This document shows, in pieces, positions 1 through 64,000 of a DNA stretch of 64,000 bases. Both the position numbers and the translations under genes were made by a program. Below the pieces are notes generated by a model. It was not told where the DNA came from. It ran no database searches and saw nothing but the letters and a program-made list of their open reading frames with translations. Each line of letters begins with the position of its first letter. Within the stretch, counting starts at the first letter, position 1. The DNA comes from Syntrophobotulus glycolicus DSM 8271 (lineage in GTDB: Bacteria > Bacillota > Desulfitobacteriia > Desulfitobacteriales > Syntrophobotulaceae), in contig NC_015172.1 of the NCBI RefSeq assembly GCF_000190635.1, positions 3,286,001 through 3,350,000 of the forward strand, read 5' to 3'.

Positions 1-37
1 CCTCTCTAAACCATTTCTGAGACTTATTTATCATCAT
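1..37 (-). CDS. possible N-terminus of an unidentified gene, cut by the window edge
   Basis: Downstream of ftsX an ATG-ATG pair opens a frame of 12 codons that runs off the left edge without a stop. The ribosome binding site is weak (GAGCAAAG). In many clostridia a murein hydrolase or an S41 peptidase follows ftsEX, which would fit, but these 12 residues do not identify a family. It may also be chance. Confidence 0.25.
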   Translation of the reverse strand, partial: MMINKSQKWFRE

Positions 38-74
38 CTTTACTTTGCTCAATCTTTAGTTTCGGTCACTTTTT

Positions 75-959
75 CTAGAAATTCAGGAATTTTCTCATAG
101 AAATCGCTGTTCCCAAAACGCCCAGGGTAATGCCGATTAAGAGCATGGCGCCTAAAACACCGAAAACGAATAAAGCATCGGATACAATTGGGACAAAGGT
201 CAGTGTGGTAATGATATAATCCATCAGTCCGGAGTATGTCACTCCCACAATAATGATCGCAAAGACTGCTCCCAGAAAGCCCATAAACACGCCCTCCACA
301 AAGAACGGCCACCTGATAAACGCATTACTTGCCCCGACCAGCCGCATGATACGGATTTCCTTTTCCCTGGAATAGACATTGGTTTTAATGTTTAATGAAA
401 TCAAAATCAGAGAAGCGCCGGCAAAAGCAATAACAACCCCGATCCCGATCATGCGGAGCCAATCTGTAAACTTCAGGAGGTCTTCCAGAATCCCCTCTCC
501 ATACCGGACTTTTTCGACTCCCTGAATTCCGGATATGGAATTTGCAATGTCCTTCACAAGATGGGCATCGGAAGATACGATCGAAAATTTATCCGGTAAG
601 GGGTTTACTCCCCCCATATCCTCCACCAAAGATTCCGAACCCATAGAATTTTGAAAGTCAGGCAGCGCCTGCTCTTTCGTAATCAATGTCACTGTCGCGA
701 CTCCGTTTAACCGTTCAATCCGTCCCCGGATTTCCTCAATTTGCTCCGGTGTGCTGTTGTCCTCTATAAAAACTGCTATTTCCACCTGAGATTCAAAATT
801 TTTGGCGATATTTGAGGTGTTGGCCAAAAAAATAAAAGAGAACCCCAGCAGAACCAGTGCTATTGTCAACGTGAGAATGGAAGCAACGGTTAACCATATA
901 TTCCGTTTCAGGGATAATAAGGCTTGTTGGATGATATAACCAGCTGAATTAACTGCCAA
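75..959 (-). CDS. ftsX: cell division ABC transporter permease FtsX
   Basis: Membrane subunit of the FtsEX complex, which in Gram-positives controls peptidoglycan hydrolases at the septum or side wall. The 294-residue protein has an N-terminal membrane segment (about residues 18-40), an extracellular domain of roughly 110 residues, and three C-terminal membrane segments, the FtsX plan. The start chosen is TTG at 959: a strong GAGGAGG lies 8 bases upstream, inside the last codons of ftsE, and a longer reading would place that site inside the gene. ftsE and ftsX then overlap by 11 bases, so translation is probably coupled. Family assignment is firm; the exact start is inferred. Confidence 0.95.
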   Translation of the reverse strand: MAVNSAGYIIQQALLSLKRNIWLTVASILTLTIALVLLGFSFIFLANTSNIAKNFESQVEIAVFIEDNSTPEQIEEIRGRIERLNGVATVTLITKEQALPDFQNSMGSESLVEDMGGVNPLPDKFSIVSSDAHLVKDIANSISGIQGVEKVRYGEGILEDLLKFTDWLRMIGIGVVIAFAGASLILISLNIKTNVYSREKEIRIMRLVGASNAFIRWPFFVEGVFMGFLGAVFAIIIVGVTYSGLMDYIITTLTFVPIVSDALFVFGVLGAMLLIGITLGVLGTAISMRKFLNF

Positions 960-1635
960 AGTAGGGTACCTCCTCAGCAATGTCTTCGGCTACTGTACTG
1001 CCTTCGATTTTGATTACCCTTTTTTTCATTTGTTCAACAATGTGCAAGGCATGGGTGGCCATCACAACAGTTGTTCCGAGCTTATTGACTTGAGTGAGGA
1101 GATCCATAATCCCCCATGCCGTATCCTGGTCCAGATTCCCCGTCGGTTCATCAGCAACCAGAAGCTGAGGTTTGTTAATAATGGCCCTGGCTACACAAAC
1201 CCTTTGCTGTTCTCCGCCAGAAAGCTCATTGGGGAATACATTGCCTTTTTTACTCAACCCAACCAGCTCCAGCATATTGGCAGTATTATTTCTGATCTCG
1301 CGCGACGACTTCCCAATAACTCTCTGCGCAAAGGCGATGTTTTCAAAAACCGTCTTATTGGGCAGCAGCTTAAAATCCTGAAACACTACCCCGATTTTGC
1401 GCCTGAACATGGGAATATCCTTGGATTTGAGCCTGACGAGATTGACATTGTTTATGATGACCTGTCCGCGGGTTGCAAATTCTTCCCTATACAACAGTTT
1501 GACTAAAGTAGACTTTCCCGCTCCACTCTGCCCAACCAAAAAAACAAATTCCCCTTTTTCAATGTTCAGGTTGACATTAACCAAAGCCTTCGCGCCATTT
1601 GCATATATTTTGGAAACATTCCTAAGCTTGATCAT
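949..1635 (-). CDS. ftsE: cell division ATP-binding protein FtsE
   Basis: Cytoplasmic ATPase of the FtsEX complex. All ABC motifs are visible in the 228 residues: Walker A GQSGAGKST (about 35-43), Q-loop VFQDFKLLP (about 84-92), signature LSGGEQQR (about 138-145) and Walker B LLVADEPTGNLD (about 158-169). The length is normal for FtsE. ATG is preceded by AAGGAGG. It is the first gene of a two-gene operon with ftsX; an extended -10 promoter sits about 80 bases upstream. Confidence 0.97.
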   Translation of the reverse strand: MIKLRNVSKIYANGAKALVNVNLNIEKGEFVFLVGQSGAGKSTLVKLLYREEFATRGQVIINNVNLVRLKSKDIPMFRRKIGVVFQDFKLLPNKTVFENIAFAQRVIGKSSREIRNNTANMLELVGLSKKGNVFPNELSGGEQQRVCVARAIINKPQLLVADEPTGNLDQDTAWGIMDLLTQVNKLGTTVVMATHALHIVEQMKKRVIKIEGSTVAEDIAEEVPYFGS

Positions 1636-1712
1636 TTTGTCCTCCTTGAAACCGGCAAAAGCACCACATTAAAATCTACTTTAAAATTTCCTCAATCTAT
1701 ATTTATTTCGAC

Positions 1713-1721
1713 ACTATACCA
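1713..1721 (-). promoter_or_regulatory. candidate extended -10 promoter for ftsEX
   Basis: On the minus strand TGG-TATAGT forms a TGn extended -10 element about 80 bases before ftsE. A TTGACA lies only 11 bases upstream, too close to be its -35, so the element would work as an extended -10. Seen by eye only. Confidence 0.45.
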
Positions 1722-1780
1722 CATTCTCCTGTCAATTCCCTTTGGAAATTTTTTTCGGCCAAAAAATCAGGTTATGTCCG

Positions 1781-2722
1781 CTAACCCTTTCTTGTTCGTA
1801 CTTCCTTAACCGCTTTGATGATGGCCTCTTTTGTCAGGTTGTATTTGATTAAAAGTTCCTCCGGTTTTCCTGACTCCCCAAAAGTATCTTTCAGTCCCAC
1901 TCTTTGTATCGGCACCGGGCAGTTTTCACCCAAAACTTCGGCAACCGCGCTTCCCAGCCCGCCAATAATATTATGCTCTTCAGCCGTGACTACCGCCCCG
2001 GTTTCTTGGGCCGCTGTGACGATTGTATCTGTATCCAGAGGTTTAACTGAGGCACAATTCACTACGGTAACCAGGATTCCCTCCCCGGCCAGTTCCTCAG
2101 CAGCCTCCAAGGCCTTGGCCGTCATCAGGCCATTGGCAATAATCGCCGCATCTGTGCCCTTCTTCAGAACATTTGCCTTGCCGATTTCAAACTTATAGCT
2201 GCCATCGAAGATGACGGGCACAGCAAGTCTCCCCATCCTGATGTAAACCGGGCCATGGTAATTGGCGGCAGCAATCACCGCTTCTCTTGTCTCTGTGGCA
2301 TCGGCCGGGACTAATACTGTCATATTGGGGACACTGCGCATCAGGGCAACATCTTCCACCGCCTGATGTGAGGCCCCGTCTTCCCCCACACTGATACCGG
2401 CATGGGTAGCAGCTATTTTTACATTAAGCTTTGGATAAGCAATGGAATTGCGGATTTGTTCAAATGCTCTGCCTGTAGCAAATATAGCAAAGGTACTGGC
2501 AAAAGGAATTTTTCCCGCCGCGGCCAGTCCTGCCGCAACTCCCGTCAAATTCTGTTCGGCAATTCCCATATTAAAAAATCTTTCCGGATAAACCTTAGCA
2601 AAATCAGCTGTCTTGGTCGATTTTGACAAATCGGCGTCCAGAACGACAATCTGCTCGGAACGCGCCCCCAGTTCTACAAGAGCCTTGCCGTAGGCATCAC
2701 GTGTTGCAATTTTTTCCGTCAT
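1781..2722 (-). CDS. transketolase, C-terminal subunit
   Basis: Pyrimidine-binding plus C-terminal half of transketolase (313 residues), which moves two-carbon units between sugar phosphates in the non-oxidative pentose phosphate pathway. It shows the TK_Pyr pattern including the GIAEQN motif (about residue 53), whose glutamate activates thiamine diphosphate, and a C-terminal transketolase_C fold. The ATG at 2722 lies in an ATGA overlap with the stop of the N-terminal subunit and has AAAGGGGG upstream, so the two subunits are translationally coupled. Split transketolases occur in archaea and many clostridia; B. subtilis has one fused chain. Confidence 0.93.
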   Translation of the reverse strand: MTEKIATRDAYGKALVELGARSEQIVVLDADLSKSTKTADFAKVYPERFFNMGIAEQNLTGVAAGLAAAGKIPFASTFAIFATGRAFEQIRNSIAYPKLNVKIAATHAGISVGEDGASHQAVEDVALMRSVPNMTVLVPADATETREAVIAAANYHGPVYIRMGRLAVPVIFDGSYKFEIGKANVLKKGTDAAIIANGLMTAKALEAAEELAGEGILVTVVNCASVKPLDTDTIVTAAQETGAVVTAEEHNIIGGLGSAVAEVLGENCPVPIQRVGLKDTFGESGKPEELLIKYNLTKEAIIKAVKEVRTRKG

Positions 2723-3552
2723 GACTGTCCGCCCCCTTTTAATTCGCTCAGCGCAATCTCCGTTTGCTCGGCATTCGGAGCATTCCCGTGCCATCCGGCC
2801 TGGTTCTCCATAAAAGAAACGCCCTTGCCCTTGATTGTTTCCGCAATGATGATGGTTGGCTTATTCTTGACTGCTCTTGCTTCGGCACATGCATCCAGGA
2901 GCTGACGGACATCATGCCCGTCAGCCTCAATCACATGCCAGCCGAAAGAACGCCATTTGTCTGCCAGCGGCATGATATTCATTACTTCGGAATTGGGCCC
3001 GTCAATCTGCAGGCCATTATGATCCAGAATCGCCAGCAAATTGTCCAGTTTATAATGAGCGGCGGACATAGCAGCTTCCCAGACAAGCCCCTCGGCCATT
3101 TCCCCGTCTCCCAAAAGCGCGTATACCCTGGCGGAGGCTTGGTCAAGCTTACCGGCCAAAGCCATGCCGCAGGCCGCGGAAATGCCTTGTCCCAAAGAAC
3201 CGGTTGACATATCCACCCCCGGAATCTTTTTCATATCCGGATGTCCCTGCAGCAGATGACCGGCCTTCCGCAAATATTTCAGCTCTTCCCGGGGGAAAAA
3301 GCCTTTTTCAGCAAGTGCCGCGTAAAGAACCGGAGCGGCATGCCCTTTACTGAGGACAAAACGGTCTCTTTGCGCCCAGCCGGGATTTTGCGGATCGACA
3401 TTCATTTCAGCAAAGTACAGTACGGCGACGATTTCTGCTGCTGACAGGCTTCCGCCCGGATGCCCAGACTTGGCCTGAAAAAGCATCTCTATAATATCCC
3501 GGCGCATGATATTTGCCATTTTCTCCAGATATTTCACATCAGCTTCTGCCAT
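2719..3552 (-). CDS. transketolase, N-terminal subunit
   Basis: Thiamine-diphosphate pyrophosphate-binding half of transketolase (277 residues). Visible motifs are SGHPGGSLS near residue 29, LSKGHAAP near 68, and LLGDGEMAEGLVWEA near 144, the last being the GDG...N/A diphosphate/Mg site. It needs the downstream C-terminal subunit to make the complete active site. A clear AGGAGG precedes the ATG. It lies 42 bases after prfB on the same strand, so prfB and both subunits may share a transcript. Confidence 0.94.
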   Translation of the reverse strand: MAEADVKYLEKMANIMRRDIIEMLFQAKSGHPGGSLSAAEIVAVLYFAEMNVDPQNPGWAQRDRFVLSKGHAAPVLYAALAEKGFFPREELKYLRKAGHLLQGHPDMKKIPGVDMSTGSLGQGISAACGMALAGKLDQASARVYALLGDGEMAEGLVWEAAMSAAHYKLDNLLAILDHNGLQIDGPNSEVMNIMPLADKWRSFGWHVIEADGHDVRQLLDACAEARAVKNKPTIIIAETIKGKGVSFMENQAGWHGNAPNAEQTEIALSELKGGGQS

Positions 3553-3594
3553 TTTTTGTCCTCCTGCAAGTCCATGATATAAATTTTTTCATTT

Positions 3595-4711
3595 TTATTT
3601 TCCGGCAACAGCCTTCCGGGCATTTTGTTTCAAATAGGCGGAAATAAAAAGATCAATTTCCCCATCCATTACACTATTGACATTACCTGTCTCCGTATTT
3701 GTCCGGTGATCCTTAACCATGCTGTACGGGTGAAACACATAGGAACGGATCTGGCTGCCCCAGGCAATATCATTTAATTCTCCTCTGATCTCCAGTAATT
3801 CTTCTTCCTGCTGTTTCCGTTTGAGCTCCAGAAGTTTTGCCTGAAGTATGCGCATGCAATATGCCCTGTTCTGAATCTGGGAGCGTTCACTCTGGCATTG
3901 AACGATGATCCCTGAAGGAATATGCGTAATCCGCACGGCGGAATCTGTCTTATTGACATGCTGTCCCCCAGCGCCGCCGGAACGGTAAGTATCTACTTTC
4001 AGATCTTCGGAATCAATATTAATTTCCATGTCTTCGTTCACTTCAGGAATGACATCAACAGAAGCAAAAGAGGTATGCCTGCGTCCGGAAGAATCAAAGG
4101 GGGATATGCGCACCAAACGGTGCACACCTTTTTCACATTTGGCATAACCAAAAGCGTTCTCTCCGGCCAAAGAAAATGTCACACTCTTGATCCCTGCTTC
4201 CTCTCCCGGCAGCAAGTCCAAGGTTTCTACCTTGTACCGGCGCCGTTCTCCCCAGCGCAGGTACATTCTGTAGAGCATTTGAACCCAATCCTGGGCCTCC
4301 GTTCCCCCTGCCCCGGAATGCAGGGTGATAATCGCATTATTTCGGTCATATTCACCGCTTAAAAGAATTTCCAGCTCCAGTTCATCATATTGGGCCCTGA
4401 TCCTGTGGATGTCCTTCACAATTTCATCCTCCAGAGAGGAATCATCTTCTTCCATGGCCATCTGCCATAAGACTTCCAAATCTTCGGTTTCAGTTTTAAG
4501 TTCTCCAAATAATGCTACTTTATCCTTATTTCCGGTCAGTTCCTGCATGATCTTCTGGGCATTGCTCCGATCATCCCAAAAATCCGGTCTGTTCAGTTCT
4601 TCTTCCAATTGTCCGATCTTAACTTCCCGTGCAGGGACGTCAAAGAGAAACCCTCAAATCCGCAAGACGCGCTACTAGGTTCTCGATCTCTTTTTTCCAG
4701 TCAGCAAGCAT
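3595..4711 (-). CDS. prfB: peptide chain release factor 2, programmed +1 frameshift
   Basis: RF2 releases peptides at UGA and UAA stops. The gene is read in two frames: a 23-codon leader starting at ATG 4711 (GAGGAG upstream) ends in CTT followed by an in-frame TGA at 4640-4642, and a +1 slip continues through GAC into the main frame, giving 371 residues. The main frame carries the peptide anticodon SPF (in SPFDSSGRR) and the catalytic GGQ in SGGAGGQHVN. The slip site is the classic autoregulatory RF2 arrangement. It probably ends a secA-prfB group as in Bacillus, but here two CWB2 genes lie between them. Confidence 0.97.
4639..4655 (-). promoter_or_regulatory. RF2 programmed frameshift site
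   Basis: Minus-strand sequence GAGGG, five bases, CTT TGA C. The Shine-Dalgarno-like GAGGG and the slippery CTT-TGA-C match the RF2 autoregulation signal: when RF2 is scarce, the pausing UGA lets the ribosome shift +1. An annotator calling plain reading frames would truncate prfB here. Confidence 0.93.
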
Positions 4712-5042
4712 TTTACCACTCCTCACAAAATATATTAATCAGTTTTCGTTTCTTGGCTCTTCGCCTCCTCCAGAAACGCTTTTCCGCCCGGACTCAGTCT
4801 GCTCTCAGTTTGAGCCTTTTAGCCGTCCCTTGACAATATGCTATCTTTATAATAATAAAGGGAGGTTTTGAAAATGTCCACCCGATTTTAGGGATAAATC
4901 CGCATATCCATCATCAGACTGCATCCGGTGTCCTCTCCACTTGCAAGTTAAATAATGATTTACTATGCAGCACGGATAAATGTACCATTTTTCTCAACAA
5001 ATGTTATGATATAAACAAAATTATAGAGAGGAGCCATTCAGA
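4712..5042. other. 331-bp divergent intergenic region between prfB and the first CWB2 gene
   Basis: No supported gene. It holds the prfB leader (GAGGAG site at its left end) and, at its right end, the extended -10 promoter of the plus-strand CWB2 gene. Part of the middle is AT-rich. I see no riboswitch motif or strong terminator hairpin in it. Confidence 0.6.
5002..5010 (+). promoter_or_regulatory. candidate extended -10 promoter for the first CWB2 gene
   Basis: TGT-TATGAT is an extended -10 element 33 bases upstream of the ATG, followed by the ribosome binding site GAGAGGAG. No good -35 is visible. The other CWB2 gene has the same promoter type (TGC-TATAAT). Confidence 0.5.
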
Positions 5043-6971
5043 ATGCGGAAAAAAATATTAGCCTTAATTGTAAGTTTCATTCTTATATTTTCATTTACTC
5101 TCCCAGCCTATGCTTTGAATTCGCCGTCAACAACCCGGTTAACCGGAAATGATGAATATGCTACATCGTCAGCAATTGCCCAGCAATGGGGTGAATCTGA
5201 TTATGCAGTTTTAACGTGCGGTAATAATTTCCCCGATGCTTTAAGTGCCGCTCCCCTTGCCAAGAAATACAATGCTCCTATTTTATTAACTGCCAATAAT
5301 GATTTATCTGAGGCCACTAAACAAACTTTAATGAGTTTATATATTAAACATGTATTTATCATTGGTGGATCGGGAATTATTTCTTTTGATGTTGAAAATC
5401 AATTGAACTCAATGAATATCCAAACAACGAGGATCTACGGGAAAGACAGATATGACACTTCCGTTCAAGTCGCGAAGCAGTTGGATACACCTGGACAATT
5501 CGTTGTCTGCACAGGTACTGATTTTGCCGACGCTTTATCAATAGCTCCGATTGCCGCTATAAAACAGATTCCGATCTTATTCGTACCTCGTGATTCTTTA
5601 CCGGATTCAACAAGGAGTTATCTTTCTTCCTTAACTGGAATCACCACTACATATGTAGTCGGCGATTCCAATATCATTTCAGATAAGATTGTTAACCAGC
5701 TTCCTTATGCCGAAAGAATTACCGGCTCTGATCAATATGGCCGTAATATAGCGATAAATCAAAAATTTGATTATCTGTTCGAGGAAAATGGAGTCTGCCT
5801 GACTACGGGAAATAATTTTACCAATGCTTTGACCGGTGCCGCCTTTGCCGCTAAAATGACAGCGCCTGTTTTTTTCGTGAAAGAACGCACGCCCAGTGCA
5901 ACCAAAACTTATTATCAGCAAAAGTTAAACAATTTAAATACGGTTTATGTTTTTGGCGACGTGGGTGTCGTTCCCGACAGGATCTTAAATAATTTAAGTG
6001 TAAATAATGAAGTGCAATTCACTGAATATCTAAGCGGAGAAATACAAGAATCTGTTTCTTTCAACATGGCAAAGCAGCTAAATGCCGTTGTCATTATCAA
6101 CGGAGAAGTCATAACCCCAGGAAATACTGTGAATTCATTTATGAAAAATTTGAAGACAAGCAAGGATATCGACTTATTCATTTTCAATTATCATACAAAA
6201 GACACCTCCCCGGCTTTTATCACTGTAACCCATTTTTACAAAAAAGACGATACTCTTTATCTACAAACTTACGGTGCAGAGACTGAAGAAGGCACTGCAA
6301 ATCCTTGGGATCAAATTCCCACATTTGATTCATCATCAATTTGTAAGATTGATTCTTTGACGCTCAACCCATACGGATTTATTCTTTATACCTCCCAGGA
6401 TATGGGCTCTGTAGAATATAGTCAACAGGTAATCAACCAACGGGAATTATTTGATGATATGAATGAAAGGTTCCGTTTATCAGAAACCTATTTGAATATC
6501 TTTATCGGTAATTTGGGTTTAAAAAATGAATGGGATTCTCCGGCAGAAATTACCGAGAAGAATCCATTTTTCTATTGGTTTTACCTGTTTGAAGATATTT
6601 ACACTCATAAAATGGGCGGAAGACTTGATGCATATTTTGAAGCAAAGGATGGCGGCTGGGTTGTTGTTCCGATTTCTTCTATCCAAGAAACATTTGCCCA
6701 ATATTTTGATGGTGTCACAAGGCAAATGATTATCGATTCTTCACAAGGATGGTACAATAAAGAACTTGATGCTGTCGTGTACGGAGGTGGACGGGGCGGT
6801 GAACCCCCCAAACCGTTTGTGGTATCTTATGAAGAGAAGGATCAGACTCTAACCATTAATTATATTTTCTTAGACGTAAGTGGAGCACCAGTAAACGATG
6901 GGATTTACCGTCTCATCATTGAGTTCAAACCTGATGGATCATTTCGATACCGTTCCAACAAACTGCTGTAA
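5043..6971 (+). CDS. secreted cell-wall protein with three CWB2 (PF04122) repeats and an unknown C-terminal domain
   Basis: Exported protein of 642 residues. Residues 1-25 form a signal peptide (basic MRKK, hydrophobic core, cut near AYA-LN). Residues about 32-318 hold three cell-wall-binding repeat 2 units, each with an R-x-x-G-x-D-[RQ/E]Y start, a D/N-F-x-[DN]AL core and a VF/VVGG/GD segment; the third is the most diverged (GSDQYGRN). In C. difficile such triplets anchor proteins to an anionic wall polymer. The last 320 residues look globular and soluble, rich in aromatic residues, and I do not recognise them. It is one of few plus-strand genes here and looks more AT-rich than its neighbours, suggesting a later insertion between prfB and secA. 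Confidence 0.88.
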   Translation: MRKKILALIVSFILIFSFTLPAYALNSPSTTRLTGNDEYATSSAIAQQWGESDYAVLTCGNNFPDALSAAPLAKKYNAPILLTANNDLSEATKQTLMSLYIKHVFIIGGSGIISFDVENQLNSMNIQTTRIYGKDRYDTSVQVAKQLDTPGQFVVCTGTDFADALSIAPIAAIKQIPILFVPRDSLPDSTRSYLSSLTGITTTYVVGDSNIISDKIVNQLPYAERITGSDQYGRNIAINQKFDYLFEENGVCLTTGNNFTNALTGAAFAAKMTAPVFFVKERTPSATKTYYQQKLNNLNTVYVFGDVGVVPDRILNNLSVNNEVQFTEYLSGEIQESVSFNMAKQLNAVVIINGEVITPGNTVNSFMKNLKTSKDIDLFIFNYHTKDTSPAFITVTHFYKKDDTLYLQTYGAETEEGTANPWDQIPTFDSSSICKIDSLTLNPYGFILYTSQDMGSVEYSQQVINQRELFDDMNERFRLSETYLNIFIGNLGLKNEWDSPAEITEKNPFFYWFYLFEDIYTHKMGGRLDAYFEAKDGGWVVVPISSIQETFAQYFDGVTRQMIIDSSQGWYNKELDAVVYGGGRGGEPPKPFVVSYEEKDQTLTINYIFLDVSGAPVNDGIYRLIIEFKPDGSFRYRSNKLL

Positions 6972-6991
6972 TCCTGATTTTATTGAGAGCT

Positions 6992-7097
6992 CCAGTATTA
7001 AAGTGTTTTGCTACAGAAAAAGAAGTTTCATAACGATCGGACCCGCTTATTCTGATCATACTGTTTTCTCCCAGCCCTGTGATCCGGGCGGCCTGCT
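6992..7097 (-). pseudogene. 106-bp duplicated fragment of a CWB2 gene
   Basis: This stretch matches 7598-7703 inside the neighbouring CWB2 gene over 106 bp with 4 mismatches by hand alignment and the same orientation. The matched part encodes roughly residues 578-612, including the RISGSDRYETS start of the third CWB2 repeat. There is no start codon or surrounding gene, so it is a remnant left by duplication, recombination or gene loss. Similarity stops sharply at both ends. The 412-bp gap 6972-7383 that contains it has otherwise only the terminator at 7303-7347. Confidence 0.85.
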
Positions 7098-7302
7098 AAC
7101 TGGAGCCGGATAGCTGTCGTAACCTCAAACCTGTGTGCCAATATAAGTGTGAATCTCGTATTTTATTCTGTTTTCACGTAGAGTTCCTTCTTAAAAATTG
7201 TTCCTGGCTGGCCGATTACGTAACGATCAACCGCATAACCTATTCCCATGAACAAAGATTGGTACTTTATCACAGATACCTTTGATGACTGGAACGCCGC
7301 AT

Positions 7303-7347
7303 AAAAAAATCATCTATCGCAAGGCTTTTACCCAGCAATAGATGATT
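7303..7347 (-). terminator. intrinsic terminator of the propeller-CWB2 gene
   Basis: On the minus strand a 13-bp stem (AATCATCTATTGC with GCGATAGATGATT, one wobble pair) is followed by a run of seven T. It lies 37 bases past the stop of the gene at 7384-9435. Confidence 0.85.
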
Positions 7348-7383
7348 CGGTCTTTCAAATTTTCGTTATTTCTATTTCTCTAT

Positions 7384-9435
7384 CTAGCGTTCGAGCTGCT
7401 CTTGAATTTCCTTACTGATAACCGCCTCTCCCCCGAATAAGGCTGCTTCGTTACATTTGATGCTTAATAGATATTCTATGGCCTCAGCGGACAATTGATC
7501 ACCTGCCAAAATGATCGGGGCCTTGCGTTTCGCCGCATAGACACTTCCTGCCAGGGCATCCGGATAATTGGTCCCTGTTGCCAGGCAGACGGTTCCCCCA
7601 GTATTAAAGTGTTTTGCTACAGAAAGAGAAGTTTCATAACGATCGGACCCGCTTATTCTGATCATACTGTCCTCCCCCAGCCCTGTGATCCGGGCGGCCT
7701 GCTCCTTAACCCTGGGACTGATGGCTCCTTCTCCGCCAATGATATATACTTTTTCCGGCTTGATGGCCGCCAGCTTTGTTTTGATGGTTTCGCTCAGGCC
7801 CTCTTTGGCAACTAAAAGGACGGGATATTGCTTTTCTGCCGCCACGCTGCTGATCGCTAAAGCGTCCGCATAGTTTTCCCCGCTGGCTAAGACTACCGGT
7901 GTTCCGGTCTCACTGCCGATCTCCCCGGCGATCTGGGCCGAAGTGTCGTAACGGTCTATCCCGCTTATTCTGATGATATTTTGATACCCCGCCGCCGTTA
8001 GTTTCTCTACCAGATCACTGCCGGACGCTGTTGCCCCGCCCAGGATATAGATGGAGCCTGACTGGTCCAGACTGGTTTGCAGGTAGTCTAACAGTTTTCT
8101 CTGCTCGCTCTCTTTTCCTCCCGCCAATAGGATTGGCGCATTCAGCTTGGCGGCCAGAACACTGCCCGTCAGGGCGTCCGGATAATTGTCCGCCGTGGTC
8201 AGGATGACATTGGAGATTGTTCCCGGATACTCGGCCTTAGCTATGGCCAATGCGGTCTCCACTCTGGTTGGTCCCCAAAGTCTGGTTACGCTTACCGGCA
8301 GGGAGCAGAACTTTCTCACCGTAATTTTGTCGTTATCAGCCGTGTCAGTATAGGCTACATATGGTATATCGTTGCCCATTTGAAACGATGTCCCAAATAT
8401 TGACCCCTTGGCCAAATTTGGACTGCCAACAGTTACCCAGTTGCTCCCGTCATATTTTTTTACAATCATTTTGTGGCTATCATCGCTGCTCTTGCCATCC
8501 GTATAGGCAACATAAGGTGTACCGTTATAAACATCCAGGGACGGGGCGGCATATACCTTACCATCGGAAATCTTTGGACTGCCGACAGTTACCCAATTAT
8601 TCCCGTCATATTTCATGACCGCTATTTTATCTAAATTGTCACCATAAGCATAAGCAATATAGGGTGTACCGTTATCGATATTCAGGGAAGGACAAAATAC
8701 TTTGTCTAAACTTGGATTACCAACGGTTACCCAATTGCTCCCGTCATATTTCTTCACCACAGCTCTACTTGGAGCTTCACCGTTAGGAACATCAATATAA
8801 GCAACATAGAATGTCCCATTATCCATCGTAATCGCCGGAGCATTTATTTGTTCTTGGGAGAAACCGGGACTACCTATGTTTACCCAGTCGCTCCCGTCAT
8901 ATTTCATCACCGTCGCTTTATTGCCATTCGCATCATCAGCGAAGACAACATAGGGTGTGCCATTATCAACAATAAGAGACGGATCAGCTATCATTCCGCC
9001 GGCAAAACCGGGATTGCCTACGTTTACCCAATTGCTGCCATCATACTTCATGACCGTAACTCCATTATGATCATTATTTTCATTATCATAATCATAAGTG
9101 TAATAACTAACATAGGGTGTTCCGTTATCCACATCAAGTGATAGCTGATATATCGGCCCACTCGAAAAATCCGGACTGCCTACGGTTACCCAACTGCTGC
9201 CGTCATATTTCATGACCGTCGCTTTATAGCCATTTGTCTCACTTGTAAAAGCAAGATAAGGTGTCCCGTTATCTACTTTCAGTGACGGAATATTTGTCTT
9301 ATCAATAGAAAAAGCCTCATTACCAACGTTTGTCCATTCTGATAAAGCATACGCCATATTAACTGGCATTATGGAAAGTATCATGTTTAATGCCATAATG
9401 ACTAACAATATTTTTTTTGACTTTTTAGGGTTCAC
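7384..9435 (-). CDS. secreted protein: seven-repeat predicted beta-propeller plus three CWB2 wall-binding repeats
   Basis: Exported protein of 683 residues. Residues 1-30 are a signal peptide (MNPKKSKK, hydrophobic core, cut near AYA-LS). Residues about 33-380 hold seven tandem units of about 47 residues, each with a VDNGTPYVAY-like strand, a VMKYDGSNW strand and V-x-VG-x-P; seven such units with four probable strands each suggest a closed seven-bladed propeller. Residues about 385-488, 489-590 and 593-683 are CWB2 (PF04122) repeats with R-x-SG-x-DRY-x-T and NY-x-DAL motifs. The start is GTG with AAGGG upstream. Likely a wall-anchored surface protein whose propeller binds a glycan or protein; the ligand is unknown. 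Confidence 0.9.
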   Translation of the reverse strand: MNPKKSKKILLVIMALNMILSIMPVNMAYALSEWTNVGNEAFSIDKTNIPSLKVDNGTPYLAFTSETNGYKATVMKYDGSSWVTVGSPDFSSGPIYQLSLDVDNGTPYVSYYTYDYDNENNDHNGVTVMKYDGSNWVNVGNPGFAGGMIADPSLIVDNGTPYVVFADDANGNKATVMKYDGSDWVNIGSPGFSQEQINAPAITMDNGTFYVAYIDVPNGEAPSRAVVKKYDGSNWVTVGNPSLDKVFCPSLNIDNGTPYIAYAYGDNLDKIAVMKYDGNNWVTVGSPKISDGKVYAAPSLDVYNGTPYVAYTDGKSSDDSHKMIVKKYDGSNWVTVGSPNLAKGSIFGTSFQMGNDIPYVAYTDTADNDKITVRKFCSLPVSVTRLWGPTRVETALAIAKAEYPGTISNVILTTADNYPDALTGSVLAAKLNAPILLAGGKESEQRKLLDYLQTSLDQSGSIYILGGATASGSDLVEKLTAAGYQNIIRISGIDRYDTSAQIAGEIGSETGTPVVLASGENYADALAISSVAAEKQYPVLLVAKEGLSETIKTKLAAIKPEKVYIIGGEGAISPRVKEQAARITGLGEDSMIRISGSDRYETSLSVAKHFNTGGTVCLATGTNYPDALAGSVYAAKRKAPIILAGDQLSAEAIEYLLSIKCNEAALFGGEAVISKEIQEQLER
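8295..9339 (-). repeat. seven tandem ~140-bp coding repeats (propeller blades)
   Basis: The blade-coding part of the CWB2 gene repeats at DNA level about every 130-160 bp; forms of the plus-strand words 'ccgtcatattt' and 'ggtgtaccgttatc' recur in nearly every unit. This similarity makes expansion or contraction by recombination plausible. Linker length varies most in units 2, 4 and 6. Confidence 0.85.
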
Positions 9436-9479
9436 AAAAACACGCCCTTCATTTTCCTATATTGTAACTTACTCCCTGT

Positions 9480-9488
9480 ATTATAGCA
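9480..9488 (-). promoter_or_regulatory. extended -10 promoter of the propeller-CWB2 gene
   Basis: Minus strand TGC-TATAAT, a perfect -10 with the TGn extension, about 45 bases before the GTG start. The -35 position (TTCAGC, 17 bases upstream) is poor. Confidence 0.65.
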
Positions 9489-9604
9489 CAAATTATTCCT
9501 CGGCTGAATCAGATCAGACTTGCAAGTTAATTTTATCGCTTTATTCAGAAATAAATTCGCAAAACATTGAACGAGGTTCAGAGCGTGACCTGATTGCCTC
9601 TGCC

Positions 9605-9652
9605 CGAAAAAATAAAATCCCATTGCCTCGAAAATTTAGACAATGGGATTAT
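9605..9652 (-). terminator. intrinsic terminator of secA
   Basis: Minus-strand hairpin with arms AATCCCATTG and CAATGGGATT around a 15-base loop, then TTTATTTTTT. It lies about 50 bases after the secA stop. Confidence 0.8.
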
Positions 9653-9702
9653 TACACATTCTGGTGATTCTAAATCAATTGTAAATGAAGACAGGCCGGC
9701 AA

Positions 9703-12207
9703 TCAGTCATTAGCCCCGCAGCACTTCTTATATTTTTTGCCGCTCCCGCACGGGCATAACTCATTGCGTCCGGTCTGCTGACCCGTTCTCCGGGGCTGCT
9801 TAGGCTGGTCGTCTTCATACATATTCTCCGAGACATTTTGTGGTTCCTCCGGGGCCTGCTCAGTTATTCTTGGCGTTACCCTCATGATATAAGTCACGAT
9901 ATCTTCCTGAATAGCAGAGATCATCCCCTGAAACATCTCATAGGCCTCATTGCGGTATTCCACCAGGGGATCCTTTTGGCCGTAAGCTCTGAGTCCAATT
10001 CCATCACGAAGCATATCCATAGCATCCAGATGATCTTTCCAATGGGTATCTACGATTTGCAGCACGACAGCTCTTTCAATTTCCCGCATAAGCTCAGAGC
10101 CGAACTCATCCTCTCGTTTTTCATACAGCTCCCGGGCCTTTTCCAGCAAAAATTCTTCAACTTCTACCTGAGATAGATTCTCTATTTCTTCATTTGTTAT
10201 CTCATGATTGGGCAGAAAGACATTTTCACAATATTCCAGAAGGCTTGGAATATCCCATTCCTCGGGATAAGGAGTTTCCCCGCTGAACCGGACAATTGTA
10301 TCTTTAATGACCTTTTCCAGCATATCCTGAATTTGTTCTCCGACATTTTCTTTGGTCAGTACCGCTCTTCTTTGCAGGTAGATAATTTCACGCTGCTTAT
10401 TCATTACGTCATCATAATTAAGAACGTGTTTGCGCACTTCGAAATTACGGTTTTCCACTCTTTTCTGGGAGCCTTCTATGCTTTTGCTCACTATCTTTGA
10501 CTCGATCGGCACACTGTCATCCATACCAAGTTTGTCCATAAAACCGGCAATATTATCCCCGCCGAAAAGCCTCATCAAGTCATCTTCCATTGAGATATAA
10601 AACTGGGATGACCCCGGATCTCCCTGACGGCCGGAGCGACCGCGCAGCTGATTATCAATCCTTCGCGACTCATGCCGTTCGGTCCCTATAATGTGCAGAC
10701 CGCCCAATTCTTTTACCCCTTCACCCAGAACAATATCCGTACCGCGGCCGGCCATATTCGTTGCTATGGTGACCATTCCTTTTTCCCCTGCTTTGGCCAC
10801 GATCTGAGCCTCTATTTCGTGGAACTTGGCATTAAGGACCTGGTGGGGGACACTCTTCTTTTGAAGCATTTCACTGAGGACCTCGGATTTTTCAATAGAA
10901 ACCGTACCAACCAATGTCGGCTGTCCTTTACTGAATTTATCAATGATGTCCTCGACAACAGCCTTAAACTTGCCCTGCTCGGTCCGGTAGACAATATCCG
11001 GCATGTCTTTTCTGACCATCGGCATGTTTGTCGGAACGATAACAACATCCAATCCATAAATATTAATGAATTCGTTCTCTTCCGTCTTTGCCGTTCCCGT
11101 CATCCCGCCCAGCTTATGATACATGCGGAAATAGTTTTGGAAGGTGATTGTCGCTAAAGTCTGGGTCTCTTTCTCTATTTTAACATTCTCTTTAGCCTCA
11201 ATCGCCTGGTGCAGTCCTTCACTGTACCGTCGGCCAAACATCATCCTGCCGGTGAATTCGTCAACAATGATGACTTCACCGTCTTTGACCACATAATCCC
11301 GGTCCCTTTTGAACAATGTATAGGCTTTCAACGCTTGATTGACATGATGGGCGACTTCATTATGCAAATCATCATACATGTTGTCCACGCCCAGCATGGT
11401 TTCTACTCTGCTCACTCCTTCTTCGGTCAGAGTAACAACCCTGTCCTTCTCATTAACATGATAGTCTTCTTCCGGCTTCAGACGCGGTATGACCTTGGAC
11501 ACCCGATAATACAATTCTGTCGGTTTATCCGCTTCCCCCGAAATAATGAGCGGAGTTCTTGCCTCATCAATAAGAATGGAGTCCACTTCATCGATAATCG
11601 CATAATTCGGGTCCCTCTGCACAATACCCCTAGGAGATACAGCCATATTATCCCTTAAGTAATCAAAACCGAATTCGTTGTTTGTCCCATATGTGATATC
11701 GGCCTGATAGCTTTCTCTTTTTTGTTCATGGGATAAGCCATGCACGATTAACCCTACGGTCATGCCTAAAAAACGGTATATCTGCCCCATCCAATGGGCA
11801 TCACGGGAAGCCAGATAGTCATTGACCGTCACAACATGAACCCCTTTGCCTTCTAATGCATTGAGGTAACAGGGCAAAGTCGCGACCAGGGTCTTTCCTT
11901 CCCCTGTTTTCATTTCGGCAATTCGACCGTCGTTTAAGACCATGCCCCCGATAAGCTGAACATCGTAATGTCTTTGCCCCAATACTCTTGCTGATGCTTC
12001 ACGGACGACCGCAAACGCTTCTTCCAGCAAATGATCCAGTTTCTCCCCCTGCTCCAGTCTGGAACGGAACTCAATGGTCTTCTCTTTCAATTGCTCATCA
12101 GACAGTCCCTTTATCTCTGCTTCCAGAGCATTAATTTTGTCGACACGTTTTTGATATTTTTTTACGTCCCGGGCATTATCATCAAAAAGGTTTTTGATAA
12201 AGCTCAT
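9703..12207 (-). CDS. secA: preprotein translocase ATPase SecA
   Basis: Motor of the Sec pathway; pushes unfolded preproteins through SecYEG. The 834-residue protein has Walker [12 protein letters not shown] near residue 100, the DEAD-type Walker B ([14 protein letters not shown]), the MTGTAKTEE motif, a second helicase domain with GRGTDIVLG and [13 protein letters not shown], a helical scaffold domain, and a C-terminal zinc finger [13 protein letters not shown] for SecB/lipid contact. It has its own sigma-A-like promoter and terminator. It would carry the nearby CWB2 proteins across the membrane. Confidence 0.98.
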
Positions 12208-12251
12208 ATTACACCTTCTCTTTCCGTGGCTGCATAGTAACTCATTGCTTT

Positions 12252-12280
12252 ATTTTATCACCGGATGCAGAAAGGTTCAA
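12252..12280 (-). promoter_or_regulatory. sigma-A promoter of secA
   Basis: On the minus strand TTGAAC (12275-12280), 17-base spacer, TAAAAT (12252-12257), with a TG before the -10. It lies about 45 bases upstream of the secA ATG, between the hpf terminator and secA. Confidence 0.75.
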
Positions 12281-12324
12281 TGTTCCAATAGGTGCCAAAG
12301 ACATTTTATTGAAATAATTGCCAA

Positions 12325-12362
12325 AATTAAAAAGACCGTTTCCCGAAGAAAACGGCCTCTAA
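12325..12362 (-). terminator. intrinsic terminator of hpf
   Basis: Minus-strand stem GGCCGTTTTC / GAAACGGTC (one bulge, one wobble) with a TTCGG loop followed by TTTTT. It separates hpf transcription from secA. Confidence 0.8.
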
Positions 12363-12396
12363 ATCAGTTTTTTCCCTGTTATTGAATTAAATTCGG

Positions 12397-12942
12397 TTAA
12401 TCAAATTTACTGAGATCCATCCGGTCGGGCTCCAGCAGTCCGTAGTCACCGTCTTTCCGGCGGTAAACAACGTTCATGGTTTCTGTCTCCAAATTTACAA
12501 AAACAAAGAAATTATGACCGATTAAATTCATCTGCATAACAGCTTCTTCCACAGCCATGGGCTTATAATTAAACTTCTTCACCCGTACGATTCTGTCTCT
12601 TTCTTCAAGATCAGGGTCTTTTTCCTGCCGGTTTTGTTCCTTAAGCACCTTGCTGCGTTTTTTATTGATCCGCTGCCGGTATTTCTCTATTTGACGTTCG
12701 AGTTTTTCAACGACTAAATCAATAGAGGAATACATATTGTCGGTCTCTTCCTCTCCCCTGATCATCATCCCATTCAAGGGGGCGGTTACCTCTATTCTCT
12801 GACGTTCCTTCTGAACTGAAAGCGTTACATTGACATCAGTAAAATCATCGGAAAATTTCTCAAGTTTGCTGACTCTCTTTATCACATAGTCTTTGAGTGC
12901 GTCTGTTACTTTAAATTGCTTTCCCCTTATTATCACATTCAT
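12397..12942 (-). CDS. hpf: ribosome hibernation promoting factor, long form
   Basis: Binds the decoding centre of idle ribosomes and dimerises them into inactive 100S particles. The 181-residue length is that of long HPF: an N-terminal S30AE/RaiA domain (about 1-100, starting MNVIIRGKQFKVTDALKDYV), a charged linker, and a C-terminal dimerisation domain (about 125-181) with PMAVEEAVMQMNLIGHNFFVF and the NVVYRRKDGDYGLL strand. ATG at 12942 is chosen because AAAGGGG precedes it and the sigma-H promoter lies just upstream, inside any longer reading frame. Regulated by sigma-H here (see the promoter entry), as its B. subtilis counterpart yvyD is. Confidence 0.96.
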   Translation of the reverse strand: MNVIIRGKQFKVTDALKDYVIKRVSKLEKFSDDFTDVNVTLSVQKERQRIEVTAPLNGMMIRGEEETDNMYSSIDLVVEKLERQIEKYRQRINKKRSKVLKEQNRQEKDPDLEERDRIVRVKKFNYKPMAVEEAVMQMNLIGHNFFVFVNLETETMNVVYRRKDGDYGLLEPDRMDLSKFD

Positions 12943-12979
12943 AAGTTCAGCCCCTTTCAATCCGATATATATTTTAAAT

Positions 12980-13007
12980 ATTCCATCTTCAACGCCAAAA
13001 TTCCTGC
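12980..13007 (-). promoter_or_regulatory. sigma-H promoter of hpf
   Basis: Minus strand GCAGGAATT (12999-13007), 12-base spacer, ATGGAAT (12980-12986). Both boxes match the sigma-H consensus (RnAGGAwWW and RnnGAAT) completely, at the right spacing, about 40 bases before the hpf start. B. subtilis yvyD is known to be under sigma-H (and sigma-B), which supports the call. Confidence 0.8.
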
Positions 13008-13081
13008 TTCCCCTAATCCCTTTATTCCAGGATTCTATTTTTAGTGTATTTTCTGCAACCGAGAATATAATTCTTCGACAC

Positions 13082-13156
13082 TTATACACAATAGGCTGTG
13101 GATAATGTGGATAACAAAGGTTCTTTCGTTAAAATTAGATTCTTCCGTGTGGATAA
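13082..13156. promoter_or_regulatory. cluster of four DnaA boxes upstream of hpf
   Basis: Four full matches to TTATNCACA in 75 bp: TTATACACA on the plus strand at 13082-13090, and TTATCCACA on the minus strand at 13097-13105, 13106-13114 (directly abutting) and 13148-13156. They lie in the AT-rich 296-bp gap between comFC and hpf, 75 to 180 bases upstream of the sigma-H promoter. No dnaA or dnaN is near, so this is not the usual oriC; a DnaA-titrating or DnaA-regulated site is more likely. Confidence 0.85.
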
Positions 13157-13238
13157 TTCTGTGCCTATCCCAATTTTTTTTTTATGAGCTGAGTCCTGTT
13201 AGTTCGATAGTCCTAACTTTAATCGACATTCTTCGCAA

Positions 13239-13979
13239 TTATTCTTCCGGTCCTGCTCCGCCCGCGGCAAGACAGAATCCGTATACCTTTTCAGCTCCCG
13301 CTTCCATCAATACTTTAGCACATTCATTAAATGTTGTGCCTGTGGTTGTTACATCGTCTGCCAGCCAAATAACTTTTGCAGCCACATTGAAATTTGGACG
13401 AAGTTGAAATGCTCCCTTTAAATTTTTTAGCCTTTCCTGTCTGCCTAACGAAACTTGGGGGGTAGTCTCACGAATTCGTTGCAGTCCGTCCTCTTGCCTG
13501 ATCAATAACGCCCGTGCCAATAAGGAGGCCAATACTTCGGCCTGATTAAAGCCTCTCTCCGAAATTCTTTTTTCCGACATCGGCACTGGAATCAGCAGGT
13601 CAGGTGGCGGCAATTTTCTTACCGCCCAATTTATGACTGCTTTTTCCAGGGGAACCAGTAAGTAAGGCTGACTATAAAATTTAAATTGATGAATATATTC
13701 TTTCCACCTTCCCTGATAATATCCCAAAGCGGTTATCCCCGCCAGATAGATCGGACCTCCGCCCTGAATACAATCCTGGCAAAGGAAATTTTCTTCTTGA
13801 ATAAACCTCCCGCACTGCTTACACCGGGGTGCTTGGGGCCGGAGATCATTGTCCATGCAAGAAATACAGACAGGCCCTTTGCCCTGCCCGCATAGCACAC
13901 ACTCCTTTGTCTTCTGAAAAAACAAATCGCTGCTGTTCTTTTTTATTGTTTCCCATAAATCCCTGCCATAATTGAGCAT
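13239..13979 (-). CDS. comFC: ComF family phosphoribosyltransferase-like protein
   Basis: Protein of about 246 residues linked to DNA uptake for transformation. The N-terminus has a cysteine cluster in paired C-x-x-C units (CVLCGQG, CISC, CKQCG, CQDC) typical of ComF zinc binding; the C-terminal half has the phosphoribosyltransferase loop VIWLADDVTTTGTT (about 200-213). ATG at 13979 shares its A with the comFA stop (TGATG); TTG at 13982 is the alternative. It is the second gene of the comFA-comFC operon. Several ComF proteins work in housekeeping DNA metabolism rather than transformation, so the role in this organism is open. Confidence 0.9.
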   Translation of the reverse strand: MLNYGRDLWETIKKNSSDLFFQKTKECVLCGQGKGPVCISCMDNDLRPQAPRCKQCGRFIQEENFLCQDCIQGGGPIYLAGITALGYYQGRWKEYIHQFKFYSQPYLLVPLEKAVINWAVRKLPPPDLLIPVPMSEKRISERGFNQAEVLASLLARALLIRQEDGLQRIRETTPQVSLGRQERLKNLKGAFQLRPNFNVAAKVIWLADDVTTTGTTFNECAKVLMEAGAEKVYGFCLAAGGAGPEE

Positions 13980-15715
13980 CAATCCACCAGCCCTTCTCTG
14001 CGGGCAATTTCATTCTGTTCTTCGATCCATTCAACCGCTTCTTTCATCGCTTTTGTCAGGGTTAGGCCGCTAAATATCACTTTGCCCTCCGGCCTTTCTA
14101 AAGTCCTGCCGGCTCTCCCCGCCATTTGCACCAGGGATCTTTCATCAAAAACAGGATGATCGGCAAATAAAACCATAACCTGCAATCCATTTAAGGTGAC
14201 CCCCCGTTCCAGTATTGATGTCGAGACAAAGAAATCATACTCTCCCTTCAGGAATATCTGAGTTTTCTGCTGTCTGTCGGGATCTGAGCTCCAGCTTCCC
14301 CCCACTTTGGATCCTTTAAAAGAGACTTGCAGCTGATTAATGATTTTCGGAACAAGATCGATAACAGGCACGAAAACAAGCACCGGCCCGTTTGCCCGCA
14401 GCCTGCTTAATTCCAGCCTGACCTGTTCTTCTATGCTCCCGGTCCTCATACTTAACCCCTTTGATTTTAACAAAACCGGCACTGGTAAAGGCTTCCGGTG
14501 ATGTCTTGCCGGAAGTCTGACCAAAAAGACCTGTCCGGATTGAACCTTTTTACGTATTTCCGGTGAAGGTGTAGCCGTTAGATTGATTATTCTGGCTCCC
14601 GGCTTCATTGCCTGCCGAATCCCGTACTCCAAAGCTTTGTTCCCATAATACGGGAAAGCATCCATTTCATCAAGAATCACCAGATCAAATGCCTGGTAAT
14701 AATGATAAACCTGATGAGTGGTCGCCGTGACCAAACCGGCCTGCCGGAAGCTTCGGGGTAAATCCCCGCTTAAAATCTGGGTATCCTGTTCCGGGAAAGC
14801 CTGTTGGCTTCTTTGAGCCGTATCGTGTACAACATCCCTGCGCGGGGTGGCATAAAGCACTCTTTCTCCTTCAGCCAAAGCCTGAGCAATGACCTCAAAA
14901 ACAACTTCTGTTTTTCCTGCCCCGCAGGCGGCCCATACCAAGGCTTCCTTGACTTGGCCCGTTTTCATGTTTTTGTCTATTAGCCGGAGTTCCTGAACAG
15001 CCTTTTCCTGCGCTCGGGTTAACTGAAAAGGCAGTATGGCTCCTGGAATGGTCTGTTTTTTCCCGGTCATCTCCTTCTTCCCGGAACCGGAGGTGTCCAT
15101 GGATGTCCATCTCAGTACAGCCTGTTGGCTCGAAAGGGCCCCCAGTGCCAGACAATGGGGACACGTCCTGCTTATTCCATAAATACCCGGCCAGCTTTCC
15201 AAATCTGTTTCCCCGCAGCGCGTACATCTCCATTGACCTCCTTTTCTGGAAATAGCCGCGACCCATTCTGCCAGACCCAGATGAACCGCCTGTTGGGCCA
15301 GTACAATGATTTCAGAAACTGTTAGCCCCATATCGGCGGCTAAGCTCTTCATTTGGCCTTCAAATAACTGCCTGTTTCTGATTTTATCCGCAAATGACCT
15401 TGCCAATGCCTGATGATCAAGTATTGCCTGATGAGCAAGCCATTTTTGGGGAGGAAAAGCCTTCCTCAGATCAAGCTGGACAAATTCCTGAGGAATACCG
15501 GTTTTTTTCAGCCTTTGGCTGATCTTTTTGCGAAAATGGTCCTTTGCCTGTAACCATTGACCATTTTCCATATTGGCCGGGAAAATATCCTGCCAGCAGC
15601 TTAAGGGCAGAGCCGGACCCATCGCAATGATTTCCTCAGATAAGAGGTCATCCACTACAGGATCAAGTGAGAAACTTATTTCTTTTTGCTGTTTTACGAT
15701 TGCATAAAATAGCAT
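13979..15715 (-). CDS. comFA: ComFA-like DNA helicase/translocase
   Basis: Membrane-associated ATPase thought to pull single-stranded DNA through the competence channel. The 578-residue protein has a zinc finger with two C-x-x-C pairs (WRCTRCG...RTCPHC, about 164-188), Walker A AACGAGKT (262-269), the DEAD-type box DEMD (349-352), and a second helicase domain ending in QMAGRAGR. ATG at 15715 is preceded by GGGAGGAG. An upstream-extended frame exists but would ignore this site. The first about 18 codons overlap another small frame (15663-15995). No other competence gene is in the window. Confidence 0.92.
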   Translation of the reverse strand: MLFYAIVKQQKEISFSLDPVVDDLLSEEIIAMGPALPLSCWQDIFPANMENGQWLQAKDHFRKKISQRLKKTGIPQEFVQLDLRKAFPPQKWLAHQAILDHQALARSFADKIRNRQLFEGQMKSLAADMGLTVSEIIVLAQQAVHLGLAEWVAAISRKGGQWRCTRCGETDLESWPGIYGISRTCPHCLALGALSSQQAVLRWTSMDTSGSGKKEMTGKKQTIPGAILPFQLTRAQEKAVQELRLIDKNMKTGQVKEALVWAACGAGKTEVVFEVIAQALAEGERVLYATPRRDVVHDTAQRSQQAFPEQDTQILSGDLPRSFRQAGLVTATTHQVYHYYQAFDLVILDEMDAFPYYGNKALEYGIRQAMKPGARIINLTATPSPEIRKKVQSGQVFLVRLPARHHRKPLPVPVLLKSKGLSMRTGSIEEQVRLELSRLRANGPVLVFVPVIDLVPKIINQLQVSFKGSKVGGSWSSDPDRQQKTQIFLKGEYDFFVSTSILERGVTLNGLQVMVLFADHPVFDERSLVQMAGRAGRTLERPEGKVIFSGLTLTKAMKEAVEWIEEQNEIARREGLVD

Positions 15716-15995
15716 CTTGCTCCTCCCTGGGGTCACCAAGGCCATTGATCCAAATTTTTTCCCCGGGAAACAAACCGTTTCTTTTGGGTATGTAGTACTC
15801 TTGCCCCCAATTCCAGAAATAAATGGAGGATTTGTTCGCTCTGTCTTCATTAAATAAGTTTATTTCTCCATTCTTACAATTAATTCCTTTCAATGCTTCT
15901 GCAAATAAATCTTCTATCTTTAAACTTGTCAGCCAAAAGATAAAAATAGAACTAACCATCAACATCAACGATATCCTCTGCATCTCAAACACCAT
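15663..15995 (-). CDS. small hypothetical protein with an N-terminal hydrophobic segment
   Basis: An open frame of 110 codons fills the gap between the ligase-like gene and comFA. It starts at an ATG inside the last codons of the upstream gene (11-base overlap, so translation could be coupled). Residues about 8-24 are hydrophobic (LMLMVSSIFIFWLTSL), fitting a signal anchor, followed by a polar domain with GINCKNGEINLF and YFWNWGQEYYIPKR. I recognise no family. Its end overlaps comFA in another frame, and comFA's ribosome binding site lies within it. It could be real or chance; a second start is ATG at codon 5. Confidence 0.45.
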   Translation of the reverse strand: MVFEMQRISLMLMVSSIFIFWLTSLKIEDLFAEALKGINCKNGEINLFNEDRANKSSIYFWNWGQEYYIPKRNGLFPGEKIWINGLGDPREEQDAILCNRKTAKRNKFLT

Positions 15996-17229
15996 CCCGG
16001 ATCTTATTTTTCTTCGTATTAGTATATGTTTGGATGCTGTCCACAGGTACCGTGTATGATCCGGTGTTTAAGCCTAAAAGAATCCAGAACAATATCCCGA
16101 GTGCTCCAAAGGCCATATCTATATCAACCATGCAATGCAGAGCCAAACAGCTTAAAGCTCCTGTCAGGGCCAGCCTTTCTCTTTCCCCGCTGCTCATCGC
16201 CTGAAAATACTGTCTGCCAATAATGATACTCAGCCCGAAAAGCAGCAAAACTCCCGGGATCCCCTGATTGACCAGAACCTTGATCAATGCCGAATGGGGA
16301 TCTGTACTCAAGTATTCCGACTGCTGGACTAACGGATAAAGGGACCATCCTCCGGCTTGCGGAAGTAAATGCCCCAGCCAGGCAATTTCCAGCCCATCCC
16401 TGTAATATAATAATCGCTCCCCGATACTTGCTCCCGGCCATGCCAGGAAATGGCCGCCGGCTCTGAGAAATAGGGACCAATTCTGCCAGATCAGAAAGGC
16501 TGCTGCAATAAAAGGGATGAGGTCTGCCTTCTGAACTTCTGGCAGCTTTAACCTGCCTGGGGCTTTAGCTAGGGTTTGTCTTCCCTGAAACAAAATAAAG
16601 ACGAATAAAAATATGAGTAAACTTCCCCTGGAGCCTGTGGCGGCAATGGAAACTGCAAATAGAAGCTGAAGACATTTCTTAAGATTAATTCCCCGATATG
16701 TGGTCTTTCCTTCCCCGGACTCCGTTAAACAAAGCATTACCGCGAAAAAAATGCCTGCCGCATTGGGGTAGCCCCAAAAAGAACAAAGCCGGTCTTTCTC
16801 TGGTCCTGAGGATGGTATCCAGATTTTATCCAGTCCCGGAAGCCATCCGGCTGCCGCCACGATTATCCCTGCCGCAAGCAATTTGCCGATCATTTTTTTT
16901 CTTGCCCGAATATCCAGCCCTGCTCTATAGCTGAAATAAAATACGAATAAGAACAACAACCATCTTAGTCCTTCCAGCCATCCCTCACTTTTGATGACAG
17001 ACTGAGCTAGTCCTGCCAGGGAAAGCCCGGCCATCCCCAAAACAATAATAATGATCCACCGATAATATTGATTTCCGGACATTTCCTCAAACTGAACGGT
17101 CCGGCTAAAAAATGCCCAAGCAGTGAAAAGGCCCCCCAGCACTATCCATTCCCGCTGAAAATACATGCCATGACAAACAAGAGCGATATAAAAAAAAATG
17201 ATTACTCCATTTTCGTCCTTAATTTTCAA
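15985..17229 (-). CDS. O-antigen ligase/polymerase-like membrane protein
   Basis: Polytopic membrane protein of 414 residues with about ten to twelve hydrophobic segments and a larger outside loop at about 270-330, the plan of the Wzy/WaaL (PF04932) superfamily. GSRGSLLIFLFVF (about 197-209) and the DPHSALIKVLVNQGIPG stretch (about 317-333) match the conserved O-antigen ligase pattern. Start TTG with GGAGGG six bases upstream. The enzyme would join or polymerise lipid-linked glycans on the outer face of the membrane. Neighbouring glycosyltransferases suggest a surface polysaccharide or wall polymer, though a membrane-anchored substrate cannot be named from sequence. Confidence 0.82.
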   Translation of the reverse strand: MKIKDENGVIIFFYIALVCHGMYFQREWIVLGGLFTAWAFFSRTVQFEEMSGNQYYRWIIIIVLGMAGLSLAGLAQSVIKSEGWLEGLRWLLFLFVFYFSYRAGLDIRARKKMIGKLLAAGIIVAAAGWLPGLDKIWIPSSGPEKDRLCSFWGYPNAAGIFFAVMLCLTESGEGKTTYRGINLKKCLQLLFAVSIAATGSRGSLLIFLFVFILFQGRQTLAKAPGRLKLPEVQKADLIPFIAAAFLIWQNWSLFLRAGGHFLAWPGASIGERLLYYRDGLEIAWLGHLLPQAGGWSLYPLVQQSEYLSTDPHSALIKVLVNQGIPGVLLLFGLSIIIGRQYFQAMSSGERERLALTGALSCLALHCMVDIDMAFGALGILFWILLGLNTGSYTVPVDSIQTYTNTKKNKIRDGV

Positions 17230-17331
17230 GAGTATCCCTCCAGGGCTTGCAAGTCCACGAAGTTTTCTCTATCATATTTATCATAAAACAGGAAAGTTTA
17301 TGCCTTGAGTGGTCAGCGGGGGATTATTTTT

Positions 17332-18459
17332 ATGAGCTATCGTATCTTACAGCTAATCGGCGGCGGCGAAATTGGCGGTGCCGAAATTCATCTGCTTAAT
17401 TTAATGCTGAGTACTGCCAAGAATCAGGCAAACTTTAGTCTCGGCTGTTTGTGTCAGAACTCGCCCTTTGCTTTGCAGGCGGAAAAGCGGGATATCCCGG
17501 TTACTCTTTTCCCGATGAGATTCCCTTTGGACATTTTGCCTCTGCCTCGTATGATTTCTTATTGCCGGAAACAAAAGATTGATCTGATTCATGCCCACGG
17601 AGTCCGGGCAGATTTTCTCGGCCGTTTAGCGGCAAAATTTTTGGCCATTCCTTGCATTTCAACTGTTCATAGTCTCTGGCAGGACGATTATCCTTCACCT
17701 TGGAAAGGGAAAATCGCTCTATATACTGAAAAACTCACCTTGCCCCTATCTGCGGGGTTAATTACCATATCCGAGTCCCTTCATCATTCTCTTTCGGCCT
17801 TATTGTCAAAAAGACAGAGCAAAAAAATACCCCGAACCGTCATTTTCAACGGTTATCCTGCCTTGGATTTTGGAAATAAGGCAGAGCTGCGCCAAAGGTT
17901 CCGGGAAAGATGGAAAATACCCCCGGAGGCCTTGGTCATCGGCACTATCGGTCGTTTACACCCGGCTAAGGGACAGATTAATCTTTTTCGTGCTTTGGAA
18001 CATCTCCAGGGAGAATTTCCTGATCTTCATTTTTTACTTATTGGAGACGGACTATTATTTAATGATTTCAAAGGCTTATTGGAAACCTCAACTCTTAACT
18101 ATACCATGCCCGGCTATCTGCCTAATGCCTGGGAGGCTCTCCCTGCCATGGATTTGTTTGTCCTGCCTTCTATCCGCGAAGGGATGGGCCTTGTCCTTCT
18201 CGAAACCATTCAGGCCGGCATTCCTATTGTCGCTTCGCGTGCCGGCGGCATACCGGAACTGCTTGTTGATCATACGGACGCCCTTTTAGTCCCGCCGGGC
18301 AGTCCTCAAGAGCTTGCTTCTGCCTGCCGGACACTGTTAGGCAATCCCAGTCTTGCGAACAGCCTTGCCCAAAATGCTCTGAAAAAAGCTTCTTTGTTTT
18401 CGCTCGACCGGATGGCAGAAAAGACCCTGGCTTTTTATGCGGAGGTTCTCAAAGTTTGA
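17332..18459 (+). CDS. glycosyltransferase family 4
   Basis: Cytoplasmic GT-B glycosyltransferase of 375 residues, retaining type. The N-terminus has the sugar-acceptor GGGEIGGAEIHLLNL motif, then HAHGVRADFLGRLA (about 88-101); the C-terminal half has IGTIGRLHPAKGQ (about 202-214) and the EX7E motif region SIREGMGLVLLETIQAGIPIVAS (about 282-304), which holds the nucleotide-sugar. ATG at 17332 has GGGGGA upstream. It is convergent with tagA and divergent from the ligase-like gene. Donor and acceptor sugars cannot be told. Confidence 0.9.
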   Translation: MSYRILQLIGGGEIGGAEIHLLNLMLSTAKNQANFSLGCLCQNSPFALQAEKRDIPVTLFPMRFPLDILPLPRMISYCRKQKIDLIHAHGVRADFLGRLAAKFLAIPCISTVHSLWQDDYPSPWKGKIALYTEKLTLPLSAGLITISESLHHSLSALLSKRQSKKIPRTVIFNGYPALDFGNKAELRQRFRERWKIPPEALVIGTIGRLHPAKGQINLFRALEHLQGEFPDLHFLLIGDGLLFNDFKGLLETSTLNYTMPGYLPNAWEALPAMDLFVLPSIREGMGLVLLETIQAGIPIVASRAGGIPELLVDHTDALLVPPGSPQELASACRTLLGNPSLANSLAQNALKKASLFSLDRMAEKTLAFYAEVLKV

Positions 18460-18462
18460 AGC

Positions 18463-19200
18463 CTATCTTTGGCGAGGTCTATTTTTTTTTACCTTTTGTC
18501 TTAAAATGGCAAAGACAAATACCGGTAAAATGCTCTGCCTCTTGAATCGGGAAGGCTCTGAAACCAATCGATACAACCATTCCAGACCAAGCCTGCGAAC
18601 CCATAACGGAGCTCTTTTCACTTGTCCCGAAAGAACATCGAAGCTGCCGCCTACTCCCATACTTACATATGCTAAATCAGGATGATTGTAGATCCATTGC
18701 TCCTGTTTGGGCGCACCTAGTCCAACCAACAAAATATCCGGAGAAAAATTTCTGATCCTGCCTATGATCTCTTCTTCCTCATCCTTCCCGAAGTAACCAT
18801 GATGAGTCATAAACTGAACTTTTTCATACTTCTTGCTGAGAAATGATGCTGCCTCCTCCGCTACACCGGGTTTTGACCCTAACAAAAATACTTTTCGTCC
18901 CTCCACATCCGCTGCAGCCATGATCTCTGTGGCCAGGTCTATCCCGGTCAGCCTTTCCAGCCTGACCCCTTCCAGGACTTTTGCCGCCCAGATGATTCCG
19001 ACCCCGTCCGCCAGAATGAGGTCGGCACCATTCACAATATTTCTAAGCTCTTCATTCTTTTCCGCCCTGAAAAGAATCTCCGGATTGGCCGTGACAATCC
19101 GGAGATGTTTCTTCGACTTTATCGTCTGACAAACAAGTGTCAGAACTTCAGACATCCGGAATCCATCGATCCGTACGCCCAAAATATTCACTTCATCCAT
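18463..19200 (-). CDS. tagA: WecG/TagA/CpsF family glycosyltransferase
   Basis: GT26 family enzyme of 245 residues that in Bacillus adds N-acetylmannosamine to lipid-linked GlcNAc, the committed step of wall teichoic acid synthesis. Seen: TANPEILFRAEKN (about 39-51), the LADGVGIIWAAKVL motif (about 62-75) with the catalytic aspartate, VFLLGSKPGVAEEAA, and GLGAPKQEQWI (about 159-169). ATG at 19200 has GGAG upstream. The UDP-GlcNAc 2-epimerase WecB at 31.3 kb could supply UDP-ManNAc. Function inferred from family. Confidence 0.9.
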   Translation of the reverse strand: MDEVNILGVRIDGFRMSEVLTLVCQTIKSKKHLRIVTANPEILFRAEKNEELRNIVNGADLILADGVGIIWAAKVLEGVRLERLTGIDLATEIMAAADVEGRKVFLLGSKPGVAEEAASFLSKKYEKVQFMTHHGYFGKDEEEEIIGRIRNFSPDILLVGLGAPKQEQWIYNHPDLAYVSMGVGGSFDVLSGQVKRAPLWVRRLGLEWLYRLVSEPSRFKRQSILPVFVFAILRQKVKKNRPRQR

Positions 19201-19227
19201 GTCAACACTCCACATCAGCAATTGTCT

Positions 19228-20220
19228 TTATCTAAAGGATGTTTTCAGTACTTTTCCCGTACCGAGAGCTACACACGAAATCGGATCATCCGCCAAGGTT
19301 ACCGCCAGGCCGGTCTCTCTGGATATTCTGCTATCCAGCCCATTGATCATCGAACCTCCGCCGGTCATGACGATCCCTTTGTTTAATATATCCGCTGAGA
19401 GCTCCGGCGGCGTCCTTTCCAGTACATCCTTAACAGCCGATACGATTGCTTCGATCCCTTCTTCCATTGCCTGGTAGGTATCTTTAGAATGGACCACCAC
19501 TGTTTTGGGTAGGCCGGTCACCAGGTCTCTCCCTTTTACCTCTACGGCAGCTTCCTCTTCTTCTTTCCCTTCGGGTACCGCAGATCCGACCTTGATCTTG
19601 ATGTTCTCCGCCGTCCGCTCCCCAATCATTAAGTTATGTTCTTTTCTGATGTAGCGGATAATCGCTTCATCAAGCTTATCCCCGCCAACTCTGATACTTT
19701 TCTTAACCACTATGCCGCCCAAACTCAGTACAGCTACATCCGTGGTCCCCCCGCCGATATCGACCACCATGTTTCCTTCCGGACCATAGATATCCAATCC
19801 GGCCCCCAGGGCCGCAGCATATGGTTCTTCTACAACCTTGACTTTGCCCGCTCCGGCTTTAAATGCCGCCTGTTTAACCGCTCTTTCCTCGACTTCAGTG
19901 ACCCCGGAAGGAATACACACAACAACCCTATTCTTCACAAAGGGAATGATTTTAATTCCCGCTTTTTTCAGAAGATATTTTAACATCATTTCGGTTGTTT
20001 CATAATCTGCGATAACCCCGTCACGCATTGGCCTGATCGCAATAATATTTCCCGGTGTTCTCCCCAGCATTTTTCTTGCCTCTTCACCAACAGCAATTTT
20101 CCGGCCTGTATTTTTATCTATCGCTACAACTGAAGGCTCGTTTAATACAACTCCTTTTCCCCGTACATAAACGAGAATAGTTGCCGTTCCTAAGTCAATT
20201 CCCAGATCCATCCCGAACAT
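19228..20220 (-). CDS. mbl: MreB-family rod-shape protein, Mbl type
   Basis: Bacterial actin that guides side-wall peptidoglycan synthesis from the inner membrane face. The 330 residues carry the actin ATPase motifs: phosphate-1 LGIDLGTATILVYV at the start, PSGVTEVEERA (about 110), DIGGGTTDVAVLS (about 155) and MTGGGSMINGL (about 290). The sequence near the start (MDLGIDLGTA) and the link to spoIIID favour Mbl, as in B. subtilis spoIIID-mbl. ATG at 20220 follows AAAGGGG by eight bases; a longer frame reads upstream without a good site. Confidence 0.93.
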   Translation of the reverse strand: MFGMDLGIDLGTATILVYVRGKGVVLNEPSVVAIDKNTGRKIAVGEEARKMLGRTPGNIIAIRPMRDGVIADYETTEMMLKYLLKKAGIKIIPFVKNRVVVCIPSGVTEVEERAVKQAAFKAGAGKVKVVEEPYAAALGAGLDIYGPEGNMVVDIGGGTTDVAVLSLGGIVVKKSIRVGGDKLDEAIIRYIRKEHNLMIGERTAENIKIKVGSAVPEGKEEEEAAVEVKGRDLVTGLPKTVVVHSKDTYQAMEEGIEAIVSAVKDVLERTPPELSADILNKGIVMTGGGSMINGLDSRISRETGLAVTLADDPISCVALGTGKVLKTSFR

Positions 20221-20381
20221 AAAGTGATACCCCTTTCTCATACATCCAAACAGAGAACGCATCCATTTGAATGATTCTCATGACTTTACTTATTCTTTAT
20301 TATTCGTTATTTTCCTTTATTTTTCCAAAAAATCTGACGGTTTTTGTCTATAATATCGCATATTGTTTTGTTTTTATATAA

Positions 20382-20420
20382 GAAAAAGGAAGCGCCTGTT
20401 TAACAGACCCTTCCCCTTTT
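20382..20420 (-). terminator. intrinsic terminator of spoIIID
   Basis: Minus-strand hairpin GGAAG...CTGTT/AACAG...CTTCC followed by TTTTTC, 13 bases after the spoIIID stop. mbl therefore probably uses its own promoter in the AT-rich 20221-20380 region. Confidence 0.75.
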
Positions 20421-20432
20421 GCCTTAAACTCT

Positions 20433-20693
20433 TTAATCTTCTTCACTGGAGTGTTTATATTTTCTTTTTGTTGCTTCTCCTCCCCTGATATGCCTCTCTG
20501 CTTTGTTGCTGTCAAGTATATTTTTAACTTCAGCGGATAATTGTTTATTGATTTGCGGCAATCTTTCTGTCACATCTTTATGTACCGTGCTTTTTGATAC
20601 CCCAAATATTTCTGCTGTTCTTCTAACGGTTGAGCTGGATTCCATAATATAAGTGCCAATATCCAGGGCCCTTTTCTTTATATGTTCCTGCAC
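20433..20693 (-). CDS. spoIIID: sporulation transcription factor SpoIIID
   Basis: DNA-binding regulator of mother-cell genes that modulates the sigma-E and sigma-K regulons. The 86 residues match the family throughout: MQEHIKKRALDIGTYIMESSSTVR, then a helix-turn-helix (EIFGVSKSTVHKDVTERL, about 29-46) and a basic C-terminal tail. Start GTG with GAGGG nearby. A -10-like TATACATT lies 40 bases upstream, resembling a sigma-E -10, but no matching -35 is seen. Strong evidence that the organism forms endospores. Confidence 0.97.
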   Translation of the reverse strand: MQEHIKKRALDIGTYIMESSSTVRRTAEIFGVSKSTVHKDVTERLPQINKQLSAEVKNILDSNKAERHIRGGEATKRKYKHSSEED

Positions 20694-20751
20694 ATCCCTC
20701 TCCCCTTTGCCTTATACCCAATGTATAGTTCATTTATATGCATGAGCAATC

Positions 20752-20779
20752 AAAAAAGACATCCAATAAAGGATGTCCT
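20752..20779 (-). terminator. intrinsic terminator of spoIID
   Basis: Minus strand GACATCC-TTTATT-GGATGTC followed by TTTTTT. It lies 100 bases after the spoIID stop and just upstream of spoIIID's leader. Confidence 0.88.
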
Positions 20780-20878
20780 TATTTGGTAATTGCTGCCTGC
20801 TTCCGCTTACCTCATTTCTATCTTCACTTTATGAATTAAACCAGACCGTTCTTTCCTTTATCTAAGCTGTTCATAAAG

Positions 20879-21832
20879 CTATTTTTCCACCTGGCTGATT
20901 TCGGTTCCTGTGTAATAATGCTTGAGGATCTCCTCGAAGTTTCTCCCTGCTTTAGCCATATCATTTGCGCCATACTGGGACATTCCAACTCCATGTCCTT
21001 TACCGTAAACAGTAAAGATGATTTTATTCTGACTCACTGTCCATTCAAAGTCCGTGGAATTCAATTTCAATTTGGAGCGGAAATCCTTGCTTTCAAATCG
21101 TTTGCCCTTAACCGTTAATTGTTTTATCCTGCCTGAACCCGTTTTTTGCATCACAACAATATCAGTTTTACTGAAACTGCCCGCAGAGTCCTTGATTCCC
21201 AAAAGCTGATAGAAGGTTGGAATATCATAATCCTGCTTGGCCGCAGATCGTGCCGAATTGCTCTCTTCGGAAGAAACACTGACTAAGTAATTCACTTTAT
21301 TGCCCCAGACTTCCTGGGAAAATTCCGTAGGCTTGCGTCCGCAGCTGCTAAAGAATAATGCCTCTATTTTTTTTCCCCTGTAAGTGATTACTTTCCCTTT
21401 TGTTGCCTGTACCGCACGAGAGAGCTTCTCTTTATATTGCCAATATTTAAAAAATCCCCATTTATCGGACATTTCCCTGTTAGAACACCAGGCTTGAGTT
21501 TTTTCTGTCGTATCAACATCATAATCCGCGAGATCCTTGCTGTCTTCTTTTCTCTTCAGCACATATGTTCTTGCCGCTACAGCCTGCGCTTTCAGAGCTT
21601 CAGGCTCAAATTCCGCCGGCATTTCTGCGGCCAATACTCCAACCAGATAATCCTCCAATTCCATCTTCTTCATTTTTCCATCCGGCATCAGAACCCGAAC
21701 TGTGTCATTTTGGTTCTTTTCAATCTGATTCAGGATAGCTGCAATAAAAAAAGAAATCAGTACACATAAAGTCCCTGCAAGCAAAAAAATAGGCAGACCC
21801 TTTTTTATCCGGATGTATCTTCTTATTCTCAC
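20879..21832 (-). CDS. spoIID: stage II sporulation protein D
   Basis: Lytic transglycosylase of the DMP complex that thins septal peptidoglycan during engulfment. The 317 residues have a basic start, one membrane segment (about 14-33) and a SpoIID domain with LEDYLVGVLAAEMPAEFEPEALKAQAVAARTY (about 57-88; E70 region is catalytic in homologues) and a C-terminal YGKGHGVGMSQYGANDMA (about 272-289). Start GTG with GGGAGG. A good sigma-E promoter lies 40-70 bases upstream. It follows murA, as in B. subtilis. Confidence 0.96.
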   Translation of the reverse strand: MRIRRYIRIKKGLPIFLLAGTLCVLISFFIAAILNQIEKNQNDTVRVLMPDGKMKKMELEDYLVGVLAAEMPAEFEPEALKAQAVAARTYVLKRKEDSKDLADYDVDTTEKTQAWCSNREMSDKWGFFKYWQYKEKLSRAVQATKGKVITYRGKKIEALFFSSCGRKPTEFSQEVWGNKVNYLVSVSSEESNSARSAAKQDYDIPTFYQLLGIKDSAGSFSKTDIVVMQKTGSGRIKQLTVKGKRFESKDFRSKLKLNSTDFEWTVSQNKIIFTVYGKGHGVGMSQYGANDMAKAGRNFEEILKHYYTGTEISQVEK

Positions 21833-21871
21833 TTTTTCCTCCCGTGCGGTACAAGCATCAATGATACTTCA

Positions 21872-21900
21872 TTTGTATGCACGAGATGGATTCTATATGA
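21872..21900 (-). promoter_or_regulatory. sigma-E promoter of spoIID
   Basis: Minus strand TCATATA (21894-21900), 14-base spacer, CATACAAA (21872-21879). Each box has one mismatch to the sigma-E consensus (KMATATT, CATACAHT) at the right spacing. B. subtilis spoIID is transcribed by sigma-E, which fits. Confidence 0.75.
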
Positions 21901-21926
21901 TGATTATTTGGCTAAAATGCTTGCGG

Positions 21927-23177
21927 TCAGTCTATCCGTTCAATCTCCGCTCCGATATTTTTTAGTTTATCTTCGAGGTTCTCATACCCCCGGTCGATGT
22001 GATAGATATCTCTGATTTCGGATACTCCACCGGATGTCAATGCCGCTAAAACCAATGAGGCACCTGCCCGAAGATCGCTGGCTACTACTGTCGCGGCATT
22101 GAGGGTTTCTACTCCCTGAATGATGGCGCTCCGGCCTTCAATCTTGATATCTGCTCCCATTCTCTTTAATTCATCCACATGCATATACCTGTTTTCAAAC
22201 ACGGTTTCTGTGACAACAGAAGTTCCTTTTGCTCTGGTCAGCATAGCGAGGAAGGGTGCTTGGAGGTCCGTTGGGAACCCCGGGTGAACCTGTGTTTTTA
22301 TATCTACCGCGTTAAAGCAGCCTTTACCAATTACCCTGATTCCTTCATCTTCTTCCCGATAGATTACTCCGGCCTCGTCTAATTTGGCTAAAAGCGGTTT
22401 CAAATGGGCCGGTATGACATTGCGCACCAAAACTTCTCCTCCGCAGGCGGCTGCCATCAGAATATATGTTCCTGCTTCTATGCGGTCCGGTATGACGGTA
22501 TGAGTCGTCCCGTGAAATTCTTTAACTCCCTCAATTTTAATAATATTCGTCCCCGCTCCGCGTATTTTTCCGCCCATCTGATTAATAAATGTAGCCAGAT
22601 CTACAATCTCCGGCTCCTGAGCCGCATTCTCTATAATTGTCGTTCCTTCCGCGCAAACGGCAGCCATCATAATATTTTCTGTAGCCCCGACACTGGGGAA
22701 GTCAAAATAAATCCGGGTTCCTTTTAATCTCGGTGCTGAAACATCAAGAAAGCCGTGATCCATGCGAATCTCAGCTCCCATAGCTTCCAGGCCTTTAATA
22801 TGCCAATTTATCGGACGTGAACCAATGGCACATCCCCCCGGGTGAGATATTCTGACTCTGCCTTTACGGGCCAGCATCGGCCCCATAATAAAAATTGAGG
22901 CCCTCATTTTGGAGATCAGATCAAACGGTGCTTCAACACTTCCCACATCTTTTATACTGACGGTCAATTTCTCTCCATTGCGTTTAATTTTTCCCCCCAA
23001 GGCTTCAATTACCTGGCACATCACTTGAACATCAAGCAAATCAGGGACTTCTTCCAAAACCACTTTATCTTTTGTCAGCAGGCAGGCCGCAATAATTGGT
23101 AATACCGCATTCTTGGCTCCGCTTACATCAATTTTTCCTTCAAGTTCCTTGCCGCCAATAATTCTGAATTTGCTCAA
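21927..23177 (-). CDS. murA: UDP-N-acetylglucosamine 1-carboxyvinyltransferase
   Basis: First committed enzyme of peptidoglycan synthesis, moving enolpyruvate from PEP to UDP-GlcNAc. About 416 residues of the EPSP-synthase fold; SGAKNAVLP near the N-terminus, the catalytic cysteine in HPGGCAIGSRP, and DLRAGASLVLAAL near the end. Start is unclear: TTG at 23177 gives the normal family length and has GGGGAG 11 bases upstream; ATG at 23201 has a site only one base away. The cysteine implies fosfomycin sensitivity at this enzyme. Lies between ywmB and spoIID, the B. subtilis murAA order. Confidence 0.95.
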   Translation of the reverse strand: MSKFRIIGGKELEGKIDVSGAKNAVLPIIAACLLTKDKVVLEEVPDLLDVQVMCQVIEALGGKIKRNGEKLTVSIKDVGSVEAPFDLISKMRASIFIMGPMLARKGRVRISHPGGCAIGSRPINWHIKGLEAMGAEIRMDHGFLDVSAPRLKGTRIYFDFPSVGATENIMMAAVCAEGTTIIENAAQEPEIVDLATFINQMGGKIRGAGTNIIKIEGVKEFHGTTHTVIPDRIEAGTYILMAAACGGEVLVRNVIPAHLKPLLAKLDEAGVIYREEDEGIRVIGKGCFNAVDIKTQVHPGFPTDLQAPFLAMLTRAKGTSVVTETVFENRYMHVDELKRMGADIKIEGRSAIIQGVETLNAATVVASDLRAGASLVLAALTSGGVSEIRDIYHIDRGYENLEDKLKNIGAEIERID

Positions 23178-23228
23178 ATTCCTGTCAACTCCCCAATTCA
23201 TTCTCCCGATTTACTCCATGGACTAATT

Positions 23229-23903
23229 CTAAAACTCTTCAATCAGAGCGGGCATTGCCAATATTGTTTTACTTTGCGTATTTTGATCTGCAGCTAAAGA
23301 CTGAACCGTACTCAGGACTTCGATATTAAATTTGGCACCTTCTTGGGGAAACACGGGAGCATGGGCGCTCCATCCGGTCAGGACCATAATCTTTCCCTCT
23401 TGTCCGGATTGATCAACCCTAACCTCATTTAATTCAAAATATTGCTCAAGATCAATACTGGAATTAATTCTTTCCTCAAAAAAAACTTTTACCTTTTTTT
23501 TATCGAAATTTCTGTGCAAATACGCCATCATTTTATCTATTTCCGGTTCCTGCTGTCTGTCAACAACTGTTGATATTGTAAATTTAACTGCTTTGTCGCC
23601 ATACGCATTTTGCAGATCCTCACGCAGCCATTGAATTCCCCCGGCCGTGAGCTTATCTTCGATCAAATGGGCTTGGTCATCATCTTCCGTCCATAGTATA
23701 TACCTTACTGCCGCCTCTTGACAATCAGTAAGGCCGGAGCCTAACAAATAAGACTTGCCTCCGGCCGTGAATTCATCGTCACCGGCCTTTATGACTGATC
23801 CTTTTAATAAGAGTAAAGCCAATATACTTAGTATTATACCAATCACAGCAACATATTGCTTATTTTTCTGGTAATGTTTAGCTCGCTGCCATTTTATTCT
23901 CAT
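23229..23903 (-). CDS. YwmB-like exported protein
   Basis: A 224-residue protein with a basic N-terminus, one hydrophobic segment (about 17-36) and a soluble outside domain. I place it in the YwmB group (DUF1779) mainly from position, between atpC and murA as in B. subtilis, and from size and topology; the sequence itself shows no catalytic motif. ATG has GAGGTG upstream. Its function is unknown. It lies 27 bases upstream of murA and may share its transcript. Confidence 0.6.
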   Translation of the reverse strand: MRIKWQRAKHYQKNKQYVAVIGIILSILALLLLKGSVIKAGDDEFTAGGKSYLLGSGLTDCQEAAVRYILWTEDDDQAHLIEDKLTAGGIQWLREDLQNAYGDKAVKFTISTVVDRQQEPEIDKMMAYLHRNFDKKKVKVFFEERINSSIDLEQYFELNEVRVDQSGQEGKIMVLTGWSAHAPVFPQEGAKFNIEVLSTVQSLAADQNTQSKTILAMPALIEEF

Positions 23904-24013
23904 CTTTCACACCTCTTTTTCACTACTATTCTGACCAAAGAAAAAGAGGCTGAAACATATCTTTCTGATTTATCCTTCAATGCCATTAATAAATTTCTGA
24001 ATGAATTCTAAAA

Positions 24014-24060
24014 TAAAGAAACTGTTTCTCGGCATTATCGCGAGGAAACAGTTTCTTTTT
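24014..24060 (-). terminator. terminator of the ATP synthase operon
   Basis: A strong inverted repeat, arms AGAAACTGTTTC-TCG and CGAGGAAACAGTTTCT, with T-rich sequence on both sides, 37 bases after the atpC stop. On the plus strand it ends in TTTTT, so it could act in both directions. Confidence 0.85.
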
Positions 24061-24096
24061 GATCAGGATTGATGACAATCATATTATTTTTTTTAC

Positions 24097-24507
24097 TCAA
24101 TGCTTGGTGATTTCGGCAGCTTTCAAACGGGCTACCGCTCTGAGCAAAGCAAGTTCCGCCCGAACCATATCAATCTCTGCGCTTTTTGACGCCAGACGCT
24201 GTTCGGCTCTTTCTTTAGCCGCTTTAGCCCTGACAATATCAATGGTATCCGCCAGTTCGGCTGATTCGGCTAAAAGGGTAACCTTATTGCCGCCTACTTC
24301 CATAAAGCCGCCGCTCAAAGCCATTCTATTGACCTTGCCGTTTTGGGTAATCCGGATTACTCCAATATTAAGAGTCGCCATCAATGGAGAGTGGTTAGGC
24401 AGAATCCCGAGTTCCCCGTCCTCTCCGGGAACCACCAGGAATTCCACTTCATCATTAAAAATTGCACCATTAGGTGATACGACATTAAGAGTGAATGATC
24501 CAGCCAT
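24097..24507 (-). CDS. atpC: ATP synthase F1 subunit epsilon
   Basis: Central stalk subunit of F1 (136 residues). N-terminal beta sandwich with FLVVPGEDGELGILPNHSPLMA (about 23-44) and a C-terminal helical hairpin that can inhibit the motor. Last gene of the atp operon; three bases separate it from atpD. Confidence 0.96.
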   Translation of the reverse strand: MAGSFTLNVVSPNGAIFNDEVEFLVVPGEDGELGILPNHSPLMATLNIGVIRITQNGKVNRMALSGGFMEVGGNKVTLLAESAELADTIDIVRAKAAKERAEQRLASKSAEIDMVRAELALLRAVARLKAAEITKH

Positions 24508-24510
24508 GGA

Positions 24511-25917
<1,407 letters not shown>

Positions 25918-25953
25918 CTAGCAACCTCCTTCGTTAAGGTTATTATCCGGCAA

Positions 25954-26802
25954 CTACTCCAGCGCCGCAGCTCCTCCGACAATCTCCGAGATTTCCTTGG
26001 TAATCGCTGCCTGGCGGGCTCTGTTCATAGCCAGTGTTAATTTAGCAATCATATCCTTGGCATTCTCAGTAGCCGAATCCATTGCAGTCATCTTCGCTCC
26101 CATTTCCCCCGCTTTGCTTTCCAGCAAAGCACTAAAAAGCTGGGATTCAATATACTTTGGCAACAGTCTCTCCAGCATTTGCTGAGGTTCAGGTTCAAAG
26201 GTATACAACCCTGCCGGCTTTTCGCCGGAGGACTCAATAGGCAGGAGCTTCTGCAAGCTTGGCTCTTGAGTCAGGACTGAAATAAACTTTGAATAAACAA
26301 GGTAAACCTCATCCAGTTCACCGGAAGTATACAGTTTAATAACTTCCTGGGCAACCTGTCTAGCAACACCATAATCCGGATTATCACCCAGTCCGGTAAT
26401 ACTTCTGATTACTTCGGCTCTGCCTTTGCCGAAATAATCATTGCCTTTGCGGCCTACCGCTACCAGCCCAACATTTACGCCCTTGTTTTCTTCGAGTAAA
26501 CTCCGCGTCAGTCTTATGAGGTTTGCGTTGAATCCTCCGCAAAGACCTCTGTCGGATGTCACCAGAATATAGCCTACTTTTTTGACCGGACGTTTTTCCA
26601 AAAGCGGATGACTGACATCAGTCTGGACTTGAACCAAACGGGACAAGACATCCTGAATCTGCTTGGAGTATGGGCGGGAAGCGACTACTTTTTCCTGAGA
26701 CTTGCGCAACTTTGCCGCAGCAACCATTTTCATGGCTTTGGTAATCTGCTGCATATTCGCTACGCTGCGAATTCGTCTGCGAATATCGCGTATTCCTGCC
26801 AC
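25954..26802 (-). CDS. atpG: ATP synthase F1 subunit gamma
   Basis: Rotor stalk of F1 (282 residues). Start GTG at 26802 gives MAGIRDIRRRI, the usual N-terminus, with TAGGTGA five bases upstream; a GTG three codons earlier is possible. Conserved ITKAMKMVAAAKLR near the start and a C-terminal ATENAKDMIAKLTLAMNRARQAAITKEI. Confidence 0.95.
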   Translation of the reverse strand: MAGIRDIRRRIRSVANMQQITKAMKMVAAAKLRKSQEKVVASRPYSKQIQDVLSRLVQVQTDVSHPLLEKRPVKKVGYILVTSDRGLCGGFNANLIRLTRSLLEENKGVNVGLVAVGRKGNDYFGKGRAEVIRSITGLGDNPDYGVARQVAQEVIKLYTSGELDEVYLVYSKFISVLTQEPSLQKLLPIESSGEKPAGLYTFEPEPQQMLERLLPKYIESQLFSALLESKAGEMGAKMTAMDSATENAKDMIAKLTLAMNRARQAAITKEISEIVGGAAALE

Positions 26803-26821
26803 TTCATTCACCTACTCTTTC

Positions 26822-28897
<2,076 letters not shown>

Positions 28898-28904
<7 letters not shown>

Positions 28905-29455
28905 GGCTTATTCCCTACCTCTTGAATAAATTGGTCTATGAGTGTTTCCTGACCTTCCAGATTAAGTTTTGCCCGAAGAATCTTTTCGGCAACGGCTACA
29001 GACATATCGGCCACTTGAGCTTTCACTTCCAAGACAGCGTTGTCACGTTCCCGTTGAATATCGGCCAGAGCGGCCTGCTTCGTCTTTTCAGAATCTATGC
29101 GGGCTTCTGCCAGAATCTCACTTGCACGTTCTTCACTAATCTTCGTCGCTTTATTAATGATCTCCTGTGCTTCCTGTCTGGCTTTGCGCATTTCTTCCTG
29201 ATATTCTTTCTTGATTTTCTCGGCTTCTTTTCTCTCATTTTCGGCACGAGAGAGATTATCCTCAATAAACTGACGGCGTTTTTCCATCATATCCATCAGG
29301 GGTCTCCAAGCAAATTTAGCCAGAATATAGACAAGAATCAGGAACGAAAGCATTTGGGCTGGCAGTGTATAGTCAAAGCCGATAAGAGCTCCACCTTCAC
29401 CACTGGCAGCTTCTGACGCAACCACATGTGCAAAAATTATGCCTAAGGGGTTCAA
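28898..29455 (-). CDS. atpF: ATP synthase Fo subunit b
   Basis: Peripheral stalk subunit (185 residues): one membrane segment (about 30-48, MLSFLILVYILAKFAW) then a long charged coiled coil. The start taken is TTG at 29455 because GGGGAGG lies five bases upstream; a TTG eight codons earlier is the alternative and lacks such a site. Confidence 0.93.
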
Positions 29456-29513
29456 TCGATCCTCCCCTCCTCTCTTCAACTATTGTTCGAAGATTTAACC
29501 AGGATCAACGATT

Positions 29514-29744
29514 TTATTTTGTAAACAGCATGAGAAGTGCGATAACCCATGTCAAAAGAGGAAGCGCTTCGATCAAACCAACACCGATAAACATCATACC
29601 TTGCAATGAACCTTTAGCTTCCGGCTGACGAGCCGTGCCTTCAATTGCCCTGGAAATAACGTTACCATTACCCAAAGAAGCTCCCAGAGCCGCAAAACCA
29701 GCAGCAAGACCTGCACCTATCATAGCAGCAGCACTTACATCCAT
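29514..29744 (-). CDS. atpE: ATP synthase Fo subunit c
   Basis: Ring proteolipid (76 residues, two membrane helices joined by the RQPEAKG loop). The ion-binding glutamate lies in helix 2 in GLIEALPLL and is followed by alanine; helix 1 has GNGN where Na+-type rings have a glutamine. Both changes remove the known Na+ ligands, so the enzyme should be proton driven. AAGGAGG upstream. Confidence 0.96.
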
Positions 29745-29829
29745 GTGAATAATCCTCCTTAGAATTAAAAATCTTTTGTTTTAAACTTTTTTAAAAAATT
29801 TTCATGTCTTAGTTTGAACACTATTCAAT

Positions 29830-30570
29830 TTAATGATCCGTACTTACAGCTTGAGCAATATAAGCAATTGTCAGTACTGTAAATACAAATGACTGGATCG
29901 CCCCAATAAAGATGCTGAATCCAAGCCAAATAGGCATCGGGAGAATTCCACCGAATACCGATTTGCCAGGCAGCATCAAAATGACGCTGATCAGTACTTC
30001 ACCTGCAAAGATATTACCAAATAGACGGAAAGCCATGGTCATCGGTTTAGACAGCAAATCAATGAAGTGAATCGGCAGGAAAACCGGGAAAGGTTCAATA
30101 AAATGATGAAAATAATGAACCCCTTTATGCTTGATGCCCAGTGAAATAACGATAATGATTGTCAGCAGGGCCAGAGCCATTGTTGTGTTGATATCCGCAG
30201 TCGGAGATGCCAAAGTAGCGTGTCCGAATATTTCGTTGAGACCAGCGAACTCTACATGCTTAAAAATGGGTTGAAAGAAATTAGGAATTAGGCCCAGCAT
30301 ATTCGAGAAAAAAATAAACATGATCAGAGTTACCAGGTAACTGAGCATTGGTGCACCCTTTTTATAGTCCATGTTTTCGGCTACAAGCCCTTTTACTAAG
30401 TCAATCACCCATTCCAGAATGTTCTGAAGTTTGCCTGGTTTGCCACTTGTCAAATTTCGCACGGCTAAAAACACAAAGATCAGCAAAATAGCCATGGCTA
30501 TCCAAGTCATCATTAATGTTTTTGCTCTAAATGTCCCGTTTCCCAGATGCCAAAGGAGAATATGCTCCAT
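29830..30570 (-). CDS. atpB: ATP synthase Fo subunit a
   Basis: Stator channel subunit (246 residues, five to six membrane helices). The conserved arginine is in SKPMTMAFRLFGNIFAGEV (about 178-196); the C-terminal helix is SFVFTVLTIAYIAQAV. Preceded by GGGGTGAG. Confidence 0.95.
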   Translation of the reverse strand: MEHILLWHLGNGTFRAKTLMMTWIAMAILLIFVFLAVRNLTSGKPGKLQNILEWVIDLVKGLVAENMDYKKGAPMLSYLVTLIMFIFFSNMLGLIPNFFQPIFKHVEFAGLNEIFGHATLASPTADINTTMALALLTIIIVISLGIKHKGVHYFHHFIEPFPVFLPIHFIDLLSKPMTMAFRLFGNIFAGEVLISVILMLPGKSVFGGILPMPIWLGFSIFIGAIQSFVFTVLTIAYIAQAVSTDH

Positions 30571-30577
30571 TCATTGC

Positions 30578-30931
30578 TCACCCCCTTTCATTCTTATTCT
30601 TTATTGACAATACAAGGGGTATAATTACACCCACTGCAATCCCCCCGGCCAACATAAGAAGCCAATCCTGACGAAACCTTGCTACGACAGCAACAACCAT
30701 TGAAACAAATCCCAACCGTGAGAACAAGTTTATCATATATGCCCGCAAAGCTGATTCCATTGTCTTGTCCATTACTTTGCGTGTGAAACGGAAAAGCATT
30801 TGAACATTAAGCATACCTGTCAGAAAACCGATCAGAAAACCTATAAGGGGATCGTACTTTGTGAATAATATCCCAAAGCAAACCCCCGAAGTAACTATAG
30901 AAGAAAGTATTACCGCGATTCTACGACTCAT
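30578..30931 (-). CDS. atpI: ATP synthase protein I
   Basis: Small membrane protein (117 residues, four hydrophobic segments) that in other bacteria helps c-ring assembly and Mg2+/Ca2+ handling. The RLGFVSMVVAVVARF helix and the position before atpB support AtpI. It overlaps the previous gene by 11 bases. Confidence 0.8.
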   Translation of the reverse strand: MSRRIAVILSSIVTSGVCFGILFTKYDPLIGFLIGFLTGMLNVQMLFRFTRKVMDKTMESALRAYMINLFSRLGFVSMVVAVVARFRQDWLLMLAGGIAVGVIIPLVLSIKNKNERG

Positions 30932-31157
30932 CGTTGGATTTTCCCAATCTTTGAAGTGTGTAAATCATGTAGGCTAACCCAAGTCCCACACCTAGCAGCA
31001 TTAAAATTAAAGTGAATATGTAGGTGCTTCCAAATAGTGTATCGAGGTACTGGCCTACAAAATATCCTGCTGCAGTTGTCCCGGCTAATGCTCCGGAAAT
31101 AGATGATCCTATAGCCATAAACTTAACCACTTTTCCCATTTTAGGATTTTTGGCCAT
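30921..31157 (-). CDS. atpZ: AtpZ/AtpQ-type membrane protein
   Basis: A 78-residue protein with two hydrophobic hairpins (about 12-34 and 44-65) and the GYFVGQYLDTLFGS motif typical of AtpZ/AtpQ. With AtpI it may form an assembly or Mg2+-related pair. First gene of the atp operon; the operon promoter should be in 31158-31329, but no clean promoter was seen there. Confidence 0.82.
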   Translation of the reverse strand: MAKNPKMGKVVKFMAIGSSISGALAGTTAAGYFVGQYLDTLFGSTYIFTLILMLLGVGLGLAYMIYTLQRLGKSNDES

Positions 31158-31329
31158 CTAAGCTCCCCGATTCTTCATCGCTTTACGCATGTTTCCCTTA
31201 TCTTTTTAAACTATTCCAATCTTCCTGAATACTCAATTAACAATAATTTTCTAACATTTCTGCATATAAATCAAGTCATTTCTTTCATTTACGATTAATT
31301 ATTTACTTAAGGGTTTTCTCTTATACATT

Positions 31330-32472
31330 TTATTTGTTATTTAGTACTATTTCAGCAATTTTTTGACTGGCATATCCGTCTCCGAAAGGATTTACCGCAG
31401 CAGACATCCTGTTGTATCTCTGCATATCCGACAACAGAGTTCTCAGCCCTTGTAAAACGCTGTCATAATTTGTCCCCACCAGCTCAACCGTGCCGGCCGA
31501 GACTGCCTCCGGCCTTTCTGTGGTGTCCCGCACGACCAGAACAGGTTTGCCCAAAGAGGGGGCCTCTTCCTGAATCCCTCCGGAATCCGACAGGATAAGG
31601 TATGCTTTGGCCTGAAGATTAACAAAGGGCTCATAGTCCATCGGCTCGATCAGATAGACCCTTTCCTGTTCCCCTAAAACCTCATTAACGACTTGTCGGA
31701 CCATTGGATTCTTATGCATGGGAAAAACAACATAGACATCTTCAAATTCTTCCAAAACTGTCTTCAATGCCTGATAGATTTGCCGCATAGGCTCGCCCCA
31801 GTTCTCCCTGCGATGTGTGGTCATCAAAATCAGGCGCTTATCCCGTTCCTTTTCAAGGACAGTCTGAAGCTCAGAACTCTCAAAAATAAAATCTTCCTTA
31901 ACAGTTGCCAATAGGGCATCAATCACTGTATTCCCTGTTACATAGATTGTAGACGATAATACCCCTTCATGCAAAAGGTTGTTTTTGGAAACCTCCGTAG
32001 GGGCAAAATGCAAATCTGTCAGGACTCCGGTTAGCTTCCGGTTAATCTCCTCCGGCCAGGGCGAATATTTATCCCCTGTTCTTAAACCTGCTTCAATATG
32101 CCCTACTTTAATCTTCTGGTAAAAAGCCGCTAAAGCTGTTGCAAAAGTCGTTGTCGTATCTCCCTGGACCAGAACGATATCCGGCCGGTCTTGGACAAAA
32201 ATTTCCGACATGCCGGTTAAAACCTTGGATGTAATGTCCGCCAGAGTCTGCCCATGCTTCATTAAATCCAGATCATAATCCGGAATGATCTGGAACAGGG
32301 CCAAAACCTGGTCCAGCATTTCCCTATGCTGGGCTGTAACCGCAACCTTGCACTCTACCTCCGGTATTTCTTGAAAAACCTTGACTACCGGAGCCATTTT
32401 AATGGCTTCCGGTCTGGTGCCAAATACAATCATGACCTTATATTTTCGAATCTTATCCTGTGTCATATGCAA
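31330..32472 (-). CDS. wecB: UDP-N-acetylglucosamine 2-epimerase, non-hydrolysing
   Basis: Converts UDP-GlcNAc to UDP-ManNAc, a precursor for wall teichoic acid linkage units and other polymers. The 380 residues have FGTRPEAIKMAPVV at the N-terminus, VQGDTTTTFATALAAF, HIEAGLRTGDKYSPWPEEINR and a C-terminal SDSGGIQEEAPSLGKPVLVVRDTTERPE. TTG start at 32472 has GGGAG eight bases upstream; an ATG two codons later is possible. Lies before the atp operon as B. subtilis mnaA does. It would supply the TagA-type enzyme at 18.5 kb. Confidence 0.95.
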   Translation of the reverse strand: MHMTQDKIRKYKVMIVFGTRPEAIKMAPVVKVFQEIPEVECKVAVTAQHREMLDQVLALFQIIPDYDLDLMKHGQTLADITSKVLTGMSEIFVQDRPDIVLVQGDTTTTFATALAAFYQKIKVGHIEAGLRTGDKYSPWPEEINRKLTGVLTDLHFAPTEVSKNNLLHEGVLSSTIYVTGNTVIDALLATVKEDFIFESSELQTVLEKERDKRLILMTTHRRENWGEPMRQIYQALKTVLEEFEDVYVVFPMHKNPMVRQVVNEVLGEQERVYLIEPMDYEPFVNLQAKAYLILSDSGGIQEEAPSLGKPVLVVRDTTERPEAVSAGTVELVGTNYDSVLQGLRTLLSDMQRYNRMSAAVNPFGDGYASQKIAEIVLNNK

Positions 32473-32542
32473 ATCACCGGCTCCCTCCAGCTAATCCCTT
32501 TCATTCTTTTACACATTATAGCATAACGCAGCGGTACGCAGT

Positions 32543-32989
32543 TTAACTTTCAAAGCGAATATTCCTCTTCATTCCATTTTCATCCAGAAAGACAACTCTC
32601 TTAATCATGGCGTTCTTAATCATCCGGCGGCATAGCAGACAGGGCTCACTTGGTGCCGGTTCGCCATTACCGTGATACCCTGCCACATAGATGGTCCCAT
32701 TCTGCATTTTAACAGGATCACCGGCAATAATCGCGTTTTGTTCAGCGTGCACTGCTACACAAAGCTCATATCTTTCTCCCGGAGGGATATTTCTTTCCTC
32801 CCTGGTGCATTTTTTGATGTCAATGCAATTATCCTCTCCGCGCGCCGCTCCATTATACCCGGTACTGACAATGATATTGTCCTTCACGATCACAGCACCA
32901 TAGTTTCGCCGCAGACAGGTCGATCTTCTGGAGATCAGCCCGGCAAGCTCTAAAAAATACTCATCCCAGGAAGGTCTTGGGTTACCCAT
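32543..32989 (-). CDS. dCMP deaminase family protein
   Basis: Zinc deaminase of 148 residues turning dCMP to dUMP for thymidylate supply. The zinc-binding HAEQNAI (about 80-86) with the catalytic glutamate, and the PCLLCRRMI pair (about 117-125), are present, as is the earlier YNGAARGEDNC found in ComEB-type enzymes. ATG at 32989 was chosen over an ATG one codon before by GAGGAGG spacing. The ComEB relation does not itself imply a competence role. Confidence 0.92.
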   Translation of the reverse strand: MGNPRPSWDEYFLELAGLISRRSTCLRRNYGAVIVKDNIIVSTGYNGAARGEDNCIDIKKCTREERNIPPGERYELCVAVHAEQNAIIAGDPVKMQNGTIYVAGYHGNGEPAPSEPCLLCRRMIKNAMIKRVVFLDENGMKRNIRFES

Positions 32990-33070
32990 CATTTTCCTCC
33001 TCATCCCATAAATCTATCAACAGGTTTATTATATCAAAATTTATATTGAACCGGACTATTGCGGGATGAC

Positions 33071-33110
33071 AAAAACAAACGATCCCTCTTAAAACGGGAT
33101 CGTTTGTTTT
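33071..33110 (-). terminator. intrinsic terminator of the hemerythrin gene
   Basis: Perfect 13-bp inverted repeat AACAAACGATCCC / GGGATCGTTTGTT with a T run after it on the minus strand. Ten bases after the stop of the hemerythrin-like gene; it also blocks read-through into the deaminase gene. Confidence 0.88.
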
Positions 33111-33119
33111 GTCATCTTT

Positions 33120-33542
33120 TTATTTCTCGTCAATAAGCAGAGGAAAAAGTCTATTCTCTTCAAGTTCCACCCTATTGAGGATTTCACCGATAATCCTGTT
33201 CGTGTCTTCGATAAAAATACCCGGTTCATTTTTGATTGCTTTGGGATCAGAGATATATTTGTGTTTATAATTGTCAAAATGCCTTTTGACATGGCTCATT
33301 TCCCGCATATACAACTCTGCAATCTCCCGGACGTTTTCATCATCATGCTCCATGAGAAAAGGATACAAATACTCATCTTCATATTGCAAATGGGTCTGAA
33401 TAATATTACTGATCGTCCCTATTTTCAAGGCTATCCAAAGATGGTTTTTCAGCACTTCCTCTTCATTATAGACATCCTCCAGAAGCTCCCTTAATGCTAC
33501 TCTCATTTCATCATGTTGTTTTTTGGTCTCGATTTGATACAT
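33120..33542 (-). CDS. hemerythrin-like domain protein
   Basis: A 140-residue four-helix protein with the HHE-type spacing of iron ligands: H10, H34, THLQYEDEYLYPF (about 51-63), HVKRHFDNYKH (about 84-94) and EENRLFPLL near the end. Such proteins bind a di-iron centre and sense or bind O2 or NO, or repair iron-sulphur proteins. Not fused to any signalling domain. ATG with GGAGG. Own terminator downstream; a single gene. The ligand bound is not known. Confidence 0.8.
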   Translation of the reverse strand: MYQIETKKQHDEMRVALRELLEDVYNEEEVLKNHLWIALKIGTISNIIQTHLQYEDEYLYPFLMEHDDENVREIAELYMREMSHVKRHFDNYKHKYISDPKAIKNEPGIFIEDTNRIIGEILNRVELEENRLFPLLIDEK

Positions 33543-33570
33543 ATGAATCGCCTCCTAACCAACTTTGCAG

Positions 33571-34830
33571 CTATTTATCCGATGCCAAATAGAGGGGAAA
33601 TTTCTGACATAAATCAGCGACAATCGCTTTAGCCTGCTCCAGCTTGCTTTCATCAGAACCGGCGGTAATGGCCAAGTTAATCGCTTCAGTTATTTTCTCC
33701 ATTTCCGGTTCTTTCATTCCCCTGGCCGTTACGGCAGGCGCGCCGATTCGAACTCCACTGGTCACAAAGGGGCTTTCCGGATCAAACGGAATGGTATTCT
33801 TATTTACTGTGATCCCCACATCATCAAGAACCCTTTCCGCAACCTTACCTGTCACATTTTTGCTGCGAACATCAAGCAGAACCAAATGATTATCCGTACC
33901 ACCGGAAACCAAACGGAACCCTCTGGCGATAAATCCCTTAGCCAGAGCCTGGGCATTGTTGATGATCCGCTGTTGATACTCTTTGAATTCCGGCTTCAGT
34001 GCTTCACCAAAAGCAACCGCTTTGGCCGCTATCACATGCATCAGCGGACCGCCTTGAATCCCAGGAAAAATTGATTTATCAATTTTCTGGGCAAATTCTT
34101 CCTTGCAAAGAATAAGTCCGCCGCGCGGACCGCGGAGGGTCTTATGCGTTGTCGATGTCACAAAGTGGGCATGCGGAACCGGGCTGGGATGCAGACCGGT
34201 CGCGACTAGCCCGGCAATGTGGGCCATGTCAATCATCAGGTATGCCCCTACCTCATCCGCGATTTCCCGCATTACGGCAAAATCGATGACTCTGGGATAA
34301 GCGCTTGCTCCGCCAACCAGCATTTTGGGTTTGCATTCCAGGGCAATCGCACGCAGTTTGTCATAATCCACCACTTCAGAGTCTTTTTCCACTCCATACT
34401 CAACAAAATTGAAATACGCTCCCGATAGATTGACCGGGCTGCCATGGGTCAGGTGTCCGCCATGAGAAAGGTTCATCCCCATGACGGTATCTCCGGGCTT
34501 AATCATGGCGAAATAGACAGCAGTATTTGCCTGTGCGCCGGAGTGAGGCTGAACATTCGCGTGTTCAGCGCCAAAAAGCTTTTTCACCCGGTCTCTGGCC
34601 AGGTTTTCGACAATGTCAACATATTCGCAGCCGCCATAATACCGTTTGCCGGGATAACCTTCAGCATACTTATTTGTCAAAACCGAGCCCTGAGCCGCCA
34701 TAACGGCCCTGCTGACAAAGTTCTCCGAGGCAATCAACTCAATTTTATTTTCCTGCCGGCCCTGCTCCAATTCAATAGCTTCAGCTACTTCAGGATCCTC
34801 AGGCGCGATATACTTCAAAATATAGTCCAT
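33571..34830 (-). CDS. glyA: serine hydroxymethyltransferase
   Basis: PLP enzyme (419 residues) interconverting serine and glycine with tetrahydrofolate, a main source of one-carbon units. [19 protein letters not shown] near the start; the PLP lysine in [15 protein letters not shown] (about 224-238). Normal length. ATG with GGAGAGGA. Directly after rpiB as in B. subtilis. Confidence 0.98.
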
Positions 34831-34914
34831 ATGAATCGTTCCTCTCCTTCATTATGATTCAATTTTAATTTTCTTTTATTTTAAGGTATTCAATCCTTAT
34901 TCGGCAACAATTCT

Positions 34915-35355
34915 TTAGATATTTTCCAATGCAGAAAGCATTTCCACCCTTTTCGCATGCCTGCCTCCGGCAAAAGAAGCCTTTACAAAGGTATCCACAA
35001 TATCCAAAGCCAGTCCTGCTCCAATCACTCTTGCTCCCAACGCCAGAACGTTGGCATTATTATGTTCTCTGGCCATACGCGCCATATAACTGTTTACACA
35101 GAGCGCGGCCCGGATTCCTTTTACCTTATTCGCGGCCAGAGAGATCCCGATACCTGTACCACAGATAACAATACCTAAGTCAGCCTTCTTTTCCATTAGT
35201 GCTTGTCCCACAGCGGCCCCGAAAGAAGGATAGTCTACTGATTCGCAGGAGTCCGTTCCATAGTCGGAAACTTCATACCCCGATTCCCGCAAGTATTCCT
35301 TGATTTCCTCCTTAAGAAGATACCCTCCATGATCAGCGCCAAGTGCAATCTTCAT
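34915..35355 (-). CDS. rpiB: ribose-5-phosphate isomerase B
   Basis: Interconverts ribose-5-phosphate and ribulose-5-phosphate (146 residues). N-terminal ALGADHGGYLLKEEI with the catalytic Asp-His region, and GIVICGTGIGISLAANKVKGIRAALC (about 61-86) with the conserved active-site Cys/Thr. The start overlaps the ywlE stop by one base (TGATG). Works with the split transketolase and transaldolase of this window. Confidence 0.95.
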   Translation of the reverse strand: MKIALGADHGGYLLKEEIKEYLRESGYEVSDYGTDSCESVDYPSFGAAVGQALMEKKADLGIVICGTGIGISLAANKVKGIRAALCVNSYMARMAREHNNANVLALGARVIGAGLALDIVDTFVKASFAGGRHAKRVEMLSALENI

Positions 35356-35807
35356 CAGTCATCCGCTCCTTTGCCCTTCGTTAATACCTTTGCCATTTCC
35401 TTCAGCATTTCCTTCAGTTCTTCCCTACAAAAACAGTATTCCTCAACAGATCCTCCCCAGGGATCGCTCACATCTTTATCCTTGCCTGCCCAGATACCAA
35501 GACGCTTAATCTTTGGCCCAAATTCGGGGAAAGATATCTTAAGCTGCCTCTCCTGAACAGAAGTCATTGGCACAATCCAGTCTGCCCAGGCTAACTTACC
35601 TTCCGTGATCATCGCCGCACAATGATCGTTCAGATCAATTCCCTCTTCCTCCATCACCAGAACAGCGTGATGACTTGCGGCTGATCCTTCCCAAGCGTTC
35701 AAACCTGCCGACCCAATAGAAAATTCCTCCGGGAAAATCTCTCCAGCCAATCCTGCGGCCATCGGGCTGCGACAAGTATTGCCTGTACATACAAAAAGCA
35801 TGTTCAT
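35355..35807 (-). CDS. ywlE: low-molecular-weight phosphotyrosine/arginine phosphatase family (YwlE-like)
   Basis: Cysteine-based phosphatase of 150 residues. P-loop VCTGNTCRS (C-x5-R) at 6-14, general-acid aspartates in DPWGG (about 118-122). The threonine in CTGNTCRS matches the residue that gives YwlE of B. subtilis its phospho-arginine preference; gene order (tsaC-mntP-ywlE-rpiB-glyA) also matches. The arginine phosphatase activity is inferred. Confidence 0.9.
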   Translation of the reverse strand: MNMLFVCTGNTCRSPMAAGLAGEIFPEEFSIGSAGLNAWEGSAASHHAVLVMEEEGIDLNDHCAAMITEGKLAWADWIVPMTSVQERQLKISFPEFGPKIKRLGIWAGKDKDVSDPWGGSVEEYCFCREELKEMLKEMAKVLTKGKGADD

Positions 35808-35843
35808 CCTTATTATACCTCTTTCTTCAATCCGGCAGCAAAG

Positions 35844-36413
35844 TTAACCCAAGTGTATGTAGAAAATCGCCGTAAAACACATTTTGATCCCTATTCCCAG
35901 AAGAATGCACCCGCCGAGAACCTGAGCATTACTGCCTAACCCTGTTCCCAGTTTATTTCCTAACAAAATGCCGCCACCTGTCATGATCCCGGCGGTCAGG
36001 CCAATAATGATGATCGCCCGCAAAATATCGTTGACCATGGTACCCAGAGAAAATCCCATACTCCAAGCGTCAAGACTTACACTAAAAGCGAGGACATACA
36101 GTCTCCAGCTTTGTAAACCGGCCACCTGTATGGAGTCTCCGTTCCCCTTTAACACATTGTAGATCATTTTGAGACCGAGTGCCACAACGAGAATTGCTCC
36201 AAAAACAGAAGCCACAATCCCAAAGAGGTCTCCTGCCATACTCCCCAGACAGAATCCAGCCCACGGCATAAAAACATGAAAAAGCGCAATGGTCAGCACC
36301 ATTCTCCAGACAAACGCCTTCCGTATTCCTGTAAGGCCTAACGCCAAGGCAAAAGAAAATGCATCCATCCCCAGCCCTACAGCAACCGCAATCACCCATA
36401 AAGTACCTGACAT
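35844..36413 (-). CDS. mntP: manganese efflux pump MntP
   Basis: Membrane exporter of excess Mn2+ (189 residues, six helices). The two inverted-repeat motifs GMDAFSFALALG (about 16-27) and SLDAWSMGFSLG (about 115-126), with acidic residues in the membrane, are typical. No yybP-ykoY Mn riboswitch was seen in the 50 bases upstream. Located between tsaC and ywlE. Confidence 0.93.
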   Translation of the reverse strand: MSGTLWVIAVAVGLGMDAFSFALALGLTGIRKAFVWRMVLTIALFHVFMPWAGFCLGSMAGDLFGIVASVFGAILVVALGLKMIYNVLKGNGDSIQVAGLQSWRLYVLAFSVSLDAWSMGFSLGTMVNDILRAIIIIGLTAGIMTGGGILLGNKLGTGLGSNAQVLGGCILLGIGIKMCFTAIFYIHLG

Positions 36414-36464
36414 TCCGTTTCACCACTCTTATCGGGCTTTGAATGATACCTTATATCATTGTAT

Positions 36465-37571
36465 TTATTTTTTCCCGGTTAAGAACCTTTTGCCTGCCGC
36501 CTTACGCAATCTGTTCATAAACGCAAGTCCGATCCCTTCCGCAGGCATCCCTTCAACGAAAATCATCTCCATATTTTGCCGGTCACAGAGTCTTAACCCC
36601 TCATACAGCCTGCGGGCAGCCTTACCCGGGTTTGTTCTGGCGCCCATGACAAAAATCAGTTCCAGCTTCTTCTTTTCTTCGTCCTGAAGCATTTCCTCTG
36701 TTTCCCGCAGACAAAGCAGCGCCTTTTTGGGTGTTGCCGCGTATTCAGCCAGGCCTTCCCGGATCTCCTGTAAAACTTCACTGCCGTCCCCGGACAAAAG
36801 ATGCACTTCTCCCTCCGGGGCATAGTGCCGGTATTTCATTCCGGGCGCTTTGGGCACAATATTTTCTGTATTCATTTCGGTTAAAAATGGATCAACCTCT
36901 ACTTTGCCCAACACTTCCTCAAGCTGCTCCCTGGTAATCCCGCCTGGCCTTAAGATTACGGGGATTTCTTCGGAAAGATCCAAAACCGTTGATTCCAGAC
37001 CGATTGCACATTTGCCGGCATCGATCATCAGAGGGATCCGGCCCTGCAAATCCTGCCAGACATGTTCTCCATCCGTGGGACTCGGTTTTCCTGACAAGTT
37101 TGCACTGGGCGCCGCAAGCGGGCACCCGGAAAGTCTAATCAGACTGAGCGCGACAGGATGATCAGGCATCCGAAAGGCAACAGTCTTTAAGCCACCGCTT
37201 ATCACATCAGGGATGAACTCTGCCTTGGGAAGCACCATAGTAAGTGGTCCCGGCCAAAACGCCCCGGCACAGATCTCCGCCTTATCGTTCCAAAAACTTG
37301 TCAGCCTCCGGGCCTCCTCTAAATCCGCGACATGAAGAATGAGCGGGTTATCCGCCGGTCTCCCTTTGACCTTGAAAATTTCGGCACAAGCCCTGGGATT
37401 TAAAGCATCCGCTCCCAAGCCATAAACTGTTTCCGTTGGGAAGGCCACCAGATTGCCCGCTTTAATTAATTGAGCAGCTTCTTTAAGCTCATTCTCTAAA
37501 CTCAGCCATTGCTCCTGATTCAATTTTCCACAATATTTTTGATCTAAAACCAATCTTTTTGTTTTCATCAT
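36465..37571 (-). CDS. tsaC: L-threonylcarbamoyladenylate synthase (Sua5/YwlC)
   Basis: Makes threonylcarbamoyl-AMP for the t6A modification of ANN-decoding tRNAs. The 368-residue length is the long Sua5 form: a YrdC domain (about 30-210) with PTETVYGLGADA and KGRPADNPL and SANLSGKPSPT, then a linker and a C-terminal Sua5 domain starting at PGMKYRHYAPEG (about 240). ATG at 37571 has GGAAGG nine bases upstream inside the end of prmC. Confidence 0.95.
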   Translation of the reverse strand: MMKTKRLVLDQKYCGKLNQEQWLSLENELKEAAQLIKAGNLVAFPTETVYGLGADALNPRACAEIFKVKGRPADNPLILHVADLEEARRLTSFWNDKAEICAGAFWPGPLTMVLPKAEFIPDVISGGLKTVAFRMPDHPVALSLIRLSGCPLAAPSANLSGKPSPTDGEHVWQDLQGRIPLMIDAGKCAIGLESTVLDLSEEIPVILRPGGITREQLEEVLGKVEVDPFLTEMNTENIVPKAPGMKYRHYAPEGEVHLLSGDGSEVLQEIREGLAEYAATPKKALLCLRETEEMLQDEEKKKLELIFVMGARTNPGKAARRLYEGLRLCDRQNMEMIFVEGMPAEGIGLAFMNRLRKAAGKRFLTGKK

Positions 37572-37576
37572 ACCGT

Positions 37577-38440
37577 TCAACCTTCCACAAGGATCATCCT
37601 GTTTAAACCGGCCAGATCATTGAAAACCTTTGTTGAATATCCTTTCTCCGCAAACAATTTGCAAACTGCAGGCGCCTGAGCGGAACCGATCTCGGCAAGA
37701 AGCTTCCCTCCTGGATGGAGGAAATCGCCCGCTTGCGCGGCCAGCCTGCGATAGATTTCCAGCCCATCCTCTCCCCCGCAGAGCGCCAGATGAGGTTCTC
37801 GTAATACCTCCGGTGAACAATCCTCCATTTCCGGCAGCGACACATATGGGGGATTAGTCAAAATCCAATCAAACTTTTGGTTGGCAACGGGAGTAAACAA
37901 ATCACCCTGTCTAAAATCGATTTCAACACCATGCTTGACCGCATTTTGCCTGGCTACTGTTAGCGCATCCTCCGAAATATCCACAGCGGTTATCTTGACA
38001 CCCGCAATATAGCGGGCGGCAGCAATTGCCATCACACCGCTTCCTGTCCCCAGGTCAAGAAGAGAATATTCCTTGTCCTTACCAGCTCTTTTCTCTGCAA
38101 GTTCAATTAGTTTTTCGATCAGCATTTCTGTCTCAGGCCTCGGAATCAGGACCCTCCGGTCTACATAGAAATCAAGACCCATGAATTCACGGGTCTTGAC
38201 AAGATAGGCCAAAGGTTCTCTTTTTCCCCGTTGCTCCAAAAGCTCCATAAATCTGTCGGCCTGGATGGAGGTCAGGGTGCCCTCCCTTTCCAGATATAAC
38301 CGGTCCCTTGATATCCTCAGAGAATGAGCGAGTAAAAGATCAGCCTCGGTACGGGGATCATCCACCCCTCTTTCGGCCAGATAAAGAGCACCCTCTCTCA
38401 GATGGTCAATGATTGTTGTTTTCTCTATTCTTGTGTCCAT
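37577..38440 (-). CDS. prmC: release factor glutamine methyltransferase
   Basis: Methylates the GGQ glutamine of RF1 and RF2 (287 residues). SAM-binding LLDLGTGSGVMAIAAA (about 123-138) and catalytic ILTNPPYVSLPEME (about 190-203). Follows prfA by 16 bases in an operon, and also serves the RF2 of this window. spoIIR, next to prmC in B. subtilis, is not here. Confidence 0.96.
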   Translation of the reverse strand: MDTRIEKTTIIDHLREGALYLAERGVDDPRTEADLLLAHSLRISRDRLYLEREGTLTSIQADRFMELLEQRGKREPLAYLVKTREFMGLDFYVDRRVLIPRPETEMLIEKLIELAEKRAGKDKEYSLLDLGTGSGVMAIAAARYIAGVKITAVDISEDALTVARQNAVKHGVEIDFRQGDLFTPVANQKFDWILTNPPYVSLPEMEDCSPEVLREPHLALCGGEDGLEIYRRLAAQAGDFLHPGGKLLAEIGSAQAPAVCKLFAEKGYSTKVFNDLAGLNRMILVEG

Positions 38441-38456
38441 GGCAATCCTACCCGCC

Positions 38457-39527
38457 TTATCTTACCGCTGACTTCAGCCTTTCTTCCTGGTCCTTAGCGA
38501 TCAGAGCATCGATAATCTCTTGAATATCCCCCAACAAAATGTTCTCCAATTTATGCAAAGTCAAGCCGATTCTATGATCAGATACCCGGCCCTGCGGAAA
38601 ATTATAAGTTCGGATTCTCTCACTGCGGTCCCCGGTTCCCACTTGACTTTTCCGCTCCTGGGCAATTTCCCCCATGGCCTCCTGCTGAGCCTTTTCCAAA
38701 AGTCTGGCCCGTAAAACCTTGAGAGCCTTATCTTTGTTCTTATGCTGGGATTTTTCATCCTGACAGGAAACTACAATACCCGTCGGAATATGGGTCACTC
38801 TCACTGCGGACTGAGTGGTATTCACCGATTGTCCGCCGGGACCGCTGGAACAAAAAATATCTATCCTGATCTCATTAGGGTTGATTTCAATATCCACATC
38901 TTCTGCTTCCGGAAGTACAGCTACAGTAGCCGTAGACGTATGAATGCGTCCTCCGGATTCCGTACTCGGAATACGCTGGACACGATGTACCCCGCTCTCA
39001 TACTTCAGCATACTGTAAGCTCCCCGTCCCTCAACCATAAAGATAATTTCTTTAAACCCACCGATATCCGTATAACTGGCGCTGAGCATTTCCGTTTTCC
39101 AGCCCTGTTCTTCGGCATACCGGGAATACATTTTATAGAGATCCCCGGCAAAAAGCGCAGCTTCTTCCCCTCCGGCTCCCGCTCTGATTTCCATAATAAC
39201 GTTTTTTTCATCATTAGGGTCCTTGGGCAACAACAGTATCTTCAGTTTTTCTTCATACTCTTCTTTTCTATTTTGCAATTCGTCGATCTCACTCTGTGCA
39301 AATTCCCTCATTTCAGAATCCAATTCTTCCTCAAGCAAAGCCTGGGCATCCTTCAGCTGTCTGAATATTTCCTTATATTCCCGAAATCCTTCTACAATTT
39401 CAGCTATTGCGGCCTGAGCCTTGGCATTTTTTTGGTAAGCTGCTTGATCGCTGAAAATTTCCGGATTACTGAGCAATTCGGTTATTTCGTCATACTTTTT
39501 CTCTATTTCTTCCAGCCGTGCAAACAT
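38457..39527 (-). CDS. prfA: peptide chain release factor 1
   Basis: Releases peptides at UAA and UAG (356 residues). The peptide anticodon region is [18 protein letters not shown] (PxT type: PST, about 185-202) and the catalytic GGQ in [17 protein letters not shown] (about 228-244). GAGAGGG upstream of the ATG. No frameshift signal, unlike prfB. Confidence 0.98.
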
Positions 39528-39542
39528 GTTTCCCTCTCCATT

Positions 39543-40421
39543 CTAGTTTAATGTCTGTCCGGTTTCTATAACACCCTTCAGGGCGGCAATTGCCACTTCT
39601 ACCTGGTCATCCTCCGGCTCTCTGGTTGTCAGCTTCTGCAGCAGCAGCCCGGGTGTGATCAGTATGCGGACACCAAAAGAATCAGCATGCCGGCCTGTAA
39701 ACTTGAGAATTTCATAAGATACTCCGGCTACTACAGGCATCAAGACGATACGTGATACAATTCGCCACCATAATGGCTCAAGTCCGAGAAAAGCAAATAT
39801 AATGATGCTGACAACAACCACAATGAGCAGAAAACTCGTTCCGCACCGCGGATGAAGCGTAGAATGCTTTCTGGCGTTTTCTACCGTTAATTCTTCCCCG
39901 GCCTCATATAAGAAAATCGTTTTGTGTTCCGCACCGTGATATTGAAAGACCCGCTGAATATCCTTGAGCCTGGATATTAACAGAATATACGCTACTAATA
40001 AGGCCAGCCGGATCAAGCCTTCAAGCAGGTTCTGAAGAACCGTGCCGCTGACATGCTCTCGAAGCATATCGGCCGAAAGTGTAGGAACCCCTACAAACAG
40101 CACTATTCCGGCAAATAAAGCAACCGCCACCGTTAAAAAGGTTTCCCAGAAGGAAAGCTCCTCCCCCTCTTCTTCCCCGATTGCCCTGTTGGCTGAAAAC
40201 ATCATCGCCTTCATTCCTGTGATCAATGAATCAATTAACGCTACGAATCCTCTGATTACCGGCAATTTAAAAAACTTCTTTTGCGGCCAGGAACTGAGTT
40301 TTTCTTTTGTCACTTCTATTTCACCACTCGGCAGGCGGAGAGCTATGGACATTTCTTTTGACCCACGCATCATAACCCCTTCGATTAAGGCCTGACCGCC
40401 ATACTGAACCGGTTTTTTCAT
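39543..40421 (-). CDS. DUF1385 family membrane protein
   Basis: A 292-residue protein of the DUF1385 family (YqhQ-like), often found next to prfA in clostridia. Starts YGGQALIEGVMMRGSKEMS, has several hydrophobic segments (about 95-115, 140-160, 200-250), and carries YHGAEHKTIFLYEAGEELTVENARKHSTLHPRCGTSF with conserved His and Cys residues that look metal-binding. Function unknown. GGAGG upstream of the ATG. Sixteen bases before prfA. Confidence 0.9.
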   Translation of the reverse strand: MKKPVQYGGQALIEGVMMRGSKEMSIALRLPSGEIEVTKEKLSSWPQKKFFKLPVIRGFVALIDSLITGMKAMMFSANRAIGEEEGEELSFWETFLTVAVALFAGIVLFVGVPTLSADMLREHVSGTVLQNLLEGLIRLALLVAYILLISRLKDIQRVFQYHGAEHKTIFLYEAGEELTVENARKHSTLHPRCGTSFLLIVVVVSIIIFAFLGLEPLWWRIVSRIVLMPVVAGVSYEILKFTGRHADSFGVRILITPGLLLQKLTTREPEDDQVEVAIAALKGVIETGQTLN

Positions 40422-40445
40422 CCTGCACCTCCAAAAATATTGAAA

Positions 40446-40500
40446 AGCAGAGCTTGTGGCTCTGCTCCGCGTTTCTTATAGCAACGACCACAGGTCGTTG
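40446..40500 (-). terminator. two hairpins ending rpmE, the second terminator-like
   Basis: On the minus strand CAACGACC-TGT-GGTCGTTG (40482-40500) is followed by AGCAGAGC-CACAA-GCTCTGCT then TTTTC (40446-40466). The second has the terminator form, the first could be another element of the same 3' end. Confidence 0.7.
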
Positions 40501-40502
40501 AT

Positions 40503-40703
40503 TTATTGCATTCCGTATTTCTTTTTAAAGCGATCCACACGCCCGCCGGCATCAACAAATCTTTGTACACCTGTAAAAAACGGATGGCACTTGGAACAAA
40601 TTTCAACTTTTATATCCTTTTTGGTGCTTCCTGTATCAATAACATTGCCACAGGCACATACTATTGTGGTCTGCTCATAATTTGGATGTATTTTTTCCCT
40701 CAC
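40503..40703 (-). CDS. rpmE: 50S ribosomal protein L31, zinc-binding type
   Basis: Large-subunit protein (66 residues). Has the C+ pattern CAC...CSKC (about 16-38), which binds zinc; the C-negative type seen under zinc shortage lacks it. GTG start with AGGTGA upstream. In B. subtilis rho lies between glpX and rpmE; here only 108 bp separate them and rho is absent. Confidence 0.96.
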
Positions 40704-40811
40704 AACCGGTCACCTGCCCTTCTCTACCGAATCCGGCTAACTTTGAAGTCAACTTTAAATATTTTAACATAACTATGTATGAAAGGTCAAGAAAGACCAA
40801 ACCCAAAGTTG

Positions 40812-41825
40812 TTAAAAAACTCCCTTAATCGCATACTTCGGCTTTTTGGCAAAAAGGTGCTTTGCTTCAATAAAACGCACCGTACCTGTCTTGCCACGCA
40901 TAACTAAAGTATGAGTTGTGGCTCCGTCAGTATTAAAGGTAACTCCCCTAAGCAGAGGACCTTCTGTAATTCCCGTAGCGGCAAAAAAGATATCGTCGGT
41001 GTTTACCAGATCATCCAGCTGCAGCAGTTTATTGATATTTTTAATACCCAGTGCCTGCGCGCGTTTGATATCCTCTTCATTCTCAGGCCAGAGCCTCCCC
41101 TGCATTTCCCCACCGATACAACGTAAGGCGGCGGCAGCCAGAACTCCTTCAGGCCCCCCTCCAATACCCATCATCAGATCAATCCCGCTTCCTTCGATAC
41201 CACAGGCAACTGCCGGGGCGACATCACCGTCCGATATCAGCCTGATCCGGCAACCGCTGGCTCTCACTCTGGAAATCAGCTCATAATGACGCGGCCGGTC
41301 CAGAATCACCACTGTCAGATCTCGAAGCTGCTTCTTTAAAGCCTTGGCGACATTATTCAAATTTTCCTCAACCGGGGCGTCAAGATTAATACAGCCTGCT
41401 GCCTGCGGGCCTACAGCAATCTTGTCCATATACATATCCGGAGCGTGCAAAAGGCCATATCTCTCCGTAATGGCCATCACCGCAATAGCACCAGGCAATC
41501 CTTTAGCCACAAGATTCGTTCCTTCTAATGGATCAACCGCAATATCAAGCTCAGGCTGTTCCCCGTTACCCAGCTTTTCCCCGATGTAAAGCATCGGCGC
41601 CTCATCCATTTCTCCTTCACCAATGACAACCGTACCGTCCATATGAATGGTGTCAAATAGAGATCTCATGGCTTCGACCGCCGCATCATCAGCCGCCTCC
41701 TTGTCTCCTCTGCCCACCCAGCGGGCCGAGGCAAGTGCCGCCGCTTCAGTAACACGGGCAAATTCCATGGTAAGCTCACGTTCCAACTTTTTTATCCCCC
41801 AATTCCGTCTATTCATTTCAGCCAT
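40812..41825 (-). CDS. glpX: fructose-1,6-bisphosphatase class II
   Basis: Gluconeogenic enzyme of 337 residues. Metal/substrate motifs GEGEMDEAPMLYIGEKLG (about 69-86) and DIAVDPLEGTNLVAKG (about 94-109), and LMMGIGGGPEGVLAAAALRCIGGEMQG (about 216-242). ATG has only a weak binding site, suggesting coupling or leader control. Operon with tal and fba. Confidence 0.96.
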   Translation of the reverse strand: MAEMNRRNWGIKKLERELTMEFARVTEAAALASARWVGRGDKEAADDAAVEAMRSLFDTIHMDGTVVIGEGEMDEAPMLYIGEKLGNGEQPELDIAVDPLEGTNLVAKGLPGAIAVMAITERYGLLHAPDMYMDKIAVGPQAAGCINLDAPVEENLNNVAKALKKQLRDLTVVILDRPRHYELISRVRASGCRIRLISDGDVAPAVACGIEGSGIDLMMGIGGGPEGVLAAAALRCIGGEMQGRLWPENEEDIKRAQALGIKNINKLLQLDDLVNTDDIFFAATGITEGPLLRGVTFNTDGATTHTLVMRGKTGTVRFIEAKHLFAKKPKYAIKGVF

Positions 41826-41866
41826 TTTTCAAATAGCTTTATTTAAAGTACCCTTACTTTATTGAA

Positions 41867-42505
41867 TCACCTTTTCTGCCAATCAGCAAGGAATTTTTCT
41901 ATTCCGGCTGAAGTAAGAGGATGTTCAAAGAGTCTGAGCAGTACCGCATAAGGGACAGTTGCCACATCAGCACCTACTCTTGCCGATTCCAATACATGCA
42001 GCGGGCTCCGTATGCTGGCGGCAATAACCCGGCAATCGAGATCATACAACTCATAGATCCGGCAAATGTCATTCAGTAAGCTGATCCCGTCTTCTCCAAT
42101 ATCATCCAGCCTGCCCAGAAACGGACTGACATAAGATGCTCCCGCCCTGGCAGCCAGCAAGGCCTGAGTTGGTGTAAAAACCAGAGTGACATTTGTCTTA
42201 ATCTTCTCGGAATTGAGTGTCTTTACCGCCCTGAGTCCTTCATGTGTCATTGGAATCTTCACGACAATATTGGGATGAATAGCCGCCAGCTCCCTGCCTT
42301 CGGCAATCATTCCCTCACCATCCAAAGCGATGACTTCCGCGCTGATCGGCCCGTCAACAATAGCCGCAATCCTACGGATCATCTCAAAAAAATCACCCTC
42401 TTCTTTGGCGACGAGGCTGGGATTTGTGGTCACGCCTGCTATTACTCCCATATTCCAGGCCTTTTCTATCTCATTAAGATTTGCTGAATCAAGAAAAAAA
42501 CGCAT
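41867..42505 (-). CDS. tal: transaldolase, short form
   Basis: A 212-residue TalB/FSA-type transaldolase, linking the pentose phosphate pathway to glycolysis. Schiff-base lysine in [13 protein letters not shown] (about 79-91, K83) and the conserved [12 protein letters not shown] near residue 24. GGGAGG upstream. As ywjH in the B. subtilis order fba-ywjH-glpX. Could work on fructose-6-phosphate instead; sequence alone does not settle this. Confidence 0.94.
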
Positions 42506-42575
42506 TTTGATCCTCCCGGCATTAACCCTTGTTCACAACCAAAGGCTTAGTTCAAAGTGTCGGCTGATTCCTCTG

Positions 42576-43430
42576 TTATGCCTTACCGCTGCTGCCAAAT
42601 ACTCTTATTTTTTCTCTGATCGTCTCAATCGCCGCCTCCCGGGCCGGTGTCAAGATCTTGCGCGGATCAATCTCTTTAGGATTATCCTGAATAGCCTTGC
42701 CGGCCGCATAGACAAAAGCTTCTCTGATGTTCGTATCAATATTTACTTTGCAAACACCCAGGGAAATCGCCTGGCGAACGGCATCATCCGGTACTCCTGA
42801 TGATCCGTGCAGAACAATCGGTGTAGAAACCAATTTGACAATCTCCCGCAAACGGTCAAAATCCAGTTTTGGAATACCCTTATATTGTCCATGTGCCGTT
42901 CCTATCGCCACCGCCAAAGCGTCTACCCCTGTTTCATCACAAAACGTTTTCGCTTCCACAGGATCGGTAAAAAAAGCATCCTTTTCCGAAACACTGATAT
43001 CATCTTCAGTACCGCCGATTTTTCCAAGTTCTCCTTCAACCGAGACCCCAAGGGGCCGGGCTACCTCAAGCACTTTTTTGACAAGGGCGATATTCTCTGC
43101 CAAAGGATGTTTGGAGCCGTCAATCATAACCGAACTAAACCCATGACGGATACACAGCATACACTGATCGAAACTTGTGCCGTGATCTAAATGAAGGGCG
43201 ACCGGAACACTGACACTTTTCGCAGCAATTTTTGTCAGCCCAGCTATATAATGAATCCCCGCATATTTGATCGCTCCCTGACTGGCCTGGATAATAACCG
43301 GCGATTTTTCCGCTTCGGCCGCAGTAACAATGGCCTGAACAATTTCCATGTTATTGCAGTTAAAGGCTCCGACCGCATATTTGCCTTGCTGCGCTTTCTG
43401 AAGAAGATCTTTTACTGGAACAAAACTCAT
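42576..43430 (-). CDS. fba: fructose-bisphosphate aldolase class II
   Basis: Zinc aldolase of 284 residues in glycolysis and gluconeogenesis. YAVGAFNCNNMEIVQA at the N-terminus, the zinc site HLDHGTSFDQC (about 80-90), GELGKIGG, AIGTAHGQYKG with the second histidine region, and VLHGSSGVPDD. ATG at 43430 has GGAGG ten bases upstream; an ATG three codons earlier is too close to it. Confidence 0.96.
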   Translation of the reverse strand: MSFVPVKDLLQKAQQGKYAVGAFNCNNMEIVQAIVTAAEAEKSPVIIQASQGAIKYAGIHYIAGLTKIAAKSVSVPVALHLDHGTSFDQCMLCIRHGFSSVMIDGSKHPLAENIALVKKVLEVARPLGVSVEGELGKIGGTEDDISVSEKDAFFTDPVEAKTFCDETGVDALAVAIGTAHGQYKGIPKLDFDRLREIVKLVSTPIVLHGSSGVPDDAVRQAISLGVCKVNIDTNIREAFVYAAGKAIQDNPKEIDPRKILTPAREAAIETIREKIRVFGSSGKA

Positions 43431-43449
43431 GATAATCATTCCTCCAAAT

Positions 43450-44130
43450 TTATTGTTTTTTTATCCAAGATTTCTCCCTCTGTAAGGGATTATTGATCAG
43501 CGTTGTCATATTTTCTTCCAAAGATATTGCCGCCATATGGTCAATTTTAGAAAGAATCTCTTTATCTGCTGCAGAAATCATCCCCACGGCGTGGCATTTC
43601 TCACAGATAATCTCAATCCCTTCCGGCAAAATTTCGACTGCTAAATTATTATTGCCGCATTTACATCCTAATAAATCAGCCTCGGCCATTTTACCGATTT
43701 TTTCCATCAAAGCATAGATAATAAAAAAGTATTCAAAATCATTGTCCGGTTCCTCATCATTCACCAGCTGTGAAGCAAATTGCACAAACCCTTGCTTCAT
43801 TTCCTGACATAATCCCGTTATGGAATTCCTTTTTCCGATATAACCTATTGGAAGCTTTTTGACTTGACATTCAAGCTTAAGAACATCTTCCCCCCATACG
43901 GCAGAGCGTTTAGCCACAATTTGGTGGGTCTTGCCACAATAAATACAAGGATATTCAATCCGGAATTTACTGTCCTCGATTTTTAATATGGTCAGAAGAG
44001 GGGCTCCGCATGAACAGGAAAAATACTCCTTATTAAAGTGGGAAAATGCGAATCGAGAAAGCGTTCTGAAATGTAGTTCCCCGCATTTAGAACATTGAAC
44101 CCCGACCATTGTATCCGTCAAAATGATCAT
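43450..44130 (-). CDS. uncharacterised zinc-ribbon-like protein between spo0F and fba
   Basis: A 226-residue soluble protein that I cannot assign. It has cysteine pairs typical of zinc sites: CSKCGELHF and CSCGAP near the start, CIYCGKTH (about 61-68), then a helical middle part (about 90-145) and a C-terminal CKCGNNN...CEKCH (about 154-178). It looks like two metal ribbons around a helical part. ATG at 44130 has GAGGTGGGG upstream. Genes on both sides (spo0F, fba) are adjacent in B. subtilis, so this gene is an insertion in a conserved order. A sporulation-linked role is possible but is only guilt by position. Confidence 0.8.
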   Translation of the reverse strand: MIILTDTMVGVQCSKCGELHFRTLSRFAFSHFNKEYFSCSCGAPLLTILKIEDSKFRIEYPCIYCGKTHQIVAKRSAVWGEDVLKLECQVKKLPIGYIGKRNSITGLCQEMKQGFVQFASQLVNDEEPDNDFEYFFIIYALMEKIGKMAEADLLGCKCGNNNLAVEILPEGIEIICEKCHAVGMISAADKEILSKIDHMAAISLEENMTTLINNPLQREKSWIKKQ

Positions 44131-44207
44131 AATCCCCACCTCTTTCTGGCAACTATATTCGTCACTTCTGAATTTATTCCTGCCGCCATACCGGAGAATT
44201 GTTTCTT

Positions 44208-44579
44208 TTACTCTTCTTTTTCCCTGAGAACATCTTTAATCTGCTCTCTCAGCTCATTAATATCGAAAGGTTTAATAATAAATCCGACCACACCCAGTTC
44301 TTCCGCAGTATTGATATGTTCTTGATCTCCATAGGCCGTCATCATAATTACCTTGATTTGGCGATCATTTTCTTCTCTGATCTTTTTCAGAACATCTATC
44401 CCGTTCATTCCAGGCATCTTAACATCCATAAGAAGTAAATCAGGCTTAAATTCAGACATGATTTCCAGAGCTTTTACTCCTGAAGCACAAGTCTCAATTT
44501 CATAACCACAATCTTTGAACACTTCTGTTAACAATCTTCTAATTCCAACTTGATCATCCACTATTAAAATTCTAGGCAT
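44208..44579 (-). CDS. spo0F: sporulation response regulator Spo0F
   Basis: Single receiver domain (123 residues) that carries phosphate from sensor kinases to Spo0B in the Bacillus phosphorelay. Acidic pocket VDDQVG (about 8-13), phospho-acceptor aspartate in LLLMDVKMPGMNG (about 54), the MMTAYG threonine and GFIIKPFD lysine. The order fba / spo0F / pyrG matches B. subtilis. ATG at 44579 has GGGAG eight bases upstream. The family call rests mostly on position; clostridia often lack Spo0B, so it may act elsewhere. Confidence 0.78.
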   Translation of the reverse strand: MPRILIVDDQVGIRRLLTEVFKDCGYEIETCASGVKALEIMSEFKPDLLLMDVKMPGMNGIDVLKKIREENDRQIKVIMMTAYGDQEHINTAEELGVVGFIIKPFDINELREQIKDVLREKEE

Positions 44580-44584
44580 TTGCA

Positions 44585-45808
44585 TTACTCCCTTTCCGGT
44601 TTCTTCATGTCCCAAGTTGTAACTATTGGATATTCTGTATTTAGCTGGAAAAATCCTTCTGCGACCTTTCTTTTCAGAAGATATTCTTTATTATTAATGT
44701 AATACCGTTCAATTCTGGGATTGGCATTCGTTCTTCTTAAAGGGACCTCAACAATGTCCCCTGCCTGACACTCCGCCGCACCAATATCCAATACTGTCAG
44801 CTGCATCCCGATTTTTCCGGCAACCTTGACAGGCCGGCCGTTCAGCGTCAACTTTTCCCGGCCAAGATAAATGCCGCCGTAAGCAGCGATATTTTTAATG
44901 ATGATTTTCATTAAATCAGCCAGGCCTTGGGGAACCAGCCTTGGCTCTACACCGAATCCATCTGTATACCCTGCTGAAATCACGGCTAGTCTGGTATCTT
45001 TTTTGCAGCGGTATAAACTTTGATAGCCGACAAAAGTGCCTTTGGGAACCTCACGGATATACAATATTCTTGCTTTTGCTTTCCAGGGATCTTTCAGCTC
45101 TATGCTGCCGGCAAAAAACTGGGAGGGTAGATGCCCCAACAAAAGAGTCCCTACTCTGACAAATTCATGGTGCATTTCAGGAAAATCTAAAAAAGCGGCA
45201 CTATTACAGACGTGTTTAATCGGAATGTTAATCCCTAAGCCTTCTAATCTCTCACAAGCACTCAGAAATTTGCCGTATTGTCTCTTTGTATAAGCGTTAT
45301 CCCGCTGGGCCGCCCTGGCAAAGTGGGTAAAAGCTCCCTCTACCTTAACAAAACGCGCTGTCTGTAAAAACCCTGCTAATTGCGGCAGTATCCCGACCAT
45401 CAACCCGGTTCTGCCCATTCCTGTTTCAATTTTTAGATGGACATTAATCTCCGCATGATGTTTCGCACAAATCTCCTCCAGCAGTGGAACCCAGGAAGCT
45501 TCCGGCAAAGAAAGGGAAAGCTCTTTGCGGATGGCTGATTCCCAGTCGGCAGGCCTTGTTGGGCCTAATACCAGGATCATCCCCTCAATGCCGTTTTCTC
45601 TCAGGATGGCTCCTTCTTCAACCGTTGTTACAGCAAACTCCCGGCAGCCTTCCTCCTGCAGCGCTTGAGCGACAGCAACAGCTCCAAGGCCATAGGCATC
45701 GGCTTTCACCACGGCCAGGCAGCGGGTACCGGGGGAAAGTTTCTTTTGTATTTCCCAATAGTTATGTACAACTGCATCAAGGTCCACCTCAATCCATAAA
45801 TTGGACAT
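44585..45808 (-). CDS. alr: alanine racemase
   Basis: PLP enzyme making D-alanine for peptidoglycan (407 residues). Catalytic lysine in AVVKADAYGLGAVAVA (about 33-48) and the C-terminal GKIGMQLTVLDI with the second catalytic Tyr region. ATG with AAGGGG, and its start overlaps the femX-like stop by one base. Placement between spo0F and a bridge-ligase-like gene suggests a shared wall transcript. Confidence 0.95.
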   Translation of the reverse strand: MSNLWIEVDLDAVVHNYWEIQKKLSPGTRCLAVVKADAYGLGAVAVAQALQEEGCREFAVTTVEEGAILRENGIEGMILVLGPTRPADWESAIRKELSLSLPEASWVPLLEEICAKHHAEINVHLKIETGMGRTGLMVGILPQLAGFLQTARFVKVEGAFTHFARAAQRDNAYTKRQYGKFLSACERLEGLGINIPIKHVCNSAAFLDFPEMHHEFVRVGTLLLGHLPSQFFAGSIELKDPWKAKARILYIREVPKGTFVGYQSLYRCKKDTRLAVISAGYTDGFGVEPRLVPQGLADLMKIIIKNIAAYGGIYLGREKLTLNGRPVKVAGKIGMQLTVLDIGAAECQAGDIVEVPLRRTNANPRIERYYINNKEYLLKRKVAEGFFQLNTEYPIVTTWDMKKPERE

Positions 45809-46884
45809 TATTTACCCCTTCTAAAGCGAGCCAGCAATCCTTTCAGCTTGCCCGAATACAACTTTTCCGCTGTTTGCCAGAACCTATAGAAAAAAGGACG
45901 GTAAATATAATCCCATTCCCCAATAAATTCTGTAAATTCGCCATTAAACCCTTTTTTAAATCGATATAAGCCATATAAAGGATTATCTTCGGAAAGATCT
46001 CCGGATACTCCTCGAAAATCGTAAAGGGTACAGCCCATTTTTTTGGCCCAGCGAATCATTTCCCACTGAATCAAATAATTGGGCATGACTTTGCGGTGGG
46101 CATTGGATGATGCTCCATAAATATACCAGGCCTTTTGACCGGTAAGGAAAGCAAATGTTCCGGAAATGATTTCCCCTTCGTATTCCGCAACGAAAAGCTG
46201 CCCAAATCCGGCGGGAACCAGCGTATCATAAAGATCTTCAAAATAGGAATAAGCCCTGACCAGAAAATGATCCCTTTCCGTCGTCTCTTTAAGCACTTCA
46301 TAAAACTTCGGCAGCTCTTGTCTGGTACCTGTACGGATTACCACACCTTTCTTTTCCGCCAAACGAATATTATAACGGGTCTTTTGCTGCATATTTGCCA
46401 GCAAACACTCTTCGTCAGGCGAGATATCCAGACGAAAAACAAACCTGGGCTGAACCCCTTCAAAATTTTTTCCGGCATCTAAACGGTGAAAATTGTGGGT
46501 GAGAAAATATTTCTCCAGTTCTTTATCTGCAGCGGCAATATCCGGATCAATTTTAAGGAGAATGGCTTTCCTCTTTTTCGCCAAATCTTGAATTGAGGCA
46601 AGAACAGCATCAACTTTTTCTTGATCATGAAAGTCAACTACCGGGCCCCGGGGACAATAAAAAATAGGGATGCCAATTAACGGCAATTTTCTCTCAAGAA
46701 CTGTCGCGGCGGCAATGATTTTGCCATCCTCCTCAAGAATCATGCGCCATGGCTGCCAGCCCGTTCTCCCCTTAATCGCTCCCCATTCCCACAATTGCAT
46801 GGAATGCCCCTTCGGATGAACATTAATAAAATGATTAAAGATTTGTTTCTCATTCTCCTCCAGCCATCTGGCTGAATATTTCAT
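45808..46884 (-). CDS. FemX/FemAB-like peptidoglycan bridge aminoacyltransferase
   Basis: A 358-residue protein with the double GNAT fold of the FemABX family; uses aminoacyl-tRNA to add the first residue(s) of a peptidoglycan cross-bridge on lipid II. Seen: FYCPRGPVVDFHDQE (about 80-94), KTRYNIRLAEKKGV (about 163-176), WYIYGASSNAHRKVMPNYLIQWEMIRWAKKMGCTLYDFRG with family motifs near 265-305. ATG at 46884 has GGGAGG nine bases upstream, and the pyrG terminator lies just upstream, inside any longer frame. The amino acid is unknown. Confidence 0.88.
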   Translation of the reverse strand: MKYSARWLEENEKQIFNHFINVHPKGHSMQLWEWGAIKGRTGWQPWRMILEEDGKIIAAATVLERKLPLIGIPIFYCPRGPVVDFHDQEKVDAVLASIQDLAKKRKAILLKIDPDIAAADKELEKYFLTHNFHRLDAGKNFEGVQPRFVFRLDISPDEECLLANMQQKTRYNIRLAEKKGVVIRTGTRQELPKFYEVLKETTERDHFLVRAYSYFEDLYDTLVPAGFGQLFVAEYEGEIISGTFAFLTGQKAWYIYGASSNAHRKVMPNYLIQWEMIRWAKKMGCTLYDFRGVSGDLSEDNPLYGLYRFKKGFNGEFTEFIGEWDYIYRPFFYRFWQTAEKLYSGKLKGLLARFRRGK

Positions 46885-46898
46885 TAAACAGTACCTCC

Positions 46899-46930
46899 CA
46901 AAAAACCAGCCTGTTTGTGCTGGTTTTTCT
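46899..46930 (-). terminator. intrinsic terminator of pyrG
   Basis: Minus strand AACCAGC...GCTGGTT with TTTT following, between the pyrG stop (46967) and the femX-like start (46884). The repeat is symmetrical, with T runs on both sides. Confidence 0.82.
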
Positions 46931-46966
46931 ATTATTGCCATTTATTGTTGTTTATTGTACTTTTGA

Positions 46967-48598
<1,632 letters not shown>

Positions 48599-48627
48599 TC
48601 ATCTCTTTTTTCCCTAAATGGTCTATC

Positions 48628-50313
48628 TTACATTCTCTCCGGTGCCGTCACCCCGAGAATTGTCAGGACATTGGCCAAGACCTGCCGGATCGCCCTGATC
48701 AGAGCAAGCCGGGCTGTCCGTAAATCAGCGTCGTCTACAAGCACTCTATGACTATTATAAAAAGAATGAAACAACCCTGCCAGCTCCATCACATACCTCG
48801 CCAGACGGTGCGGCTCGGTCATCCGGGCGGCCAGCGCGATCTCACCGGGCAAATCAGCTAATTTTTTCAACAGATCACATTCTTCCTGGCTTGCCAAAAG
48901 ACTGATCTGCTTTATATCCGGTTCTACCTCATGAGCAAAGCCTTGCTCTTCTGCCTGCCGAAGAATACTGCAAAGCCTGGCATGGGCATATTGGACATAA
49001 TAAACCGGATTATCCGCAGACTGTGACTTGGCCAGATCAAGATCAAATTCCACTGTAGAATCCGGATCACGCATAATAAAGAAAAATCTTGCCGCATCCC
49101 TGCCCACCTCATCCATCAATTCCTGGAGAGTGATGTATTGTCCTGATCTCTTGGACATTTTGACGATCTCGCCATCCTGAATGAGTCTGACCAGCTGCAT
49201 GAGAATAATCTGAAGCCTCTCGGGATCATAGCCGAGAGCCTGCATAGCGCCTTTCATCCGGGCCACATGTCCGTGATGGTCAGCTCCCCAGATATTAATA
49301 ACCTGTTCAAATCCACGTTCAAATTTATTTTTATGATAAGCAATATCCGCAGCAAAATAGGTCGGTACACCATTGCTTCTTACAACCACTTCATCCTTTT
49401 CATCCCCAAACAAAGTGGATTTCAGCCACAGAGCGCCTTCCTTTTCATAAATAAATCCCTTATCCATCATTTCCTGCATGGTTTCCTGTATACTGCCTGA
49501 ATCATGAAGAGATTGTTCACTGAACCATACATCATAGTGAACTCCGAATTTGCCCAGAGTTTCTTTAATGTTCCTGATTTTTTCATTCAGAGCATACCTG
49601 ACCAGATATTCCTGACGGAGTTCCGGCTCTGTTCTCAAGTATTTGTCCCCGTCAAGTTTAATCAATTCCCGGACTGTTTCGATCAGGTCTTCACCATGGT
49701 AGCCATTCTCAGGCAATGGAACATCCTGTCCCATTAGCTGCAGATATCTGGCTTCCAGAGACAGCGCAAAATGATGAATCTGATTACCGGCATCATTAAT
49801 ATAAAATTCCCTGCTCACTTCATAACCAGCCATACTTAACAGTGAAGCCAAACTATCTCCCAGGGCTGCCCCCCGGGCATTACCCATATGCAAAAGACCT
49901 GTTGGGTTGGCGCTGACAAATTCAACCTGAATCTTTTGCCCTTTCCCTATATCTACATGGCCATAACGCTCTCCCTTATTTAAAACCTCCGGCAGAACTT
50001 TTCCTAACCATCCGGAATCGAGTTTGAAATTAATAAACCCGGGTCCCGCAATTTCACAAGCTTTGATCCAGGTTCCTTCAGTATTTAGATGGCTGATAAT
50101 CACCCCCGCAATATCCCGGGGCGCCTTTTTGGCGATCTTTGTCAGTAGCATCGCAAGATTCGTCGCCAAATCTCCATGCTGACGTTCCCTTGGCTCTTCT
50201 ATGACAAAGGCCGGCAATTCGTCAAAATCGAGATCTCCTCTTTCCTTTGCCCTCTCTGCCGACTGTTTCAATCGTTCATATATCAATGCTTTTAATTCTT
50301 CGTATAAACCCAT
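48628..50313 (-). CDS. argS: arginyl-tRNA synthetase
   Basis: Class I synthetase (561 residues). HIGH-type motif in FVSANPTGLLHMGNARGAALGD (HMGN, about 128-131) and KMSKRSGQYITL (KMSKS-type, about 365-376), plus an anticodon-binding domain at the C-terminus. ATG at 50313 has AGGAGG upstream. No T-box leader was found in the 173 bases upstream. Confidence 0.97.
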   Translation of the reverse strand: MGLYEELKALIYERLKQSAERAKERGDLDFDELPAFVIEEPRERQHGDLATNLAMLLTKIAKKAPRDIAGVIISHLNTEGTWIKACEIAGPGFINFKLDSGWLGKVLPEVLNKGERYGHVDIGKGQKIQVEFVSANPTGLLHMGNARGAALGDSLASLLSMAGYEVSREFYINDAGNQIHHFALSLEARYLQLMGQDVPLPENGYHGEDLIETVRELIKLDGDKYLRTEPELRQEYLVRYALNEKIRNIKETLGKFGVHYDVWFSEQSLHDSGSIQETMQEMMDKGFIYEKEGALWLKSTLFGDEKDEVVVRSNGVPTYFAADIAYHKNKFERGFEQVINIWGADHHGHVARMKGAMQALGYDPERLQIILMQLVRLIQDGEIVKMSKRSGQYITLQELMDEVGRDAARFFFIMRDPDSTVEFDLDLAKSQSADNPVYYVQYAHARLCSILRQAEEQGFAHEVEPDIKQISLLASQEECDLLKKLADLPGEIALAARMTEPHRLARYVMELAGLFHSFYNSHRVLVDDADLRTARLALIRAIRQVLANVLTILGVTAPERM

Positions 50314-50419
50314 CAGTCTCCTCCTTAGGAAACACACTATAATAATTGATTGTAATACAATTCTTGATTAATTACCAGTAAGCCATTATTCCCAAATTGA
50401 TTTTTCTGTTCCAATTTAA

Positions 50420-50462
50420 GAGGAGGGCCGCCTTAAAATACAGTTTAAGACGTCCCTCCTCC
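50420..50462 (-). terminator. imperfect long hairpin downstream of ypeB
   Basis: Arms AGGAGGG...CTTAAA and TTTAAG...CCCTCCT with a short loop, 25 bases after the ypeB stop. There is no convincing T run on the minus strand, so termination is not certain. Confidence 0.5.
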
Positions 50463-50486
50463 AAAAATTGAATATTTCTGTCTATG

Positions 50487-51926
50487 CTATTGAATGAGTT
50501 TCCCTCGGGGTGATTCGATCACCCTGTTGATTTTTTCTTCAGATCCATCTTTGGCATTAATATAAACTAAGTACTCTTCTCCAAACCCTTTGCATCTGAA
50601 TTCATAACATACTGCCTCATCCGTGCCGAGCTTTGAAATGACAGCCATTCTGTTCTCAATGATCTGCAGGCCTTTTTTCAGCTTGCTCTTCGCCTGATCC
50701 AAAGTTAAAACAGGCTTGATCTCACGATCATGATGGAAAGCATAATACGGTGTTGTGTCAAGACCAATGATTTTGCCGTTATCCGTTGCGATCATCACTC
50801 TGACTTTATCCGGATACAGTCTGGCCCCCCCTGTTTGCGGCACCGCATCAATCTGGATATATGAACCAAGATCCTCAGTAGAAGTGACAACGAGCTTCCA
50901 TCCCAGTTTCACCAGATAGGACTCAGCACTTTTCACCGCTTGACTGATATCGAGCTTTCTTTCATCAGTATCCCTTTGGTCATTGAAAATGGTGACGACT
51001 CCGCCTTTTTTAGATACCTCCAGGAAAGTCGTCTGGTAGGTCATCATAAAGCCGCCCATCGGCCCCTCAGATTGTCCGGTGACTGTTGGTGCCGCATTGG
51101 GATATCCGATAATCGTTAAAAAGTCTTTCGCTACGGCTTGGGCCTGGGATTCATTCACTTTTCCGGCCGGCAGCCCTAACGGCTTTTCCACATAATGGGT
51201 ATCCATTTCTCCTTTATAGGAAATCGGCGGGTATTTTTGCAGGCTCACATCCAGCTGTTTTAATCCCGAACTCACGGAAGTAGGGGTTTGCGGACCCTCT
51301 GCCTGTTCTTTCGTTTCCTTATCCGGGCTGCTTTGATTGTCTTTTTCATTGCCTTCCGCCACAGTGGGAACTGTTTTATTTCCAGCTAAACCTATCTTCT
51401 GCAAAAAACCTGGTTCTTTATCCAGGAAGGCCAGATTCTGAGTCTCAACATCATTGCGCAGGGCCTGGATTGTCCGATTGATTTCAAGAACTCTCTCATG
51501 CATCGTATCAAAATTCTTTTCTTCGTCCGTGCTCAGTTGTTCTACTCCCGCAACTTTCCGGGAAACCGCCTTGCTGAAATCAGCCACTTGGTTGAGGAAG
51601 ACACTGACATTACTGAGGCCCACTTCATCAGCAGGCAGGATAGAGAGGTTCTTGACTGCTAAGTCACTATTTTTCCAGACATGAGTCAAGTACATCGTCT
51701 TTTGGGCAGAGCTGTTCGCTACCTTGGCTTTTGCCATATCCGTTTCCAAATTATCCGCATTCACCGAAAGATCCGCCAAGGCCCTCTTGTATTGATTCTC
51801 CGATTCCAGCTTATACTCTTTGAGTGTATTATATTGATAGTATCCCCAGCCGACAGATACAGCCAAGGCCAGGAACAGAACGGTAGAAAGAACCATCAGT
51901 GTGCTATAACGGGTAACCTTCTTCAT
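50487..51926 (-). CDS. ypeB: germination protein YpeB
   Basis: Partner of SleB, needed for its stability and location in the spore inner membrane. The 479 residues start with a membrane segment (about 10-29, STLMVLSTVLFLALAVSVGW), then a helical region and two to three PepSY-like repeats (about 250-470). AGGAGGG upstream. It lies 11 bases after sleB, the same pair order as in Bacillus. Confidence 0.95.
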   Translation of the reverse strand: MKKVTRYSTLMVLSTVLFLALAVSVGWGYYQYNTLKEYKLESENQYKRALADLSVNADNLETDMAKAKVANSSAQKTMYLTHVWKNSDLAVKNLSILPADEVGLSNVSVFLNQVADFSKAVSRKVAGVEQLSTDEEKNFDTMHERVLEINRTIQALRNDVETQNLAFLDKEPGFLQKIGLAGNKTVPTVAEGNEKDNQSSPDKETKEQAEGPQTPTSVSSGLKQLDVSLQKYPPISYKGEMDTHYVEKPLGLPAGKVNESQAQAVAKDFLTIIGYPNAAPTVTGQSEGPMGGFMMTYQTTFLEVSKKGGVVTIFNDQRDTDERKLDISQAVKSAESYLVKLGWKLVVTSTEDLGSYIQIDAVPQTGGARLYPDKVRVMIATDNGKIIGLDTTPYYAFHHDREIKPVLTLDQAKSKLKKGLQIIENRMAVISKLGTDEAVCYEFRCKGFGEEYLVYINAKDGSEEKINRVIESPRGKLIQ

Positions 51927-51937
51927 TTACGTCCCTC

Positions 51938-52642
51938 CTAGCGGGTAAAAATATGATCCCCAAGTTTCATAATCTGGGGCCGGGACCAAATAAACTTGTT
52001 GCTTGTTTTGTCCGGGTTAAAATAATATAAGGCTCCATGAGTAGGATCATACCCATTGATGGCCTCTTTGCAGGCTTTGGTTGCCTGTTCATCTGCCGGT
52101 AAATTGATTTGTCCGTCAGCAACCGCTGAAAAAGCCCCCGGTTGATAGATAATATCCGGGATAGACTTCGGAAAGAGCGAACTCTGCATTCTGTTCATGA
52201 TCACCGCTGCTACGGCAACCTGACCGATATAAGGCTCCCCTCTGGCTTCCGAATAAACCGCCCGTGCCAAGAGGTTCAGGTCGGAACTCTTATAGCCTAC
52301 AGCCTTTCCTCCGGCATTTTTAGATTCACCGCTGACTCTATTCAGCTCTTTGGCCGTTTCATCTCCGAAAATTCCATCAGTTTTAATCCCTCTGTTTTTT
52401 TGAAACCTTTTCAGAGCCTGTTCTGTCGCCGAGCCAAACTTGCCGTCGATCGCACCAACTGAATAGCCTAATTGGCTAAGCTTTTTCTGCAGGCTTTTGA
52501 CCTCCTGGCCGCTTGAACCTTCTTTGAGAACCGTATCTCCCAGCGCCGCGTTAGCCGCAACCGAAAGCGAAAGGCACAAGACCAGAGCTACCGCTATAAT
52601 TCTCGCCGGAAGCAATTTTTCATCATTTCCTTTAAATTTCAT
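51938..52642 (-). CDS. sleB: spore cortex-lytic enzyme SleB
   Basis: Lytic transglycosylase that degrades cortex peptidoglycan during germination. The 234 residues have a signal peptide (about 1-34), a PG_binding_1 domain (about 43-100, with GSSGQEVKSLQKKLSQLGY and DGKFGSATEQALKRFQ) and a Hydrolase_2 catalytic domain (about 130-234, LARAVYSEARGEPYIGQVAVAAVI with the catalytic glutamate). GAGGTG upstream of the ATG. First gene of the sleB-ypeB operon. The upstream 98 bases lack a clear sigma-G promoter. Confidence 0.95.
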   Translation of the reverse strand: MKFKGNDEKLLPARIIAVALVLCLSLSVAANAALGDTVLKEGSSGQEVKSLQKKLSQLGYSVGAIDGKFGSATEQALKRFQKNRGIKTDGIFGDETAKELNRVSGESKNAGGKAVGYKSSDLNLLARAVYSEARGEPYIGQVAVAAVIMNRMQSSLFPKSIPDIIYQPGAFSAVADGQINLPADEQATKACKEAINGYDPTHGALYYFNPDKTSNKFIWSRPQIMKLGDHIFTR

Positions 52643-52750
52643 GTTTTCACCTCAACTTTCCAAAATCTCAGGCTTTTATCCTTCGAAAGCCTGGTACAAA
52701 AACTGCTTTTTTTAGTTTGTCTTATAATTCTTAAATTATCCAAACAGATC

Positions 52751-52800
52751 AAAAAAGAAGACCCGCTTTTCCGGTAAAAACCGGTTCCAGCGGGTCTTCT
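52751..52800 (-). terminator. strong terminator of the aminotransferase gene
   Basis: A nested hairpin: outer arms AGAAGACCCGCT/AGCGGGTCTTCT, inner CCGGT/ACCGG, followed by TTTTTTG on the minus strand. It lies 70 bases after the stop of the gene at 52872. Confidence 0.88.
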
Positions 52801-52871
52801 GTCTCACTGCTTATCGCAAAGGGCTATTCCTTCTTTATTTAAATTCCTAGTCTTACCAGAGCTAGAGCTTT

Positions 52872-54047
52872 TCAGCCTTTGACTGTTTCGGCAAATTCCC
52901 GTTCAAAAGTACGAACAGCGTTGTCTACATTAACGGTAAGACCTTGCTCCTGCAAAGCTTCCCCAATATAAGCCAAAGCTTTAATCAATGTTTGATTGGA
53001 TGTATTGCCCATATGTCCAATCCTAAAACCTTTCCCCGCCAAAGTCCCCAGAGCTCCCGCAACAATCAGCCCTTTTTGGGCTAAGTCGGAACGGAATTTA
53101 ACATCGTCCACACATTGGGGATAAATGACACAACTCATGGTGGGCGCAGCATCGGCTTCATCAGCCAGAATCTGCATGCCATAAACTCTCAGTGCCGCCC
53201 GAATTGCCTTCCCGATTGCCGTATGCCTGACGTATCTCGCAGGATAGCCTTCAGAACTAATAATGTCCATTCCTTTGGCATAGGCATAAATCATATTGAT
53301 GGGGTGGGTAGCAAAATAAATGTTCGGCTCTCTCATAATATGGAGCCAATTCATGATATCAGCATAATAAGCGCCCACTTTTTCAAGCTTTTTTCTGGCT
53401 TCCAAAGCTTTTGGCCCAAATGCTACGATAGCTAACCCCGGAGGTACCCCAATAGCCTTTTGGGAAGCTGTAAAAACCACATCAATTTTGTATTCCGGGT
53501 GGCCGCCAAACTCTCTGCTCATATCTTCCTCGAGTGCGGCAGAGGCACAAACCCCATCCAAAATAAACAAGACCCCATATTTTTTTACTGCCGGAACCAG
53601 CTTATTCAAATCTGACACAACTCCGGTAGACGTATCGACATGAGTAACGGTTACTGCCTTAAAGCCGCCCTCCTGCAGTTTCGTTTCTATTTCTTCGGGT
53701 GTTACAGGTTTCCCCCATGCCGATTGCAAAACTTCAGCCTTTAAGCCCAGTGCCTGGGCTACACCGATGAACCTGTCGCCAAAATAGCCGTGACTGACAA
53801 TGAGAATCTTGTCCCCTGGTGCCACTGTATTAATTAAAGCCATTTCCATAGACAATGTCCCTGACCCTGCTATGACAAAAACCTCTCCATCCGTGTTGTA
53901 CATTTTCTTGGTCTCTGCCAGGGCTTTTTTGAAAATGGCGGCAAATCTCAAATCCGTATGAGACATGGTCTCTTGCGAAAGAGCTGCGTATATTTCATCC
54001 ACTACAGGAGTAGGCCCTGGGATCAAAAGCATCTCCTTATTAGGCAC
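52872..54047 (-). CDS. class V aminotransferase, alanine-glyoxylate/serine-pyruvate type
   Basis: A 391-residue PLP enzyme of the alanine-glyoxylate/serine-glyoxylate group. PGPTPVVDEI near the start, GSGTLSMEMALINTVAPG (about 61-78), HVDTSTGVVSDL, and the PLP lysine in VVFTASQKAIGVPPGLAIV (about 187-205). Possible roles are glycine/serine/glyoxylate or photorespiration-like interconversion; purine-linked PucG is a close relative. Start GTG with GGGAGGGG. Single transcription unit with its own terminator. Substrate unresolved. Confidence 0.88.
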   Translation of the reverse strand: MPNKEMLLIPGPTPVVDEIYAALSQETMSHTDLRFAAIFKKALAETKKMYNTDGEVFVIAGSGTLSMEMALINTVAPGDKILIVSHGYFGDRFIGVAQALGLKAEVLQSAWGKPVTPEEIETKLQEGGFKAVTVTHVDTSTGVVSDLNKLVPAVKKYGVLFILDGVCASAALEEDMSREFGGHPEYKIDVVFTASQKAIGVPPGLAIVAFGPKALEARKKLEKVGAYYADIMNWLHIMREPNIYFATHPINMIYAYAKGMDIISSEGYPARYVRHTAIGKAIRAALRVYGMQILADEADAAPTMSCVIYPQCVDDVKFRSDLAQKGLIVAGALGTLAGKGFRIGHMGNTSNQTLIKALAYIGEALQEQGLTVNVDNAVRTFEREFAETVKG

Positions 54048-54174
54048 TTTGTTCCCCTCCCTTGATTTTTACGACTAAAATTCATTTTAACATATTATTG
54101 CGCAAGATATTAACCGTCAAAAATTTTTTTTGTTTTTCTGCCGGAAATTCAACTGATTTTCTGTCCAATGCTTC

Positions 54175-54900
54175 TTAAATTGGTTCAGATTGCTGATTGC
54201 CGCGATATTCTTCTATTGCCATTTTCCATTGATCCCTGGCCAGATTCACCAGTTTTATGTACCTGCTGCGATCTTCGTGTTCAACCACACTCTGAAAATA
54301 CTGTAAGCTTTCCTGATAATTGCCCAGCCGGCGATTAAGTTCTCCAATCAAATAAAGAATTTGAATTTCGGTCATCGCCGTACCGGCAAAATCCGTATTG
54401 ATAAACGATGTTTCATATTCTTTCGCTGCCAAAGCTAAAAAACGTTTCTCAGAATCAAGATCTCCCTGCTTACGGTAAATCCAAGCCAGCCTCATACAAA
54501 GATTGGCAAAAACAATATGACGTTGCTCTGCTAACTCCGCCGAGTAAATGGCAAGCTTATAAGTCCTAATCCCTTTTTCCCTATCTCTGTCTGAACAATA
54601 AAAGCTTCTGTCCCACTTATCCGCAATCTGACTTTCGATCTTCTTCTTCGTGAGCGCACCAATGTAATCGGAAAACTCGTCTGAAAAAGCAAAACCGCAA
54701 GCTGGGCAGACATTCACATAATAATATAAGGGGTTCTCACTTTCTTCTTGATAATGCGGGCAGAAATCACTGTCTGTCTTAAACGATTTTGCAAAGGTGG
54801 AACGGACCTTTTTGGTTTTAAAATGCTTTCCGCAAAAAATGCATTTTACATTTTTGTCGTACAAAGGTTCCACCTGTCTTTTCTCATTACTCATTTTCAA
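54175..54900 (-). CDS. DUF2225 family zinc-binding protein
   Basis: A 241-residue protein with CIFCGKHFKTKKVRS (about 20-34) and CPACGFAFSDEFSDYIG (about 64-80), two C-x-x-C pairs, then a helical repeat part (about 120-220) resembling tetratricopeptide repeats. This matches the DUF2225 family of Firmicutes. Function unknown. Two possible starts: TTG at 54900, with GAGGAG eight bases away, or ATG two codons later. It follows the methyltransferase gene after 32 bases. Confidence 0.85.
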   Translation of the reverse strand: MKMSNEKRQVEPLYDKNVKCIFCGKHFKTKKVRSTFAKSFKTDSDFCPHYQEESENPLYYYVNVCPACGFAFSDEFSDYIGALTKKKIESQIADKWDRSFYCSDRDREKGIRTYKLAIYSAELAEQRHIVFANLCMRLAWIYRKQGDLDSEKRFLALAAKEYETSFINTDFAGTAMTEIQILYLIGELNRRLGNYQESLQYFQSVVEHEDRSRYIKLVNLARDQWKMAIEEYRGNQQSEPI

Positions 54901-54932
54901 TTCTCATTCTCCTCATCTAAGAATAATTATTT

Positions 54933-56084
54933 TTATTCTTCGCTTTTCTGCCGGGAAGGAGGCTTAGGCCCGAAAAACTGAAAAAGATGACATTCAATTC
55001 TTCCATTATATAGTTTGCGACTTTTATCCCAGCGCTTTCCGATATATAATTCAGGCTGAGGCAGCGCAGTGAGCACATGAAGGGACCATGTCTCAAGCTT
55101 TTGCCATACTCCCCCCAATTCCCGATAACTGTTTTCAACCTCTTCATTCTTATTCAGCCTTAACCCATAGGGGGGATTTGTAATGATATGCCCATATTTA
55201 AATCGCGAACCAATCTCTTTCACCGGAAGCCTTTGAAAAAAGATTTTTCCCGTAAATCCTGCTTCTTGACTATGAATTCGAGCGAGGCTCAAAGCCTTAG
55301 AATCAATATCCGAACCAAAAATATTCAGAGGAAGCTCCCTTTGCCACAGATCTTCAGCTTCTTCCCGAGCTTTTATCCATAGTTGGGGGCTGATCTGCGG
55401 CCATGACTCAGCCGCAAAATCTCTTTTTAACCCCGGGGCTCTATTCTGAGCGATCATTGCGGCTTCAATAGGGATTGTCCCTGTTCCGCAAAACGGATCA
55501 ATCAGGGCACGGTCATGCTTCCAGCGGCTTAAACTGATCAGGGCGGCAGCTAAGCTTTCCTTTAGAGGAGCCTCTCCTGCCAACTCACGGTATCCTCTTT
55601 TATGTAATCCTTTACCGGATGTATCAATCGTCAGGGTAGCCTTATCTTTGAGCAGAGCAACCTGAATACGATAAACAGGTCCTGTTTCCTCAAACCAGCT
55701 GATCCCATAGCATTCTTTCAATCTCTCGACGATAGCCTTTTTCACGATTGCCTGACAATCAGAAACACTAAATAACTTAGACTTGACCGATTTTCCGTCA
55801 ACAGGGAAACAGGCTTCACCATTCAGCCATTCTTCCCAAGGCAAGGCTTTTGTTTTTTGAAAAAGCTCTTCAAAACTTTTTGCTTCAAATTCGCCCATAT
55901 TGATCAGCACCCTGTCCGCACTGCGCAGCCACAAATTGGACCTGCAAATCGCCGACTCATCCCCGGCAAAATAGACTTTGCCATTATCCACTCTAACCCG
56001 TTCATAGCCTAGAGCGGCAATTTCCCTTGCTACAATCGCTTCAAGACCGAATGCCGAAGTTGCAATTAACTCAATCTTTGCCAC
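54933..56084 (-). CDS. THUMP-domain class I rRNA methyltransferase (RlmL/YpsC-like)
   Basis: SAM-dependent methyltransferase of 383 residues acting on 23S rRNA or another RNA. N-terminal THUMP region (about 40-155), SAM-binding LIDPFCGTGTIPIEAA (about 195-210) and the catalytic HIITNPPYGLRL (about 300-311), as in the UPF0020/RlmL family for N2-guanine. Start GTG with GGTGGAG. Distinct from release-factor methylase prmC in having THUMP. Target guanine inferred only from family. Confidence 0.88.
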   Translation of the reverse strand: MAKIELIATSAFGLEAIVAREIAALGYERVRVDNGKVYFAGDESAICRSNLWLRSADRVLINMGEFEAKSFEELFQKTKALPWEEWLNGEACFPVDGKSVKSKLFSVSDCQAIVKKAIVERLKECYGISWFEETGPVYRIQVALLKDKATLTIDTSGKGLHKRGYRELAGEAPLKESLAAALISLSRWKHDRALIDPFCGTGTIPIEAAMIAQNRAPGLKRDFAAESWPQISPQLWIKAREEAEDLWQRELPLNIFGSDIDSKALSLARIHSQEAGFTGKIFFQRLPVKEIGSRFKYGHIITNPPYGLRLNKNEEVENSYRELGGVWQKLETWSLHVLTALPQPELYIGKRWDKSRKLYNGRIECHLFQFFGPKPPSRQKSEE

Positions 56085-56419
56085 AATATCTTCTCCACCT
56101 GTCCCTTATATTCTTGTACCTCAAATAATCAGGATCTCTGCTTTGGTATAAATGAGATCGCCGCCTGAAGTCTTTACAATTTAATATTTTACACCTTCTT
56201 TTTTTCTTATGACAAATATTGCTATAATTTTTTAGGTTTTACAAGCTTTTCTTTGCTGTATTTTTTTTATTCTCTTAAAATTTTATTGTTATTTCCTATT
56301 GTTATCCTTCCGGAAAAAGTTTTTTGACATATGACAAGGATCAACATTTTTTTCCAAATGATATAGTATACTTATTGAGGTTGCATTTTATGGAAATATT
56401 AACCAAGGAGGGTTGAACA
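56085..56419. other. 335-bp AT-rich divergent intergenic region
   Basis: No gene found. It separates the methyltransferase (minus) from the orphan receiver (plus). It is very AT-rich with many homopolymer T tracts (plus strand), and has two copies of TATGACAA (56205-56212 region and 56330-56337) and TTTGACA. The plus-strand promoter lies at its right end. Confidence 0.5.
56359..56367 (+). promoter_or_regulatory. candidate extended -10 promoter of the receiver gene
   Basis: TGA-TATAGT, about 52 bases before the GTG start, with an overlapping TATACT five bases on. TTGACA at 56324-56329 is too far upstream to serve as -35. Confidence 0.4.
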
Positions 56420-56794
56420 GTGTCTCGAATATTAATTGTCGATGATAATGATGGCATAATAAATATACTCAAAGTTTTCCTTACAGCTAATGGCCATGAA
56501 GTAATGTCTGCTCCAAACGCTTTAGCTGCCATAAGCAGATTGCATCACAATCCTATTCCTGATTTTATTCTTACGGATTATTCCATGCCGCTCATGAATG
56601 GATGTGAATTTGTTGGAAAGGTTTTTGAGGATCAGAGGTACAGGCATATTCCTATCGTGATTATGACCGGTTCCATTGTCGACCTCATCGAATTTCCCAA
56701 ATCTGAAAACTTTTGTTGTTTAATTAAAAAACCATTTATTTTGGAAAAAATCTTAAACATTATTAATCGGCATTTATATCATTCTGCTGGATAA
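56420..56794 (+). CDS. orphan CheY-like response regulator
   Basis: A 124-residue single receiver domain with no output domain. Seen: ILIVDDNDG (Asp pocket about 9-11), phospho-acceptor in FILTDYSMPLMNG (about 53), MTGS threonine site and IKKPF lysine. GTG start with AAGGAGG. No histidine kinase is near. It converges on a diguanylate cyclase gene, so a link is possible but not shown. Confidence 0.9.
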   Translation: MSRILIVDDNDGIINILKVFLTANGHEVMSAPNALAAISRLHHNPIPDFILTDYSMPLMNGCEFVGKVFEDQRYRHIPIVIMTGSIVDLIEFPKSENFCCLIKKPFILEKILNIINRHLYHSAG

Positions 56795-56883
56795 TCGCTT
56801 CTTGTTTTAATTTTAACATATCGTATTTTTATTCTTCCCGAATAATCTTTCATGAAAAGATCAAAGCTAATTTAATCCCTAAC

Positions 56884-56922
56884 GATAAGGACTTTTCTCC
56901 AGTGCCGAGAAAAGTCCTTATC
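56884..56922. repeat. 16-bp perfect inverted repeat between convergent genes
   Basis: Arms GATAAGGACTTTTCTC and its exact complement, with a 7-base loop (CAGTGCC), in the gap between the receiver and the diguanylate cyclase. Neither strand has a T run after it, so it is not an ordinary intrinsic terminator, but it could stop convergent transcription or bind a protein. Confidence 0.85.
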
Positions 56923-56996
56923 ATTCCGTCACCAGGCGTTCCCAGCCCGAATTATTTATTTTGGACCGATACTGTTCAAATCACAAAACGCGGTTC

Positions 56997-58073
56997 TTAT
57001 CCAACCCTGAGTACTTTGTTCTTACCTGCAATTTTAGCTTTATACATATTTTTGTCCGCATTGCGGAAGATCTCATCCAAGGTGCTCCCTTGAATATCAG
57101 CCACTCCAATACTGACCGTTAAAGGCATTCCATCCTTTAGGAAAGTCTCTTCAACTGTTTTTCTGATACGTTCGGCAATTGTCTCCGCAGCCTGAGCATT
57201 AATTTCGGGCAATAAGACAAAAAACTCATCCCCGCCGTAACGTCCGGCAATATCTATATTACGGACACTGGTCTTTAGGATACCCGCAATCATTTTAATC
57301 GCTTTATCCCCTGCCTGATGTCCATATCTGTCATTAATTATCTTAAAATTATCAATATCGATCATCAGTACGGAACACTGCACTCCTGTTCTAATCGATT
57401 TATTTAAATCCTTTTGGATATGATTTCTAACAAAACGCCAATTGTACAGTCCCGTCATTTCATCTGTCAGAGACAGCTTCACAGCTTTTTTGTGAATTCG
57501 ATTATACTCTTCCGAGTAAACATAAAGCAAATTTGCAATAAAGAAAAACACCATTTGGAAAAAAATAGCCTTATCCCAATACCCTTGTAACCTGGAGACA
57601 GGAAAATAGACCGAATCAGGATACAAACCCTGTATCGTGATCAAGCTCAAAAGAACAAGAAAATAGCTGATGCTGTACCTGCTTTTTAATTTTCCGTTGA
57701 GAAACACAACTGTAATTGCCGCAAATACCATACTTAAATATGGTGTAAATCCTGAAATTCCGCCATTCGCAAACCAAAGAGCCGGCGTAAGAAGAAAATT
57801 GTCAAATATGACCATCAGCAATATCGCTAAATACTGCTTCCCTAAAAACCTGGAAAGCCAAAATACGCTGGTGTGAAAAAAGGCGGCGGCTATTGAAATC
57901 ATTAAGTTTGGATGATTGGGATAGATCAGCAAAGAAAAAATACAAAAATTAATCCATAAAATTACCGCCATCAACAAGCAAAAATTCTGCATTACATTTT
58001 TGAAATCCACATCTTTCTCTTTGCCTGTTAAAAAATCCATCACTTGACGGTATTTATTCTTTTTCTTCGGCAT
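56997..58073 (-). CDS. membrane diguanylate cyclase (GGDEF)
   Basis: Makes cyclic di-GMP. The 358 residues have six or so membrane segments (about 30-190) without a recognisable sensor fold, then a GGDEF domain (about 200-356) with the active site GGDEF at 280-284. RNID at 271-274, five residues upstream, is the RxxD inhibitory site, so the enzyme should be feedback inhibited. No EAL or HD-GYP in the chain. AAGGAG upstream of ATG. It is divergent from the SLAC1-type gene. Confidence 0.93.
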   Translation of the reverse strand: MPKKKNKYRQVMDFLTGKEKDVDFKNVMQNFCLLMAVILWINFCIFSLLIYPNHPNLMISIAAAFFHTSVFWLSRFLGKQYLAILLMVIFDNFLLTPALWFANGGISGFTPYLSMVFAAITVVFLNGKLKSRYSISYFLVLLSLITIQGLYPDSVYFPVSRLQGYWDKAIFFQMVFFFIANLLYVYSEEYNRIHKKAVKLSLTDEMTGLYNWRFVRNHIQKDLNKSIRTGVQCSVLMIDIDNFKIINDRYGHQAGDKAIKMIAGILKTSVRNIDIAGRYGGDEFFVLLPEINAQAAETIAERIRKTVEETFLKDGMPLTVSIGVADIQGSTLDEIFRNADKNMYKAKIAGKNKVLRVG

Positions 58074-58161
58074 CCACTAAACTCCTTAAAAAAATCCTCA
58101 TTATTATGACTCGATCATATGAAAACCGTTAAAACAAAAGATAAACCACGTTTACTTTTCC

Positions 58162-58190
58162 ATGTAATACTATATCTATGTAATACTATA
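58162..58190. repeat. direct repeat ATGTAATACTATA, 16-bp spacing
   Basis: Two identical 13-base copies (58162-58174 and 58178-58190), separated by three bases, in the 236-bp divergent region between the diguanylate cyclase and the SLAC1-type gene. The 16-bp period is longer than one and a half helix turns. Could be an operator; may be chance in AT-rich DNA. Confidence 0.55.
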
Positions 58191-58276
58191 GATGAAGAAA
58201 TTCAAATATTCAATAATATTCGGCCTCATCTTTTCCACAAAAATACATATTGTTCATTTCTCCTTTCGTTGATCTG

Positions 58277-58285
58277 TGTTATACT
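58277..58285 (+). promoter_or_regulatory. candidate extended -10 promoter of the SLAC1-type gene
   Basis: TGT-TATACT about 30 bases before the ATG at 58316. The -10 is part of the palindrome TATACT-TT-AGTATA, so a regulator could cover it. Confidence 0.5.
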
Positions 58286-58315
58286 TTAGTATATTTTTAG
58301 ACTTGAGGTATGCTT

Positions 58316-59398
58316 ATGCAAGAATTTCATCCGGTTAAGTATTTTGCACCAGGTTGGTTTGCCGTTATTATGGGCACCGGCGGCCTGGGCAATATTATAT
58401 TTTTATGGCAGACTACTTTCCCTTTCTGTAGATATCTAGGCATGGCTTTTGCTTTCTTAGCTGATTCCCTTTATTTTATCGTCCTGCTGCTATGGCTTCT
58501 TCGCTGGTTTCTGTACTTCCCCTATGTTACCAGAGACCTCCGTCACCCTATTCAATCCAATTTTTTTGTCACAATGGCTGTGGCCACAACAATTTTGGGC
58601 ACAAACCTTCACCTCATATGGAACCCCCATTTTAGCCGGACTTCACTTTTCACCATAACTTTCGTTCTTTGGCTGATTTCCATTTTGGGGGTAACTTTTT
58701 TTACCTTTTTCACAACCTTTAAAATTATCCGGGATGAGGCTTCTCCCTTACCGGAGACCATGAATTTTTCCTGGATAATGGCTCCAATCGCGAATATGGC
58801 TGTTCTCTTGAACGGCAATCCGGTTCTTGCTTTAACAATAGACCTTCGCCCAGCTTGGGCCATGTCTGTTTTCATGACGAATCTCATTCTTCTGGGCATC
58901 GGTTTTTTTCTCTTTCTTTTTATCAGCGCCGTGATTTTTGTCCGCCTTATTCAACATCCTTTACCCCCCTCAGAGACTACTCCTTCCTTCGGTATATTTC
59001 TAAGCGCAGTCGGCCTTGCCGTTATCGCCATTTTGGATACCGCAAATAATTCTCATCATATGGGCCTGCTCCAGTCAACTGACCTTCTCTTCATCGGTGC
59101 CGCCATAATATGGGGATTCGGAGTCTGGATTGTCGGGATCATTACGATCATCTGCATCTATCAGATTCGCAGAGGAGGGATCCCTTTCAACTTAGGTTGG
59201 TGGGCTTTCATTTTCCCCTTAGCTGCGTATACCATAAGCAGCCAGAAAATAACAGCCTATTTCTCTTCTCCGCTTACCATCGGCTATACCTTTTTCTTAA
59301 CCATTCTTCTCCTGAGTCTATGGCTGCTTACCTCCTTTTACACCTTAAGAAATGTCCTTTCAGGGAAAATCTTTCTGGGAACACCGATCAACCACTAA
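58316..59398 (+). CDS. SLAC1/TehA family (TDT) anion channel or transporter
   Basis: A 360-residue membrane protein with ten predicted helices of the PF03595 family (voltage-dependent anion channel SLAC1, TehA, sulphite exporter SSU1). N-terminus FAPGWFAVIMGTGGLGNI is the usual pattern, and PETMNFSWIMAPIANMAVLLNGNP fits the family. Possible substrates are sulphite, tellurite-related anions, malate or chloride; none is shown by neighbours. ATG at 58316 has GAGGT six bases upstream. Confidence 0.85.
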   Translation: MQEFHPVKYFAPGWFAVIMGTGGLGNIIFLWQTTFPFCRYLGMAFAFLADSLYFIVLLLWLLRWFLYFPYVTRDLRHPIQSNFFVTMAVATTILGTNLHLIWNPHFSRTSLFTITFVLWLISILGVTFFTFFTTFKIIRDEASPLPETMNFSWIMAPIANMAVLLNGNPVLALTIDLRPAWAMSVFMTNLILLGIGFFLFLFISAVIFVRLIQHPLPPSETTPSFGIFLSAVGLAVIAILDTANNSHHMGLLQSTDLLFIGAAIIWGFGVWIVGIITIICIYQIRRGGIPFNLGWWAFIFPLAAYTISSQKITAYFSSPLTIGYTFFLTILLLSLWLLTSFYTLRNVLSGKIFLGTPINH

Positions 59399-59505
59399 CT
59401 TCTCGTTCACATTAGTCTAAAAAATCATATTAACATCCTGCTTGCCTGATTCAATCTTACTTTATTGATTCATTTTTAAAAACCTATCTTAAGGGGGCTG
59501 TTTAA

Positions 59506-59880
59506 ATGTATAACTTTTTCGCCATTGCCCTGGGAGGCTCCTTGGGTGCTTTGACCCGCTTTCAGCTCGGAATTTGGATCACACAGAAATGGAACCATGC
59601 TTTTCCGTTACATACCTTCATCATTAACCTTACAGGCTCTTTTTTCTTAGGCTTTCTTAACCTTTATTTTATGGAAAAAACCAATCTCGACCCTATCTGG
59701 AGATTGGCTGTCTGTACAGGTTTTTTAGGAGCTTATACAACCTTTTCAACCTTTAGCTACGAAACATTTAATCTGTTTGAAAGCGGTCAGTATTCCACAG
59801 CGCTTTTTTATATCCTCGGCAGTGTTTTTCTTTCCATAATCGGTGTAATGCTGGGTATCCATCTGGCCCGTCTTCTTTAA
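59506..59880 (+). CDS. crcB: fluoride channel CrcB/Fluc
   Basis: Small membrane protein (124 residues, four helices) that lets fluoride leave the cell. Family motifs ALGGSLGALTRF (about 7-18), NLTGSFFLGFLNLYF (about 41-55) and GFLGAYTTFSTFSYET (about 77-92), the last holding the phenylalanine/threonine pore residues. Only one crcB is here, so it should form a dual-topology homodimer. AAGGGGG upstream. No fluoride riboswitch was seen in the 107 bases before it. Confidence 0.93.
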   Translation: MYNFFAIALGGSLGALTRFQLGIWITQKWNHAFPLHTFIINLTGSFFLGFLNLYFMEKTNLDPIWRLAVCTGFLGAYTTFSTFSYETFNLFESGQYSTALFYILGSVFLSIIGVMLGIHLARLL

Positions 59881-59943
59881 CCGTCAAGTCTTTTGTTCTA
59901 TTATAAAGTGCAACGAGTGCCGTCGTAAATCTCATCATCTTTT

Positions 59944-61119
59944 TTACGGACGGTTCCTGTTTTCTATGATCCTGCAAACCTCCGCTTGTATACTTCCAAT
60001 AGAAACATGATTTTGCTTTGCCAGCTTTTTGCAATCTTCATATTCAGGCTTATATTTAATGACCTTTCCCTGATAGCTGGAAAATTTGACCCTGAGAAGG
60101 CCAAAAACAGTATTTATTTCTTCGACATGGCGTTCAAGCTTTACTTTCTCCACAGGAAATTTACGCAATCCTATCGCCGTCGTCTCCCGAAAAACAATTT
60201 CAGTGAGGCTTTCTAAATCTTTTTCCCTGGCAAGAACCGACAATTTGACCGCCGGTCGTCCCTTTTTCATGATGATCGGTGTCTTAAAGACATCCAATGC
60301 TCCGCAAGAAAAAAGCTCCTCTTCAACGTACGGAAAGTATTCCGGATTCATATCATCAATATTGATCTCCAAAATATAGTTTTCTTCAGCTGATTGTTTT
60401 CGGCCCCATAAGACTCTAAGTGCATTAGGAATCTCTAGAATCCTTTTGCCTAAACCATATCCTGTCTTCTCTATAACAAAATCTATTTTATCTGCAAAGG
60501 CATTGACATTTTCCGCTAAGATAACAGCACCCGTTGGCGTGGTTGTTTCCTTCATCACTTTCCCCGAAGTTACCGGAACCCCTGAAAGCAGCTCCAATAC
60601 AGCAGGCACCGGCACAGGAAGTATTCCATGGGCACACTCAACAAAGCCGCCGCCAAGCTCTATTTTGGAGGACAATATTTTATCCGGTTTTAGATAATCC
60701 AGACAAACGGCCGCCCCGACAATGTCAATGATAGAGTCTATTGCGCCTACCTCGTGAAAATGCACCTCTTCAATGGTGGTTCCGTGAATTTTGGCCTCGC
60801 TTTCAGCCAGCCGGGTGAACATAGCCAGACTTAAATCCCGAACATACTCGGTTAACTTGCTTTTTTTGATGATTTCCCTGATTTCTCCGTAATGGCGCTG
60901 CTTGCCCTCGTCTATCTCGCATATGCTCAGGATTTCAACCCTGTTTCCGCATATCCCTCCGCGTTCATCTCTCCTGACCAGAAACTGATACTCATTTGCC
61001 AGCCCCAGCTTAGCCAATTCCTTCAGCAAATACTCCTCAGGCACCCCAAGGTCAAGAAGTGCCGCAAGATGCATGTCCCCGCTAATTCCCGCAAAACAAT
61101 CATAATAAAGTATCCGCAT
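59944..61119 (-). CDS. larC: nickel insertion protein LarC
   Basis: CTP-dependent enzyme that inserts nickel into the pincer nucleotide of lactate racemase and related enzymes. The 391 residues are in one frame: YYDCFAGISGDMHLAALLDLG at the start, HFHEVGAIDSIIDIVGAAVCLDYL (about 121-144), ALRVLWGRK (about 242), LEINIDDMNPEYFPYVEEELFSCGALDVFKTPI (about 253-285) and a C-terminal KYKPEYEDCKKLAKQN. In Lactobacillus larC1/larC2 are joined by frameshifting; this gene needs none. larA, larB and larE are not in the window. Confidence 0.95.
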   Translation of the reverse strand: MRILYYDCFAGISGDMHLAALLDLGVPEEYLLKELAKLGLANEYQFLVRRDERGGICGNRVEILSICEIDEGKQRHYGEIREIIKKSKLTEYVRDLSLAMFTRLAESEAKIHGTTIEEVHFHEVGAIDSIIDIVGAAVCLDYLKPDKILSSKIELGGGFVECAHGILPVPVPAVLELLSGVPVTSGKVMKETTTPTGAVILAENVNAFADKIDFVIEKTGYGLGKRILEIPNALRVLWGRKQSAEENYILEINIDDMNPEYFPYVEEELFSCGALDVFKTPIIMKKGRPAVKLSVLAREKDLESLTEIVFRETTAIGLRKFPVEKVKLERHVEEINTVFGLLRVKFSSYQGKVIKYKPEYEDCKKLAKQNHVSIGSIQAEVCRIIENRNRP

Positions 61120-61149
61120 CTAAAGAAGCACTCCTTCTTGATTTCTTCT

Positions 61150-63273
61150 TCACATTATAACACAGGTGGAACTTTCTGTGATTTTTAGCTTTGTCTCCAC
61201 TATCCTGTTATCCATCATTTCCAAAAATTTTGATACCAGAAAGGGATCGAATTGGGTCCCGGAATTTTTTGTGATTTCGGTTATCGCCTCATCCTTAGAC
61301 ATTGCTTTGCGGTAAGGCCTGTCATTTGTCATCGCGTCATATGTATCAATGATGGATAGAATTCTGCATTCCAGAGGAATCGCCTCCCCTTTGATCCCTA
61401 AAGGATATCCTGCTCCATCCCATCTTTCGTGATGCATAAGGATGTACTTTGAGATACTGTTCAGCTCCGGCAGGGATTGTGCGATTCTATATCCTATTTC
61501 ACTGTGCCTTTTCATTTCCGTCATTTCTTCTTCTGTCAATGCAGCAGGCTTAAAGAGAATATTATCCGATATTCCAACCTTGCCCAGATCATGAAACTGG
61601 GCCAATAGGTCCAGATCATTTATTCTATTTTCCGGTACGCCAAGATACCTCCCTAATTCCATGACCATATTTCTCATCCTGTCGGCATGTCCTTCTGTAA
61701 TAAAATCCCTGGCCTCCAGGGTCTTCATTAATGCCTTGACCGCATTATTTCTGACACTATTAATATGGTTCAGCTTCTCTCGATACATATGATCATCTGC
61801 TTCTTTATACAGTTCGTTCGCTTTTTTGTTTCTGTTATTACAGACAGCATAGCCCATAGAAATATTTAAGAGCAGCTGAGGATTTTCCCTGTTGTACTCA
61901 TTTGCCCAATTCATAATTTTTCTGCAGATACTGTTGACATATTCTTCCGACTCATTATAAACAAGTACAGCAAACTCATCTCCTCCAATCCGGAATAAAT
62001 GTTCTCCGGCAGTGGTGGACTGCTTGATGGATTGAGCCGCGGCAATCAGGATCTTGTCTCCTACTTCATGTCCTAATGTATCGTTAATCAATTTCAGGCC
62101 ATCAACATCACAGATGATGATTCCATAATGACTAAAAATACCGCTCTCCAGCTTAACCAAATTTTGTTCAAAAGAATTCCTGTTCAGGATACCTGTCAGG
62201 GGATCATGCAGGCTGATATAAGCTAATTCACGTTCTTTTTCTTTGCGTTCTTTGATTTCAGATTGGAGCTCCTTGATCAAAGATTTATCCTGACAAATCA
62301 TTACCGTGCCGACAGCGTCCCCTGCCTGATCATGAACGATGGAAACATGAAGACTGATCGGAATCTTTGTGCCAAAATAAGTCCTTCCGTTGATTTCTTC
62401 AATCAAGACCTGTTTGTCCTTTGCCGCCTTCTGCCATAAATCATTAAATTTAACCTCAATGATTTGTTCTAATCTACTTCCGGCAAGCTTATTTTTTTCA
62501 TACCCTAATAATTGACTGCCTCTTTCATTAATTCTTAAAATATTGCCCAGAGGATCAGTAATGATTGCTACGTCCGTGATCTTATCAACGATATCCTCCG
62601 GGGAAATTAATGCGGAAATATTAAGCATTTTATACTTGATACTGGTATACAAAATTGCAAAGATGAGAATCAGGAACATAACATAATCCCAGTAGGATGA
62701 ATATCGCAAGGTATAATGAAGAACCAGATCATTAAATAAGGTCAGAAGTAAAGTGATTATGCCGAAAGAAAACAAAATCCTGATTTGTTTTCTTTCTCTG
62801 GCCACTTTAGATTTTTGTCGCCATTTCCATATTACGACCAAACTGATGAGATCAAACATATAGATATAGATGATTTCCAGCCACCAAAAAATTTCCGGAA
62901 TGACTGTTGCCCTGTTCTCAAAGGTATTAATGAAAATGTTGTATAAACTTAATAATACTCCCGGCAAAAAAATCATTGATCTTTTGCCGACAGTATTGCC
63001 CCACTCTTCTTTATGCCCGATAATCAGTGCCATGCTCAAAAGCAGTCCGGGATAATTCAGCCAGGTTAACTCTCCAACCCGAACCAGAAAATAATATATT
63101 TGGGGCTCACTCACATTCAGCAAAAACAGCTCCACTAATGTGCCGCCCGTAAACAATAGGCTCATTCTTACAAATAGAAGGTTGAGCTTGGATTTACTGC
63201 CGATAATATACGCGTAAACTCCCATTCCCAGATAGATTAATAAAGCCGTATAAATCAATAAAAGTTTAAACAT
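61150..63273 (-). CDS. membrane PAS-GGDEF-HD-GYP cyclic-di-GMP enzyme
   Basis: A 707-residue sensor. Residues about 1-215 form seven membrane helices (PF16927-like 7TM sensor), 228-335 a PAS domain (VDKITDVAIITDPLGNILRINERGSQLLGYE), 355-500 a GGDEF domain with intact GGDEF at 430-434 but no RxxD inhibitory site upstream, and about 510-690 an HD-GYP domain with HD at 561-562, HHE at 614-616 and GYP at 622-624. So it can both make and break c-di-GMP in principle. GGGGGG precedes the ATG. A c-di-GMP-I riboswitch lies in its leader, so product level should control its own gene. Confidence 0.95.
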   Translation of the reverse strand: MFKLLLIYTALLIYLGMGVYAYIIGSKSKLNLLFVRMSLLFTGGTLVELFLLNVSEPQIYYFLVRVGELTWLNYPGLLLSMALIIGHKEEWGNTVGKRSMIFLPGVLLSLYNIFINTFENRATVIPEIFWWLEIIYIYMFDLISLVVIWKWRQKSKVARERKQIRILFSFGIITLLLTLFNDLVLHYTLRYSSYWDYVMFLILIFAILYTSIKYKMLNISALISPEDIVDKITDVAIITDPLGNILRINERGSQLLGYEKNKLAGSRLEQIIEVKFNDLWQKAAKDKQVLIEEINGRTYFGTKIPISLHVSIVHDQAGDAVGTVMICQDKSLIKELQSEIKERKEKERELAYISLHDPLTGILNRNSFEQNLVKLESGIFSHYGIIICDVDGLKLINDTLGHEVGDKILIAAAQSIKQSTTAGEHLFRIGGDEFAVLVYNESEEYVNSICRKIMNWANEYNRENPQLLLNISMGYAVCNNRNKKANELYKEADDHMYREKLNHINSVRNNAVKALMKTLEARDFITEGHADRMRNMVMELGRYLGVPENRINDLDLLAQFHDLGKVGISDNILFKPAALTEEEMTEMKRHSEIGYRIAQSLPELNSISKYILMHHERWDGAGYPLGIKGEAIPLECRILSIIDTYDAMTNDRPYRKAMSKDEAITEITKNSGTQFDPFLVSKFLEMMDNRIVETKLKITESSTCVIM

Positions 63274-63308
63274 CCTTTATACCCCCCATATTGAACCAAG
63301 GGAATACT

Positions 63309-63343
63309 CTCAAAATAAATAACAGCTCTGCAAGCTGTTATTT
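63309..63343 (-). terminator. hairpin of the c-di-GMP riboswitch expression platform
   Basis: Perfect 11-bp stem (AAATAACAGCT / AGCTGTTATTT, loop TGCAG) then ATTTTG on the minus strand, just after the aptamer and 36 bases before the coding start. Either an intrinsic terminator or the regulated part of the switch. Confidence 0.7.
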
Positions 63344-63344
63344 G

Positions 63345-63437
63345 CCGGCCTTAATAGCGGCCTGGCAGTCATTGATACTCTCATATCTTTAGACCCATAG
63401 CTTTGCGTCCCTGCATTTCCACAGGTTTGCCCTTAAT
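63345..63437 (-). promoter_or_regulatory. cyclic-di-GMP-I (GEMM-I) riboswitch
   Basis: The minus strand holds the class I aptamer: GGCAAACC, a stem CCTGTG/TGCAGG closed by a GAAA tetraloop, GGGACGCAAAGC, GGGTCTAAAG of the tetraloop receptor, a second hairpin around ATAT...GTAT, and TGCCAGGC. Order and spacing follow the known consensus. It lies 72 bases upstream of the GGDEF/HD-GYP gene and ahead of a terminator-like hairpin. The rest of the 310-bp gap (63438-63583) shows nothing further. Confidence 0.94.
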
Positions 63438-63583
63438 ATTCCAACCCTTTTTATTAAAAATTGGCATTCATTATTTTTCAATTTTTATATTTCGACTTAT
63501 TTTTAATTTTTCCTTCCTTTTTTGTTTTATTTTTCTATTTTTACTTTATGCCGCTTGCGGGACAATATCCTGTCCCGGAAAAA

Positions 63584-64000
63584 TTACCTTTTCCCGCTAG
63601 CGTCCCCTTTTGTCATCAGATAATAAGCGGCAAAACCGGTCAGCAAGATGAGTCCCAAAAGAGAGGCTATGGTTTGAGCGGGAGCCAGATGCAGCTTATG
63701 ATAAGCCACCTGGTAGCTTCCGATCAGCCCGAAAAAGATAAAAGCGGCGGCAGAAACCAGCTTGATTGTTCTTTCAGGAATTTTTTTGGACATGACCACT
63801 CCCACAACTATTCCTATCGCATCCGCAATAAGCATCCCTGTGGTTGTGCCGATCAGGACTCCAAACGGATTGGCCGGAAATTTAGTTGCCAAAGCAATTG
63901 TAGCCAATTGAGTCTTATCTCCCAGCTCCGCAATAAAGAAAGCTATGGCCACTGTGGCCACGGCTCCAAAACGTGTCTCTCTTTTGTCTTCTCCCTCTAA
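63584..64000 (-). CDS. TMEM165/GDT1 (UPF0016) family cation transporter, C-terminal part
   Basis: Reading frame stays open to the window edge, so the 5' end lies outside; only about 138 residues are seen. It has the family signature E-x-G-D-K-T in FFIAELGDKTQLATIALATKF, followed by three membrane segments. The family has two such repeats in about 190-220 residues, and this is the second. Members move Mn2+ or Ca2+ out of the cytosol against H+. A GTG at 63961 could be read as a start, but the family length and the open frame (a charged linker LEGEDKRETRFGA) argue for a longer protein. A Mn riboswitch, if any, would be outside. Confidence 0.85.
   Translation of the reverse strand, partial: LEGEDKRETRFGAVATVAIAFFIAELGDKTQLATIALATKFPANPFGVLIGTTTGMLIADAIGIVVGVVMSKKIPERTIKLVSAAAFIFFGLIGSYQVAYHKLHLAPAQTIASLLGLILLTGFAAYYLMTKGDASGKR

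Follow-up and report, generated by a model that had tools for sequence, protein, structure and literature searches.

A c-di-GMP-I riboswitch preceding a GGDEF/HD-GYP gene of Syntrophobotulus glycolicus, and its counterparts on c-di-GMP turnover genes of related bacteria

Introduction

Riboswitches of the c-di-GMP-I class (GEMM-I) on genes for c-di-GMP turnover have been reported since the first GEMM papers, as summarized in PMC12564702, and this placement has been called rare (PMC6366702). According to PMC6200980, the functional class I switches of C. difficile are OFF switches, while class I ON switches also exist, exemplified by antitermination at pgcA of Geobacter and by Vc2 of Vibrio (for the latter, PMC12564702). 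Within the GEMM-I fold, the presence of A or G at base 20 sets the preference for cGAMP or c-di-GMP, respectively (PMC6456294). S. glycolicus DSM 8271 is a glycolate-oxidizing anaerobe that has been described as non-motile yet carries numerous flagellar genes (PMC3156405). Here we analyze a 64 kb stretch of its genome, hereafter the window, in which a c-di-GMP-I aptamer precedes a gene for a GGDEF/HD-GYP protein, and compare this locus with others from the same order.

Results

The window contains a complete c-di-GMP-I aptamer

Cmscan comparison of all 64 kb, using the gathering thresholds, retrieved a single Rfam match in the window, to RF01051 (c-di-GMP-I) on the minus strand (Table 1); it scored 74.0 bits (E 1.2e-12; gathering cut-off 35) and aligned end to end with model positions 1–87. 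This was the Infernal check suggested along with the original prediction of a GEMM-I aptamer, and all the motifs then named are in place: GCAAACC, a GAAA-type loop and the sequences GGGACGCAAAGC, GGGTCTAAAG and TGCCAGGC. The span originally proposed begins 4 nt inside the aptamer and covers the following hairpin and U-tract (63343–63312). The covariance-model match and the motifs, together with an ORF starting at 63273 and encoding PAS, GGDEF and HD-GYP domains, confirm the observation; judged from its sequence, the element preceding this c-di-GMP turnover gene is a genuine and canonical c-di-GMP-I riboswitch, ordinary for its class. A search of the S. glycolicus genome for c-di-GMP-II, done without a positive control, produced no match. 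Similar DNA was sought in plasmids, with one short match to the aptamer and nothing else, and the search for close relatives among genome contigs gave only two matches, both partial and distant.

Table 1. Features of the aptamer locus, in positions of the window.
Feature	Position	Strand	Basis
Possible sigma-A promoter	63453..63481	-	TTGAAA (63481-63476), 17 nt, TTTAAT (63458-63453)
c-di-GMP-I (GEMM-I) aptamer	63353..63441	-	RF01051 covariance-model match and alignment
Aptamer motif GCAAACC	63430-63424	-	
Aptamer motif GGGACGCAAAGC	63411-63400	-	
Aptamer motif GGGTCTAAAG	63396-63387	-	
Aptamer motif TGCCAGGC	63367-63360	-	
Predicted anti-aptamer hairpin	63344..63366	-	GCCAGGCC (63366-63359) / GGCCGGC (63350-63344); folding
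Terminator-like hairpin	63312..63343	-	AAATAACAGCTT / GAGCTGTTATTT, 12 bp, 3-nt loop, then ATTTT; folding
GTATTCCC, able to pair with the G-run	63307-63300	-	Sequence and folding (part of region 63282..63307)
G-rich Shine-Dalgarno-like run GGGGGG	63287-63282	-	Sequence
Membrane PAS-GGDEF-HD-GYP protein, 707 aa	61150..63273	-	ORF, Pfam, residues, PDB matches
larC-like nickel insertion gene	59944..61119	-	PF01969, 474 bits; same strand

In the RF01051 alignment, the aptamer shows G at the equivalent of Vc2 position 20, with A and C, both canonical, at the equivalents of positions 47 and 92, which we take to be the Vc2 numbers of these ligand-contact positions. The A20 that characterizes the GEMM-Ib cGAMP riboswitch is replaced here by G. 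On the protein side, the downstream enzyme contains the guanine-reading Asp (GHEVGD), presumably equivalent, via a PleD/GacA alignment, to Ser347 of the cGAMP-making GacA. From the G20 in the RNA and the Asp in the enzyme, c-di-GMP is predicted at both ends of the proposed loop, and on the same two grounds we rejected cGAMP as the ligand.

Position 20 is an A, as is typical of the cGAMP-sensing GEMM-Ib type, in three of the ten aptamers from S. glycolicus (L001/L011, 3225704–3225788; L006/L015, 1516492–1516575; L010/L018, 1070289–1070372; genome G000), one of which is upstream of an HD-GYP gene and another of a CWB2 gene. This A is also found in the Dehalobacter-like aptamers L100, L103 and L104, all of them on turnover genes. 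A preference for c-di-GMP may nonetheless persist in some aptamers with A20.

The downstream gene encodes cyclase and phosphodiesterase domains

The deduced 707-aa product has a membrane-like N-terminal part followed by PAS (residues 227–329), GGDEF (355–505) and HD-GYP (HD_5; 514–677) domains, as defined with Pfam. The GGDEF domain (PF00990, 118 bits) preserves the motifs RIGGDEF and GHEVGD, and has TAGE instead of RxxD at the I-site position; since the RxxD I-site is optional in the GGDEF family, this substitution does not affect the membership of the protein among diguanylate cyclases. The HD-GYP part aligns over its full length with HD-GYP enzymes of known structure (e.g., 4mcw) and retains the residues HDLGKVGI and HHERWDGAGYP. 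The domain features originally claimed, i.e., an intact GGDEF active site, the absence of an I-site and a complete set of HD-GYP residues, were thus borne out, and from these motifs both cyclase and phosphodiesterase activities are possible for the protein. The larC-like gene begins 30 nt past the stop codon of the GGDEF/HD-GYP gene and is probably included in the same transcript.

The window holds a second c-di-GMP gene (56997–58073, minus strand), coding for a 358-aa membrane GGDEF protein with an intact I-site (RNID). Elsewhere in the genome, the guanine-reading Asp of a GGDEF-HD-GYP protein (L154; G000 2961717–2962160) is substituted by Asn (GHEYGN), and the substrate preference of this protein may be altered.

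The leader contains a terminator-like hairpin and predicted alternative pairings

Upstream of the aptamer, a promoter-like pair of hexamers coincides by eye with 10 of the 12 consensus positions; a stricter scan did not call it, and shuffled sequences yielded 1.3 sites per region. A sigma-A promoter at this place, which is suggestive only, would start the transcript at around 63447, which coincides with the 5′ strand of P1.

Folding predicts two consecutive hairpins at and behind the 3′ end of the aptamer (Table 1). The first is mutually exclusive with P3 and P1 of the aptamer and of modest strength, which was reached by 162 of 2000 shuffles of the downstream sequence; this rules it out as proof of a switch. 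The second is terminator-like, and its score was not equaled in any of 300 rounds of mononucleotide shuffling of the leader; it was not called by a stricter pattern scan, and its U-tract is short. Additionally, the G-run ahead of the start codon can pair in the folds with GUAUUCCC; such sequestration of the Shine-Dalgarno region makes translational control possible as well.

In folds of the growing chain, the sequence CAGCUU from the 5′ arm of the terminator is paired upstream with a probability of 0.6–0.9 in the free state, its partner being the freed 5′ strand of P1 (GGGUUG). When the aptamer is enforced, this probability is 0.04–0.45 until the terminator starts closing. This antiterminator is weak, consisting of 6 bp of which three are G-U, and the aptamer fold is less stable than the free fold by 4–9 kcal/mol, a difference that leaves out the energies of ligand binding and tertiary contacts. 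In full-length folds the terminator prevails in both the free and the aptamer-enforced states and, consequently, what the folds can show is a kinetic switch at most. Overall, the modeled leader leans weakly toward termination upon ligand binding.

In Dehalobacter-like relatives whose GGDEF-HD-GYP gene carries an aptamer, a 9-bp antiterminator, CAGUCGGGU with ACCGCGGCUG, links the 3′ strand of the aptamer to the 5′ arm of a strong terminator; in the relative G007 the pair is GCUACGA with UCGUGGC. Because these antiterminators overlap the aptamer, the ligand should promote termination in the relatives. By analogy, the switch in the window is probably also OFF.

Aptamers on turnover genes are recurrent and associated with phosphodiesterase domains

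The genome of S. glycolicus DSM 8271 (G000; 3,406,739 bases in one contig) contains ten c-di-GMP-I aptamers, along with 19 GGDEF, 15 HD-GYP and 6 EAL matches. Apart from that in the window, one aptamer lies 194 nt upstream of a stand-alone HD-GYP gene and another is followed by a CWB2 gene and then by a GGDEF-HD-GYP gene. Within the same family, turnover genes were 14 of the 48 sampled downstream genes (13 with HD-GYP and one GGDEF-EAL), a count that excludes one further turnover gene, L104, truncated by the end of its contig. The sample from sister families, taken in order of aptamer score, included 12 turnover genes among 53 downstream genes (10 with HD-GYP, one with EAL and one with GGDEF alone), the main aptamer target there being chemotaxis receptors (20/53). 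Taking both samples together, 26 of 101 aptamers with a downstream gene precede turnover genes, and 25 of these 26 genes contain a phosphodiesterase domain. The original prediction placed the riboswitch on the gene for the synthase and phosphodiesterase of its own ligand; the assignment to the gene was correct, whereas the emphasis on the synthase was misplaced, a phosphodiesterase domain being what 25 of the 26 have in common.

Many of the 26 genes are orthologs, so these placements do not represent independent events. The tree situates the gene from the window and those from the Dehalobacter-like group in different supported clades, from which we can infer that aptamers reached GGDEF-HD-GYP genes at least twice. 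The aptamer-linked turnover genes thus comprise at least two separate GGDEF-HD-GYP clades, as well as stand-alone HD-GYP and GGDEF-EAL genes. No conservation of the leader was found among relatives of the whole protein, and those from G071, G027 and G028 lack the aptamer. We consider it possible, though this is a tentative generalization, that in Desulfitobacterium, Desulfosporosinus and Dehalobacter relatives phosphodiesterase genes, mainly of the HD-GYP type, acquired c-di-GMP-I aptamers as OFF switches on repeated and independent occasions.

Several other aptamers deserve mention. Three from S. glycolicus (L012, L013 and L017; G000 20418–20507, 3108266–3108357 and 1225438–1225527) are followed by strong hairpins without a clear target gene; L013 and L017 are downstream of genes with S-layer-like sequence, and L012 is upstream of a sigma-70 region 4 ORF and an integrase-like ORF, sigma-like ORFs being similarly located behind aptamers L141 and L146 in relatives. 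L016 (G000 1642294–1642478) consists of tandem c-di-GMP-I aptamers, separated by ca. 33 nt, upstream of a gene for a secreted glycosyl hydrolase of family 5 (cellulase-like). In G072, the aptamer on a GGDEF-HD-GYP gene (L086/L065) scores best as c-di-GMP-I-GGC (RF03167, 62.5 bits), as does L183, on a Dehalobacter-like gene. Six low-scoring c-di-GMP-I relatives from Dehalobacter-like genomes (L122–L124 and L126–L128) have U at position 20, precede genes for NhaB-type Na+/H+ antiporters and possibly correspond to the c-di-GMP-I-UAU variant, with another ligand. Finally, TPP riboswitches adjoin several GGDEF-HD-GYP genes (L055, L057–L062 and L194, Desulfosporosinus-like) and probably belong to the neighboring gene.

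Loss of the I-site is common with and without an aptamer

Among 57 GGDEF-HD-GYP rows sampled from the order, RxxD is kept in 25 and absent in 32; three of the latter (L058, L073 and L075) were omitted from the tree on account of a false motif match, which brings the true absences to 29 among 54 rows. For at least nine of the rows lacking RxxD, a leader of 450 nt or more was scanned and contains no aptamer. In the clade of the window protein, RxxD loss is common with or without a riboswitch, the majority of rows, one Desulfosporosinus-like branch aside, being without the site; RxxD is kept in the S. glycolicus gene that stands second behind another aptamer. The original suggestion that RNA feedback could replace the missing I-site is hence unsupported as a rule, and we rejected it as such after this count and the tree. 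The Dehalobacter-like group is the one case in which loss of the site and presence of the aptamer coincide while the nearest kin keep the site; for this group the idea is possible, and for the window it is unsupported.

Discussion

Our preferred interpretation, to which we assign a probability of about 0.6, is that the riboswitch tunes the GGDEF/HD-GYP gene, and probably larC, to c-di-GMP by transcription attenuation, probably from its own promoter and more likely as an OFF switch. The steps of attenuation that we infer are as follows. With ligand bound, P3 and P1 would hold and the 5′ arm of the terminator would have no competitor, ending transcription. In the absence of ligand, the anti-aptamer hairpin would form from the 3′ strand of the aptamer, freeing the 5′ strand GGGUUG, which could pair with CAGCUU in the terminator arm and delay the terminator. 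An OFF switch on a gene with a phosphodiesterase domain could result in positive feedback; the net sign of the loop would follow from the dominant activity, GGDEF or HD-GYP, and the genes preferred by these aptamers suggest that the phosphodiesterase is what matters.

The strongest rival, which we judge rather unlikely, is an ON switch for homeostasis, where the ligand would cause read-through or free the Shine-Dalgarno region and high c-di-GMP would raise a mainly degrading enzyme, in a negative feedback. Class I ON switches do exist elsewhere, nearly all the linked genes have a phosphodiesterase domain, for which ON control would be homeostatic, and the phosphodiesterase genes of C. difficile go up moderately as c-di-GMP rises, according to PMC6200980. 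However, in none of the computed folds did the aptamer disfavor the terminator, and the antiterminators of the relatives use strands of the aptamer, giving OFF control.

Much less probable is that the RNA loop stands in for the missing I-site, shutting off the cyclase as its product accumulates. In the window protein, as well as in the Dehalobacter-like group and the gene from G072, RxxD is absent and an aptamer is adjacent, and class I switches are usually OFF in C. difficile (PMC6200980). Against this, the site is lacking in the majority of the sampled rows, including at least nine devoid of an aptamer in the scanned leader, and is kept in two aptamer-linked genes, L157, which is distal in its operon, and the GGDEF-EAL gene L121; moreover, there is only one plain cyclase among the linked genes, almost all of which have a phosphodiesterase domain. 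With an OFF switch and a mainly phosphodiesterase protein, the loop would be a positive feedback and not a replacement for product inhibition. Lastly, a decayed or idle copy, whose aptamer binds the ligand and no longer changes expression, would agree with the terminator forming in both states at full length and with the full-length relatives that lack an aptamer, but is highly improbable given that all conserved parts are intact at 74 bits and that the terminator-like hairpin is correctly placed and beyond chance.

If the generalization to the order were true, rising c-di-GMP would shut off its own breakdown, and this RNA-based positive feedback could lock cells in the sessile state. The recurrent pairing of riboswitch and phosphodiesterase is in our opinion worth more than the reading originally given to the window. 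With around a quarter of the sampled aptamers on turnover genes, it becomes testable whether the second messenger uses RNA to control its own level and, if so, what the sign of that control is.

The locus shares with the RF01051 class the whole aptamer, including the GAAA tetraloop and its receptor and the three ligand-contact bases (G, A and C), as well as its location in a leader and the terminator-like hairpin behind it; the aptamer itself does not differ in any respect, and the target here is a c-di-GMP turnover gene. The class I riboswitches of C. difficile reportedly act on surface, motility and protease genes, whereas the target in the window is a GGDEF-HD-GYP gene. Both are clostridial leader switches, the functional ones of C. 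difficile being OFF as stated in PMC6200980. In Geobacter, the GEMM-Ib cGAMP riboswitch and the Hypr GGDEF enzyme likewise combine a cyclic-dinucleotide aptamer of the same fold with a GGDEF enzyme, but the G20 and the Asp of the window predict c-di-GMP on both sides. Further parallels are the Dehalobacter-like and Desulfosporosinus-like loci, with the same aptamer class on HD-GYP or GGDEF-HD-GYP genes; the Dehalobacter-like GGDEF-HD-GYP genes differ from that in the window in belonging to another clade and in having a much clearer antiterminator-terminator arrangement.
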